Source: Bordetella parapertussis (GTDB taxonomy: Bacteria > Pseudomonadota > Gammaproteobacteria > Burkholderiales > SG8-41). Taken from it: a stretch of DNA of 48,990 nt. Position 1 is the stretch's first letter. The number at the start of each line of letters is the position of its first letter. This document shows positions 1 through 48,990 of this stretch, one piece after another. The position numbers were made by a program, and so were the translations under genes. The stretch spans positions 1-48,990 of the forward strand of contig CAMBCF010000025.1 in assembly GCA_945864585.1 (NCBI GenBank). Reading direction: 5' to 3'. A model generated the notes under the pieces. That model made no database searches. It saw nothing but the letters and a program-made list of their open reading frames with translations, and was not told where the DNA came from.

Positions 1-175
1 GCGCGTGTACGACATTGACATTGAGCGGTGCGTGTGTGGCGGCAAATTGAAGATCAGCGCGGTGATTGAAGAACAGGCGGTGATCGAGAAGATACTGACG
101 CACTTGGGGTTGGCAGCGCAGCCGCCGCCTATCGCACCGGCAAGGCGGCGGGCGGAATTATTTGAGTGGGCTTAA
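1..175 (+). pseudogene. IS91-type transposase, C-terminal fragment (cut by window edge)
   Basis: Reading from base 2, the frame gives the zinc-finger-like tail of an IS91-family (Y2) transposase: a VYDIDIERC segment, a CxCGGKLKI motif, then ILTHLGLAAQPPP and a stop at 173-175. The same tail recurs at 3880-4066, so two copies lie about 3.9 kb apart in the same orientation. The N-terminal part with the catalytic tyrosines lies outside the window, so it is unknown whether this copy was intact. The tail keeps its frame here, unlike in the second copy. Confidence 0.75.
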
Positions 176-464
176 GGAATCGGACGGTTTTTACCGAGGC
201 CGAGAGGGTGGTTCGGGCTGCGTTGGCGGAGCGGCAGAAAGATCAAGTAAATCAGATATTTAGTGAGGCTTGGTGATGAGGGTTTTTACGCGAATTTGCA
301 GGCTGCGCGGTGCGCTCTGCGAATCTGCGCTCTGCGAATCAGGCTCAATTGACCGGCGGGTGGGGCCGGGATACATTGGGGTTTATGCAAAAAGATGGTT
401 TGAATTTCCTATACCCTCCGTGCCTGGACCTTGGATTCAAATCCTCGTCTAGGCGGTATCGAAA
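176..464. other. Intergenic stretch without a credible gene
   Basis: No credible coding region is seen between the transposase tail and the dioxygenase stop. The stretch holds a perfect 2 x 15 bp tandem repeat (311-325 and 326-340, unit TGCGCTCTGCGAATC) and copy A of the dispersed promoter/leader repeat (346-416). Short frames here have no recognisable products. Confidence 0.6.
346..416 (+). repeat. Dispersed promoter/leader repeat, copy A
   Basis: This 71-bp segment aligns without gaps to 4219-4288 (copy B) and 37465-37534 (copy C), and partly to 30299-30364 (copy D). It holds a sigma70-like pair, TTGACC at 349-354 and TACATT at 372-377, spaced 17 bp, followed by a conserved A/T-rich leader ending in CTATACCC. 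Copy A points at the 3' end of a convergent gene, so it looks orphaned by rearrangement. It lies just downstream of an IS91 transposase tail, as copy B does. Confidence 0.55.
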
Positions 465-1316
465 TCAGGCGGGTGCTGTGCCGCGCACGCAGGTCCGCTG
501 CAGCATTCGCGGAAAGCGCGCCGCGTCGAAATTGGTGTTGGCACAGTGCAGAAGGCAGCGGTTATCCCACATCAGCACTTCGCCCGCCGTCCATTTGTGG
601 CGGTAAACGAAACGTTCCTCCACCGCGTACGCGCTCAGTTTTTCCAGGCGGGCGAGGCCCACTTCCTTCGGCTGGCCTTCGAAGTAAGCGGCGTGCTCGC
701 CCATGAACAGCGCCTTCCTGCCTGTTTCCGGGATCGTGCGTACCAGTGGATGCGACATGGGCGGGGCGTCGGCGATTTCTTCCGGCGTGGCGTTGCTTCC
801 CATGCGTTTCCGGGAAATCTCCCAGCTATGCACGACGCGGGCGCTTTCGAGTTCCGCCTTTTCGTCCTGCGGCAGCGCCTCGTAAGCGGCGATCATGTTG
901 GCGAAACACGTTTCTCCCCCATCTGGTGGCATCACCAGCGCGTGCAATATGGTCGCGAGCGAGGGCTGGGGACGGAAGGATTTGTCGGAATGCCAGCGCG
1001 TGGATGAGACCTTGCCGCTCGGTTTTCCGTCAGCGCCGAGATTGCTGACGATCTGCACCAGCGGGTTCACCTTGCCGCGGTTGCTGGCCATGTGGCGTTC
1101 CAGCGTGCCGAATTGTTCCGTGAAAGCGATCTGCTGATCCTGATCCAGCTGCTGATCGCGGAAACACAGCACATGATATTGGACGAAGGCGTCGTAAACC
1201 GCGCGTTTCGTGGACTCCGCCAGCGGCTGGCGCAGATCCAGTCCCATGACCGCAGCACCGAGTACTGGGGACAGAGGTTCGGTGGTGAAAGTCTGACGTT
1301 CGAGTGTGAGGTCCAT
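465..1316 (-). CDS. TauD/TfdA-family Fe(II)/2-oxoglutarate-dependent dioxygenase
   Basis: A 283-residue cytoplasmic dioxygenase of the taurine/2,4-D dioxygenase family, which couples 2-oxoglutarate decarboxylation to hydroxylation of a small acid. The iron triad is visible: H109 and D111 in RWHSDKSF, and H257 in DNRCLLHCAN. An arginine near 270-274 would bind the 2-oxoglutarate carboxylate. The open frame extends upstream to 1589, but the ATG at 1316 is chosen because an AGGGAG ribosome site precedes it and the protein then starts like its relatives. It diverges from a Bug-family receptor gene at 1499, a pairing that suggests turnover of an imported organic acid. The substrate cannot be told from sequence. 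Confidence 0.85.
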   Translation of the reverse strand: MDLTLERQTFTTEPLSPVLGAAVMGLDLRQPLAESTKRAVYDAFVQYHVLCFRDQQLDQDQQIAFTEQFGTLERHMASNRGKVNPLVQIVSNLGADGKPSGKVSSTRWHSDKSFRPQPSLATILHALVMPPDGGETCFANMIAAYEALPQDEKAELESARVVHSWEISRKRMGSNATPEEIADAPPMSHPLVRTIPETGRKALFMGEHAAYFEGQPKEVGLARLEKLSAYAVEERFVYRHKWTAGEVLMWDNRCLLHCANTNFDAARFPRMLQRTCVRGTAPA

Positions 1317-1498
1317 GGCAGGTGCTCCCTGACTTTGTGTTGCAAAAGTTATACCCCCATCCACTGAAAGCGTCAAACTTGTGAATGCTGTTCGCTCGCG
1401 AATCTCAGCGCGTGTGGCGATCAGGGTATGATTTCGTGGAATGCGTTTATATTTGGGCGCATCGCAGACAAAAACATCGCGGCGGAGAAACCCTGACC

Positions 1499-2488
1499 AT
1501 GACTTCATGTTCCAGTACAACGGCGCGCGTTTTGTGCGTGGGAATTTCACTGTGTCCGGCATGGGGATGGGCACAGGCTGCCGACACACTAGACTATCCC
1601 AGCCGCCCGTTGCGTTTTGTGGTGCCGTTTCCGCCCAGCGGCTCCAACGACATCATTGCACGCGCCCTGGTGGGCAGGCTGTCAGAGGAATTGCGTCAAT
1701 CCGTGGTTGTCGATAACCGCGGCGGCGCCAATGGAATCATAGGCACGGAACTCACTGCGAAATCGCCGCCGGATGGCCATACCTTTTTGATCATCGGCGA
1801 CGGCTTCACCATCAATCCCAACCTCTATCGCAAACTGCCGTATAACCCCATACGTGATTTCACGCCGGTGTCGCTGGTCGGCTATGGCAATTTTGTGCTT
1901 GTCGTGCATCCCTCGCTGGCTGCGCGTACTGTGAATGAACTGATTGCGCTGGCCAAGGCGTCTCCCGGAAAACTGACCATGGCGTCGGCAGGCGTAGGCA
2001 ATATGGCACATTTGACCGGTGAGTTGTTCATGTCGATGACCGGCACGCGTTTCGTGCATGTGCCGTATAAGGGCGGCGGCCCGGCCATCACCGAATTGCT
2101 GGGCGGTCACGTATCGCTGTACTTCAGCACCGTCACGGTGGCGCTGCCTCATATCAAAGCCGGCAAGCTGCGTGCGCTGGGGGTGACCGGTGGGAAACGC
2201 TCATCCGTGGCGCCGGAGGTGCCGACCATTGCTCAAGCAGGCGTCGCCGGCTATGCGGTCGATGGCTGGTATGCGATGGTGATGCCCGGGCAAACGCCGC
2301 CGACTATCATCACACGCTTCGCTACCAGCCTGCATCGAGTGCTGCAGGCGAGCGACGTAAAGCAACGGCTGGCATCCCAGGGTATCGAAGCTGCGATGAG
2401 CGCGCCGGAAGAATTGCGCAAAATCATTACGGCGGATCTCGCTAAGTGGGCGAAAGTGGTACGCGATGCAGGCATCCAGCCCGAATGA
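1499..2488 (+). CDS. Bug-family tripartite tricarboxylate transporter (TTT) solute-binding protein
   Basis: A 329-residue periplasmic receptor of the Bug/TctC type. It has a signal peptide ending near WAQA, then the family marks in order: YPSRPLRFVVPFPPSG, DNRGGANGIIG, PDGHT, and YKGGGPAI with a following LLGGH. Such proteins bind carboxylates or other small acids for a TctA/TctB permease. No permease subunit is near, which is common for this family in Burkholderiales. The start at ATG 1499 is preferred over upstream codons because it gives a proper signal peptide and has a GGCGGAG-like site before it. The next gene begins 58 bp after the stop. Confidence 0.9.
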   Translation: MTSCSSTTARVLCVGISLCPAWGWAQAADTLDYPSRPLRFVVPFPPSGSNDIIARALVGRLSEELRQSVVVDNRGGANGIIGTELTAKSPPDGHTFLIIGDGFTINPNLYRKLPYNPIRDFTPVSLVGYGNFVLVVHPSLAARTVNELIALAKASPGKLTMASAGVGNMAHLTGELFMSMTGTRFVHVPYKGGGPAITELLGGHVSLYFSTVTVALPHIKAGKLRALGVTGGKRSSVAPEVPTIAQAGVAGYAVDGWYAMVMPGQTPPTIITRFATSLHRVLQASDVKQRLASQGIEAAMSAPEELRKIITADLAKWAKVVRDAGIQPE

Positions 2489-2546
2489 TTTGCAAGGCGC
2501 AGCTGACCGAGAAAAGTCGTCTACTGTAACCGTACACAAGGCGAAA

Positions 2547-3245
2547 ATGACGAACACCACGACCATCCGTTTGCTGAGCGCGGGCTCCATCGAACCCGGA
2601 CTCGTCACGGCGGTCGGCGCCTATAACGCACGCGGCGCTGCGCAGGCCAGCATCACCTGGGCGACCGCGCCGGCCATACGCAAGCGCATCGCGAGCGGCG
2701 AGGTTTTCGACATCGTGATTGCGCCCGACCCTGCGGTGGATGAATTCTCGCAGCAGCAGAAGGTAGCCGGGGACAAGCGCGTGCCGGTCGGCCGCGTGGG
2801 CGTGGGTGTGGTCGCGCGGAACGATGTCGACGTCAGCGACATTTCGAGTGTGGGCGCGCTGAAGCAGGCCGTACTGAATTCCGAATCGGTAGTTTTCAAC
2901 CACGCGTCCAGCGGTCTTTACGTCGAAAGCCTGATGAAGCAGTTGGGGTTGGTTGACCGCATTCAGGAAAAAACCAAACGCTTCGATGACGGCCCCGCGA
3001 TGATGGCGTACCTGATCAACGGCAAGGGACGCGAGATCGCGTTCGGCGCCATCATCGAAATCATGATGTTTCGCGACCAGGGGATCAAGCTTGCCGGCCC
3101 GCTGCCGCCGGACGTGCAGCACTGGACGGCTTACGTCGCGGCACCGATGGTTGCGGCGCCAAATGCGGCGGGCGCGCAGTCCTTTCTGCACTATCTGGCA
3201 ACAGCGCCGGCGAAAGCCCTGTTCGCCGCACATGGCATCGAGTAA
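2547..3245 (+). CDS. ModA-like (SBP_bac_11) substrate-binding protein lacking a signal peptide
   Basis: A 232-residue protein of the bacterial extracellular solute-binding family 11, which includes molybdate-binding ModA. Features include an early LLSAGSIEP segment, IASGEVFDIVIAP, VGVGVVARND and a C-terminal domain rich in short hydrophobic runs. ModA proteins are secreted, but no signal peptide is seen from the ATG at 2547 (preceded by AAGGCG) or from the alternative start at 2466, which would overlap the upstream gene. It may act as a cytoplasmic small-molecule-binding homologue, which occurs in this family. It follows the Bug gene on the same strand and may share its transcript. The IS91 remnant abuts its stop codon. 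Confidence 0.72.
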   Translation: MTNTTTIRLLSAGSIEPGLVTAVGAYNARGAAQASITWATAPAIRKRIASGEVFDIVIAPDPAVDEFSQQQKVAGDKRVPVGRVGVGVVARNDVDVSDISSVGALKQAVLNSESVVFNHASSGLYVESLMKQLGLVDRIQEKTKRFDDGPAMMAYLINGKGREIAFGAIIEIMMFRDQGIKLAGPLPPDVQHWTAYVAAPMVAAPNAAGAQSFLHYLATAPAKALFAAHGIE

Positions 3246-4066
3246 CGCCGGACTGACCCGCCTCGGCCATCTGATCGAGGAGGCGGGCATCACCTACATG
3301 GCGCGCACTGAGAGCATTGACCCGGACAACGTGCTCACACCGCTGCAAGCAGCCTCCAGCACCTACCGCATCGCGCGCGGCCCGCGCGCAGGGCGCAAAG
3401 TGCTGAGCCTGCAACACGCGCCCCGCCGCGTGGCGCCGGTCACACAACAACTGTGCGCCAACGCCCACGGTTTCAGCCTGCATGCGGCGGTGCGCTGTGA
3501 TGCCGATCAACGCAGTGAGCTTGAACAACTGTGCCGCTACGTCACGCGCCCGGCGATTGTTAACGACGGGCCAACGAACGGTTGAGTGTGAACCGCGCGG
3601 GGCAGGTCGTTATCAAACTCAAAACACCCTATCGCAACGGCACCACCCACATCGTGATATCGCCGATGGAGTTCATGCAGCGGCTCGCCGCACTGGTGCC
3701 AAGGCCGCGCTTACATTTGATACAGTTTCACGGCGTGCTTGCGCCGAATGCAAAGTTACGATCCAAGGTGGTGGCGGCGCCAGAGCAAGCAACAACGGCA
3801 GGTGCAGGTGATTGCAAGCACGTTCACGCGCACAGCGCGCCGGTGCGCATGAGTTGGGCGCGGTTGTTGAAGCACGTGTACGACATTGACATCGAGCGCT
3901 GCGTGTGTGGCGGCAAATTGAAGATCATCGCAGTCCCTTCGACAGGCTCAGGACAGGGATCGAAGAGCCTGCGGTGATCGAGCGCATCCTCACGCATCTG
4001 GGGTTGGCAGCGCAGCCGCCGCCACGCGCAGCGGCGCGGCGGGTTGATCTTTTTCAGGCGGCTTGA
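3232..4066 (+). pseudogene. IS91-family transposase remnant, 5'-truncated with two frameshifts
   Basis: Homology to IS91-type transposases starts right at the previous stop codon and runs through IEEAGITYMA, LCANAHGFSLHAAVRC, RYVTRPAI, then in a second frame NRAGQVVIKLKTPYR, MEFMQRLAALVPRPRLHL, FHGVLAPNAKLRS and the VYDIDIERCVCGGKLKI tail. The first frame break, near 3560-3575, fits an 11-nt insertion or duplication (AACGA is repeated there). The second is a 23-nt insertion at about 3935-3957 (see repeat). With the insertion removed, the tail reads ILTHLGLAAQPPP to a stop at 4064-4066, as in the copy at 1-175. The N-terminal catalytic region is absent, so the element cannot encode an active transposase. 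Confidence 0.85.
3935..3957. repeat. Short dispersed repeat inserted in the transposase remnant
   Basis: Compared with the transposase tail at 1-175, this copy has 23 extra bases beginning CCCTTCGACAGG. They sit between codons that otherwise match (IAV before, IEEPAVIE after). Because 23 is not a multiple of three, the insertion shifts the frame. Motifs of this CCTTCGACAGGCTCAGG type are widespread small repeats in proteobacterial genomes. Here the paired copy shows the insertion boundaries. Confidence 0.6.
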
Positions 4067-4401
4067 TGCTCAAGCCGAGACCAGTTCCATCAGTGAGCTG
4101 ACGGCGCTGCTTGTCCTGCGCTCGTGTAAAGGCGTCGATGGGTCGCAAATTTGCCGATGCGGAACGTTTCGCGCGGCAAGATTTTCAGGAAAACATCGGG
4201 GCTTGGCGAAAATTTACGCAATTGACTGTTAGCCCGTTGCGGGATAGATTGCTGACTGGCAAAAAAGGTGTTTAAAAGTTTTATACCCCCTATTTGCAAT
4301 CGATACCGAAGGCGGCGGATTACAAGAGTATTCCGCTCTTGAACCAGCCGTGAGCACAGGAAGTCCTCTCCCTCGTTGCGGGAGGGCGGTGATGTGCCGC
4401 G
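4067..4401. other. Intergenic stretch with promoter/leader repeat copy B
   Basis: No gene is supported between the transposase remnant and the dioxygenase stop. The stretch holds repeat copy B (4219-4288) and a CCTCTCCC...GGGAGGGCG palindrome-like piece near 4362-4390, similar to the REP-like sequence at 41430-41520. Short frames here lack family features. Confidence 0.55.
4219..4288 (+). repeat. Dispersed promoter/leader repeat, copy B
   Basis: This copy has TTGACT at 4222-4227 and TAGATT at 4245-4250, 17 bp apart, followed by the shared leader ending in TATACCCC. It resembles copy C at 37465 most closely, and similarity extends upstream through a GAAAATTTACGC stretch (from about 4205). It points at the 3' end of a convergent gene and so drives no visible gene. 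Confidence 0.55.
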
Positions 4402-5274
4402 TTACGCCGTCTTCACCTGCTGTTTCTGCCAGCCGAATTCCATGATCGTCGAACGCCAGTTGGTGCGACGCTCGTTCGCCGGATAGTCGCCGGTGGCGCA
4501 GTGGATCGAGCAGCGGTTGTCCCACAGCACCACGTCGCCGCGCTGCCATTGGTGGCGATAATCGCCGTCGGGGATGGTGGTGCGCTTGGCGAGATCGGCG
4601 ATGATGGCGTCACTCTCGGCTTGATCGAGACCAAGGATGCCGGTGATCTGCCCGTCGTTGAAATACAGCGACTTGCGGCCCGTTTCAGGGTGCGTGGGAA
4701 TCATCGGGTGGTTCGCGGGCGCGCGGCCGCGCTCGGAATCTTCCATGCGCTCTTGTTGCCGCTTAAGCCTACCGCCGTAGATGTGGCTGGCGGAACGGCC
4801 TTCGAGTTTTTGTTTTAAATTTTCCGGCAGCGCATCGTACGCCGCATACGAGTTCGAGAACAACGTATCGCCGCCGATGCTCGGCACATTCACCGCATAC
4901 ATGCCGGTGGCCTTGGCGGTGATGTAATCGTAGCTGGTGTCGGTGTGCCACACGTTGCCGATGCGTATCAGTAGCGGTGATGCGGTTTTGCTTTCCTCGC
5001 CGGTCTTGGTGTTGAGGATGCGGTTGTCCATCAGCATCAGATTTGGGTAGCGCGGGTGATGCGCTTTCTTGGTCATGTGCGGCTTCAGTTCACCGAAGCG
5101 CAAACTGAACGCCATGAAGTCTTCTTCGTTCAATTCCTGACCGCGTATCACGATAACGATGTGATCGAGAAACGCCTGATACACCGTGCGAAACGTTTCC
5201 TCGTCCATGGTCTTGACGTTGACGCCCTGGATTTCAGCGCCGATTTTGGGCGAGGCCGGGATAATTTTTAGCAT
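4402..5274 (-). CDS. TauD/TfdA-family Fe(II)/2-oxoglutarate-dependent dioxygenase
   Basis: A 290-residue enzyme of the taurine dioxygenase family, distinct from the one at 465-1316. Iron ligands are H110 and D112 in VWHTDTSYDY, and H258 in DNRCSIHCATGDYP. The arginines at 269-270 are placed to bind 2-oxoglutarate. The start at 5274 has a good AAGGAA site 8 bp upstream. It lies 42 bp downstream of a Bug-family receptor on the same strand and is probably co-transcribed with upstream genes. Expected reactions are hydroxylation of sulfonates, phenoxy acids or related carboxylates; the exact substrate is not visible. Confidence 0.88.
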   Translation of the reverse strand: MLKIIPASPKIGAEIQGVNVKTMDEETFRTVYQAFLDHIVIVIRGQELNEEDFMAFSLRFGELKPHMTKKAHHPRYPNLMLMDNRILNTKTGEESKTASPLLIRIGNVWHTDTSYDYITAKATGMYAVNVPSIGGDTLFSNSYAAYDALPENLKQKLEGRSASHIYGGRLKRQQERMEDSERGRAPANHPMIPTHPETGRKSLYFNDGQITGILGLDQAESDAIIADLAKRTTIPDGDYRHQWQRGDVVLWDNRCSIHCATGDYPANERRTNWRSTIMEFGWQKQQVKTA

Positions 5275-5316
5275 GAGTATTCCTTAAAAATATCAATAAA
5301 AACAGATACTTATATT

Positions 5317-6348
5317 CTAGGTATCAAAGCGTAATCCTGCCGCCTTGATGATCTTGCGAAACTTCTCGATCTCGTTGCGCGTGTAGTCGTGCATTGCCTC
5401 CGGCGTGCTGGGCGCGGGCGTGTTGCCGCCGGCCTGAAAGCGCGCAACGACATCGGGGCTGGCGAGGACGCGATGCAACTCACTGTTCAAGCGCATCACT
5501 AGCGCGCGCGGTGTTTTAGCCGGCGCGGCGATGCTGTACCAGGTAACGACTTCATAGCCGGGCCAGGTTTCCGCAAGTGTGGGCATATCCGGCGTGAGCG
5601 GCGAGCGCGCCGCGCCACAGGTGGCGAGCATGGTTAGGCGGCCCGACTTCGCGTGCGGCAGCGCCGAGGCCATGCTGTTAAATAGAATGTGTATCTGCCC
5701 ACCCAGTAAATCGGCAATCGCGGGTACCGCACCTTTGTACGCCACGTGCCGTATGTCGATGCCCGTGAGCATCTTTAGTTGTTCGGCGCCCAGGTGCGAG
5801 GTGCTGCCCATGCCGGTTGAACCGAAATTGAACTGACCCGGTTTGGCCTTGGCCGCCGCCACCAGATCAGGCGCGGTCTTTACGCCGAGTGATGGTTGCA
5901 CGATCAAGGCAAACGGACTGATCACCACCATGCTCACCGGGGCAAAATCGCGCAATGAATCGTAAGGCACGCTTTTTTGCACCAACTGTGCCGTTACCAT
6001 GGTCGAGGCCGATCCCAGCAGCAGCGTGTAGCCATCCGGCGCCGCGCGTGCCACGATCTCCGCGCCGATAGTACCCGCTGCGCCCGCGCGCGTATCGACG
6101 ACCACCTGCTGCCCCCACGATTCGGTCAACTTCTGCGCGAGAATGCGCGCGATCACATCCGCCGGCCCGCCGGCGGAGACGGTGTTGATGACACGGATGG
6201 GTTTGTTGGGGTAGTTCGCGGCAGGTTGTGCTTGAGCACCGAATCCCGACACGAGTAACGCAATGGCAACTGTGGGACAACGTAACAACCACCCCTTTTG
6301 TGTTGAGCGTAGCGTAGTGAAGTCGAAACACATGTATCGTAGTGCCAT
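5317..6348 (-). CDS. Bug-family TTT solute-binding protein
   Basis: A periplasmic receptor with a hydrophobic signal segment ending near GAQAQ, followed by YPNKPIRVINTVSAGGPADVIAR, DTRAGAAGTIGAEI, APDGYTLLLG and YKGAVPAIADLLGGQ. The start is uncertain. ATG 6348 gives a long N-terminus before the signal peptide, and part of that region (about 6298-6332) looks like an inserted dispersed repeat, so the native start may have been displaced. A TTG at 6288 lies just after AAGGGG, but the spacing is short. It shares strand and close spacing with the dioxygenase downstream. Its ligand is unknown. Confidence 0.82.
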   Translation of the reverse strand: MALRYMCFDFTTLRSTQKGWLLRCPTVAIALLVSGFGAQAQPAANYPNKPIRVINTVSAGGPADVIARILAQKLTESWGQQVVVDTRAGAAGTIGAEIVARAAPDGYTLLLGSASTMVTAQLVQKSVPYDSLRDFAPVSMVVISPFALIVQPSLGVKTAPDLVAAAKAKPGQFNFGSTGMGSTSHLGAEQLKMLTGIDIRHVAYKGAVPAIADLLGGQIHILFNSMASALPHAKSGRLTMLATCGAARSPLTPDMPTLAETWPGYEVVTWYSIAAPAKTPRALVMRLNSELHRVLASPDVVARFQAGGNTPAPSTPEAMHDYTRNEIEKFRKIIKAAGLRFDT

Positions 6349-6420
6349 TAAATTGACTATCCGATTTGCCGAAACACACAAAAGAAACCTTGTCTTTCCC
6401 GCGAAAGCGGGAATGACAGT
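6297..6420. repeat. Two small dispersed repeats in the promoter region of a Bug gene
   Basis: The segment at about 6298-6332 contains GAGCGTAGCGTAGTG followed by AAGTCGAAACA, and 6391-6418 forms a hairpin TGTC-TTTCCCGC-GAAA-GCGGGAAT-GACA with one mismatch. The second is the familiar TTCCCGCGAAAGCGGGAA type of dispersed repeat of proteobacteria. Both lie at or just upstream of the start of the Bug gene at 5317-6348, so they may alter its start or expression. Confidence 0.55.
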
Positions 6421-6498
6421 TGTAGTTTATCGTTCGCGCAAAAGCTTGACGAATCAAAATTGCAAACCACAGATCGCCGCGCTAATTCTCCAATACCG

Positions 6499-7500
6499 CT
6501 ACTCCGCCCGTATATTCGCCTCGCGCGCCACGGTTTTCCATTTATTCATATTCTCCGCCAGCATGGCGCCGAATTGCGCGGGCGTCCATGCGGTTACTTC
6601 CGCGCCTTCGGTGGCGAGTTGCTTTGCCGCATCCGCATCGCGCAATATGGCGTTGATTTCAGTATTAAGGCGCGTGACAATGGCCGCCGGTGTCTGCGCC
6701 GGCGCAACCAGGCCCCACCAAACCGTGAATTCATAACCGCGCGCGCCACCTTCGGAGAGTGTAGGCACGGCAGGCAGCAGCGGCGAGCGCGTGGCGCCGC
6801 CCACGCCCAGCGCCCGCAGTTTTCCGGTGCGCACAAACGGCAGGCCGAGCGGCATGGTCGAAAACATCAATGGCACTTCCCCCGCCAGCACCGCAAATGA
6901 CGAGGCACCGCCGCCCTTGTACGCCACGTGCCCGAGATCGATACCGGCGTGACGCTTGAACAACTCGCCGCCGAAGTGATGCATGCCTGCAATGCCAGTT
7001 GAGGCATAGTTGATCTTGCCGGGGCTTGCCTTCGCCAGTGTAATCAGCTCCGGCAGCGTTTTCGCGGGCAGGCTCGGATTGGCCAACAGCATGTTAGGGC
7101 CGCGCCCGAACATCGCCACGGGCGCGAACGAGCCGAGCGTATCGTAAGGAACCTTGCGGATCACTTCATTCATGGTGTGTGAGGTTGATGCGAACAGCAG
7201 CGTGTAACCATCAGGCGCCGCACGAGCGACAATCTCCGTGCCGATCACGCCCGAAGCGCCGCCACGATAGTCGTAGACGATCTGCTGACCAAATTTGGCG
7301 GTGAGACGCACGCCGATGAAGCGCGCAATGAGATCGTTGCTGCCGCCGGGCGGAAAGGCGATGACCATGCGGATAGGGCGGTTGGGATAGGCACCCGCAT
7401 TTGTTGAGGCTACAGTCTGTGCTCCTACACTTGCTGCAAAAAACACGGTGCAAGCTGCTGCCGCGCGCGCAATCATCCATGCCGTACGTTGTTTGATCAC
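6499..7500 (-). CDS. Bug-family TTT solute-binding protein
   Basis: About 333 residues: signal peptide around MIARAAAACTVFF ending at VGAQ, then YPNRPIRMVIAFPPGGSNDLIAR, YDYRGGASGVIGTEI, APDGYTLLFA and YKGGGASSFAVLAGEV. The GTG at 7500 is taken as the start, 8 bp past the stop of the upstream amidohydrolase; an ATG at 7476 is the alternative. The close spacing suggests translational coupling to the upstream, now frameshifted, gene. It is one of five Bug receptors between 1.5 and 12.1 kb. The ligand is unknown, and no TctA/TctB subunits are present. Confidence 0.85.
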   Translation of the reverse strand: MIKQRTAWMIARAAAACTVFFAASVGAQTVASTNAGAYPNRPIRMVIAFPPGGSNDLIARFIGVRLTAKFGQQIVYDYRGGASGVIGTEIVARAAPDGYTLLFASTSHTMNEVIRKVPYDTLGSFAPVAMFGRGPNMLLANPSLPAKTLPELITLAKASPGKINYASTGIAGMHHFGGELFKRHAGIDLGHVAYKGGGASSFAVLAGEVPLMFSTMPLGLPFVRTGKLRALGVGGATRSPLLPAVPTLSEGGARGYEFTVWWGLVAPAQTPAAIVTRLNTEINAILRDADAAKQLATEGAEVTAWTPAQFGAMLAENMNKWKTVAREANIRAE

Positions 7501-7507
7501 TACACTG

Positions 7508-8390
7508 TCACGCTGATTTTTCAAAACCATACAGCGCCTCGGGATTTTGCACCAGGATGCGATTGAGCACCGCCTGATCCGGCGCCCAATCGGATAGCAG
7601 ATCAAACAGCAGCGAATCATCCGGCTTGCCGTCTGTCGCGCTCGGATGCGGCCAGTCGCTGCCCCACACCAGACGCTCGGGCGCTGCCTTGACGAAAGCC
7701 TGCGCGATTTGCGTGGCATCCGCATAGGTGGGCGGGCCAACCTTCGTGTTGAAATACGCGCCCGCCAGTTTTACCCACGCGCGCCCCTGATCCAGCAGGC
7801 CGCGCACAATGCGATGCGATTCATCGTTGATACCTGCCGGTAAATACGGATGACCCAGATGATCAATCACAATCGGCACCGGCAACCGACGCAGAGGAGC
7901 GGCGAGTTCAACGATTTGATCCGCTTCGATATTGAACTGGATGTGCCAGCCGAACCCGGCCACGCGTTTTGCCAGCGGCTCGATCATCTCCGGCTGCACT
8001 GCGCGCGTTTTCGGGTCGCCAAGGCTGAAGCGGATGCCGCGCACACCGGCATCGTTAAAGCGATTTAACTCGGCATCGCTGATGCTCGGATGCACTACCG
8101 CTACGCCACGCGCGTTTTTGCCGAGTTGTTTGAGAGCGTCGAGCGTCACAGCGTTATCGGTGCCGTAGTGACGCGGTTGCACCGCCACGTTACGCGTAGT
8201 GCCGATGCATTTTTGCAGTAAGCGGTAATCCGCGACCGTGCTGTTGGGCGGCACCGGCCGTGCGGGCTGCGGCAACGCGCGCGGGATCGTAAATGCGGTG
8301 GTGGCTGTCGCAAGCTTTGGCCGGCGCTTTGAGTTTGGGCGGGGCGGTGCCGCTGGTGTTGGGGACTAAGGTGATTTGCTGATCTGCCAT
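7508..8390 (-). pseudogene. Amidohydrolase (2-pyrone-4,6-dicarboxylate hydrolase-like), frameshifted
   Basis: The C-terminal 255 residues (7508-8275) form a TIM-barrel amidohydrolase with VPPNSTVADYR, IVIDHLGHP and a WGSDWPHP metal-binding segment, as in LigI-like lactonases. The N-terminus, with CDSHHRIYDP, lies in another frame at 8190-8390 starting from ATG 8390. Removing one C from the run just after the GAT of YD (near 8285) would restore one frame reading IYDPRALPQPARPVPP. The metal motif normally reads H-x-H, but here the third residue is Arg (HHR), which would also damage catalysis. Two independent defects favour real decay over a sequencing error, though a basecalling slip remains possible. 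Confidence 0.8.
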
Positions 8391-8699
8391 AAATACATAA
8401 ATAAAAACAATAACTTACACTATTTAATGATTCAGGGAAATCACATCTCTGGCTAATGACGATACGCGCTACTTTTTGAGGAGTGCGGGAGCTTGCTGCT
8501 TCGCTGCAAGTGTTCACTAGTCCCGCTCTACGTGGTTTGCTTGATCCTGTCAACTCTTTTAGCCTGTTCCAACGGGGTATGAGTCTGAATGCGGCCGCCG
8601 GTGCGAAGATGCTGGAATTCTGCCGGTTTGAAATTGCTGACAGGTTTTGCAGGATTCGTTATTCGTGAAATCAGTAGGGCGGAGAACTGAGCGGGCGCT
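8391..8699. other. Intergenic stretch, probably IS21-derived at its right end
   Basis: About 310 bp without a supported gene. The left part is A/T-rich (8391-8430) and may hold the promoter of the amidohydrolase relic. The right part runs directly into the IstB remnant and may be the end of the old IS21-type element, but no terminal inverted repeat could be paired. Confidence 0.4.
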
Positions 8700-9062
8700 T
8701 CAGATCTCGATCTGGTCTTTTGATCGGTAGCTTTTACCCTCGATGCGCACGGTCTCTGCGTGGTGCAGCAGCCGGCAAGGCCGAGGTGAGGACGGCGTCG
8801 TTGTTGAAGATGCTGGCCCACTGCTTGTAGACGCGATTAGGGGTGATCAACGTGGCACCGCGTTCGTAGCGATGACTGATGATCTGGAACAAGCAGTCGG
8901 CGCCGAACTTGTCGATCGGAAGGTAGCCGAGTTCGTCGATGCAGAGGACGTCAGGTTTGATGTATTGGTGCAACGCGCGTTTAATGCTGCCGCTGGCGTG
9001 TGCGACGCTCAACGTGTTGATGATTTCAATGGCACCGGTAAACAGGACAGACTTGCTGTAGT
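8700..9062 (-). pseudogene. IstB-like ATPase of an IS21-family element, fragment
   Basis: The minus strand encodes the C-terminal half of an IS21 IstB transposition helper: LFTGAIEIINTL, LCIDELGYLPIDK (Walker B), FQIISHRYERG, then after a frame break LLHHAETVRIEGKSYR to a stop at 8700-8702. The break at LTSAL fits a small deletion: a relative would read LTSALLDRLLHHAE. The N-terminal Walker A half and the partner IstA are missing. It is a dead remnant that ends just before the next Bug gene. Confidence 0.85.
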
Positions 9063-9088
9063 TAGTACGCGAGTATTAACGAAACTCT

Positions 9089-10072
9089 TCATTCGGGCTT
9101 GATTTGCGCTCCGCGAATAATCTTGCCCCACTTCTCGGTTTCGGATTTTACGTATGCGCCGAATTCCGCAGGTGTGTTGGCGCGCACCTGTACACTGAGT
9201 AACGCCAGACGACTCACTACCGCCGGGGCACGAATGGCAGCGTTCAGCGCTCTGTTAAGGCGATCGACAATCGGCGTGGGTGTGCCGGCTGGAACAAAAT
9301 CGCCATTCCATTCGTAGGCTTCGTACCCGGGCAGCGTGTCCGACATCGGGGGAATATCCGGTAGCGCCGCCAAGCGGCCTCGCCCCGTGTGGGCGATGGC
9401 ACGTACCGTGCCGGCTTTAACGTGATTGCTGGATGCCGCGGCGTTGCTGAAATAGAACTTGATATGGCCACCCACCACATCGACCAGTGCCGGTCCTCCC
9501 CCTTTGTAGGGCACGTGATTGAGTTGAATGCCCACGCTCACCTTAAACAACTCCATTGCCATGTGCTGAACGCTGCCGGTGCCGGACGATGCCCAGTTGA
9601 GGCCGTCTTTTGTTGCTTTGGCCAACGCAATCAGTTCAGCCAACGTGGTTGCCTTGACCGAGGGATGTATCACCAGAAGGTTCGGCACCGTCGCCGCCAG
9701 AAAAACCGGAGCAAAGTCCCGTGCCGGGTCATATGGCAGACTGGGGAGCATTGAAGGGTTGATCGAAAACCCGGTTGCATCGTGCAGAATCACATAGCCG
9801 TCGGGTGCAGACTTCGCCACCAAACCGGCGCCAATCGTTCCGGACCCGCCGCCACGGTTGTCGATGATGAGCTGATGGCCGAGGTCTTCGCTCACTTTCG
9901 CGAACAGCGTGCGGGAAATGGTATCGGCGCCGCCACCGGGCGGGAATGGCACCACCACGCGCACCTGCCGCTCGGGGTAGTCAGCCGCCCCCGAAGATAC
10001 AACCACTGCCAAGTAAAACAATACGGCGAAAACCCCTCGCAGCACAGTCTGCGGGCAAAATAATTGTTTCAT
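9089..10072 (-). CDS. Bug-family TTT solute-binding protein
   Basis: A 327-residue receptor with a clear signal peptide (hydrophobic VFAVLFYLAVVVSSG, cleavage near GAA) and mature start YPERQVRVVVPFPPGGGADTISR. Further family segments are DNRGGGSGTIGAGL, APDGYVILHD, YKGGGPALVDVVGGH and a C-terminal EKWGKIIRGAQIKPE. The ATG at 10072 has a GGGG-containing site upstream. The gene stands alone between the IS21 relic and the DUF4338 fragment. The ligand is unknown. Confidence 0.9.
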   Translation of the reverse strand: MKQLFCPQTVLRGVFAVLFYLAVVVSSGAADYPERQVRVVVPFPPGGGADTISRTLFAKVSEDLGHQLIIDNRGGGSGTIGAGLVAKSAPDGYVILHDATGFSINPSMLPSLPYDPARDFAPVFLAATVPNLLVIHPSVKATTLAELIALAKATKDGLNWASSGTGSVQHMAMELFKVSVGIQLNHVPYKGGGPALVDVVGGHIKFYFSNAAASSNHVKAGTVRAIAHTGRGRLAALPDIPPMSDTLPGYEAYEWNGDFVPAGTPTPIVDRLNRALNAAIRAPAVVSRLALLSVQVRANTPAEFGAYVKSETEKWGKIIRGAQIKPE

Positions 10073-10181
10073 TTCAAGCCCCGTCTAAAATTCGCGTTTT
10101 AAACGCAGAGCACGGGATTGTATGTTATTGCGTAACCCATCATCTTGCTTGATGTGTAGAAGTTGCGACCCGATCTGACAG

Positions 10182-10670
10182 TTAGCCTTGCGTCAGACCC
10201 AGTTCAAGCCAGTTGGCGGCGCGATACACACCGCCATGGAAACGCCGCGGATCGACAAAGGTTTCCAGCAACAGCAAGGGATGGCCGAAGCGTGTCTGCC
10301 AATCGGCCACTACCCAGCGTTCGATCAGCGATAGCACACGTGACCCAACATTCGGGCGGTGCCTTTCAGGCAGGATCAGAAAGCGGCTGTTGTTGGCGAT
10401 GAGCTTCAGACGCCCATACTGGGAGCGAAAGTCCCAGCCGATCCACCGATCACGCACGCCGCATTTCAGGGCCGCAGCCGATAGGCTCAATTGCGCCACC
10501 CAATGCTCGCGCCAGGTCGCGACATACCACGCCGTCTCGCCGATCTTCGGTAGCGCCCCAAGATAGTGATGGCGCGCCATCTGTTCTTGATAGCGGCCTT
10601 CTTCGCTACGTGCCACCGGGCGAACTTGGATCTTCGATAGTGCTTCGTTTGTGTATACCGCCGATTCCAT
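10182..10670 (-). pseudogene. DUF4338 / DruA-like protein, C-terminally truncated
   Basis: The 162-residue frame matches the conserved start and middle of DUF4338 proteins, the family of DruA of the Druantia anti-phage system and of proteins linked to some transposases. Segments include ARHHYLGALPKIGETAWYVA, GWDFRSQYGRLKLIANNSRFLI, LSLIERWVVADW and LETFVDPRRFHGGVYRAANW. It stops at TAA right after LELGLTQG, where relatives continue. No druB-E partners are nearby. I infer a truncated copy; whether it came from a defence island or a mobile element cannot be told. Confidence 0.65.
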
Positions 10671-11119
10671 TCCAGGGTTTATGCCGGAAAGGTTTGGGGA
10701 TGTCCAGCATCGAGCGCTAACTCTTTGCTTTTGGTTAATATTATAGGGAGGACAAATCCACCCTGGGACAGCAGTGGTGTGGCCGGCGTCTGATACGTGA
10801 TAAGTTTATGATCACCGCTGGTTCTTCGCTGATCGCAATGCGCTTTGTCTTCCCAAAGCACGCGCACTGCGCTTATTCATGTTGCATGCCTGCCATCACA
10901 AGCGCATCCACATTATGCGCATTGGATGACTACAGGCGTCGACCTCGACTATTGAATTGTGAGTTGCGCCGGGCAGGCAAGCCGGACCGCAATGCCCGGG
11001 ACGAAAATGCCACGGAATCGGTACGTTACACTAGACGCGGCCGCACACAAGGGACCGGCAGTTCGTGAGCGCGGTGTATCCGCGCTGTCTGGCTCATTAG
11101 TTTCACGACTGGAGAAAAA
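10671..11119. other. Intergenic stretch upstream of a TTG-started Bug gene
   Basis: About 450 bp between a truncated minus-strand gene and a plus-strand gene. No coding region is supported in either direction. A TACACT -10-like hexamer lies at about 11027, but no convincing -35 partner was found. The stretch presumably holds the promoter of the Bug gene at 11120. Confidence 0.4.
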
Positions 11120-12094
11120 TTGAGAATATCCGGAAAGCACTTACTGATTGTGACAGTGAATGGGTTGCTGGTATTGCATGCCACACAGTCGCTTTCGCAA
11201 ATCTATCCGTCGCAATCGGTGCGTTGGATTCTGGGGTTTCCTGCGGGTGGATCCAGCGACATTCGTACCAGGGCTATCGGGATGAAGCTCGGCGAAATAT
11301 GGGGGCAATCTGTCCTGGTTGACAATCGGCCGGGGGCCAGTGGTGTGATCGCAAATACCGCAGTGGCGAAAGCGCGACCCGACGGATACACCATGCTCCT
11401 GATGTCGATTACTTTTGCCAATTTGATTGCGGCGGGCAAGAAAACGCCCTATGACCCATTCGGCGATCTGGAAGCAGTTGCGCAACTGGCTGCAGTGCCG
11501 AATGTACTGTCGGTGCATCCAAGCCTGCCAGTGAAATCCGCAAAGGAACTCATCACGGTGGCGAAATCGAGACCCGCCGAGATCAACTATGGCACAGGCG
11601 GCAGTTTGACGGGCCCGCATCTTGCCACGGAACTGTTCAAGCTCATGACGAAAACCGACATGGTGCACGTCTCATATAAAGGGACACCACCAGCCGTCAT
11701 CGATCTGGTTGCAGGCCGCCTGCAAGTCATGATGGCTGTGACGCCCGTTGTAGCACCGCATTTGAAAGCCAATCGCCTGCGCCCGATCGCGGTATCCAGT
11801 ACCAAGCGAATTGCCGAGCTTCCGGATGTGCCCGTGGTCGCAGATACCGTTCCAGGATACGAAGCGTTGAACTGGTACGGCGTCATGATGCCGAAAAACA
11901 CCCCAAAAACCATTATCGGCAAGGTCAATGGTGATATCGGCAGGGTGCTGGCCATGCCTGAGGTTGTCCAGCGACTGGCTGACGCCAGCTTTCATGTAAC
12001 GTTTAGTTCGCCTGAGGGCTTTTCCCAGTTTATTCGAAAAGAAGCTAACACCTGGACACGCGTCATTACCGAAGCGAAAATCCCGGTGGATTGA
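11120..12094 (+). CDS. Bug-family TTT solute-binding protein (TTG start)
   Basis: A 324-residue receptor with signal peptide ending near QSLSQ, then IYPSQSVRWILGFPAGGSSDIRTR, DNRPGASGVIANTAV, RPDGYTMLLM, YKGTPPAVIDLVAGRL and a C-terminal TWTRVITEAKIPVD. It starts at TTG 11120, supported by a GGAG site 5 bp upstream and by the correct signal-peptide frame. It is the fifth Bug receptor of the window, with no permease genes adjacent. It is convergent with the AhpD-like gene at 12261-12851. Confidence 0.88.
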   Translation: MRISGKHLLIVTVNGLLVLHATQSLSQIYPSQSVRWILGFPAGGSSDIRTRAIGMKLGEIWGQSVLVDNRPGASGVIANTAVAKARPDGYTMLLMSITFANLIAAGKKTPYDPFGDLEAVAQLAAVPNVLSVHPSLPVKSAKELITVAKSRPAEINYGTGGSLTGPHLATELFKLMTKTDMVHVSYKGTPPAVIDLVAGRLQVMMAVTPVVAPHLKANRLRPIAVSSTKRIAELPDVPVVADTVPGYEALNWYGVMMPKNTPKTIIGKVNGDIGRVLAMPEVVQRLADASFHVTFSSPEGFSQFIRKEANTWTRVITEAKIPVD

Positions 12095-12260
12095 GGCTGC
12101 TCTGCGGCGCAAGCCCGCGTGGCGCTTGTCCAATCAGGCGCGTTAGCCGTTAAGCGTTCTCTTCAGAAGCCGCAATAGCCACCAGGCTAATTCAAGACGG
12201 AGGCGCGCCCCGGTGACTTATCCTTCGCCGGGTCCGCCATCCATCACGCCATCAGGCCTA

Positions 12261-12851
12261 TTACAGCACTTTGGCATCAAGCATGGCCTTGAAATCCGGA
12301 TCGAGTTTTGACAGATTTTCCGGGTCGTCCAAGCCAATCGCTATGTTCAATCGATTGCTGAAGTTGCGGTACGCCACCGAAGCAATGATGTCGAGAATAT
12401 TTTCATCATTGAATCCGGCCTGCCGCAACTGCTCGATGTCCGTACGGCACAGCAGATGCGGTGCATCATTGATCTTTTCGGCAAACGCCAGCATGACTTT
12501 GTCCTGCTCGGTGAGCACGGACCCCTTGTAATCCTTGCCGATCTGCACCACGTCCTGCTTTTCCAGGCCGGAAATTTGACGGAGCAACGCTCCGTGATTC
12601 ATCACTCATCCGGTGCAGCCGCCCGCCGTCGCACCAAAGAAATTCAGCAGTTCTTCGCGGTGCCTGCCCAGCGTTGTCGCGCCCCCTGTGGTCCCGTTGC
12701 GCAGCGTCTCCCGGCCCTTGAGTATTTCGGGACGAGTCGCCAGCACCCGGTGCAAGTTCGGCACCGAGCCGTTGCGGCTGCGGTATTGGTCGAACACCTC
12801 CTTGGCATAGCCCTGTGCCTCGTCATCGCTTACGGTTTTGAGCCACATCAT
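12261..12851 (-). CDS. AhpD-like / carboxymuconolactone-decarboxylase-family protein, predicted selenoprotein (CxxU)
   Basis: Read with the in-frame TGA at 12606-12608 as selenocysteine, one frame of 196 residues runs from ATG 12851 to the stop at 12261. The active site then reads C79-T-G-U82-V-M-N-H86-G-A-L-L-R, matching the AhpD CxxCxxxHHG motif position for position, with Sec replacing the second Cys. The upstream half (SVPNLHRVLATRPEIL, REELLNFFGATAGG) and the downstream half (LTEQDKVMLAFAEKIND, LRQAGFNDENILDIIASVAYRNF) belong to one peroxidase-related AhpD fold. A hairpin 10 nt past the UGA has a GUU loop (see SECIS entry). AhpD-family proteins are peroxidases or disulfide reductants. 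Sec here would make a highly reactive selenenyl-sulfide couple. The gene lies 85 bp after the ferredoxin gene. Alternative: a Cys-to-stop mutation. Confidence 0.86.
12579..12595 (-). promoter_or_regulatory. Candidate bacterial SECIS hairpin of the AhpD-like gene
   Basis: On the coding (minus) strand the sequence folds as ACGGAGC-GTT-GCTCCGT, a perfect 7-bp stem with a 3-nt loop. Counting U of UGA as 1, the loop is G21-U22-U23. Bacterial SECIS elements are stem-loops that start soon after the UGA and present G and U in the apical loop to SelB; in E. coli fdhF these are G23-U24. Stem, position and loop all fit. The hairpin lies within codons for HGALLR. Confidence 0.7.
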
Positions 12852-12903
12852 CTTAAAAAAACTCCCGGTTAGGATAAAGGGAAATTTATCTACGTAAGTA
12901 TTT

Positions 12904-12930
12904 GTTATAATTTATTTTTTAAATTTACAA
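12904..12930 (-). promoter_or_regulatory. Possible sigma70 promoter upstream of the AhpD-like gene
   Basis: The 85-bp gap between the ferredoxin stop and the AhpD-like ATG is very A/T-rich. On the minus strand TTGTAA (12930-12925) and TATAAC (12909-12904) are separated by 15 bp, a short but possible spacing. If real, the AhpD-like gene could be transcribed apart from the flavoprotein-ferredoxin pair. Confidence 0.3.
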
Positions 12931-12936
12931 CAGGCC

Positions 12937-13266
12937 TTATCGTGGTGCCGTACGAATGTATTGGGTCGTATCATTCTCGCTCCCGCCCGGCTTGCCGCGA
13001 TTCCAGCCCAGCGCCCGCGAATAACCGCCGAAAAACCCTGCGGCCTCGACCTCTGCTTCGCTGATGCCAGTGTGACCCTCCGCGCACGGCGCAACGTAAA
13101 GCGCATCCGTCGGGCAATAGATTTCACACATGAAACACGTCTGGCAATCCTCCTGCCGCGCGATGACGGGCGCCTGCTTGCGCACCGGGTCAAACACGTT
13201 TGCTGGGCACACCCTGACGCAAATGTCACACTCGATACAGCGGGACGTGGAGACGATTTCAATCAT
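12937..13266 (-). CDS. Ferredoxin with two [4Fe-4S] clusters
   Basis: A 109-residue iron-sulfur protein. Cysteines fall at 10, 13, 16, 20 (CIECDICVRVCP) and 41, 44, 47, 51 (CQTCFMCEIYCP), two canonical CxxCxxCxxxCP motifs for two [4Fe-4S] clusters. A 45-residue tail follows with no further cysteine pattern. It starts 12 bp after the stop of the FAD flavoprotein. Such pairs resemble the AprA/AprB or fumarate-reductase arrangement, in which the ferredoxin-like subunit passes electrons to or from the flavin. It is likely the electron-transfer partner of that flavoprotein. Confidence 0.9.
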   Translation of the reverse strand: MIEIVSTSRCIECDICVRVCPANVFDPVRKQAPVIARQEDCQTCFMCEIYCPTDALYVAPCAEGHTGISEAEVEAAGFFGGYSRALGWNRGKPGGSENDTTQYIRTAPR

Positions 13267-13278
13267 TAGGCTAGTATA

Positions 13279-14892
13279 TCAAGCTGGCGCCGTGTCCGCG
13301 ATGGCGCATCGTTTGACTTCAATGTGATCAAGGCCCGTTGCCTCAAACGCGCAGACGAATTGCGGATCTGTCGCGGGCAGATCAACCCGGCGCTGCATGC
13401 CGCGGCTTTCAGCACGCGCCAGTCCGCTGGCAAAGGCCCAGCGGCTGCTGGCTACAAGCGCCGCCGCTTCACGCGTTTTGACCGCATCCGCACCGCTACC
13501 CGACAGATGGTCGCGCACATCACACCACGCGCGGTCGAATTTCGCCAGCGATTTGCGCAAGGTGGTTTCGTTGCGATAAAAATTGTGATCGATCGGCAGG
13601 AACTCGTCGCGTACGATTTGAACAGCCTCGGCGGCACGCACGTCAGGGCGCGCAACTTTGGCCGGACGCAGCCCCACACGTCCCATCGCAACGACGTTAC
13701 GCTCTGCCATGTTGCCGCCTTCGCGCGCGGCGTAGCGGGCCGCAGCAGTGCCAGCCCAGTTGCCAGAGGCGATGGCCCACGACGAATTCGGCCCGCCACC
13801 GCCGGTGATCGCGCCGGTCACGCGCTCGCGGCTCGCTACATCGCCGGCCGCATACAGCCCCGGCACGCCGGTCGAACAGTCGTCCGCCACCAGCTTGATT
13901 CCACCGACACCCCGCACGGTGCCTTCACAGCGCAACATCACCTCAAACTTTTGCGTAAACGGATCAATGCCGGCGCGGTCGTGGGGCAGAAAACAATTCG
14001 GCTGGCCTTGCCGCAGCCAACTGTTCAACTCTGGTATGCCTTTGTCGAAACGTCCCCACACCGGTCCTTGTAGCAGCGCCTTGGCCACCGGCGCGAAGCG
14101 CTCCTGGTTGGCAGTGTCGATCCGCGTGCCGTCCTCATGGTAATAGCTGGCCCATGCAAAGGGCACGCCCTTGCTCAGCGAAGTATTTTTCGGGGTGCAA
14201 GCGTACTGCGCGGAAAATTCCATGCCCGAGAGCGTCGCGCCAGCTTCCGCCGCCATCAAATAGCCATCACCGGTGAGCCCGGTCGCGCCGAGCATGCGCT
14301 CACCGAAGGCGCATCCCCCGCTGGCAAGCACCACCGCGCCAGCCCGCACGGACCACGACCGGTTACGCTGGCGGTCAACGCCAGCGGCGCCGGCGATCAC
14401 CCCCGACTCGCTCAGCAATTCCAGCGCGGGGTGGTGGTCGAGAATAGCAACTCCCCCACGCAACACGCGTCGCCGCATGAAAGCCATATAGTCGGGACCG
14501 CGCAGATTGGTGAGGTAGGGTTTGCCCGAATCATCGTTGGGAAATTTGTAGCCCCACTCGGCGAGCGTATGCAAGCCTTGCCACGCACGATGCAACGTGC
14601 GATCAACCCAGCGCGGGATAGCCAAGCCACCGTTTAATTTCTGCCGACGTTCAATCGCGGCCTCGCGTCCGACCCCTGGCGGCACGAACCACGTTCCGGT
14701 ATTCGACGGGGCGGTTGCTCCACTAGTGCCAAGATAACCCTTGTCCACAACAACAACCCTCGCGCCCTCGGACGTTGCAGCAAGCGCCGCCCATGAGGCA
14801 GCCGGTCCGCCTCCGATGACCAACACGTCGGCGACAAGGTCAAGCCGATCCGCACGCCGTTGCGCCTGCACCGATTGTCGAAGTGTCGTCAT
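13279..14892 (-). CDS. FAD-dependent oxidoreductase, fumarate reductase/AprA-like flavoprotein
   Basis: A 537-residue flavoprotein with an N-terminal FAD-binding Rossmann motif (DVLVIGGGPAASWAA at 22-36, acidic D50 at the end of strand 2), an ASGG segment near 190, ATGLTGDGYLMAAEAGA, and a C-terminal GLYAAGDVASRERVTGA with the typical GD that binds FAD. The order matches succinate dehydrogenase/fumarate reductase and adenylylsulfate reductase alpha subunits. No signal peptide is seen, so it is probably cytoplasmic. It is followed by the two-cluster ferredoxin and then the AhpD-like selenoprotein candidate, all on the minus strand. The substrate is unknown. Start ATG 14892 has a GTGAG-like site. 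Confidence 0.85.
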   Translation of the reverse strand: MTTLRQSVQAQRRADRLDLVADVLVIGGGPAASWAALAATSEGARVVVVDKGYLGTSGATAPSNTGTWFVPPGVGREAAIERRQKLNGGLAIPRWVDRTLHRAWQGLHTLAEWGYKFPNDDSGKPYLTNLRGPDYMAFMRRRVLRGGVAILDHHPALELLSESGVIAGAAGVDRQRNRSWSVRAGAVVLASGGCAFGERMLGATGLTGDGYLMAAEAGATLSGMEFSAQYACTPKNTSLSKGVPFAWASYYHEDGTRIDTANQERFAPVAKALLQGPVWGRFDKGIPELNSWLRQGQPNCFLPHDRAGIDPFTQKFEVMLRCEGTVRGVGGIKLVADDCSTGVPGLYAAGDVASRERVTGAITGGGGPNSSWAIASGNWAGTAAARYAAREGGNMAERNVVAMGRVGLRPAKVARPDVRAAEAVQIVRDEFLPIDHNFYRNETTLRKSLAKFDRAWCDVRDHLSGSGADAVKTREAAALVASSRWAFASGLARAESRGMQRRVDLPATDPQFVCAFEATGLDHIEVKRCAIADTAPA

Positions 14893-15732
14893 GTCTCACT
14901 TATTTGTTGTTGAACACCACGCTTTGCTCACAGCTGCACAAAATGCTTTACGCTAGCCAACATACGAACTAATTTAAAGACACATAATATCGATAATACT
15001 ACGATGAAATCAGCATAGCACCCGCTCAAATAGGGGTCAATCGGCCGCTTGTTGCGTTTACCGGGGCGCTGCTTCTGGTGCCCAACTTCACGGCAGCGAT
15101 ACGCTCGGAGGGAATGGTGGCGTCTCGAGGCCCTCCCAGTAAATCGCGTATGCCCGCCGAATCAAAGGGGCCGACGTCGATTTTTCCAAGTGCCGTTCGA
15201 GCCGCTTTCTCGCCGACGACTGCTGCTCACCGCATTACAGCCGTTGGTGGCCTGGAACCTCAACGGCGGCTTCGGCCGATTATGTAGATGCCTCAATTAT
15301 GTTGAGTTTCCAAAGAGGCAGTTCGACGAAACCTGTATGTAGAGCTCCACATAAGGCCGATCAACCGCCACAGCGTATTCGTTCATGAATGTCGGCTGTC
15401 GAGGGTGGCCCGGGCGCCTTGAGGGGGGCAGCTTCGTAGTCCGTATGCGGTCGATGGCGCGGCAGCACTCTCAGCCTCGCAGTTATCGACGACACGGGGT
15501 GCCCCGTTGGCCTGCCACTCGTCATTCCCAGTCCAATTGACTGAGAATGTCCGCCTGTTACTTACTCGGGTTATTGTTACACGTTCAATTCGCTACGCGT
15601 GGCGCAGGTATAACCTCATCGCGGCAGGAACGTCGTGGGAAATCTTATGCTTAAACTTTGGAAGATCATTTTTCTTCCCTCTAGAGTTTTCGTAAAAAAT
15701 CGCGCATCATCTTCCAAAATTTAATCCTAGCT
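14893..15732. other. Long stretch without an intact gene, with coding decay and an inverted repeat
   Basis: About 840 bp with no supported gene. On the minus strand near 15050-15250 a frame reading VGEKAARTALGKIDVGPF and then DSAGIRDLLGGPRD looks like a real protein piece, but it lacks a start and I cannot name its family. At 15657-15666 and 15709-15718 a perfect 10-bp inverted repeat (TTTGGAAGAT / ATCTTCCAAA, 42-bp loop) sits just before the tRNA-Asp-like repeat and could be part of an old attachment site. Confidence 0.45.
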
Positions 15733-15806
15733 TATTGATTTTTATAAGTTCTATCTCCGGCCTGTCACGCCGGGGGTCGCGGGTTCGAGTCCCGTCCACT
15801 CCGCCA
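15733..15806 (+). repeat. tRNA-Asp 3'-half repeat, copy 1 (att-like)
   Basis: From about 15755 the sequence is the 3' part of a tRNA-Asp: a perfect anticodon stem CCGGC/GCCGG with loop CTGTCAC (anticodon GTC), the T-arm GCGGG-TTCGAGT-CCCGT, then CCACTCC-G-CCA. The 5' acceptor strand and D-arm are absent, so no functional tRNA can form. The 22 bp upstream (TATTGATTTTTATAAGTTC...) are not tRNA but are nearly the same at the second copy, 36438-36511, in the same orientation. Such 3' halves are what integration of a mobile element into a tRNA gene leaves behind. The two copies frame about 20.7 kb. Confidence 0.75.
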
Positions 15807-15934
15807 ATAAAGCATTGCCTCCACCAAAGGCCCCCTTCAACGCATGTGGGTATTTTTTTGCGGCGGCGAGGGCAATGCTTTTACAACGCCCGTCGTGTGC
15901 AGATCCTTGATTTCCACGGGCGCGGTGGAACGTG

Positions 15935-17839
15935 CTAGGTCATCCCGTTTTGGACGACGGCGGCGCGTAACAGCGCTTCGGGAATGTCGTCGAATGATGC
16001 GTAACTCATCGATTCAAGCTGGTAGTAAAGCCCACGTTTCTGCAGAAGTTCGTGGTGGGTGCCCGTTTCCACGATGCAACCGCCCTGCAGCACGATGATG
16101 CGGTCGGCTTTGCGCACCGTCGCCAGCCTGTGCGCGATAACCACGCCGGTGCGCCCGCTCAAAAGCCGCTTCAACGCAATCTGAATCTGACGTTCCGTGT
16201 AGCTGTCAATGCTGGCAGTGGCCTCATCGAGGATCAGAATATCAGTGTTGGCAACGACAGCACGGGAAAAACTCAGCAGTTGCCGCTGGCCGTGCGACAG
16301 ATTGCCGCCGCGCTGCTCGAGCCGGGTGTCGTAGCCGTGCGGCAACTGCATGATGAAGTCGTGAGCGCCGACGACCTTGGCGGCGTTGATCACATCCTCG
16401 CGCGTTGCACCTTCACTGCTGTACTTGATATTCTCGTAGATCGTGTCGGTAAAAAGGAACGGCTCCTGCAGCACCATGCCGACGTGTCGGCCGAGCGAGT
16501 GCTGAGTGACGTTGCGCACGTCATGTCCGCCGATCAGTACCTGGCCGCCCCAGACGTCGTAGAAGCGATGGATCAGCGAGGTGATGCTGGTCTTACCGGA
16601 TCCGGTGGGCCCAACCAACGCAACGACTTCGCCAGGGCGTACCTTGAAGCTGATATTTCTGAGCACCGGCTGAGCGGGATAGTAACCGAACGTCACGTTG
16701 CGAAATTCGATTGAAGCGTCGAACTGCGCGAGTTCGATAGCGCCGCGTTTATCCTTGATATCGACCGCTACGTCGAGCACCTCGAAAATACGCTGTCCTG
16801 AAGCCATTGCCCTTTGCATCACGCTGTACTGAGCGGTCAGCGAGCGAATCGGATCAAAAAAACGCTGCACATAGAAAATAAATGCCACCATCACACCCAG
16901 CTCGAGCGTGCCATCCAGAACCATGGCGCCGCCTGCAAAAACGACTATGCCCATGGCAGCGCCGGTCAGCGTATCGACTATAGGCACCATGACTTGAGAG
17001 AATTTCGCCGCTCTGAGCGTGGCGTGCAGGTAGTCACGCGCTTTTTTCTCGAAGCGCACGAAGTTGACCTTTTCGCGCGTCATCTCCTGCACCGTGCGCA
17101 CGCCATTGATGTTCTCCGCCAGCGCCCCGTTGACTATGGAACTGGCCTGACGGGCCCGCACAAACGCTCTTCGCGCTGCGGGCAGCCAGATCATCCGCAC
17201 CAGCAACAGGATGACGAGCACCGACAGCGTCAGTGTGGCGAGCCTGACGTTCAGCCACAGCAATACCGTGACGATCCCGAGCAGCAGCAACATGTCGCCG
17301 AGCGAAGTCACGAGAGTGTCCAGAAATTCCTGCAGTGCTCCGACGTCGCCCTGCAGGCGCGACATCAGGCGCCCGACTTCGGTCTGGTCCATAAACGACA
17401 TGGACAACCGTTGCAGGTGCGCATACATGGCGCGCCGCAGGTCGAACAAAATACGTTCCCCGGTCTTGCCGACGATGATTTCCTGTCCCAGACTGGCCAC
17501 TGCATTGACCGATACAACCACGGCAAACGCCAGTGCGGTAAGCATCAGCACTCTTACATCCATAACGCCTGGAACCAGCGCGGTGTCGATAGCGGTTCGA
17601 ATAACCAGCGGTATTAACAGCTGACTCGCCGTAAACAGCACGACGCAGCCAATGGCGAGCGTCAGCGGCCCGCGATAGGGACGCATGAACTCGATGAAAC
17701 GGCGAATAATGTGGCCGTTGAAGGCTGTCCCGAATATCTTCTCGTCGATCTCATCCTTGAGGTTGATTGCGGCATCCAGGCCGGCAGTGCTGGATGACTT
17801 TGTGCGGGGAATGGACATCGGATTGCTGGTTCGGCTCAA
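15935..17839 (-). CDS. ABC exporter half-transporter, catalytic-site Walker B subunit
   Basis: A 634-residue fusion of a six-helix membrane domain (about 55-345) and a nucleotide-binding domain (375-634). Walker A is GPTGSGKTS (K416), Walker B ILILDE (E539) and the switch histidine H570. The signature reads LSHGQ (514-518) instead of LSGGQ. It pairs with the upstream gene, whose Walker B lacks the glutamate. The partner's altered Walker B and this altered signature would face each other in one degenerate ATP site, as in heterodimeric exporters (TM287/288, MdlAB, BmrCD). Its start overlaps the upstream stop (ATGA), so the two are translated together. Likely role: export of lipids, peptides or drugs from the inner membrane. 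Confidence 0.93.
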   Translation of the reverse strand: MSRTSNPMSIPRTKSSSTAGLDAAINLKDEIDEKIFGTAFNGHIIRRFIEFMRPYRGPLTLAIGCVVLFTASQLLIPLVIRTAIDTALVPGVMDVRVLMLTALAFAVVVSVNAVASLGQEIIVGKTGERILFDLRRAMYAHLQRLSMSFMDQTEVGRLMSRLQGDVGALQEFLDTLVTSLGDMLLLLGIVTVLLWLNVRLATLTLSVLVILLLVRMIWLPAARRAFVRARQASSIVNGALAENINGVRTVQEMTREKVNFVRFEKKARDYLHATLRAAKFSQVMVPIVDTLTGAAMGIVVFAGGAMVLDGTLELGVMVAFIFYVQRFFDPIRSLTAQYSVMQRAMASGQRIFEVLDVAVDIKDKRGAIELAQFDASIEFRNVTFGYYPAQPVLRNISFKVRPGEVVALVGPTGSGKTSITSLIHRFYDVWGGQVLIGGHDVRNVTQHSLGRHVGMVLQEPFLFTDTIYENIKYSSEGATREDVINAAKVVGAHDFIMQLPHGYDTRLEQRGGNLSHGQRQLLSFSRAVVANTDILILDEATASIDSYTERQIQIALKRLLSGRTGVVIAHRLATVRKADRIIVLQGGCIVETGTHHELLQKRGLYYQLESMSYASFDDIPEALLRAAVVQNGMT

Positions 17840-19740
17840 CTGGCGTAGATGCCGCCGCGTTGCGGCGGCGTGTCTACGGTCTGTGCATCATTTCCACCGC
17901 GCACCTGCAGGTCATAGAGGTCCTTGTAATGCCCACCGAGCGCGAGGAGTTGTGCATGGCTGCCGCGCTCGATAATTTTCCCGGATTGCAGGAACAGGAT
18001 CTCATCGGCATGCATCAGAGAATTCAGTCGATGCGAGATGATGATCGTGGTGCGCTCCTGGCTGAGATCACGCAGCGCGGCGCGCAGCTTTTGTTCCGTG
18101 CCGGCGTCCACCGATGCCGTGGAATCGTCGAAGACGATCACAGCCGGACTCGGCAGGATGCTGCGGGCAATCGAAAGCCGCTGGCGTTGTCCGCCGGACA
18201 GATTGAGACCGCGCTCGCCAATCAGCGTCTCATAGCCCGAAGGCAGGCGTTGCACGTAATCATGCAGTTGGGCAAGCCCGGCCGCGTCGGCGATGCGTTC
18301 CTGCAGTGCGTCCGGTTCACCATAGGCGATATTGCTTTCGATGGGGGCCGAAAACAGGAAGGTGTCCTGTTGCATGACGCCCACACAGGTGCGCAGCGAC
18401 TCCAGCGCCACGTCGCGTATGTCCTGACCATCGATCGTGATGCAGCCCGCAGTAACATCGTAGAAGCGTGGAATCAGATGGGCAATGGTGGATTTGCCGC
18501 TACCGGGCGGGCCGACGATACCCAGCGTCTTGCCCATCCCGACCTCAAAAGTAATGTCGTGCAGCGCGAGCGGCACACCGCTGCTCTGATCGTAGCTGAA
18601 GTCGACATGCTCGAATCTGAGAACACCCCGGGAGATGGCGAGTTCCTTGGCGCCGGGTTTGTCTATTATCGTCGGTTCCAGATCGATGATTTCAAAAACC
18701 CGCTTGCCCGAAATGGAACCGCGCGCAGTGGCATTGACGATCATGCCGATCTGGCGCACCGGCTGTTGCAATATGGCCATGAAGGCGAGGAACTCGGTCA
18801 GTACGCCCACGGTAAGCGTGCCGTGAATGACTTTGAGCCCGCCGATCCACAGCACCAGGCCCATCGCCAGGTAGTAGGAAAAGATCATCAGAGCGCCGTT
18901 TCTGTAGCGGATTTCCACGCGCTTCAGGGACATCGCAATAGCCTTGGCCGACACGGCGTCAAACTTGGCAAGCTCGACGGCCTGAGCAACAAAAGCGCGC
19001 ACCACGCGGATACCGCCCAGGTTTTCTTCCATGATGCGCGTGAGTTCCGACAGGCATTCCTGCAGCTGACGCCAGGTCCGCCGCAACCACAGGCGTGATA
19101 CGGCAGCGCGCCAGGCAACGATAGGAACAAAGCTCAATGCCAGCGCACCCAGCAGCGGATCACTGCGCAGCAGGTGATAGCCGCCGTAGCCGACCAGGAT
19201 GACGAGCACAACGGTCCGGTACATGGCGTTTTCCAGAAAGCGGCGCACGCCCTCGACGTCGAGCATGCCGCGCGTCATGAGATCGCCCGAGTGAACGCGA
19301 TCGTGATAGCTGAAGCTCATGCGCTGCAGCTTTTCGAAACAAGCCAACCGCAGTTCGTAGCCTAATCTGTGTCCAAGCGCCTCACCCAGGTAGTTCTGGA
19401 ACATGGTGAATACGCCGCGCAGCAAGCCTGCACCCAGCAGTATCAATGCGGTGGTCCACAGCGCCGCTTTGGCGGACTCCCTTCCGGCGCCGCCATGCGC
19501 GAGCAATCCCTGCGCCTGGTCCACAGCGGCGCCCAGATACTGGGGAATCAGCAACTGGAAATTTGCCGCTGCCACCGCGCACATAATGCCAAGCGCCATG
19601 CTGATCCGGTAGCGTGTTGCCATGCGAAGGATACGCAGGATGACGTTCGCCGAGAGAAATGGTGCGTCCAATGAATCGGACTTTGGAGCGGAGGGATCGC
19701 TGGCTGCGTTTGGGTCTTGCTTTCCCGATGCGTTTTTCAA
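17836..19740 (-). CDS. ABC exporter half-transporter with degenerate Walker B
   Basis: A 634-residue ABC exporter subunit: membrane domain about 45-345, ATPase domain 370-634. Walker A is GPPGSGKST (K416), the signature is canonical LSGGQ (514-518) and the switch His is H570. Walker B ends VFDDS, so the catalytic glutamate is replaced by D539, the mark of the non-hydrolysing site in heterodimeric exporters. It is the first gene of the pair and overlaps the second by 4 bp. Both subunits happen to be 634 residues with motifs at identical positions, suggesting an ancient duplication. The substrate is unknown. Confidence 0.93.
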   Translation of the reverse strand: MKNASGKQDPNAASDPSAPKSDSLDAPFLSANVILRILRMATRYRISMALGIMCAVAAANFQLLIPQYLGAAVDQAQGLLAHGGAGRESAKAALWTTALILLGAGLLRGVFTMFQNYLGEALGHRLGYELRLACFEKLQRMSFSYHDRVHSGDLMTRGMLDVEGVRRFLENAMYRTVVLVILVGYGGYHLLRSDPLLGALALSFVPIVAWRAAVSRLWLRRTWRQLQECLSELTRIMEENLGGIRVVRAFVAQAVELAKFDAVSAKAIAMSLKRVEIRYRNGALMIFSYYLAMGLVLWIGGLKVIHGTLTVGVLTEFLAFMAILQQPVRQIGMIVNATARGSISGKRVFEIIDLEPTIIDKPGAKELAISRGVLRFEHVDFSYDQSSGVPLALHDITFEVGMGKTLGIVGPPGSGKSTIAHLIPRFYDVTAGCITIDGQDIRDVALESLRTCVGVMQQDTFLFSAPIESNIAYGEPDALQERIADAAGLAQLHDYVQRLPSGYETLIGERGLNLSGGQRQRLSIARSILPSPAVIVFDDSTASVDAGTEQKLRAALRDLSQERTTIIISHRLNSLMHADEILFLQSGKIIERGSHAQLLALGGHYKDLYDLQVRGGNDAQTVDTPPQRGGIYAS

Positions 19741-19803
19741 GCCTGCTCCCGTCTTGTGTTGCGAGTACTGCTGCGGTATTCAGTAACAGTATGCTTTTGC
19801 CGC

Positions 19804-20379
19804 TCAGGGATGGCGCGGTTGGCGCAGCGCCGCCCTGAATTTTTCGCGCGCGGCAGCACCGTGCATGTAGGCCCAATCCTGCGGATAGGTCTCGCCCGCT
19901 TCGATTTTGAGATCAATCAACACTGGGCCGCGCGCGCGCAGTATGCCGGGCAGCGCGGCCTCCAACGCATCCAGCTCTGAGAACTCATGCGCTTCCCGGT
20001 AGCCTGCCGCACGCGCAAGTCCGGCAAAGCTGACCCTGTCCCTGGCGGGAATCGGATGTCCGCCGTTGGCTTCGTAGGTGCCGTTCTCGCACACAAAGTG
20101 CAGCAGATTGTTCGGTGCGGCGTTTGCGATGGTCACCAGGCTGCCGAGATTCATCAGCAGGCTGCCGTCGCCGTCGAGCACGATCACCCGGCGCTCGGGG
20201 GCGCCTAACGCGAATCCCAGCGCCAGTGACGACGCCTGGCCCATCGCGCCGACCGCGGTGAAAGTCGGCGCTTCCGGCTTGATCGCCAGCCACTCGAAGG
20301 TCGCCTGGTACACCGGCACTACGAGTTCGTCGCGATGGTATTTCGCAATCAGCTTCAGACATTCGTCGCGTTTCATCAT
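19804..20379 (-). CDS. TPP-dependent decarboxylase, TPP-binding subunit (sulfopyruvate/phosphonopyruvate decarboxylase-like)
   Basis: A 191-residue protein equal to the C-terminal thiamine-diphosphate-binding domain of ComE-type sulfopyruvate or phosphonopyruvate decarboxylases. Visible are AVGAMGQASSLALGFALG, the Mg/TPP motif GDGSLLMNLGSL running to APNN, and NGTYEANGGHPIP. The complementary N-terminal domain is encoded by the gene just upstream, overlapping by 4 bp (ATGA) with a GGGAGGAG site inside that gene's end. The two subunits would form a heteromeric enzyme that decarboxylates a 2-oxo acid bearing a sulfonate, phosphonate or carboxylate. The exact substrate is not determinable. Confidence 0.85.
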   Translation of the reverse strand: MMKRDECLKLIAKYHRDELVVPVYQATFEWLAIKPEAPTFTAVGAMGQASSLALGFALGAPERRVIVLDGDGSLLMNLGSLVTIANAAPNNLLHFVCENGTYEANGGHPIPARDRVSFAGLARAAGYREAHEFSELDALEAALPGILRARGPVLIDLKIEAGETYPQDWAYMHGAAAREKFRAALRQPRHP

Positions 20380-20906
20380 ACGGGGCTCCTCCCGACCAAC
20401 AGCACCAGCGGGGTGGAATTCGCATAGGCATGTTCGATCGCGGGCGCGATGCGCTGCTCGTCGCCGGCACTGTGCAGGAATTCATACGCGATACCCATCG
20501 CATCGAGGATCGGCGTGACGATACGCACGCCGTAGCTTTTCGACTGCGTCGGCGGCGCAGCGGATTCGTGGGAGAGCAGACCCACCATCATGACTATCGG
20601 CAGCTTATACTCGACGGCGATGCCGCGCAGCGCGTTTACCGAATCGAGCAAGCCGGTGTTCTGCATCAGCAGCAGCGCGCGCTTGTCGCAGAACGACAAC
20701 GCAGCGCAAATCGACACGCCTTCGTCTTCCTTGCAGACTCGCACCAGCTTCAGGGCGGAGTCCGCTGCAACCCGGCGCAACACGCTTTCGCTGGTGACGC
20801 GGTCGGGCACCGAGACGACAAACTCGACGCCGCTGCGTTTGATAGCCTCGACGATGGCCGCACCCGCAATGGCCTCGATTACAGGGTGATTTTCTACTTG
20901 TGTCAT
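20376..20906 (-). CDS. TPP-dependent decarboxylase, PYR-domain subunit (ComD-like)
   Basis: A 176-residue pyrimidine-binding domain of a TPP decarboxylase: FVVSVPDRVTSESVL, a glutamate-containing VCKEDEGVSICAAL (the Glu activates TPP), LLLMQNTGLLDSVNALRGI and LPIVMMVGLLSHE. This is the ComD-like partner of the downstream TPP-binding subunit. Split alpha/beta forms are known for sulfopyruvate decarboxylase. The stop overlaps the next start, and its own start overlaps the stop of the Phd-like antitoxin gene, so three reading frames are chained by ATGA overlaps. Confidence 0.85.
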   Translation of the reverse strand: MTQVENHPVIEAIAGAAIVEAIKRSGVEFVVSVPDRVTSESVLRRVAADSALKLVRVCKEDEGVSICAALSFCDKRALLLMQNTGLLDSVNALRGIAVEYKLPIVMMVGLLSHESAAPPTQSKSYGVRIVTPILDAMGIAYEFLHSAGDEQRIAPAIEHAYANSTPLVLLVGRSPV

Positions 20907-21142
20907 TCGCTCAGATTCCGATTGCTGTTGTTTATTGCAGATAATACAGTGAGCGCCTTCCGCGCAGGATGGGTGCGCCCTTTAGCCACATCCTCAAGCC
21001 CTTGGCGGATGCCTTCGATGGCATCGGCCTGTGCAGCAGTATTCAGCAAACGCTGATAGGCGGCGGCATCCTGCACTACGGCAGCGGCCTTGCCGTTGAC
21101 GGTGAGCACCAGTGGACGTTTTGTTTTTTTCAGGCGTTGCAT
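20903..21142 (-). CDS. Phd/YefM-like antitoxin, short form
   Basis: A 79-residue protein matching the middle and end of Phd/YefM prevent-host-death antitoxins: KTKRPLVLTVNGKAAAVVQDAAAYQRLL followed by a helical tail with GIRQGLEDVAKGR. The usual first 25-30 DNA-binding residues are missing, and an in-frame TGA lies just before the ATG, so the gene is probably N-terminally truncated. No toxin gene is adjacent. Its stop overlaps the start of the TPP decarboxylase gene (ATGA), which is unusual for an antitoxin and may be accidental or reflect a captured control element. Confidence 0.65.
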   Translation of the reverse strand: MQRLKKTKRPLVLTVNGKAAAVVQDAAAYQRLLNTAAQADAIEGIRQGLEDVAKGRTHPARKALTVLSAINNSNRNLSE

Positions 21143-21273
21143 GGCTCAATTTGTGGGTATTGATGAATCGCAACTCTCATCAGATAAATGGGCTAGCTCC
21201 AGCTATCTTGCGACTCTACGACTCAGTAAAAGTTATATAAGTAATTGATTATAAGAGAAAAATACAGAAAACC

Positions 21274-21770
21274 TCACGTGATCCCTAACGCCTTCATCGC
21301 AGCCGTCATCGGATCGGAGAAAAATACGGGGTCAACTCGCTCCACGATGTCGCCGGAGACCTCAAGGAAATTCCGTTTGTTCTCCAGCGGGATCAGCGCC
21401 TTTCGTGCGCCATTGTCCATGCTGACCTGAAGGGGCTCGGACAAGGATCGGAGCGGTTTGATGTTCCCCTGAATGCTCAAGTCTCCAAGTATGACAAGCC
21501 CCGCTTGGACGGACTGTTTCTTGAGCGCCGAGTAGATCGCCACGACCAACGCTATTCCGGCTTCACAAGGGACGCGATTGCTGAGCAGGTCGATGGCCTC
21601 AACGTGGAAATCCACCTTCATCTTCGGCATCTCCCAACCGGGGATGTAGAAGTGAATGCGGTCGAGAAACGCCATGTCCTCCCGGATCACGTCGGGCATA
21701 GGCATAAACAGGTGCGAGGACCGAACCATTACCTCGACTGGCTGGTTGGTGTTCCCGAACATGGTGTTGT
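21274..21770 (-). pseudogene. brxL: brxL remnant (BREX Lon-like protease), N-terminally and internally deleted
   Basis: The frame from 21762 reads FGNTNQPVEVMVRSSHLF, AFLDRIHFYIPGWEMPK and then VDFHVEAIDLLSNRVPCEAG, LGDLSIQGNIKPLRSLSEPL, ALIPLENKRNFLEV and DPMTAAMKALGIT. The first part belongs to the AAA domain and the second to the C-terminal Lon-like domain of BrxL, with the intervening several hundred residues missing. The N-terminal part of brxL is also absent, and the frame abuts truncated brxA. In type I BREX these genes are separated by brxB, brxC, pglX and pglZ, all lost here. Confidence 0.8.
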
Positions 21771-22438
21771 TTCAGATAAAACATCACATAGGCAAACGAT
21801 TCGATGGGAAAGTAGGCGGGCCCGATTCTCTTTTGAACGGCCCCCTGAAGCACACCGAAGTCCCTGAGAGCCGAAAGCAGACCCTGTGAAATGCGAGTGA
21901 TTGTGGGTTCAGACCAATGTCCCGTCGTCTTTCCTTCCTTCACCCACTTCGCCAAGGGCCGCTGCAAATCCTGAATAGCGATGTCCACCAACCCTTGCGC
22001 CTGCATTGGCACAAGAATCTCGGTGACAGCATCATGCAGTAGTTAATCCGCACGGGCCGAGTGGAAATACAGCAGACGGTCCAGATCGGCGGCAGGGAAC
22101 TTTCCCCGTACCAGGGTAACGAGCGCCCTTGTTACTGATTTTTCAGCTAAGTAACGCTGCCGAAAGATGGCCAAGATGTCTTCGACGCGCGACCGGGATG
22201 CTTTGCCAAAGACGTTATCACGCTGCGCTCGGTTGATATTCTCAGTCACCGTGGCAGTGAGATCCCAATGGGAAAGCAACGTCTTGGTGTCTCCGATCAA
22301 AGCACCTGCTTTGATGATTTTGGATGCGTACGTAGTCAAAGGCCGAAGGCGATTGTTTTCGTAGTGTTTTTTGCCGACCGCCATGCCGATCTCTTGAATT
22401 GTTGCGATCAATGGCGACACGTGTTTTATTGTATTCAC
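21771..22438 (-). pseudogene. brxA: brxA (DUF1819) with a premature TAA and a truncated 3' end
   Basis: From ATG 22438 the frame reads SPLIATIQEIGMAVGKKHYE, LRPLTTYASKIIKAGALIGD and LAEKSVTRALVTLVRGKFP, typical of BrxA (DUF1819) of phage-resistance BREX systems. After HSARAD there is an in-frame TAA at 22043-22045, then the same frame continues as LLHDAVTEILVP, HWSEPTITRISQGLLSALRD and YFPIESFAYVMFYL. The last 25-30 residues are replaced by brxL sequence. TAA cannot be selenocysteine, so this is a nonsense mutation. The locus is a BREX relic and cannot give phage resistance by itself. Confidence 0.82.
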
Positions 22439-22483
22439 TTTTGACTCATGCTAATTCTTAATCAACGTCCGTTTCTGCCCGCG

Positions 22484-23623
22484 CTACCCACCTTTTACGG
22501 CCGCCAGCAGTGGGCCCAGCATCGCGGCGCCCAGCTTGCGGCTGCGCTCGCCGTTCCAACCCACGTCGGGATCCGGCAGATTGGCATTGTCTTTGAACGG
22601 TATCTCCAGCGTGAGGGACAGGCAGCCGTATGTGTGACCGACCCACTTCGATGCAAGTTTGAGCGCGTCCTCTTTGTACTTGCCGGCGGAGTAGCCATGC
22701 ATGTCCTGGAAATCCGGGCTGGCACGCTTGAAATTACTGATGAACTCACTTTGCGCTGCGTCCTGTTCCGATGTGAAGCCCGGCAGCATCTCGCTGCCGG
22801 CGACGAACACATAAGGCAGACCCTCGTCGCCGTGCACGTCGATGAAAGCATCGACGCCGGTTTGCTGGATACGCTCGCGCACCCAGAAAACTTCGGGGCT
22901 GGTTTCCATGCTGGGACTTGCCCATTCCCGATTGAGATTCGTACCGGCGGCGTTGGTGCGCAGATTGCCGCGGACGCTGCCATCCGGGTTCATGTTCGGA
23001 ACGAGGTGCAACACCGCGACTTCAAGCAGGCGGCGCGAAACCGGATCTGAACGATCAAGGAGGCGTTCGATCAAACCTTCGGCGAACCACTCGGCCATGG
23101 CTTCACCGGGATGTTGGCGGGCGATGATCCATATCGTTTTTTTCTTGTCTTCGTTATTTCCGATAGTGATCAAATCGATGTCCCGCCCCTCGACGGAAGC
23201 GCCGAGGCGCGCGACGCGCGCGAGCGGAGAGGCGCTCACACGGCCGATCAGCTCCTGGTGGCGTTCGAGCGAGTAGGGCTCGAAGTAGGCGTACCAGACA
23301 GCGTCGCGCTCCGGCGTATGCTCGACCGTCATCACGCTGCTGTCGTAGGTGGTCGGCACGCGAAACCAGTGCAAACGATCATAGGATGCCACCGCGCGGT
23401 AATCCTTCCACCCTTGAGGATAGGTGCAGGCGCCGGCATTCTCGAAGTGTATGTTGCACTTGAGTCCGCGCGCATCTGACAGCCGGAAGTGGAACCACTG
23501 CCGGATGTCGGCATGTGAATCTTTGCGGATGGCCAGCTTGAAATCTGCGGTGTGACCGGCAGTGGCGGCACAGATGACTTCGATTGCGCCGGAATCGAAT
23601 TGGGACGAGATGGTGGGAGTCAT
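22484..23623 (-). CDS. M14-family zinc carboxypeptidase (cytosolic carboxypeptidase-like)
   Basis: A 379-residue M14 metallopeptidase with an N-terminal beta domain (about 1-120, including WFHFRLSDARG and TYPQGWKDYRAVASYDR) and the catalytic domain. Zinc ligands are H171 and E174 (ARQHPGE) and H264 (DVHGDE); substrate-binding N-R lies at NLNREW (230-234); the catalytic glutamate is E340 in LTLEIPF. This domain order is that of the AGBL/CCP-like bacterial M14 group. There is no signal peptide, so it acts in the cytoplasm, probably trimming C-terminal residues of peptides or small amide conjugates. It starts at ATG 23623 and shares the minus strand with the BREX relic but shows no functional link to it. 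Confidence 0.88.
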   Translation of the reverse strand: MTPTISSQFDSGAIEVICAATAGHTADFKLAIRKDSHADIRQWFHFRLSDARGLKCNIHFENAGACTYPQGWKDYRAVASYDRLHWFRVPTTYDSSVMTVEHTPERDAVWYAYFEPYSLERHQELIGRVSASPLARVARLGASVEGRDIDLITIGNNEDKKKTIWIIARQHPGEAMAEWFAEGLIERLLDRSDPVSRRLLEVAVLHLVPNMNPDGSVRGNLRTNAAGTNLNREWASPSMETSPEVFWVRERIQQTGVDAFIDVHGDEGLPYVFVAGSEMLPGFTSEQDAAQSEFISNFKRASPDFQDMHGYSAGKYKEDALKLASKWVGHTYGCLSLTLEIPFKDNANLPDPDVGWNGERSRKLGAAMLGPLLAAVKGG

Positions 23624-23805
23624 GGGCGTTGCTTTGGTGAACAGTTAGTTTATGTCGCGAGTCTAGCTTGAATTTGCTCCGCGCTTGTCAGTGTCTGGAG
23701 CGGGCCGTTATGTGGTGACGCCAATCCGACCTAGCGGCATTCAATCCGGAGGTGGACACATGCCCTCGAAGGGGCCAAGATCAGCGTTAAACCTAAGGAG
23801 CTTCC

Positions 23806-24297
23806 ATGCAGACCCTGCTACCCCTCGCCAACGAAGTGGCGCAACGCCTGTGTGCGCGCAAGGAAACTGTCGCCGTCGCAGAGTCGTCCACGGGCGGACT
23901 CATATCCGCTGCCCTCCTTGCGGTGCCCGGCGCATCAGCCTTTTTTGTTGGCGGCGCGGTCGCCTACACACGTGCATCGAAGGAGCGCTTCGTCAACATC
24001 ACGCTTGACGACTACAAGCAGGCGCGGGCCGCGACCGAAAAACACGCCATCACCCTGGCGCAGCGCATCCGCGCGCAACTGGGAACCACATGGGGCATTG
24101 GAGAGACGGGTGCAGCCGGCCCCAGCGGGAACAGCTACGGCGACCCAGCCGGCCACACCTGCCTCGGCGTGGCGGGGCCGGGTCAACACGTGAAAACACT
24201 CAATACGGGCAGCACGGACCGTGTCGAAAACATGGAGCTGTTCGCAGCCGCCGCGCTTGAACTGTTGCGGGATGCCCTGGACGCCGACAAGCGCTGA
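23806..24297 (+). CDS. pncC: Nicotinamide-nucleotide amidohydrolase (CinA C-terminal domain, PncC type)
   Basis: A 163-residue stand-alone CinA C-terminal domain, which hydrolyses NMN to nicotinate mononucleotide and ammonia in the pyridine-nucleotide salvage cycle. Family marks are VAVAESSTGGLISAALL (active-site Ser/Thr), GASAFFVGGAVAYT and a GETGAAGPSGN loop. The length agrees with PncC proteins. A clear AAGGAG site precedes ATG 23806. A Tyr-rich loop and GHTCLGVAGPG complete the domain. The gene is alone on the plus strand between two minus-strand genes. Confidence 0.88.
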   Translation: MQTLLPLANEVAQRLCARKETVAVAESSTGGLISAALLAVPGASAFFVGGAVAYTRASKERFVNITLDDYKQARAATEKHAITLAQRIRAQLGTTWGIGETGAAGPSGNSYGDPAGHTCLGVAGPGQHVKTLNTGSTDRVENMELFAAAALELLRDALDADKR

Positions 24298-24423
24298 GCG
24301 TGTACTGGGCGAATTGCTACACTCGCCACTCGCGACAAACCGGCGTCCGTAACGCGGCAGGCGGGCCGATGCGCCTCAGAATGGCGCTTCACCTTCAACA
24401 GGCACCGAAGGTGAATCACAGCA

Positions 24424-25344
24424 CTACGACAGACCTACCACCTCGGCCAGGGCCTCGACCTGCTCAACATAGCGGCCCACGGGATTGACCAGGAGATGGT
24501 TCGCGCCGGCCGCGACCAGCGCTTCCAGTTGTTCGCGCACCTGCGCGGGCGTTCCGTGGATGTCCCCTGCATCGGCCCCGCCGGGCCTGTGATAGACGAT
24601 GGAGAACCAACGGTCGAGTTCGGCCTTGGCGATTTCTGGGCGCTCGGCCACCGATAGAAAAACTCGCTTCGAGATCGGAAAGGTCGCGGGATTGCGGCCG
24701 AGCTTCTCGAGCTCGGCATGAAGAATCTGCACGGATTTTCCGAAGGCGGCTGTGGTCGACCCTCCCGCGGCCATCCATCCATCCCCGAGCTTAGCGGCGC
24801 GGCGGACCGCGTCGGGATGGTTGCCGCCGAGCCAGATCGGCGGATGCGGTTTCTGCACCGGCTTGATCACCATGCCAGCTCCCTGCAGATGATAGATGCT
24901 GCCCGCATAGTCGACCTTTGGCTGCGTCCACAGCGCCTTGATGATTTCCACGCCCTCGCGAAAGCGGCGCAGCCGATGCTCCGTCGGTATTTGGAACTCC
25001 GCGTAATGGTGCTCGCGCCCGAGCCCGAGGCCGAGGATTACCCGGCCGTTGCTCACGTAGTCGAGCGTCGCGAACTGGTTGGCCACATGGCTGGGGTTGT
25101 GCACAGGCAGCACCACCACCGCGACGCCGAGGCGAATCCGCGTGGTGACCGCGGCCGCGTAGGTCAGGATCAGCCCCGGGTCGAAGCTGAAGACGTGGTC
25201 CAGCGTGTTCTCGGTCACCCACAGGTCGCTGAACCCTAGCGCTTCAGCGCGCTCGGCGACCCGACGCACCGACGCCATGTCGATCGGCATGAGTGAACGA
25301 TGCGGAAGCGACATGCCAACCGGAACACTGATTTTTAAGGCCAT
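24424..25344 (-). CDS. Luciferase-like (LLM class) flavin-dependent oxidoreductase
   Basis: A 306-residue TIM-barrel protein of the luciferase-like monooxygenase superfamily, which uses FMN or F420. Segments: VRRVAERAEALGFSDLWVTEN, TTRIRLGVAVVVLPVHNP, ATLDYVSNGRVILGLGLGRE, FREGVEIIKALWTQ, KPHPPIWLGGNHPDAV and AAGANHLLVNPVG at the C-terminus. The frame is open further upstream to 25431, but ATG 25344 gives the usual N-terminus MALKISVPVG. The substrate is not identifiable. It diverges from the catabolic cluster beginning at 25547, so it may share its control region and pathway. Confidence 0.85.
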   Translation of the reverse strand: MALKISVPVGMSLPHRSLMPIDMASVRRVAERAEALGFSDLWVTENTLDHVFSFDPGLILTYAAAVTTRIRLGVAVVVLPVHNPSHVANQFATLDYVSNGRVILGLGLGREHHYAEFQIPTEHRLRRFREGVEIIKALWTQPKVDYAGSIYHLQGAGMVIKPVQKPHPPIWLGGNHPDAVRRAAKLGDGWMAAGGSTTAAFGKSVQILHAELEKLGRNPATFPISKRVFLSVAERPEIAKAELDRWFSIVYHRPGGADAGDIHGTPAQVREQLEALVAAGANHLLVNPVGRYVEQVEALAEVVGLS

Positions 25345-25354
25345 GATGTCTGAC

Positions 25355-25477
25355 TCAGCAATTCGCCGAGGACAGGTATTTTGGGGCGTGCGCGACCGCT
25401 GCCGGCAGCGCCGGGACGGCAGGCAAAACAATAGAGTCCGCTATGCGCAACGCGTTTAGTACGCGTGGTGTCTTCAT
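25355..25477 (-). CDS. Short ORF (40 aa) with a signal-peptide-like N-terminus, doubtful
   Basis: A 40-residue frame starts at ATG 25477 behind a good GAGG site and ends 10 bp before the LLM-oxidoreductase start. It reads MKTPRVLNALRIADSIVLP and then a VPALPAAVAHAP stretch that resembles a signal peptide and cleavage region. It could be a leader peptide, the stump of a deleted secreted protein such as a Bug receptor, or chance. No family can be assigned. Confidence 0.22.
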   Translation of the reverse strand: MKTPRVLNALRIADSIVLPAVPALPAAVAHAPKYLSSANC

Positions 25478-25546
25478 TGTGATCCTCACTGAGTGGCGTA
25501 GATTCTGACACAATGGCTTCAGTTAACAAGTGACAGGAGAAATCAT

Positions 25547-26602
25547 ATGGCCCAGTTTGACGTGTCGAAGGAATTCCGAGGCAGCACATTCCGCACCGAC
25601 GAGGCGCGCACCGCGTGGACGGAAAAGTGGCAGGAAACCGCGCTGGAACCCGATCTGCCGATCATCGATCCGCATCACCATTTGTGGGAAAAAGACAACG
25701 GGCGCTATCTGATCAACGAATTGGCGAAGGATGTGTACTCGGGCCACAACGTCATCGCCACGGTATTCATCGAGTGCGGTTCGATGCATCGCGCCGATGG
25801 CCCGGCGGCGATGAAGCCGGTGGGCGAAGTGGAGTTTGTCAACGGCGCGGCGGCGATGAGCGCGAGCGGCCATTACGGCAAAGCCAAACTGTGCGCGGGC
25901 ATTATCGGCCACGTCGATTTGACGCTCGGTGACGGCGCGCGAGCCGTGCTGGAAGCCGAGATCGCCGCAGGGAATGGGCGCTTTCGCGGCATTCGTCATG
26001 GCGTAACCTGGGATAGCGGCAATGCCGCGAAGTTCGGCCGCCGCCAGCCGCCGCGGCATCAGGTGCTCGATGCGAATTTTCGCAAGGGCTTTGCGCATCT
26101 GCAACCGCTGGGATTGTCGTTTGAATCGTGGCAGTTTCATCCGCAGCTTGATGACGCCGCGGATCTGCTCAAGGCCTTCCCGGAAACCAACGTGATTCTC
26201 AATCATACAGGCGGCGTACTCGGTATCGCGCCGCACGAAAACCGTGCCGAGGTGTTCAAGGTGTGGAAAAAGTCTATGCAGAATCTGGTTCAGTTCCCCA
26301 ACCTGAGCGTCAAGCTCGGCGGCCTTGGCATGACCTACTGCGGCTGGGATTTTCATCTGCGCGATATGCCGCCGACGTCAGAGGAACTCGCCGCCGCATG
26401 GCGCCCTTACATCGAGACCTGCATTGAACTGTTTGGAGCGAAGCGCTGCATGATGGAAAGCAATTTCCCGGTGGATAAGGAGTCGACGGGTTACTGCGTG
26501 CTGTGGAATGCCCTGAAGCGCATCACCGCGAACTGCACACCGGGCGAGAAGCTGGCGCTGTATCGCGATACCGCGGCGCGGGTGTATCGGCTGGAGGTGT
26601 AA
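25547..26602 (+). CDS. Amidohydrolase-2 family metal-dependent hydrolase
   Basis: A 351-residue TIM-barrel hydrolase or decarboxylase of the amidohydrolase-2 family. The metal motif DPHHHLW gives H43 and H45; later metal or catalytic residues lie in SWQFHPQ, LNHTGG and ESNFPVD. Length and order match lactonase/PDC-hydrolase-type proteins rather than ACMSD. A strong AGGAGA site lies 7 bp before ATG 25547. It is the first gene of a plus-strand cluster (amidohydrolase, VOC, SDR, FAD monooxygenase, Fe-dehydrogenase, amidohydrolase, PEP-mutase-like, decarboxylase-like, UGSC protein). A role in ring-cleavage product hydrolysis is inferred from that context. Confidence 0.85.
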   Translation: MAQFDVSKEFRGSTFRTDEARTAWTEKWQETALEPDLPIIDPHHHLWEKDNGRYLINELAKDVYSGHNVIATVFIECGSMHRADGPAAMKPVGEVEFVNGAAAMSASGHYGKAKLCAGIIGHVDLTLGDGARAVLEAEIAAGNGRFRGIRHGVTWDSGNAAKFGRRQPPRHQVLDANFRKGFAHLQPLGLSFESWQFHPQLDDAADLLKAFPETNVILNHTGGVLGIAPHENRAEVFKVWKKSMQNLVQFPNLSVKLGGLGMTYCGWDFHLRDMPPTSEELAAAWRPYIETCIELFGAKRCMMESNFPVDKESTGYCVLWNALKRITANCTPGEKLALYRDTAARVYRLEV

Positions 26603-26607
26603 GTGCC

Positions 26608-27537
26608 ATGCTACCCACGCCCACTTTTCATCACGTGCATCTGAATTCAGCAGACCCCGACGCTGCCATCGGGTTTTACACGCGGCAATTTGCGAGCACA
26701 GCCAAAACGACCTGGGGAGGCATGGCTGCGCTGCAAACGCCGAACAACGTGTTGTTGCTGTTCAACGAGGTAGACAAAGCGCCACCGCTTATGCCGCAAA
26801 GCGCGATCTGGCACTACGGCTGGCACGTCACCAACGTGCGTAAAAAACTGGCCGAGTACAAAACGCGGTCCGAGGTCAAACTGATGCCGCTCTACACCGA
26901 GGCGGAAGGCGGCGGCTATGTCTACGTCAATAGCGACTCCTGGCCGAATGTCGGCGATGTGCTCGGACTGACCAAGACGCAAATCGCCGAAGCCAAAGGG
27001 CAAGGCATCCAACCCAAAGGCGGCGGTGGTTTTGCCTACATGCAGGCGCCCGACGGCACGCTGGTGGAATACATAGGCGATCATCCCGCCGAGCGTTTTA
27101 ACCACGTGCACATGTGGCAGGATGAACCGTTTTGCGCGCAGCTCTGGTATCAAAAACATCTGAATGCGCCGCCGATGCCGGGGCGCATGAGCCCGGAGCC
27201 CGTGACGGAAGCAAACTGCAAGGTGCCGCGCGGCGCGGATCGCACCTGGCCTTCGCTAAATCAGGAAGGCATGTTCCGCACGCCGCGCGCGGGTGTGATG
27301 TTCGGCGACGTGGCGGTGCAATGGTACGCGCCGCAGGGCAGTGCGCCGCTGGTGCCCACGCGCGGGCAACGCTACGATCATCTGGCGTTTGGTGTCGCGG
27401 ACCTCGATGCGTGGATCAGCAAATTGAAAGGCGAGAGCGTGACGTTTCTCGACGGTCCGTACCAACTGGGCGATACGCGCGCGGTGATGATCGAAGGGCC
27501 GAGCCGCGAGGCGCTGGAGCTGGTTGAGGTGAAGTAG
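26608..27537 (+). CDS. Two-domain VOC (glyoxalase/dioxygenase) superfamily protein
   Basis: A 309-residue protein with two vicinal-oxygen-chelate domains. The first begins FHHVHLNSADPDAAIGFYTRQF, and HYGWHVTNV and ADGTLVEYIGDHP-like segments close it; the second has FNHVHMWQDEPFCAQLWYQKH and YDHLAFGVADLDAWI ending in ALELVEV. Histidines at the strand starts and the Glu near each domain end are the usual metal ligands. The start at ATG 26608 follows a GGAGG 11 bp upstream and lies 5 bp after the previous stop, so the two are surely co-transcribed. Members are extradiol dioxygenases, isomerases or lyases; which applies is unclear. Confidence 0.82.
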   Translation: MLPTPTFHHVHLNSADPDAAIGFYTRQFASTAKTTWGGMAALQTPNNVLLLFNEVDKAPPLMPQSAIWHYGWHVTNVRKKLAEYKTRSEVKLMPLYTEAEGGGYVYVNSDSWPNVGDVLGLTKTQIAEAKGQGIQPKGGGGFAYMQAPDGTLVEYIGDHPAERFNHVHMWQDEPFCAQLWYQKHLNAPPMPGRMSPEPVTEANCKVPRGADRTWPSLNQEGMFRTPRAGVMFGDVAVQWYAPQGSAPLVPTRGQRYDHLAFGVADLDAWISKLKGESVTFLDGPYQLGDTRAVMIEGPSREALELVEVK

Positions 27538-27568
27538 TTGCAAACAGGCTTAACGAGGAGTGAATGTC

Positions 27569-28345
27569 ATGACAGGGAACGTCGCAATCATTACCGGGTC
27601 CGGTTCCGGCATCGGCGCTGCGAGTGCGGTGCTGCTTGCGCGCCACGGCTGGAACGTCGTCATCAACTACGCGAGCCGCGCCGACAGCGCGCAGGAAGTG
27701 GCGAAGGCATGCGAGGAACACGGCGGGCAGACCCTGCTGTGCAAGGCCAATGTCGCCGAGGACGCGGATTGCCGGCGCATGGCCGCGGAGGCCATGGCGC
27801 GGTGGGGACGTATCGACGCGCTGGTCAACTCGGCGGGCACCACGCGCTTTGCCGACCACGCCGACCTCGAAGCGCTGAGTGGCGACGATTTCCTTGAGGT
27901 CTACCGCGTCAACGTGGTGGGACCGTGGCAGATGGCGCGCGCCGTGGTGCCGCACATGAAAGCGGCAGGCCGGGGCGCGATCGTCAACATCTCCTCGGGC
28001 GCCGGCATTCGCGGCACCGGTAGTTCGGTGGCCTATGCAACCTCAAAGGCGGCGCTCAACGCGATGACCCTGTCGTTCGCGCGCAACCTCGGCCCGGAGA
28101 TCCGCGCCAACGTGGTATGCCCGTCGATGGTGACCGGCCGCTGGCACCTCGAACACCTGGGCGAGGAAAAGTACGAGGCGCAGTTCACCAATGCTGCCAA
28201 CGCCACGCCGCTCAAGCGCCGCATTAATCCCGAGGATGTTGCGTCCGCGGTGGTATGGCTTATCGAGGGCGCGGATGCCGTAACTGGTCAGGTGCTGGTG
28301 GTGGATGCGGGCGCCTCCCTCGGCGCGCCGGTGCGGAGAAAATAA
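27569..28345 (+). CDS. Short-chain dehydrogenase/reductase (SDR)
   Basis: A 258-residue classical SDR that oxidises or reduces a hydroxyl/keto group with NAD(P). The nucleotide motif is TGSGSGIGAAS, the structural motif NSAGT, and the catalytic residues are Ser in ISSGAG with Y-x-x-x-K in AYATSK. The C-terminal GQVLVVDAGASLG is typical. ATG 27569 is chosen over the GTG at 27560 because GAGGAG lies at the right distance. It follows the VOC gene by 31 bp in the same cluster. Confidence 0.9.
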   Translation: MTGNVAIITGSGSGIGAASAVLLARHGWNVVINYASRADSAQEVAKACEEHGGQTLLCKANVAEDADCRRMAAEAMARWGRIDALVNSAGTTRFADHADLEALSGDDFLEVYRVNVVGPWQMARAVVPHMKAAGRGAIVNISSGAGIRGTGSSVAYATSKAALNAMTLSFARNLGPEIRANVVCPSMVTGRWHLEHLGEEKYEAQFTNAANATPLKRRINPEDVASAVVWLIEGADAVTGQVLVVDAGASLGAPVRRK

Positions 28346-28492
28346 CAGAACACATCAAGTCAGATGACGCAGCTCATGGCCGCGCTGCACGGGTAATATC
28401 GCCGTGGTGCCATTCAGCGGAACGCATAGTTATGAATGGAACCTGTGCTAGCATCTCTCAATCACCATAGCCTACCCAGCGAGGACCAACTA

Positions 28493-30268
28493 ATGGACAA
28501 CGCAAATCAACCCGTCTTGGAGAACACTGCAGCCCAGTCCGACACGGCGATTATCGCGCAGTGGCTAGTGCAACTCGATGCAGCGCTGCAGAGCGGGAAC
28601 CGGGCATCTGTCGAGACGCTGTTTGCGCACGACGGTCACTGGCGCGACCTGCTTGCGTTTACCTGGTCGATCACGCCGAGCCTGGGCGCCCAAGTCATTG
28701 CCGCATTGATGGTGACCAAGCAGGCAGCCACCAAGGCACGCGGGTTTGCCGTGGCGGAAGGACGCACACCACCGCGTCGCGTGCAGAGAGCCGGGATCGA
28801 TGTCATCGAGGGCATCTTCCAGTTCGAGACGCAGGTCGGACGCGGCTACGGTGTGGTGAGGCTGCCGGTCAATGAGCCTTCAAAAGCGTTTCAGCTCATG
28901 ACCAGCCTGCACGAGCTGAAAGGCTTTGAGGAAAACATCGGCAAGCGCTGTCCTACCGGCGAGGCCTTTTCGCGCAATTTCGGCGGCACCAATTGGAAGG
29001 AACAGCGCGACGCCATTCAGGCGTATACCGACCGCGAACCCGTGGTACTTATCGTCGGCGGCGGTCAGGCCGGACTGTCTCTCGCGGCCACTCTCGGGCG
29101 CATCGGCGTCGACACGCTCGTCATTGATAAATTCGAGCGCGTCGGCGACTGCTGGCGCCAGCGCTATCACTCACTGGCGCTGCACAACGACACCAAATTC
29201 AACCACCTGGCCTACATGCCCTTCCCGCCGTCGTGGCCAACCTATCTGCCCAAGGACATGGTGGCCGACTGGTTCGAGGCTTACGCGTGGGCGATGGAGA
29301 TCAATTTCTGGACCAGCATGGAATTCGTGCGCGGGGTGTACGACGAGGCCGCCGGCAGGTGGAACGCCGTGGTTCGCCGTGGCGATGGCTCAGAGCGCAC
29401 GCTGCATCCACGGCACCTGGTCTTCGCCAACGGGCTGGTGGGCTCGCCGCGTATTCCGGAGCTGCCCGGGCTGAAGAATTTCAAAGGCGATGCGATACAC
29501 ACTGCCGAGTTCACCAACGGCGCCAACTGGCGGGGCAAGAAGGCGCTGGTCGTCGGTACCGGGACCAGCGGCCACGATGTCGCGCAGGATCTGCACGCGA
29601 ACGGGTGCGAAACCACCATTGTCCAGCGAGGGTCGACCATGGTCTTAAGCATCGATCCCTCGGCGAAGCTGGTCTACGGCGTATACAACGGAATCCCAAT
29701 CGAAGATGGCGATCTGCTGGCCAGCACCAACACCAAGCCGATGGTGAAGAAAAACCTCCAGGGCCTCACCAAGCGCATGGGAGAATACGACAGAAAGACG
29801 ATCGACGGTCTGATCGCCCGCGGGTTCAAGTTCGACGACGGCGAGGACGGCGCCGGCCACCAGTGGAAGGTCCGCACGCGCTATGGCGGCTACTACCTGG
29901 ATGCCGGTTGCTCCCAGTTGATCATTGACGGCGATATTGGCCTGCTGCAATACGACCAGATCGAGCGCTTCGTCGAAGGCGGCGCACTGCTCAAGGATGG
30001 ATCGGTCAAGCCGGCGGATCTCATCGTCCTGGCGACGGGCTTCGTCCCGCAGGAAGTGGTGGTAGCGAAGCTCCTGGGGGAAGATGTCGCGAAGAAGGTT
30101 GGCCCGGTATGGGGCTTCGGCGCGGACGGCGAGATGAATAATATGTGGAAGCGCACGCCGCAACGGGGCCTGTGGTTTGCGGGCGGCGGCTTCAACAACT
30201 GCCGCACCTACTCGCGCTATGTGGCAATGCAGATCAAAGCGATAGAGGAAGGGCTTTTGCCGAAGTAA
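28493..30268 (+). CDS. FAD-dependent monooxygenase with an N-terminal SnoaL-like domain
   Basis: A 591-residue protein. Residues about 15-145 form an NTF2/SnoaL-like domain (WLVQLDAALQSGNRASVE, HWRDLLAFTW). The rest is a flavin monooxygenase of the FMO/Baeyer-Villiger type: FAD motif VVLIVGGGQAGLSLAATLG near 184-202, LVIDKFERVGDCWRQRYHSL, and a second Rossmann motif ALVVGTGTSGHDVAQDL near 355 for NADPH. No signal peptide. ATG 28493 has a GAGGA site. It would oxygenate a ketone or heteroatom in the cluster's pathway, with its own NTF2-like domain perhaps shaping the substrate pocket. Proteins with this fusion are known among actinobacterial and proteobacterial monooxygenases. Confidence 0.87.
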   Translation: MDNANQPVLENTAAQSDTAIIAQWLVQLDAALQSGNRASVETLFAHDGHWRDLLAFTWSITPSLGAQVIAALMVTKQAATKARGFAVAEGRTPPRRVQRAGIDVIEGIFQFETQVGRGYGVVRLPVNEPSKAFQLMTSLHELKGFEENIGKRCPTGEAFSRNFGGTNWKEQRDAIQAYTDREPVVLIVGGGQAGLSLAATLGRIGVDTLVIDKFERVGDCWRQRYHSLALHNDTKFNHLAYMPFPPSWPTYLPKDMVADWFEAYAWAMEINFWTSMEFVRGVYDEAAGRWNAVVRRGDGSERTLHPRHLVFANGLVGSPRIPELPGLKNFKGDAIHTAEFTNGANWRGKKALVVGTGTSGHDVAQDLHANGCETTIVQRGSTMVLSIDPSAKLVYGVYNGIPIEDGDLLASTNTKPMVKKNLQGLTKRMGEYDRKTIDGLIARGFKFDDGEDGAGHQWKVRTRYGGYYLDAGCSQLIIDGDIGLLQYDQIERFVEGGALLKDGSVKPADLIVLATGFVPQEVVVAKLLGEDVAKKVGPVWGFGADGEMNNMWKRTPQRGLWFAGGGFNNCRTYSRYVAMQIKAIEEGLLPK

Positions 30269-30298
30269 TAAGCTCCTTCCATTCCTCAATCAGGGGCG

Positions 30299-30364
30299 TG
30301 ATCACGCTGCGATACGGAGGCTAGATTGCCGTTTGAGGAAAACGGGGTTTAAATCGCCGATACC
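30299..30364 (+). promoter_or_regulatory. Dispersed promoter/leader repeat, copy D, upstream of the Fe-dehydrogenase gene
   Basis: TAGATT at 30322-30327 and a following leader (GCCGTTTGAGGAAAACGGGG, then TTTAAAT) match copies A-C, with one inserted base. A weak -35 (TGATCA, 30299-30304) lies 17 bp upstream. The leader runs into the ribosome site of the gene at 30380, so here the repeat is in working position as a promoter and 5' untranslated region. Confidence 0.5.
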
Positions 30365-30379
30365 TGAAGAGGATACTGT

Positions 30380-31552
30380 ATGCGCGAGGATGTTTTCGAA
30401 TTTCCGGCTTTAGAACGGCTGGTCTACGGTAAACCGGCTGCGCTGGCACTTGCGGCCGAGGTCGAACGCATCGGTGCGAGCCGGGTGTTTCTCGTCGTCA
30501 GCGGCACCATGAATCGCACCACCGACGAGGTCGAGAAGGTGCGCACTGCGCTTGGCACTCGCTATGCGGGCACCTACGACAGCATCCCGCCCTTCACGCC
30601 GCGTTCGGCTGTGCTGGAAGCGGCGCAGCTCGCACGTTCCGCCGGCGCCGACCTGGTGGTGACCTTCGGCGGCGGCTCGGTGACCGAAGGAGGCAAGATG
30701 GTGCGGCTGTGTTTGCAGCACGACGTCACCGATGTGGACGGCTTCGACCGGTTTCGCGCCATCACCAAGCCCGACGGCACGCGCGTAACACCCCAGTACG
30801 AGGGGCCGCGCATCGGCCAGATCGCCATACCGACCACGCTTTCGGCGGGCGAGCTCACAACCGGCGGCGGCGCCACGGACGAGCGCGTCAAGCGCAAGTT
30901 CAGTCACGGGGGGAACCCGCAGATGATTCCGCGGACCATCATCTTCGATCCGGCGCCGACCGTGCATACGCCGCTGTGGGTGTGGCTTTCGACCGGCGTG
31001 CGCGCCATCGATCATGCGACCGAGGGCTTGTGCTCGCCACGATCCAATCCCATCAGCGACGGTATGTATCAGCACGCGCTGAAGCTGTTGGGGTCGTCGC
31101 TGTTAAAGACCAAGCGCGATCCCGCCGACCTGGATGCGCGGCTCGAGAGTTTTTACGGCATCTGGCTCGCCATTGCGGGGCGCCACGGCGGAGTGGAAAT
31201 GGGCGCGAGCCACGCGATCGGTCACGCGCTCGGCGGCTCTTGCGGTGTGCCGCACGGCTACACTTCGTGCGTAATGCTGCCGCACGTGCTGCGCTACAAC
31301 CGCAGCGCCAACGCCGCGCGCCAGCAACTGGTGGCCGAAGCGCTCGGGCATCCCGGCGAAGATGCGGCCGATGTGCTGGAAAACTTCATCGGCGCGCTTG
31401 GGCTGCCACGCCGCCTTGCGGAGGTAGGCATCGGCCCGGAACAGTTCTCGTCGATCGCAACCACCGCCATGCACGACAAGGCGCTGCACGCGAATCCGCT
31501 CAAGATCACTTCGCCCGAGCAGGTACTGAAGATACTGGAAGCGGCGGCCTGA
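30380..31552 (+). CDS. Iron-containing alcohol dehydrogenase / maleylacetate reductase family
   Basis: A 390-residue dehydrogenase with the NAD(P) motif VVTFGGGSVTEGGK (94-106), PTTLSAGE (151-158), and the metal region VRAIDHATEGLCS (207-219) plus HAIGHALGG and PHG (H278, H282, H292). Maleylacetate reductases of this family reduce maleylacetate to 3-oxoadipate in aromatic-ring degradation, which would suit the cluster. The Asp that normally opens the metal motif (D-x-x-x-H) aligns with R208 here, so the metal site may differ, as it does in maleylacetate reductases. The start at ATG 30380 has a GAGGA site, and a repeat-type promoter lies upstream. Confidence 0.85.
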   Translation: MREDVFEFPALERLVYGKPAALALAAEVERIGASRVFLVVSGTMNRTTDEVEKVRTALGTRYAGTYDSIPPFTPRSAVLEAAQLARSAGADLVVTFGGGSVTEGGKMVRLCLQHDVTDVDGFDRFRAITKPDGTRVTPQYEGPRIGQIAIPTTLSAGELTTGGGATDERVKRKFSHGGNPQMIPRTIIFDPAPTVHTPLWVWLSTGVRAIDHATEGLCSPRSNPISDGMYQHALKLLGSSLLKTKRDPADLDARLESFYGIWLAIAGRHGGVEMGASHAIGHALGGSCGVPHGYTSCVMLPHVLRYNRSANAARQQLVAEALGHPGEDAADVLENFIGALGLPRRLAEVGIGPEQFSSIATTAMHDKALHANPLKITSPEQVLKILEAAA

Positions 31553-31638
31553 GCGCCCGACAAGTGATGATCATTCGGTCGAGGGTGTAAGGAAGCGATT
31601 GTGCCCGGTCAAGATTTTGCAGCAAGGAGCACCATAAA

Positions 31639-32655
31639 ATGAGCGATGAACTTCTACTTTCAGCAGATTCGCATGTCATAGAGGATCCGCAGTTGTGGAA
31701 AAAACGGCTGCCCGTTTCCTTTCAGGACAGGGCGCCGGTGTTCCCGGAACTCAAGGTAGGCGGCCAGTTCCAAGCACGCCCGGGCGGCCATGATCCCAAA
31801 GCAAGAGTTTTCGAAATGGCGGAGGACGGCGTCAGCGGGGAGATTCTTTATCCCAGCTTTTGCCTTGACCTTTATGGATTGACGGACGCTGCGTTGCAGG
31901 AGGCGTGTTTTCGCGTCTACAACGATTGGATTAGCGAATATTGTTCAGCCGCGCCGGATCGGCTGTTCGGGATAGGCAATCTATCGTGCTTTAATATTCT
32001 CAATGCTGTTAAAGAACTGGAGCGTTGCAAAACGGCTGGTCTGCGCGGTGCAATGGTGTGGCAGGTTCCCCCAGACGATTTGCCGTTTCATGGCGATCAT
32101 TATGACCGTCTGTGGGCCGCGGCTCAGGAATTGGATATGCCGATCAGCTTGCATATCCTGACCGGCAAGCCGTATGCCTTTCCGCGCCAGGTTACGCCAC
32201 GAATTGCCCATATCTATTTCCCATACGTAGTCAACGATAAACTGCTCTATGCTTCCAACGCACTGTCTGGACTTATCGCCGGCGGTGCGCTGGAACGATT
32301 TCCGGGCCTGAAGATTGTTCTCGTTGAAAACGAAATCAGTTGGCTGCCGTTTGTGATGTCCCAGTTTGACAAATACTGGTCTCGCGGTGGAATTCAATCC
32401 CAGATGAAATTGAATCCGGGCCAATACTTCGACAGACAGATTTACGCCACGTTCTTTAATGACCCTCCCTCAAGGATGATGGTGGGGCACTGGGGAACAA
32501 AGAACATCATGTGGTCGAACGACTACCCGCATCCCAACTCTACCTGGCCCAATTCACGCGAGATCATCGAACGCGACCTCGGCCATCTTCCAGGGGAGGC
32601 AAAGAAACGACTGCTAAGTCAAAACGTCCAGGAACTCTACAAGCTAAAAATATAG
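31639..32655 (+). CDS. Amidohydrolase-2 family protein (ACMSD/gamma-resorcylate decarboxylase-like)
   Basis: A 338-residue TIM-barrel metal enzyme beginning with LLLSADSHVIEDPQLW, the H-x-E form of the metal motif found in many ACMSD-like decarboxylases and hydrolases. Later elements are GLRGAMVWQVPPDD, a His in ISLHIL, and the C-terminal metal Asp in WSNDYPHPNSTWP. A GCAAGGAGC site precedes ATG 31639. Family members decarboxylate or hydrolyse aromatic-derived acids. It is followed 8 bp later by the PEP-mutase-like gene, implying one transcript. Confidence 0.85.
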   Translation: MSDELLLSADSHVIEDPQLWKKRLPVSFQDRAPVFPELKVGGQFQARPGGHDPKARVFEMAEDGVSGEILYPSFCLDLYGLTDAALQEACFRVYNDWISEYCSAAPDRLFGIGNLSCFNILNAVKELERCKTAGLRGAMVWQVPPDDLPFHGDHYDRLWAAAQELDMPISLHILTGKPYAFPRQVTPRIAHIYFPYVVNDKLLYASNALSGLIAGGALERFPGLKIVLVENEISWLPFVMSQFDKYWSRGGIQSQMKLNPGQYFDRQIYATFFNDPPSRMMVGHWGTKNIMWSNDYPHPNSTWPNSREIIERDLGHLPGEAKKRLLSQNVQELYKLKI

Positions 32656-32663
32656 AGGATCGT

Positions 32664-33521
32664 ATGTCCAGGAAAAATGAAATGTACCGGGCGCTGCTGG
32701 TAAAACCGGCGATCACCCTGGCGGGCAATATTTTTGACCCGCTATCGGCACGTATCGCCCAGATCGTCGGCTATGAGCTCCTGGTATTATCCGGCTCGGT
32801 CGGCAAGGCCTCCAATCTGGCCGCACCCGACATCGTCATCTCCACCCTGCCCGATGTGCAGGACCATATCCGGCGGGTGACTCGGAACACCGACATTCCG
32901 ATCATGGTGGATGCCGAGGACGGATTCGGTAACGCGGTCAATGTCTGGCGCTGTGTGCGCGATCTGGAGGCTGCCGGCGTCTCAGCCATCGAGATCGAGG
33001 ACAATGTGGTGCCTGGGCAGTTTGGCGTTCAGAACCCGGGCCTGAATCCTGTTGCGACTCAGGTCGGCAAGCTGAAGGCCGCGGTGGCCGCCCGCACTGA
33101 TCCCACCACGGTGATCGTCGCTCGCACAGCCGCTTGGGGCATTGATCGCAAGCATGCTGTAGACCGTATTAAGGCGTATGCGACGACTGGCGCCGAGGCC
33201 TTTATGCTGACCGGCGTGAAGAGCAAAGCGGACATAGCAGCCACTCACAGTGCTGCTCCGAATATTCCCATCACAATTCTTGGCCCTCCGCCTGAGGTCA
33301 AGGACGACGCCAGGTTCTGCTCGGACAACAACCTTAAGATCATTATGTTGGGTAACCCTACCTACCTGGTGGCGGTGAAGTCGATCTATGACACGCTGAA
33401 ATTCCTCAAGGAGGGCGGCGATGCCGCCCAGCTGAAGGCAAAGCAGGCCGATCCTGAGCTGACCCGCCAGATCATCCGCACCGACGAATTCGAGAAATGG
33501 CAGAAAGAGTACATGAAGTAG
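32664..33521 (+). CDS. Isocitrate lyase / PEP mutase superfamily protein
   Basis: A 285-residue alpha/beta barrel of the ICL/PEPM group. Metal and substrate motifs are SGSVGKASN, DAEDGFGN (canonical D-x-D/E-x-G-x-G) and IEIEDNVVP. The KKCGH catalytic loop of isocitrate lyase is missing, so it is nearer to oxaloacetate decarboxylases, carboxyvinyl-carboxyphosphonate mutases or 2,3-dimethylmalate lyase. These make or break C-C or P-C bonds next to a carboxylate. The start ATG 32664 follows GAGG and lies 8 bp after the amidohydrolase stop. Confidence 0.85.
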   Translation: MSRKNEMYRALLVKPAITLAGNIFDPLSARIAQIVGYELLVLSGSVGKASNLAAPDIVISTLPDVQDHIRRVTRNTDIPIMVDAEDGFGNAVNVWRCVRDLEAAGVSAIEIEDNVVPGQFGVQNPGLNPVATQVGKLKAAVAARTDPTTVIVARTAAWGIDRKHAVDRIKAYATTGAEAFMLTGVKSKADIAATHSAAPNIPITILGPPPEVKDDARFCSDNNLKIIMLGNPTYLVAVKSIYDTLKFLKEGGDAAQLKAKQADPELTRQIIRTDEFEKWQKEYMK

Positions 33522-33761
33522 GGGAGCTGTCTGCGCGCGCGAAGATGAGGCTTTGGTCAGTGCCACTCGCCTGCGCGACATCGAGGCCGCTCAACGCACC
33601 GCGATGGCTTGCGGGAAGCGGACTTTTGGCGCGATCCTCGCGGCGGAGCACCTGATCATCGCGCCCGAAACGATGATTTACTTTGCGAATTGGATTACTG
33701 TACTCCGCAATAATTCGCGCAACTGAATGCCGCTGAGCGAAAATAGCCTAAGGAGAGCATA
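33522..33761 (+). other. 240-bp gap holding a possible gene fragment
   Basis: In one plus-strand frame the gap reads EALVSATRLRDIEAAQRTAM and then ACGKRTFGAILAAEHLIIAPE, which has the composition of real protein, but it has no clear start and I cannot name a family. It could be the end of a gene lost by deletion. A strong AAGGAGAG site at the right end serves the next gene. Confidence 0.35.
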
Positions 33762-34724
33762 GTGGCCAGGATTCTCGTTTCGCTCATTGGCGAGTTCTAT
33801 GATTGCGTTACCCCACTGTTCGACGGGACCATACGACCCGAAGGCATGGCGCTTGTCGTTACGCGCTCCCCTTCGCCCGAGGCAATGCGCAGGCAGCTGA
33901 CGGGCTGGGAATTCGACATTTGTGAGATGGCCTTCGGCGCCTACCTGATCGCAAGGAGTCAAGGCGCCGACGTTACGGCGATCCCCGTATTTCCGCGGCG
34001 GGCGTTCTTCCACACCAATTTCGAGTGTCATGCGGAGAGTCGGATCGATGGCCCGCGCGACCTGGCCAACAAGCGCATAGGCGTCGCCGAGTACGTGCAA
34101 TCCGCGACCCTGTGGGCCCGCGGAGTCCTCGAACAGGATTTTGGATTGGATCCCCGCAAGGCGCAGTGGTACGTCGAGCGCGCCGGTTCGGGCAGCACCG
34201 GCGAGGTGCTTGGGTTCAAGCCCCCTCACGGTATCTCCGTGCAGCAGACGCCCGGGGGTAAAAGTCTGCTCGCGATGCTGGCCGCAAGAGAACTCGACAT
34301 GGCTTTGGTCGGTGGAAACCCTCAGGCGCGAGCGGACAATGCGCTGCGCCCCCTCTTCGGCGATGCCGTTGCCGAAGGCAGGCGTTTTTACGACACGCAC
34401 GGCTATATTCCCGCGAACCACATGTATATGGTGCGTGGCAGTCTTGCGCGCGAGCACCCGGCGCTGGTCGCTAATCTTTATCGGGCGTTCCGTGAATCCA
34501 AGAACTTCGCTCAACAGTCGCTGCCTCGCGAACGACCGCCGGCCCTCCTGTTCGGAAACGAACAGCTTGCGAGGACGTGCGCATCGTTGGTTGGCGATCC
34601 CTTTGCCTATGGCATCGGACTCAATCGAACGATGCTGAAAACCGTCGTTCGGTTGTGTCACGAGCAAGGGCTCATCCGCGACCAACCGCTGGTCGAGCAA
34701 CTTTTCGTGCCCGCGACAGATTGA
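33762..34724 (+). CDS. 4,5-dihydroxyphthalate decarboxylase-like / SBP-fold protein
   Basis: A 320-residue protein starting at GTG 33762 with AAGGAGAG just upstream. It resembles Pht5-type 4,5-dihydroxyphthalate decarboxylases, which share the periplasmic-binding-protein fold but are cytoplasmic enzymes; no signal peptide is present. Segments: IRPEGMALVV, WEFDICEMAFGAYLIARS, ESRIDGPRDLANKRIGVAEY, ARELDMALVGG, and the HGYIPANHMYMVRG stretch. The exact activity is unproved, and a binding role is the alternative. It lies 17 bp before the UGSC selenoprotein candidate, so the two are almost certainly coupled. Confidence 0.78.
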   Translation: MARILVSLIGEFYDCVTPLFDGTIRPEGMALVVTRSPSPEAMRRQLTGWEFDICEMAFGAYLIARSQGADVTAIPVFPRRAFFHTNFECHAESRIDGPRDLANKRIGVAEYVQSATLWARGVLEQDFGLDPRKAQWYVERAGSGSTGEVLGFKPPHGISVQQTPGGKSLLAMLAARELDMALVGGNPQARADNALRPLFGDAVAEGRRFYDTHGYIPANHMYMVRGSLAREHPALVANLYRAFRESKNFAQQSLPRERPPALLFGNEQLARTCASLVGDPFAYGIGLNRTMLKTVVRLCHEQGLIRDQPLVEQLFVPATD

Positions 34725-34741
34725 TCAGCAAGGAGGAATCG

Positions 34742-36430
34742 ATGTCAACGTATGAAGTTGTGTATCCGCTGGGACAGCGTGCGCCCCAGCGCAAGGCGCG
34801 GGCCGTGCGTCCGAACTCATTGGACGGGCTCACCATCGCAGAGCTCTCCAACCACAAGTTCGACAGCGAGTTCACGTTCGAAGTGATCGAGAAGGCGCTG
34901 CTCAAGCGCTTTCCGAACATCAAATTCGTGTCGCACCGGGAATTCGGCGATACCTACGGTGCGCGCGAATCGGAAGTCATCAAAGCATTGCCGCAGAGGC
35001 TCGAGGCGTTCGAATGCGATCTCGTGATCTCCGGCACAGCAGGGTGAGGGAGCTGCACGGCCGCGAGTTCGCGCGCCAGTATCGCAGCGGAAAATGCCGG
35101 CATTCCGACCGTCACCATCGCCATAGACGAAGGCTTCACCAAGTCGGCGCAGGCGATCGGCAAACAGGCCGGCGTCGACCTGCGCGTGGCGACCTACCCT
35201 GGCGTGATTTCGACGCACGACCGCCCGACGGTGGTGAAAAATATCGAAGAGGTGCTGGTTGACCAGATCGTGCGCCAGCTCACGGCGCAGGAAGCGCCGG
35301 CGCAAGCAGCAGCCGATAGCGTGGCGCCGGACGAGCGCGAGATTGTCTTCAAAGGCACTTTCGAGGAGGTCAACGAGCACTTTCAGCGCAACCAGTGGAG
35401 CGACGGACTGCCGATCGTTCCGCCCACGATAGAAAAAATCGAAGCGTTCCTCAGTCACACCGACCGCGCGCCCGGCGAGGTGCTCGGGACCATGCAACCG
35501 AGCCAGGCTGAAGCGACCCTCTGGAATGTCGCGGTCAACGGCGTGATGGCGGGGTGCCGTCCCGAATACATGCCGGTGCTGGTTGCCATCGTCGAAGTCA
35601 TGTGCGATCCCGAGTACGGCATGAAGCACGGCGGCAGCACGCCAGGCTGGGAAGCGATGATCATATTGAACGGCCCGATTCGCGAGCAGCTCGGGTTCGA
35701 CGACAAGCAGGGCGCGCAACGCCCGGGCAACCAGGCCAATACCAGCATCGGCCGCTTCTACCGGCTGTTCGCGAGGAACGTCCCGCGCTTTCTGCCGGGG
35801 ACGACCGACATGGCGACATTCGGTCAGATGTTTCGCGCGGTCGTCGCCGAGAACGACCAGGCGTGTGTCGAAATGGGGTGGAAGCCGCTGCACGTCACCC
35901 GCGGCTTCAAGCCCGAAGACAGTGTCGTGACAATTACGTCGGTGAGGACCTCGAGCGACCCGTTCACCACCGCGGGAGAATCGGCAGCGCGTCACCTCGA
36001 TCTGATCGTCGACTGGGTCAAGCGCATGATCGAGCCGTACCAGAGTTCGCGCGGCTACATCGAGTCGCACGTGCTGCTGCTGACGCCGGTGATCGCTGCG
36101 ATACTCGCGAAAGCGGGCTACTCCAAGCGTGACGTTTCGGAACACCTCAAGCAGCACGCCACGGTGTCCGCGCGCTACTATGAATGGCACATGATGCTCG
36201 CCGATCACCATACGCCCGGGACCACGCTCGCGGGCCTGGTCGAGAAGGGCGAACTTCCCGCCGTATGGCGCCTCGCCGACGATCCCGAGCGTCTCGTCCC
36301 GCTGATGTTGCCGCAAACGCAGTGGCTGATCGTCGTCGCCGGCGACCCGCTGAGAAACCGCTCGTCGATCTACCGGCAGAACTTCAAGCAGGGCTACGCC
36401 ACGAGCAAGAAAATCCAGTTGCCAAAGTGA
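34742..36430 (+). CDS. UGSC-motif protein with C-terminal extension, predicted selenoprotein
   Basis: One plus-strand frame of 563 codons is interrupted only by TGA at 35045-35047. Reading it as selenocysteine gives ECDLVISGTAG-U102-G-S-C105-TAASSRASIAAEN, that is, the U-G-S-C motif of the UGSC (seleno)protein family, in which the first residue is Sec or Cys. A SECIS-like hairpin follows at once. Residues 1-195 form the UGSC domain, with IPTVTIAIDEGFTKSAQ. Residues about 200-562 are a second domain (FQRNQWSDGLPIVPPT, VAVNGVMAGCRPEYMPVLVAI, GRFYRLFARNVPRFLPG) with no fold I recognise. The ATG at 34742 has an excellent AAGGAGG site. It ends the catabolic cluster. Alternative: two separate genes or a nonsense mutation, judged unlikely because the motif and 460 downstream codons are intact. 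Confidence 0.88.
35059..35077 (+). promoter_or_regulatory. Candidate bacterial SECIS hairpin of the UGSC gene
   Basis: Just after the UGA the mRNA can fold as GGC-CGCG-AGTT-CGCG-C-GCC: seven base pairs with one bulged C and a four-base AGUU loop. Counting U of UGA as 1, the loop holds G23 and U24, exactly the positions of the SelB-recognised G23-U24 in E. coli fdhF. Position, stem and loop fit a bacterial SECIS. Confidence 0.7.
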
Positions 36431-36437
36431 CCGGTAG

Positions 36438-36511
36438 TATTGGTTTTTATAAATTCCATGTCCGGCCTGTCACGCCGGGGGTCGCGGGTTCGAATCCCGT
36501 GCCCTCCGTTA
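36438..36511 (+). repeat. tRNA-Asp 3'-half repeat, copy 2 (att-like)
   Basis: Same structure as copy 1 at 15733: a TATTGGTTTTTATAA...TTC stretch, then the perfect anticodon arm with GTC and the T-arm (TTCGAAT), ending in a degraded acceptor (GCCCTCCGTTA instead of CCACTCCGCCA). It starts 8 bp after the UGSC stop. Identity to copy 1 is high across 74 bp and extends into the non-tRNA part, so both derive from one att-type junction rather than from two tRNA genes. Confidence 0.75.
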
Positions 36512-36537
36512 ATACATAATTGTTTTGTGTGGCGCTG

Positions 36538-37401
36538 TCATCCGGCTTGCTGCGCCGCCGCAAGCTCCGCCACCAGTGGCGCGTTCCGGTCGAGTATGCG
36601 AAGAATCTCGTCGCGACCTACATCCGGCACTTCGAACAGCACGCGATGGATGCCTGCCTCGTGATAGGGCGCGAGCTTCTCACGATCTGCCGGTGCTGCA
36701 AATACGGTGATCGGTAATGACGCCGGGTCGCGCCCCGCTATTCGCGCCGCTTCATTCAGGCGGGCCACGGCGTTTTTGGGTTCCCAGCCCTTGCGCGGCC
36801 GCGGGAACCAGCCATCTCCGAACTCGACCACGCGCTTGATCGTGTGATCGGATTCACCGCCGATCAGCACCGGCGGATGCGGGCGTTGGTGCGGCTTGGG
36901 ATACATCCAAACCGGATCGAAGTTGACGAACTCGCCGTGAAACTGCGCTTCTTCCTGTGTCCACAGCGCCTTCATCGCGAGCACGCGCTCGCGCAGCAGC
37001 TTGAACCGTGTTTCATAGCGGGCGCCGTGATTTTCCATCTCGTCAACGTTCCATCCGCCACCGATGGCGAAGATGAACCGCCCCTTGGACAATTGATCGA
37101 GACTGGCAACCGACTTGGCCGTAGCAATCGGTTCGCGTTGCGGAATGAGGGCTATGCCTGTTCCGAGCTTCAGCTTGCGCGTCGCGGCCGCAGCAAATGA
37201 CAGCGCGACGAACGGATCGTAGGTGTGTTTATATTTTTTCGGAAGTTCGCCGCCGGCGGGAAACGGCGTGCGGCGACTGGTAGGAATATGCGTGTGTTCG
37301 CATACGAAAAGCGCATCGTAGCCGCGTTCTTCAAGGGCTCGGGCGAGCTCCGAGATATCGATCCCGTAGTCGGTCGGAAAGTAATATACGCCGGCAAGCA
37401 T
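36538..37401 (-). CDS. LLM class flavin (F420-type) oxidoreductase, TIGR03619-like
   Basis: A 287-residue luciferase-like barrel protein with LARALEERGYDALFVCEHTHIP, ATRKLKLGTGIALIPQREP, SLDQLSKGRFIFAIGGGW, FKLLRERVLAMKALWTQ and HPPVLIGGESDHTIKRVVEFGDGWFPRP. This pattern is that of the probable F420-dependent subgroup, although proteobacterial members may use FMN. The start at 37401 has an AAGGTG site. It differs from the LLM protein at 24424. It is convergent with the UGSC gene and lies just beyond the second tRNA-like repeat. Confidence 0.87.
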   Translation of the reverse strand: MLAGVYYFPTDYGIDISELARALEERGYDALFVCEHTHIPTSRRTPFPAGGELPKKYKHTYDPFVALSFAAAATRKLKLGTGIALIPQREPIATAKSVASLDQLSKGRFIFAIGGGWNVDEMENHGARYETRFKLLRERVLAMKALWTQEEAQFHGEFVNFDPVWMYPKPHQRPHPPVLIGGESDHTIKRVVEFGDGWFPRPRKGWEPKNAVARLNEAARIAGRDPASLPITVFAAPADREKLAPYHEAGIHRVLFEVPDVGRDEILRILDRNAPLVAELAAAQQAG

Positions 37402-37464
37402 TGCAGCACCTTCATTCGTTGGGGTGGATTTTCAGCAAAAGAGGAGGTTTGGTGAACATTTACG

Positions 37465-37534
37465 CGATTGACTGTTCGCCAGTCGAGGGATAGATTGCGG
37501 TTGAGTGTAAAGGGTATTTGAAATTCCTGTAATT
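37465..37534 (+). promoter_or_regulatory. Dispersed promoter/leader repeat, copy C, upstream of the VOC gene
   Basis: The best-preserved promoter of the set: TTGACT at 37468-37473, a 17-bp spacer, TAGATT at 37491-37496, then the shared leader. It aligns base for base with copy B (4219). Similar sequence extends upstream (GAACATTTACGC). The VOC gene starts at 37592, about 95 bp after the -10, so this copy is likely its promoter. Confidence 0.6.
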
Positions 37535-37591
37535 TATTCAGAGTTAGGCCAGTCCGACCCGAAACAAACTTGACCCAAAGGAAACTCTATC

Positions 37592-38035
37592 ATGGCACAG
37601 ATCAGGCATATTGCGATTCAGACACAGGACGAAGTGGCAACCGCGCGTTTCTACATCGAGAACTTCGGTCTCAAGGAAGTGAGGAGACTGGATAGTGCAC
37701 GCACAGCGGGTTACTTCCTTACCGACGGCCATATCAATCTCGCGATTCTGCGCTTCAAGAACGACGTGATCGCCGGCGCCGAGCGTGGCACAGGCTGGAG
37801 CGGTATTCATCACATCGGATTTCAGGTTGAGAGCCTGGAAGAGACCGCCGAAAAGCTGGCTGCATCCGGCGCAAAACCGCGGGATGACATCAATGTGGCG
37901 CTGGGACTGGGCGCGGGTGGCGCGCCGGCTGGGCACGGTAATGTCGAGGTTCGTTACAGCGGCCCTGACAATGTGACCTTCGACGTGTCGCAAACTGGCT
38001 GGGTCGGTACACCGACGAATAAGGCGCACAGCTAA
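37592..38035 (+). CDS. VOC superfamily (glyoxalase-fold) protein
   Basis: A 147-residue single-domain vicinal-oxygen-chelate protein: IRHIAIQTQDEVATARFYIENFGL, GYFLTDGHINLAILRFK, GIHHIGFQVESLEETAEKL. Histidines in IRHIAI and IHHIGF and an acidic residue near VTFDVSQ are in metal-ligand places. Start ATG 37592 is preceded by AAAGGAAAC. No partner gene is obvious. Reactions in this family range from isomerisation to ring cleavage, so no substrate is assigned. Confidence 0.82.
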   Translation: MAQIRHIAIQTQDEVATARFYIENFGLKEVRRLDSARTAGYFLTDGHINLAILRFKNDVIAGAERGTGWSGIHHIGFQVESLEETAEKLAASGAKPRDDINVALGLGAGGAPAGHGNVEVRYSGPDNVTFDVSQTGWVGTPTNKAHS

Positions 38036-38090
38036 ACCCAGGGCGTCCTGAGGTTGGATCCAGGCTGCCCGTCGCGGCAGCCAAAAACAA

Positions 38091-38801
38091 TCAATCCGGC
38101 GGCATCTGCTCGAGCAGGCGGCCGAAACCCGCTATGCGTTCACCACCGAGTTGGCGCGCCATCGCCCACAGCGACGCCTGCGTGGAGGTCACCACGGGTT
38201 TGTTGAATTCACGCTCCCAGGCGGCGATCGACGCCATCGTCGGGAAATTAGCGCCAGGCACCATAAAGGCGTCTATCTCCGGGCGGTCGATCCGGGCAAA
38301 GGCATCGCGCGCTTTTTCCGGGCCGAGGTTACCGATCACATACGAATCCGTGGCCGCGAATCCTTCCACAACCATTATTTCGAGCCCGTGTTTGCTGGCG
38401 AAATAACGCCGCGCGCGCTCGTTGACCTCCGCCGAATAGGGTGAGACGAGTCCGATGCGGCGCGCGCCGAGCGCGCGCAGCGAGCGACCCACCGCTTGAG
38501 CTGAAGTGATCGCCGGCACGCCGTTGGCGGCGGCGCTCATGCGCCGCGTCACGCTCTCGTCGTAACCCTCGGCAAATAGGCTCGCCGAGGTCTGCATCAA
38601 AATCACCATCTCGACCCTGGCGGTGCCCAGCAACTTCGATTGGTAGTCGATATCGTCGTCACGGCTGGGCGAGAATGGCTGTCCCGGCGTGCTCGTCAGC
38701 AGCCGCGCGTAGTGCGCCTGATAGCCTGACGGCAACCGCACCAGTTCGGTCTCTACGGTGGTGTTGGTGGATGGTATGAGAACGCCGAAATGACGGGTCA
38801 T
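38091..38801 (-). CDS. Asp/Glu racemase superfamily (maleate isomerase/arylmalonate decarboxylase-like) protein without cysteine
   Basis: A 236-residue member of the maleate isomerase group: GVLIPSTNTTVETEL, GVPAITSAQAVGRSLRALGARRIGLVSPY, and NKPVVTSTQASLWAMARQLGG. The family uses two catalytic cysteines, in CTS and CTN-type motifs. Here those places read MQTSAS (Q70) and VPGANFPT (G183), and the protein contains no cysteine at all. It therefore cannot use the known Cys-based mechanism and may be a divergent enzyme, a binding protein, or a decaying gene. Start at 38801 with AAAGGCG. Neighbouring stretches hold relics, so decay is plausible. Confidence 0.75.
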   Translation of the reverse strand: MTRHFGVLIPSTNTTVETELVRLPSGYQAHYARLLTSTPGQPFSPSRDDDIDYQSKLLGTARVEMVILMQTSASLFAEGYDESVTRRMSAAANGVPAITSAQAVGRSLRALGARRIGLVSPYSAEVNERARRYFASKHGLEIMVVEGFAATDSYVIGNLGPEKARDAFARIDRPEIDAFMVPGANFPTMASIAAWEREFNKPVVTSTQASLWAMARQLGGERIAGFGRLLEQMPPD

Positions 38802-38997
38802 GCTGCGCCTTTCTGTTGGAGGATTAGCGTAAGTTAAGCGTGGCTGCTCGCGATAATATACCCTCCTGCTTTGAAAACAGGATATTTAACGGTAGTTTTT
38901 TACCCATCGGCGTGAGTCTCCACAGTACAGCACTAGGTGAGCAGGGGGCGTTAAGATATGCCAATTCGCAAGCCGCGAGATGGAAGGGGAGGGGCCT
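38802..38997. other. Intergenic, no feature recognised
   Basis: About 200 bp between the racemase-like gene and a row of gene relics. It should hold the promoter of the minus-strand racemase-like gene, but no convincing -35/-10 pair was found. Confidence 0.4.
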
Positions 38998-39195
38998 ATG
39001 CAATATGATCTTTTGTTGACCGGCGGTGAAGTGATCGATTGTGCTGAAGGAAGTGGTGGAAGCGCAGGGCGCCGGGATTATTTTTGATTGTGCACACGGC
39101 CGCAGCCATTTCAACTTCCGTATGATCGAGAAAGCCCTGGATCAGGATTTCCTGCCGGATACGATTTCGACGGACCTCACCATGACCAGCGCAAG
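38998..39195 (+). pseudogene. Amidohydrolase/deacetylase-family relic with internal deletion
   Basis: ATG 38998 opens MQYDLLLTGGEVIDCAEG, the usual start of dihydroorotase-like amidohydrolases. After a frame change at about 39042 it continues VLKEVVEAQGAGIIFDCAHG and SHFNFRMIEKALDQDFLPDT, followed by ISTDLT, which belongs near residue 250 of the same family. Roughly 200 central residues, including the metal-binding H-x-H, are gone. It ends by running into another relic. Confidence 0.65.
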
Positions 39196-39199
39196 CCCT

Positions 39200-39368
39200 A
39201 AATCAATTCAGTGCCGCGCGCAGGCGTTTATATGCGGCGGCGCGTGAACCCAAGGCTTTCCTGGAACTGAGCGGCAGTCACAATGAGGGGTTTGTGTTTG
39301 CCCGCGAGGAATGGATTAAGGCGGTGCAGGCGTTTTTGCAACGGCATGCGGAGAGTGATGGTAAGTAA
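39200..39368 (+). pseudogene. Alpha/beta-hydrolase C-terminal fragment
   Basis: One frame reads LYAAAREPKAFLELSGSHN and then EGFVFAREEWIKAVQAFLQR before a TAA at 39366-39368. The GSHN histidine suits the catalytic His of an alpha/beta hydrolase. The nucleophile and acid regions are absent. The fragment directly follows the amidohydrolase relic, which suggests successive deletions. Confidence 0.55.
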
Positions 39369-39438
39369 TTGTTTTTACTCAGGCTGTATTTTTGCCGGTG
39401 TCGGAGTAAACTAGTACGCCTACACGGAGGCAATCGCA

Positions 39439-39666
39439 ATGATCGACATAGCCACGCTAACCCCAAATGAGCGGCTGGAGCTTATCGAGCAGCTGTGGGA
39501 TAGCCTGTTGCCCACGCCCGAGGCAGTTCCATTTCCTGATGCGCACCGCGAGGAACTCGACCGCCGCTTGGATGCGCTCGATCGCGAAGGCCCGACCGGA
39601 GTCTCCGCGGAGGAAGTGCTAAGCAGGCTTCGCAGCCGCCGCACGTGCACGTTAGGAATCTGGTGA
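39439..39666 (+). CDS. Addiction-module antitoxin (Unstab_antitox/RelB-like), 3' end altered
   Basis: A 75-residue protein beginning MIDIATLTPNERLELIEQLWDSL, then DAHREELDRRLDAL and EEVLSRLRSRR, typical of PF09720-type antitoxins that partner ParE/RelE toxins. Relatives end near VLxRLRSRR; here the frame runs on through TCTLGIW, which overlaps the start of the next, A/T-richer unit. No toxin follows. I infer that an insertion at about 39651 (GTTAGGA core) replaced the toxin side. Confidence 0.7.
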   Translation: MIDIATLTPNERLELIEQLWDSLLPTPEAVPFPDAHREELDRRLDALDREGPTGVSAEEVLSRLRSRRTCTLGIW

Positions 39667-40121
39667 TGCTCCGAAAAACTCATCGTCTTGGACTGACTTT
39701 ATTTGTCACAATTCTTGTTGCGAGCTGTGCGTCGACTACGCTTGAACGGAAGAATTTCCAGTCCTACACAGTCGGCAACACATCTACTGCAAGGACAGGA
39801 GACACGTTTCTCATCGACCAAAATGGATCTGTGGAAACCGTAAAGAGCTGGGTTGGAATCTTGAATTCGTCCGACGGCTGGAAAATCGAAGAACGTTACT
39901 CCCGTGACTTCGTCCGGAAAGAGCTCCTTTATTCAGGAAAGTCAGGGAGCACTATTGAAGTGAGTTATAGAGAGTTTCGTGGAGGTTTCGCAGCTCCAGC
40001 ATTTTTTCAGAATTTGAAGTATGACTTGGCTGAGTCCAATGTAATTCAGTTCCAAAAATTTAGAATTGAAATAATTCAAGCGGACAATAAGCAAATCACA
40101 TACAAGATCCTGAATGATTGA
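39666..40121 (+). CDS. Small lipoprotein of unknown function
   Basis: A 151-residue protein with a lipoprotein signal peptide (LGLTLFVTILVASC, lipobox VASC) and a mature part with no recognised family: FQSYTVGNTSTARTGDTFLI, DGWKIEERYSRDFVRKELLY, EVSYREFRGGFAAPAFFQNL. It should be anchored to the membrane facing the periplasm. The ATG at 39666 overlaps the antitoxin TGA (TGATG). Codon use is more A/T-rich than in surrounding genes, in line with a horizontally gained cassette. Confidence 0.65.
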   Translation: MLRKTHRLGLTLFVTILVASCASTTLERKNFQSYTVGNTSTARTGDTFLIDQNGSVETVKSWVGILNSSDGWKIEERYSRDFVRKELLYSGKSGSTIEVSYREFRGGFAAPAFFQNLKYDLAESNVIQFQKFRIEIIQADNKQITYKILND

Positions 40122-40125
40122 TGCC

Positions 40126-40214
40126 ATTCCTTAATATAGGTGGAACGGCCTGGCGAACACGGCCTTGCCAATCATGTCCATCCTGTTCGCCCGCCGTTCA
40201 CGACGACGTTAGAT
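40126..40214 (+). repeat. attC-like palindromic site
   Basis: Left core ATTCCTTAAT (40126-40135), then GAACGGC-CT-GGCGAACA (40143-40159), a 24-bp spacer, TGTTCGCC-C-GCCGTTC (40184-40199) and right core GTTAGAT (40208-40214, matching GTTRRRY). The inner arms pair over 15 bp with an unequal bulge (CT against C), as the extrahelical bases of attC sites do. Confidence 0.5.
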
Positions 40215-40943
40215 TTGTGGTGCACGCATGAGTAGCGAAGACCCAGTCTCTGAGAGCGCGAAGGCCGTTCAGGAGGTCGCCAAAACAACGGGCAAGGCCA
40301 TTGATGCCAGCCAGAAGTTCGGCGGTTTTATTTCGCGCTATGTCGCAGGGCTTATTGAGCAGGGCATGGGAATATTTGAAGACAAGCTCAAATACATGCG
40401 ATGGGAACGTCAGGTCAGGCTAATGCAGCGTTCAGAGCAACTCCTACGGGAAGCCGGCTTGACTCGACCCACACGAGCAATTCCGCTTAACCTAGCCGTT
40501 CCGCTACTGGAAGCTGCGTCCCTCGAGGACGAAGATTACCTGCAAGACCTGTGGGCGCGCCTACTTGTGAATGCCGCAAACGGGGGCAGTCATGTAAGTT
40601 TGCAGCGGGCATATATCGCGGTCTTGGAACAACCCACGCCGTTACAAGCGGTCATTCTTCAGAAGATCTATTCACTACCCTACGATGAAACGCGCCACAA
40701 CGGTGTTGAAGCAAGCAAATTGCCTGATGACGTTGCTATCTGGAAAGACTTTGGAAAACACGACAGCCTTCCAGAGCCACCAGAGGAAGTGAGGCTAGCT
40801 CTTGCGAATCTCGCGCGCCTCGATTGCATAGCCATTCAAAAGTCAGCAGGTGGGGGAGAAATGTTCAAGAGAGTAATCCCGACGCTTCTTGGAAGGAGCT
40901 TTGTCGAGGCTTGTACCCTTCAGGTCGCATGAACAAATCTAAC
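40208..40943 (+). mobile_element. Integron gene-cassette-like unit 2 (Abi-alpha cassette), 3' site decayed
   Basis: Begins GTTAGAT, carries one gene and reaches ATCTAAC just after its stop. These cores are perfect reverse complements, as cassette ends should be. Past 40943 no right-hand GTTRRRY with matching arms was found; only a short hairpin (CGGG/CCCG near 40950-40965). The attC site is therefore incomplete. Confidence 0.45.
40228..40932 (+). CDS. DUF4393 / Abi-alpha-like protein
   Basis: A 234-residue cytoplasmic protein of the Abi-alpha (DUF4393) type, some members of which are linked to abortive phage infection. The pattern includes a helical N-terminus (AKAVQEVAKTTGKAIDASQKF), FISRYVAGLIEQGMGIFEDKL, IPLNLAVPLLEAASLEDEDYLQDLWARLL, LEQPTPLQAVILQKI and a winged-helix-like end LALANLARLDCIAI. 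It stands within a second cassette-like unit: GTTAGAT lies 14 bp upstream of the ATG and ATCTAAC (40937-40943), its exact reverse complement, 5 bp after the stop. A defence role is inferred from family only. Confidence 0.75.
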   Translation: MSSEDPVSESAKAVQEVAKTTGKAIDASQKFGGFISRYVAGLIEQGMGIFEDKLKYMRWERQVRLMQRSEQLLREAGLTRPTRAIPLNLAVPLLEAASLEDEDYLQDLWARLLVNAANGGSHVSLQRAYIAVLEQPTPLQAVILQKIYSLPYDETRHNGVEASKLPDDVAIWKDFGKHDSLPEPPEEVRLALANLARLDCIAIQKSAGGGEMFKRVIPTLLGRSFVEACTLQVA

Positions 40944-41124
40944 TTTAGGTCGGGCGGACCCGAAAGTACTGCGCTCCGTTCTTCGTCCGTAACTGCAGTA
41001 CGCCACACCTATGCAGTACAATTCATCCGGTGTAATTTTCGATTCGTCCAGTGCCCAAACAACTGCAATAAATAATGGTCAGGCATCGCCCTCAATTCGA
41101 AACCCGCTCTTAAGGAATTACACT

Positions 41125-41210
41125 ATGGAGCTCAAAGGTTGTGCAGCAATCGTTACCGGTGGCAGCGGCGGATTAGGCCAGCGCATCTGTCGTGCGCTGG
41201 CGCCACGGCG
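41125..41210 (+). pseudogene. SDR N-terminal stump
   Basis: Behind an AAGGAATT site, ATG 41125 opens MELKGCAAIVTGGSGGLGQRICRALA, the start of an SDR such as a 3-hydroxyacyl-CoA dehydrogenase. The homology then stops and the frame degenerates. A further piece in another frame (VATIAANIISYLRGEIFDARN) follows but could not be assigned. No catalytic Tyr-Lys is present. Confidence 0.6.
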
Positions 41211-41397
41211 CAGGTGGCGACCATCGCGGCGAATATCATCAGTTATCTGCGCGGAGAAATTTTCGATGCGCGAAATTTCCCGAATCCGCCGGTGCACAAG
41301 AGCGCTCGGCGTGCCTAGAGGATTTTGGTTGCACTCGGCCATAGAGGCAATCTGGAGTTCACAGATCGAAAGCGAGCAGCGAAATATATTGAACGGG

Positions 41398-41549
41398 CGT
41401 CTCTATTCAGCGTGAACGAAAATTCAAAAACTTCCCTCACCCGGCGCTTCGCGCCACCCTCTCCCGGAGGGCGAGGGTTTGTTCCCCTCTCCCTCCGGGA
41501 GAGGGGTGAGGGAAAGAAGTTGATACGTCACTCACTTTGAATAGAGACG
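41398..41549. mobile_element. MITE-like element with 12-bp terminal inverted repeats
   Basis: CGTCTCTATTCA (41398-41409) is a perfect reverse complement of TGAATAGAGACG (41538-41549). The 152-bp interior holds REP-type palindromes: GGCGC-TTC-GCGCC (41443-41455), CCCTCTCCCGGAGGGCGAGGG (41458-41478), and a 10-bp perfect stem at 41484-41506 with a TCC loop. It codes for nothing. No clear target-site duplication flanks it. Confidence 0.55.
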
Positions 41550-41644
41550 ATCCGGCTTCACAATTTTTTGCCGCGTGTCTTGAGCAAGGTAAGGGCGATT
41601 GCGCATTGATCAAGGACGACGAAAAACAAGCACATGTTCGGTGT

Positions 41645-41670
41645 GTTGGGGTTCGCAGGCTCACCCCAAC
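41645..41670. repeat. Small dispersed hairpin repeat
   Basis: GTTGGGGT (41645-41652) and ACCCCAAC (41663-41670) form an 8-bp hairpin of a type common among scattered repeats in betaproteobacteria. It lies between the MITE-like element and the minus-strand SDR gene. Confidence 0.45.
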
Positions 41671-41737
41671 CTACGAAAACTGCTGGCACATCGCAATTTC
41701 GGAATTGCAACGAAGCATCGTTGCCTAACTTAAACTC

Positions 41738-42592
41738 TCAAATCTGCGAGTAACCGGTTCCCTTGGCCGTGACGCCACGTCCTGTTGCAGGCCGTTCCAG
41801 TTGCGCATATTCGCTGAGCAGCTGCTGGCTGTAGGTGACGCGGCCGTTGATTTTTTCGGGTGGTTCGCTGGCCAGCAGCAGCGCCGCCTTTGCCATCAGC
41901 AGAGGCGGCTCGCCCTGGGGATCGTCGATAGCCTCCACCAGCTTGTGATACACCGTACCCGGTGTCGGCACCACTTGCGAAGGGGACACTGCGGTTACCG
42001 CGATATTGTACTCGGCGACTTCCTGCGCCAGTCCCTGGGTGAAGCGCTCCAGTGCGGCTTTGGTGGCGCCATACATGGTGCCGCCGTTCGCCGGGCGCGC
42101 GTCCTTGAAGGGTGTGCGGCCTGGCCCGATCGCCGAACCCGATGAAATATTGATGATGGCGCCGCGCCGCAGCCGGATCATACCGGGCAGCACCAGTTGC
42201 GACAGCATGAAGGGCGCATGCACATTGACTGCGAACGCCTTGACCCAGTGTTTGACGTTGTAATCCACAATGGGTTTGTAATAGGTGAGCGCGGCATCGT
42301 TTACTAGGATATCAGCCGTGCCAAATGCGTCGTGCGCAGCGGCTACCAGTTTTTGGCAGTCAGCCTCGTTGGATACGTCAACCGCGACCGCGATGGCCTG
42401 GCCTCCGGCGTCCGTGATTTTTCTGACGGTGCCCGCAAGCGACCCCGCCAGCATGCGATGATCACCTTCGTTCAGCGTTCGCGCCGCACACACTACCCTG
42501 GCGCCTTCGCGGGCGAACAGTTTGGCGATCTCCTCGCCGATACCCCGGCTCGCACCGGTGACTATCGCCACGCGGCCATCAAGTTTTCCCAT
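41738..42592 (-). CDS. Short-chain dehydrogenase/reductase (SDR)
   Basis: A 284-residue SDR with TGASRGIGEEIAKLF (cofactor), VNDAALTYYKP, ISSGSAIG (catalytic Ser) and YGATKAALERF (Tyr-Lys). The insertion GPGRTPFKDARPANGG before the catalytic Tyr is longer than in most SDRs, and the C-terminus lacks the usual VDGG end. AGGAGA precedes ATG 42592. It follows the FAD oxidoreductase gene on the same strand, separated by about 80 bp, and may be in one operon. The substrate is unknown. Confidence 0.88.
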   Translation of the reverse strand: MGKLDGRVAIVTGASRGIGEEIAKLFAREGARVVCAARTLNEGDHRMLAGSLAGTVRKITDAGGQAIAVAVDVSNEADCQKLVAAAHDAFGTADILVNDAALTYYKPIVDYNVKHWVKAFAVNVHAPFMLSQLVLPGMIRLRRGAIINISSGSAIGPGRTPFKDARPANGGTMYGATKAALERFTQGLAQEVAEYNIAVTAVSPSQVVPTPGTVYHKLVEAIDDPQGEPPLLMAKAALLLASEPPEKINGRVTYSQQLLSEYAQLERPATGRGVTAKGTGYSQI

Positions 42593-42673
42593 GACATTCT
42601 CCTGGTTAAGTAAGCTGCGGAACAGCTTAACGCAGCCTTATTCACGCTGCAATCCGGAAGGGAATCCGGCTGC

Positions 42674-43774
42674 TTAATCAAGCCGCTGCGCCACATAGTC
42701 CGCGATCGCCAGCGAAGCGGTGAGTCCCGGTGACTCAATGCCGTAGAGCGCCACCAGCCCATGCACGCCATGCACACTGTGGTCGTGAAAGGTGAAGTCC
42801 TGCGCCGCTTCGCCCGGCCCGGTAATGCGTGGACGTATGCCGGTGTAGCCCGCTTGCAGGGTGCCGTCCTGCAGCCCCGGAAAATAATGCCGGATCGCTT
42901 TGTAGAACGACGCTTCGCGGCGTTCGTCGAAGCGGTAATCGACGCGGTCTATCCATTCAAAATCAGGGCCGAACTTGACGCGGCCGCCGAGGTCGATGGT
43001 GACATGCACGCCGAGCCAGTCGGGCCGCGCCACCGGATATATCAGGCGCTTGAAAGGTGACTTCGTGGTAAGCGTGTAGTAATGGCCGATGGCGTAGTAG
43101 GTGGGTGGAATGGTGGCGGCGGGTATGCCGGTGATGCTGCGCGCCACAGCGGGTGCATTAAGGCCTGCCGCGATAACGACCGAACGGCATTTCACCGTCA
43201 TCGGTTCCACGCCACCAACTTCAAGCACGATGCCGTCGCTTTCAACGCGCCCGCTTAGCAGCGGACTGGATAACGCCAGCATCGCACCGCGATCCTCGGC
43301 TGCGCCCAGGTACGACAGCATCAGCCCGTGACTGTCGATAATGCCGGTAGACGGCGACAGAAACCCCGCCACGCACCGTGCCGCGGGTTCCAGGTGTGCG
43401 AGTTCGGCGGGATTGAGCATGCGCAGGTCGTCGACGCCGTTGGCTTCGGCCTGCGCATGGTATTTTTTGAGCCCCGCCAGTTCGCTGTCATCGCAAGCGA
43501 CGATGAGCTTGCCGATGCGCTGGTGCTGCACACCGTGTTCGGCGCAATACCGGTACAGCGCGTGGCGGCCCGCCACACACAATTTCGCTTTGAGCGATCC
43601 GCCGGCATAATAAATACCCGCGTGTATGACTTCGGAGTTGCGTGCGCTGGTATGGGTGCCAAAGGCATCTTCTGCTTCGAGAATGACGACTTCGCGACCG
43701 TTCATCGCCAGTTTGCGTGCGATGGCGAGGCCAACCACGCCTGCGCCAATGACCGCGCAATCCAGGGTTTCCAT
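42674..43774 (-). CDS. FAD-dependent oxidoreductase, L-2-hydroxyglutarate oxidase/dehydrogenase-like
   Basis: A 366-residue DAO-family flavoprotein resembling LhgO/L2HGDH. FAD motif DCAVIGAGVVGLAIARKLA (5-23) with E33 ending strand 2, SARNSEVIHAGIYY (the conserved region around the flavin), and C-terminal GIRPRITGPG and GIESPGLTASLAIADYV. L2HGDH-type enzymes oxidise L-2-hydroxyglutarate to 2-oxoglutarate and pass electrons to the respiratory chain. The NSEVIHAGIYY motif is strong for this group. The start at 43774 has only a weak ribosome site. Confidence 0.83.
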   Translation of the reverse strand: METLDCAVIGAGVVGLAIARKLAMNGREVVILEAEDAFGTHTSARNSEVIHAGIYYAGGSLKAKLCVAGRHALYRYCAEHGVQHQRIGKLIVACDDSELAGLKKYHAQAEANGVDDLRMLNPAELAHLEPAARCVAGFLSPSTGIIDSHGLMLSYLGAAEDRGAMLALSSPLLSGRVESDGIVLEVGGVEPMTVKCRSVVIAAGLNAPAVARSITGIPAATIPPTYYAIGHYYTLTTKSPFKRLIYPVARPDWLGVHVTIDLGGRVKFGPDFEWIDRVDYRFDERREASFYKAIRHYFPGLQDGTLQAGYTGIRPRITGPGEAAQDFTFHDHSVHGVHGLVALYGIESPGLTASLAIADYVAQRLD

Positions 43775-43844
43775 GGGGCGTAAAAAGTTAAATTGAAGCG
43801 CGCGATTCTACCTTGTTAGTGGGTGTCCGGCGTACACTAGGCCT

Positions 43845-44657
43845 ATGCAAGTCTGGGATTCACATTTCGCCGCGCGCTCGCCGATGTTTGCGCCGTTACG
43901 CTCCCTCGCTGAGGCCACGCCGGGTGCGTGCTGGCCGACGCCGCATGAATTGAGCAGGCTTGCCAACGCACGCGGCGTGCGTTCCGGCGGCGGCCACGCT
44001 CTGCGTTTCGATCTTCTGCCCGGCCTGCCGGCGCCCGGCGCCGCGGACTATGAACTGCGTATCCACAATGAAGGCGTGGTGCCGCTGCGGGGCGCGAATT
44101 GGCATGATTTATTCAATGCCCTGGTGTGGCTGGCGTTTCCGCGCACCAAGGCGGCGTTGAATCATGCGCACGCAGCCGAGCTTCGCGCGCACTGCGGCGG
44201 CGTGTCCAAGGTGCGCAGCGCACGGCGTGATGCGCTGACCCTGTTCGATGAGAGCGGCGTGCTGGTGCTCAGCAGCAGTGCAGCGGTGCTGGCGGGCCTG
44301 CGCGCGTTTGAGTGGCAGCGGGTGTTTTGGCAGGAACGAGAGGCGTTGATGGGCAGCACGCGGTTTGTGATTTTCGGTCACGCGCTGTATGAAAAAGCGT
44401 TGTCGCCCTATGTCGGCATGAGCGGCCATGCGCTGTTGCTGCACACGCCGTGCGCGTGTGCCGCGCTGGATGACGCCGCATTGCTGGTGCATGCCGACGG
44501 TTTGGCGGCGCAGGCCTTGCACACCGCAATCACGCAGCCGCGCGATCTGTCGCCATTGCCGGTGCTGGGCGTTCCCGGCTGGTACGAGACTAATAAAGAG
44601 GCAGTGTTCTACGCTAACACGGATTATTTCAGGCCGCGCCGCACGCGCGTGCTTTAG
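43845..44657 (+). CDS. DUF3025-family protein
   Basis: A 270-residue cytoplasmic protein of the DUF3025 family, found in many beta- and gammaproteobacteria and of unknown function. Signatures: YELRIHNEGVVPLRGANWHDLFNALVWLAFPRTKAALNH, HALYEKALSPYVGMSGHALL and GWYETNKEAVFYANTDYFRPRR. No motif suggests catalysis with confidence. It is divergent from the FAD oxidoreductase gene (70 bp apart) and may share its promoter region. Confidence 0.83.
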   Translation: MQVWDSHFAARSPMFAPLRSLAEATPGACWPTPHELSRLANARGVRSGGGHALRFDLLPGLPAPGAADYELRIHNEGVVPLRGANWHDLFNALVWLAFPRTKAALNHAHAAELRAHCGGVSKVRSARRDALTLFDESGVLVLSSSAAVLAGLRAFEWQRVFWQEREALMGSTRFVIFGHALYEKALSPYVGMSGHALLLHTPCACAALDDAALLVHADGLAAQALHTAITQPRDLSPLPVLGVPGWYETNKEAVFYANTDYFRPRRTRVL

Positions 44658-44674
44658 AATTTAAGCGCGCGGAT

Positions 44675-45790
44675 TCAGCTGCGGGGCGTTTGCGCGCTCT
44701 GCTCAGGCGTGCGCGCCACAGCCGCTTCCGCTATGGTTACCTTGTTTTTGCCACTGGTTTTGCTGCTGTAGAGCGCATTGTCCGCGGCTTCAAAAACGCG
44801 CTCGTAGTCTTTACCGTGATCAGGATAAGTGGCGACTCCCATGCTGGCGGTGATGTTAATTTGTTTGCCGCCGAGCTGCAAGGGTGTCGTTGCAATGCGC
44901 TCACGAATGCGTTCGGCGGTCAGCCGCGCGCCTTCGACATTGGTGTCGGGCAGCAGCAGCACAAACTCATCACCGCCATAACGCGCGAGCAGGTCCGGTT
45001 TGCGCAGTTCAACCTGCACATGTGCTACCATTGCTTTCAGCATTTGGTCGCCGGCTTCGTGGCCGTAGCCGTCGTTGACGATTTTCAGACTGTCGGAATC
45101 CAGCATGATCACGCTGAAATTACGGCCATAACGCTGCGACAGTTTGACGGTGTGTTCGCTGATCGACATAAACGCGCGGCGGTTGTAGATGCCGGTGAGT
45201 TCGTCGGTCTCGGACAAGGTCTTGATTCTGGTCAGCGCATTGCGCATATCGGACGACATCATGGTGGTCACGTAACCCACCAGCGCCAGCGGTACGAAAC
45301 GCGTCAGGAATTCCACACCAAATGTCTGAAATGCCGAGTCACCCTGTACGTAACCGAGCCAGCCGTAACAGGCGGCAATCACCACCATGGCTACCACGGT
45401 AGACAGACGTCCGAGCATCAACGAACTGGTGATGACCACCAGCAAATACAGATTTTGCAGCGGGCTGTTAAGGCGCCCGGTGTAAAACAGCACCCAGGTA
45501 ATAAACGCGATCATCATCGCGGTCTCCAGCGCGAGTTTCCAGTAGGCCTCGCTCCGGTAGAAGTTGACGTAACGAAACAACAACACGAAGGCAGTGTAGA
45601 AAAACATCGCCATCGACAATGCGGTGTTGGCCATATTGTCAGGCGCGAGTATCAGCTGATAGAACAGCACAAGTATCAGCAGCAACCACTCGATTTCGGC
45701 GATGGTGCGCGAAAACCCTCTGAGTTCTTCGTGCGATAGCTCGGGATCGTAAACGAACTTACTGCGTATCCCTGTGGGCGTATGTAGCAT
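44675..45790 (-). CDS. Membrane-bound diguanylate cyclase (GGDEF)
   Basis: About 371 residues: six or so membrane helices in the first 190 residues (WLLLILVLFYQLILA, FFYTAFVLLFRYV, TAMMIAFITWVLFY and others), then a GGDEF domain with TDELTGIYNRRAF, ARYGGDEFVLLLPDTN and ITASMGVATYPDHG. The GGDEF signature is intact, so it should make cyclic di-GMP. No RxxD inhibitory site is evident four residues before the motif. ATG 45790 is preferred; the frame is open to 45889, but A/T-rich promoter-like sequence lies within that extension. Confidence 0.88.
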   Translation of the reverse strand: MLHTPTGIRSKFVYDPELSHEELRGFSRTIAEIEWLLLILVLFYQLILAPDNMANTALSMAMFFYTAFVLLFRYVNFYRSEAYWKLALETAMMIAFITWVLFYTGRLNSPLQNLYLLVVITSSLMLGRLSTVVAMVVIAACYGWLGYVQGDSAFQTFGVEFLTRFVPLALVGYVTTMMSSDMRNALTRIKTLSETDELTGIYNRRAFMSISEHTVKLSQRYGRNFSVIMLDSDSLKIVNDGYGHEAGDQMLKAMVAHVQVELRKPDLLARYGGDEFVLLLPDTNVEGARLTAERIRERIATTPLQLGGKQINITASMGVATYPDHGKDYERVFEAADNALYSSKTSGKNKVTIAEAAVARTPEQSAQTPRS

Positions 45791-46113
45791 CGGATCCGAT
45801 GGTGTTTTTTCCAATTTGCGACAATTGTAAGGTAACTGTAAGATATCTTGTACAATACAATTTGCAGTGTAATCCACTATTTCACCCACGTTGCAAAGAA
45901 TGAGGGCGCTCTAAACCGCGACCGCGTGGCAGGCTATTACGCGCGCATGATGGGGGTGAGTATATCAGAATAATTTCATAAAAAATATAATGAAAACAAT
46001 GTGTTATTGTAATTTACCGCCACGCCCATATCAAACCCCTCCGACTGAGGATGGACGCGTTTTTACGGGGTAACCAGTGCGGTAGAATTGTCCGCTGACC
46101 AGAGGGGCGTACA
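45791..46113. other. A/T-rich divergent intergenic region
   Basis: The gap between the diguanylate cyclase and the hydrolase relic is unusually A/T-rich (for example 45825-45870 and 45960-46015). It probably holds the promoter of the cyclase gene on the minus strand. No gene is supported. Confidence 0.45.
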
Positions 46114-46629
46114 AGATGCCTGTAGCTGTTATTGACAGACTCAAAGTTAATGCTGCATTGGCCGGTGGGCGGCTATTTGTGGATGCAGAAGGGGCGGGGG
46201 TTTTATAACCGTCACATCGAATTCGTGCGCGCCAACGGGCTGGCGGCAGCAGCGGCGCGCGGACCTGCCGCGAAAAACTTTTGGCTTGATCCCGAAGCAG
46301 GTCCCTGGGCTTCGCTGAACGCGGCCGATCCCGCGTTCAGCGCGGGCTACGTGAAGCACGATGTGGCAGCCTATCTCGACCTCTGCGCGCAAAGCCGCGA
46401 TGCGCTCTACGGCGACACCATGCCGTCGGGCGCCAGCGGCGAGCAACTGCTGAATATTAAAATACCCGCGCTGATATTGCCCGGCGCCGACGCGTCGCAC
46501 TCTACCTCGTCGGCGTGGGCGATGAAAGAACTGATGCCTAACGCGGAATTCTGGAACGTGTTGCCGCCGCATCAAAACGGCGCTAATGTGCTGGCGGCTA
46601 TTCTGGATTTTGTAGGACGCAAACAGTAG
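46114..46629 (+). pseudogene. Alpha/beta hydrolase with its middle deleted
   Basis: ATG 46114, behind GAGGGG, opens MPVAVIDRLKVN, the start of an alpha/beta hydrolase. At about 46148 the frame changes to LMLHWPVGGYLWMQKGRGFY and continues through NFWLDPEAGPWASL, RDALYGDTMPSG, IPALILPGADASHS and FWNVLPPHQNGANV, the cap and C-terminal region. The nucleophile elbow G-x-S-x-G is missing. The C-terminal part is well preserved, so the deletion is recent. Confidence 0.7.
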
Positions 46630-46650
46630 CCTGGTTTGCAGCCGCAACTG

Positions 46651-46673
46651 AACACGGATGAACGCAGATTAAC
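46651..46673. repeat. Small dispersed repeat (ACACGGATGAACGCAG type)
   Basis: The stretch AACACGGATGAACGCAGATT matches a short repeat type scattered through many bacterial assemblies. Only one unit is present. It lies between the hydrolase relic and htpX. Confidence 0.35.
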
Positions 46674-46858
46674 ACCCCGCATGTCGTTCCTGAGCCGGCA
46701 GGACGCGGCAATGTGTATCCACTGCGGCTTAAACAAAAAAACCTCTATAAATCAATTAGTTGAATTTTCACTTCGGAGTGCGCTTACTATTGAACTCGCA
46801 CGCGGCGCCCCCATCTAACGCAACGTACCCATAACCAATAACCCCGAGGAAAATTTTT

Positions 46859-47734
46859 ATGAAACGCGTATTTTTGTTTTTGATGACCAACCTGGCGATT
46901 CTGGTTGTCATCAGTATCACGCTGCGTTTATTGGGCGTGGATCAGATTATGAATCAGTCCGGCGGCATTAATTTCAATGCCCTTTTGATCATGTCGATGG
47001 TGATGGGATTCGCCGGTTCGCTGATTTCGCTGTTTATCTCAAAATGGATGGCCAAACGCTCGGTGGGCGCGCAAGTCATCACCACGCCGTCGAATGCCAC
47101 CGAGCAGTGGTTGTTTAACACCGTGAAGCGCCAGGCCGCTCAGGCCGGCATCGGCATGCCCGAAGTTGCGATTTACGATTCACCCGAAATCAACGCCTTT
47201 GCTACCGGATGGAATCGCAATAATGCGCTGGTGGCGGTGAGCACCGGTCTCATGAACAACATGACCTCAGACGAAGCCGAGGCTGTGCTCGCCCATGAAG
47301 TCAGCCACGTCGCCAACGGCGACATGATCACCCTGACCCTGATACAGGGTGTGGTCAACACCTTCGTGATTTTCTTCTCGCGCATCATCGGTTACTTTGT
47401 GGATCGGGTTATCCTCAAAAATGACCGCGGCGAAGGTATCGGATTTTTCGTGACCACCATGATCGCGCAACTGGTGCTCGGCGTCTTCGCCAGCATGATT
47501 GTGATGTGGTTCAGCCGCCATCGTGAGTTTCACGCCGATGCCGGCGGCGCCAGTATCGCCGGCAAGCGCAAGATGATCGCGGCGCTGGAGCGGCTCAAGC
47601 TGAACCACGAGGAAGCCGCGTTGCCCAAATCCGTGGCGGCATTCGGCATCTCTGGCGGCAGTGCGTTCAGCAGACTTTTCATGACGCATCCGCCACTGGA
47701 CGAGCGTATCGAGGCGCTGCGCCGGGCGATTTGA
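46859..47734 (+). CDS. htpX: Inner-membrane zinc protease HtpX
   Basis: A 291-residue M48 peptidase for quality control of membrane proteins. Two N-terminal membrane helices (about 5-24 and 38-62), zinc motif HEVSH (146-150) and third ligand E223 in [13 protein letters not shown], then two hydrophobic segments (160-183, 197-218). The C-terminal [17 protein letters not shown] is characteristic of HtpX. GAGGA precedes ATG 46859. HtpX is usually under heat-shock or envelope-stress control; no clear operator is seen here. Confidence 0.96.
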
Positions 47735-47748
47735 TCTGATTCAAGAGC

Positions 47749-48990
47749 CTACCGCAACACCGTATCTCCCACCGTGCCGCCCGGTGTCAGCGCGCCGCGA
47801 GCCACCACCACGCCTTTGGTGCCGAGTTCGGCGTTGATGTTACCGGACAGCGCGCCATCTTTGACATCCACCGTGCCTGACGCATTCACCGGCCCGGAAT
47901 TTAGCTGTAACTGGCGGTAGCTGTAGCTGTTGCCATTGATTTGCACGGCGCCCGAAAGACTGTCAAATCGGGTTTTGCCGCCGCGCTGCCCGGCTGCGCG
48001 TGAGGATTGCAGCGCGCGCACGATATCCACGTTGTTGAGTTCGCCGCGGGCGATGGCGAACACCCCTTCCAGGCGCACCTCGTCGAACAGCGTTTTTATA
48101 TTCGCGCCGCGCATCGTATAGTTGGCCGTGAGATTCAGGGCGCCGCTCGCGCTGAAGTTGCACGTGAACAAGGGCAGCAACTGATCCGTGCGGCCATTTT
48201 CAAGTTTCAGGTCACCCGTCACCTGTATCGTGCTGCCCCAGGTTACCTTGAATTTTCCGCTGAGCGATCCGCTGCCCACACGGCCCTTGATAGCGGTCAC
48301 GGTGGCCCCGCTGCCATCAACTATCGCCGTCGCCTCGAGGTCGTCGAACTCAATCGCCGGACCGATAAAGGACTTCCAGCTGCTGGCACTTAGCACCACT
48401 TGCCAGGCGCTGTCTTTGGGTGTGATATCAAAGCGCGCTTTATCCACATCGATGGCGAGTTTGCTGACTTCGCCACGGCCGCCGAGCGCAGCGTCCACGT
48501 CAAACTTCGGAATTTCCAGGTCGCGTGCGGCGAGTTTCACCTCGCTGAATTTGATACGGCTGATGCGCAGCGCCGGCTCACCAGCCGGTGCGCGCAGCCA
48601 TCCGGCTATCGCGCCCAGCGCATCGGCGTCCAGCGTGGCGCCTTTGACCAGGATGGTGTCAAAGTTTCTTGTGCCGCTGAGCAATCCCAGCGGCCCGAGC
48701 GAAACAAAAATCTTGTCCGCCTTGATCTCTTCGAGTTTGCCGACGCTGATACGTTCCAGTGTACGCTGTGGCGAAGGGAGTAATTCGTAGCGCATTTTGG
48801 AGATCGCGACCGGTTGGCCAAGGCGCTGCGCCAAAAAAGCTAGCACCGCGGGCGCGTAGCCCGATATTGGAATCAGCTGCAGCAGGCCCACCGCCACTAC
48901 CACCGTTACCGCCGCGCCGGCGACGCCCACCCCCAGCCAGTTTGTCTTGCGCCCGGGTGCGCGCGGCGCTTCCGCCGCCTTGGCATCGGC
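47749..48990 (-). CDS. AsmA-family protein, 5' end beyond the window
   Basis: The frame is open to the right edge, so the protein is N-terminally incomplete. It contains a membrane anchor (VGVAGAAVTVVVAVGLLQLIPI) after a short cytoplasmic, Ala/Pro-rich lead, then beta-rich repeats: AQRLGQPVAISKMRYELLPSP, SGTRNFDTILVKGATLDADAL, LTANYTMRGANIKTLFDEVRLEGVFAIARGELNNVDI and LQLNSGPVNASGTVDVKDGALSG. This is the AsmA/DUF748-like pattern of envelope proteins implicated in outer-membrane lipid transport or assembly. It lies convergent to htpX, with 14 bp between stops. Confidence 0.8.
   Translation of the reverse strand, partial: ADAKAAEAPRAPGRKTNWLGVGVAGAAVTVVVAVGLLQLIPISGYAPAVLAFLAQRLGQPVAISKMRYELLPSPQRTLERISVGKLEEIKADKIFVSLGPLGLLSGTRNFDTILVKGATLDADALGAIAGWLRAPAGEPALRISRIKFSEVKLAARDLEIPKFDVDAALGGRGEVSKLAIDVDKARFDITPKDSAWQVVLSASSWKSFIGPAIEFDDLEATAIVDGSGATVTAIKGRVGSGSLSGKFKVTWGSTIQVTGDLKLENGRTDQLLPLFTCNFSASGALNLTANYTMRGANIKTLFDEVRLEGVFAIARGELNNVDIVRALQSSRAAGQRGGKTRFDSLSGAVQINGNSYSYRQLQLNSGPVNASGTVDVKDGALSGNINAELGTKGVVVARGALTPGGTVGDTVLR

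Follow-up and report, generated by a model that had tools for sequence, protein, structure and literature searches.

The gene studied here lies on the minus strand at positions 12261-12851 of the window, that is, the whole stretch of 48,990 nucleotides that was analyzed. It consisted of a single frame of 196 codons closed by a TAA stop, whose sole interruption was the TGA at 12606-12608 (codon 82), which we read as selenocysteine (Sec), the second redox residue of a CxxU motif. The original prediction started from two same-frame minus-strand ORFs separated only by this TGA, and both their coordinates and their frame were confirmed. Joined across the TGA, they gave the motif CTGUVMNHGA, in the wider context GGCTGUVMNHGALLR. 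A ribosome-binding site (GGGAG) was located at 12862-12866 (-), 10 nt 5' of the ATG, and its GGAG core was present upstream of the start codon in the seven close copies of the gene described below. In the NCBIfam search, residues 3-174 matched TIGR01926 (peroxidase-related, AhpD-like) with an E-value of 6e-32 and 110.9 bits, above the cut-off of 81.8, in agreement with the AhpD-like family initially proposed. The match to the YciW-related (seleno)protein family NF053654 was weak (1.1e-11; 44.8 bits, the cut-off being 310), and the Pfam search gave no match for the whole protein or for either of its halves. Elsewhere in the window, four genes for TctC-type substrate-binding proteins were clustered on both strands between 5317 and 12094, and a 162-aa piece at 10182-10670 (-), perhaps truncated, matched DruA (PF14236, profile positions 51-219 of 297).

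A phmmer search of the PDB returned eight distinct sequences. The best five (6k40, 3c1l, 2prr, 2pfx, and 2oyo), with E-values from 3e-17 to 6e-14 (2.8e-17 for 6k40), are AhpD-like structures with Cys that matched over most of the length with equal active-site spacing, and on this likeness the protein would adopt the all-helical AhpD fold. The claim that the joined motif overlays the AhpD CxxC motif held in both 6k40 and 3c1l, in which U82 aligned with the second Cys and His86-Gly-Ala was retained; these two structures differ in having Cys for Sec and Tyr for Gly81. The spacings of the active site were 12 residues between Glu67 and Cys79, three between Cys79 and Sec82, and four between Sec82 and His86, so the CxxU redox pair is accompanied by a Glu at -12 and a His at +4, as in TIGR01926-type proteins. 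All four residues were retained in the seven copies. In the AhpD of M. tuberculosis the relay is formed by Glu118-Cys130-Cys133-His137 with His132 as a fifth residue, and a P. aeruginosa protein has Tyr at the His132 place (both in the available part of PMC3141380). Gly81 occupied this place in 7/7 copies, which separates the protein from the M. tuberculosis type of AhpD, while Tyr was found there in 44 of the 45 Cys homologues.

Close copies of the gene were found in seven genomes of two GTDB families (its own genome included). Codon 82 was TGA in all of them, and identity to the window's copy ranged from 81 to 97% in the other six. Within the GTDB family of the window, 6 of 74 genomes (again including its own) carried a copy with one TGA each, the other five being 85-97% identical, and all six belonged to one genus of 14 genomes; no close copy was seen in the other eight genomes of that genus, some of which are incomplete. 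When 84,980 species, each represented by one genome, were scanned with a pattern, 48 stretches were returned, four of which were relatives at 86-97%. A sample of 399 genomes from the order contained one more copy, with 81% identity, in G210, a member of another family in which one of four genomes had it, and 369 genomes sampled from the class yielded no additional close copy. It must be noted that the G210 assembly is of draft quality, its contamination being estimated at 5%, and that in the tree its copy falls within the genus, together with that of G066; this copy may therefore stem from transfer or contamination. The other matches listed in the family, class and order searches showed 19-36% identity. 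Neither the 74 family, 369 class, 399 order and 4 G210-family genomes nor the 84,980-species pattern scan revealed a member of this clade with Cys. In 15 pairs from the first six copies, dN/dS ranged from 0.017 to 0.145 before the TGA and from 0.036 to 0.116 after it, and purifying selection acts on both sides of the TGA in the six copies measured.

Just 3' of the TGA there was a SECIS-like hairpin (12579-12595, minus strand), with a perfect stem (ACGGAGC/GCUCCGU, from 12595 to 12579) and a GUU loop whose first base, a G, is the 18th past the TGA. The 7-bp stem with a GUU loop that had been placed at the SECIS position was found where expected, and it was present in 7/7 copies, although its energy alone was ordinary. 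A hairpin 3' of the TGA with a G in a small apical loop is the arrangement of bacterial selenoproteins, and such a G is described for selenoprotein hairpins in the available part of PMC1088965. In G066, a change from A to G in the stem kept the pairing as a G-U wobble, and in G063 six of the seven stem pairs formed in the lowest-energy fold. Compared with dinucleotide shuffles of the 54-nt stretch, the energy of the hairpin gave a z of -1.09, with 30 of 200 shuffles equally stable; in synonymous resampling, 1644 of 20000 sequences were as stable as the window hairpin; and, of 564 windows taken along the gene, 16 reached its energy, six of them on the hairpin itself. The stability of the hairpin is by itself unremarkable, and its weight rests on conservation. 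Within codons 83-92, which contain the stem, 3 of 9 invariant degenerate codons showed synonymous variation; elsewhere in the gene (codons 1-81 and 93-195) the count was 111 of 140 (p = 0.0056 by the Fisher test, for a region picked from the hairpin and few sequences, six and related). Among 185 ten-codon windows, the one starting at codon 82 had the least synonymous change (2/8). An Rfam scan of the whole window at the gathering threshold gave no match.

The comparison with more distant homologues was based on 70 aligned loci, one match per locus and a subset of all matches, the query row (a repeat of L014) being uncounted. The column of U82 contained Cys in 45 loci, Sec in 19, Ser in four and Gly in two. 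Thus, the expectation that relatives would carry Cys or Sec at this place held in 64/70 loci and failed in the six with Ser or Gly, all of them distant. The in-frame UGA is conserved and stands opposite the Cys of homologues, as in bacterial selenoproteins, and these counts support the suggestion that Sec would replace the second redox Cys. The 19 Sec loci comprised the seven close copies and 12 members of a group with a CxYUTEHN motif. This second group of AhpD-like Sec proteins (L024, L029-L032, L035, L036, L038-L040, L042, and L043) belongs to the same GTDB family, has a GGUC loop at +22 in 12/12 members and shows Asn in both the Glu and the His columns of the alignment. The own genome's two matches from the family-wide search fell outside this group, and its other TIGR01926 protein above the cut-off (L101/L118, G000:C6:6219-6737) is without both redox Cys (NGSKFGGPAH). 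The two Sec groups formed separate clades in the 70-row tree; given its midpoint root and the meeting of long branches, we make no claim that Sec arose independently in them. When stems were scored in these loci, with the six Ser/Gly loci left out, a stem of at least 6 bp with a loop in the searched range was present in 19/19 TGA homologues versus 9/45 Cys homologues, the loop of the former being GUU at +18 in seven and GGUC at +22 in 12. Against this distinction counts the Cys homologue L041, with a longer stem (9 bp) and a G-first loop at +22. Moreover, the two sets were not separable by energy, as their mean folding energies were -11.6 (TGA) and -12.1 (Cys).

The machinery for Sec, whose presence had been put forward as a check, was complete in the genome. 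SelA (C7:34663-36009), SelB (C7:36193-38076, above the cut-off), and tRNA-Sec (C7:39231-39321, 74.5 bits; called by ARAGORN as tRNA-SeC with anticodon tca) lie on one contig, and SelD, on C41, itself had one in-frame TGA in the context HGGGUGCK; the four together are what is found in genomes encoding bacterial selenoproteins. SelA was present in 18/18 genomes tested from two genera, with or without the AhpD-like gene. The window scan for TGA near Cys gave 28 rows for 25 sites, two of which were taken up by inspection, namely the AhpD-like gene and a second selenoprotein candidate at 34739-36430 (+), with a TGA at 35045-35047 within a UGSC motif. The latter matched the UGSC-family domain NF041046 below its cut-off (3.1e-15), and a long C-terminal part follows in frame. 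In its genome NF041046 was matched at 18 places with one in-frame TGA each, four of them above the cut-off and one in the window, which is a large Sec paralogue set for one genome. The TGA fell within the UGSC motif in the five loci read (G000, L112-L116) as well as in the window's own.

Directly upstream of the AhpD-like gene, and on the same strand, there is a gene for a 4Fe-4S ferredoxin of 109 aa (12937-13266, Pfam Fer4 families), preceded by one for a FAD flavoprotein of 537 aa (13279-14892), fumarate-reductase/AprA-like (Pfam FAD_binding_2, 2.8e-19). The original prediction was silent on these neighbours. The same order was observed in 7/7 genomes, with 12 nt between the flavoprotein gene and that of the 109-aa ferredoxin and 31-168 nt between the latter and the AhpD-like gene. 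Since this arrangement is kept in all of them, we infer that the three genes are co-transcribed as one operon. The NCBIfam matches of the flavoprotein were to fumarate reductase, succinate dehydrogenase, aspartate oxidase, and AprA, all below the cut-off among the 25 of 43 listed. In the PDB, both genes matched the subunits of 8a8o (PAPS reductase alpha/beta), which we take to be a pair of an AprAB-like flavoprotein and a small 4Fe-4S protein. The relation is distant, with E-values of 1.2e-8 for the flavoprotein, which is nearer to fumarate reductase (3p4p, 6.6e-10), and of 1.2e-5 for the ferredoxin, which many other PDB entries match better. The flavoprotein was found (E up to 1e-80) in 11 of the 399 order genomes, namely five of the seven and six others at 47-52%; those of G066 and G069 were absent among the matches listed, yet present at the locus. 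At the six distant loci a matching ferredoxin lay within the fetched region in 6/6, while none of these regions, of 8.5-15 kb each, contained an AhpD-like match with an E-value of 1e-3 or less. NMT1-type ABC transporter genes were near three of them (G322, G121, and G190); the neighbours scanned were 10 proteins from four loci, two of these proteins being without a match. The flavoprotein gene ended in TGA in 7/7 genomes, and in all of them the ATG of the ferredoxin is in frame, four codons past that TGA (window 13267-13281, minus strand). A read-through fusion of the two proteins was considered and rejected, as a TAA comes right after the TGA in 2/7, for which reason the latter is taken as an ordinary stop.

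In attention to the above indicated, the gene very probably encodes a small redox enzyme with Sec at its active site. Comparison of homologous sequences gives strong support to a predicted Sec insertion at UGA 82, which would be decoded by SelB and tRNA-Sec with the aid of the hairpin just 3'. Cys79 and Sec82 would then alternate between the thiol/selenolate and the selenenylsulfide states, with a Glu67/His86 relay assisting the cycle, and the protein would probably reduce organic hydroperoxides or hand electrons to a peroxidase. The electrons would possibly be supplied by the flavoprotein and the ferredoxin encoded directly upstream, a donor guessed from gene order; the chemistry, the substrate (peroxide or disulfide), the donor, and the Cys79-Sec82 cycle are all proposed by inference. 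We are highly confident in the overall reading, which is that of an AhpD-type thiol/selenol oxidoreductase with Sec82, hairpin-aided decoding, a redox cycle, a hydroperoxide or peroxidase role and electrons possibly from its neighbours. Much more speculative, and in our opinion rather unlikely, is a three-part unit in which the AprA-like flavoprotein and the 4Fe-4S ferredoxin feed the Sec-dependent AhpD protein, ferredoxin and flavin replacing the usual donors, and in which the selenoprotein, perhaps an obligate subunit, may have joined an older flavoprotein-ferredoxin pair on a single occasion.

Other readings were also considered. The one that survives best accepts a selenoprotein but makes it a scaffold, or a metal- or selenium-binding subunit, of the flavoprotein-ferredoxin pair and not a peroxidase-type enzyme; gene order kept in 7/7, Gly81 in place of the relay His132 and the lack of any AhpC-type family in a scan of 10 neighbouring proteins of the window speak for it, the retention of the four active-site residues in every copy speaks against it, and we regard it as rather unlikely. 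It would also be conceivable that an 81-aa protein ends at the TGA and a second one restarts at the GTG-ATG immediately behind it. However, the CxxC active site would then be split, both halves are in one frame in the 45 Cys homologues, synonymous change is low under the stem and the genome has the Sec machinery, all of which makes a restart very improbable. Even less credit is given to a true stop in a pseudogene or to a sequencing error, which would explain the broken frame and the lack of Pfam matches, as the TGA is identical in seven genomes, falls exactly at the redox-Cys column and is flanked by sequence under purifying selection in the six copies measured. Finally, the frame would be open under any code that reads TGA, but its decoding as Trp or by non-specific suppression is hardly credible, given that TGA is also the stop of the flavoprotein gene (7/7, with TAA behind in 2/7), that Cys, Ser or Gly, and never Trp, stands at the site in the 51 loci (of 70) that lack the TGA, and that a tRNA-Sec with anticodon TCA is encoded in the genome.

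A Sec-containing AhpD-type redox enzyme is of a kind already known. As the original prediction had stated, AhpD-like selenoproteins have been reported: an "AhpD-like protein, TIGR01926, CxxU" is among the selenoprotein families in the available text of PMC13188914, and CxxU AhpD-like proteins of COG2128 appear in those of PMC1088965, PMC2398784, and PMC9312934. Prx-like genes beside AhpD-like selenoprotein genes are described in the accessible parts of PMC2398784 and PMC13188914. In a 2006 survey (PMC1794560, available in part), FdhA was the sole selenoprotein in the covered Sec-decoding Alphaproteobacteria, Betaproteobacteria, and Pseudomonadales, and the deep-Sep paper (PMC12013277) mentions neither AhpD nor CMD, Betaproteobacteria or Burkholderiales. 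The proteins studied here share with the published ones the NCBIfam family, the CxxU motif and the G in the apical loop of the hairpin. They differ in forming a separate clade (19-36% identity to the outside homologues listed in the genome searches), in the Gly before Sec and in their conserved flavoprotein-ferredoxin neighbours. Among the matches listed in a literature search covering titles, abstract openings and few subscription journals, no flavoprotein-ferredoxin operon with an AhpD-like selenoprotein was found.

From a practical point of view, gene callers that treat TGA as a stop only would truncate or split this AhpD-like gene. The present analysis adds to the family a clade known only in its Sec form within the searches made and accompanied by conserved redox neighbours, which give a testable electron donor, and it points to betaproteobacteria rich in selenoproteins.
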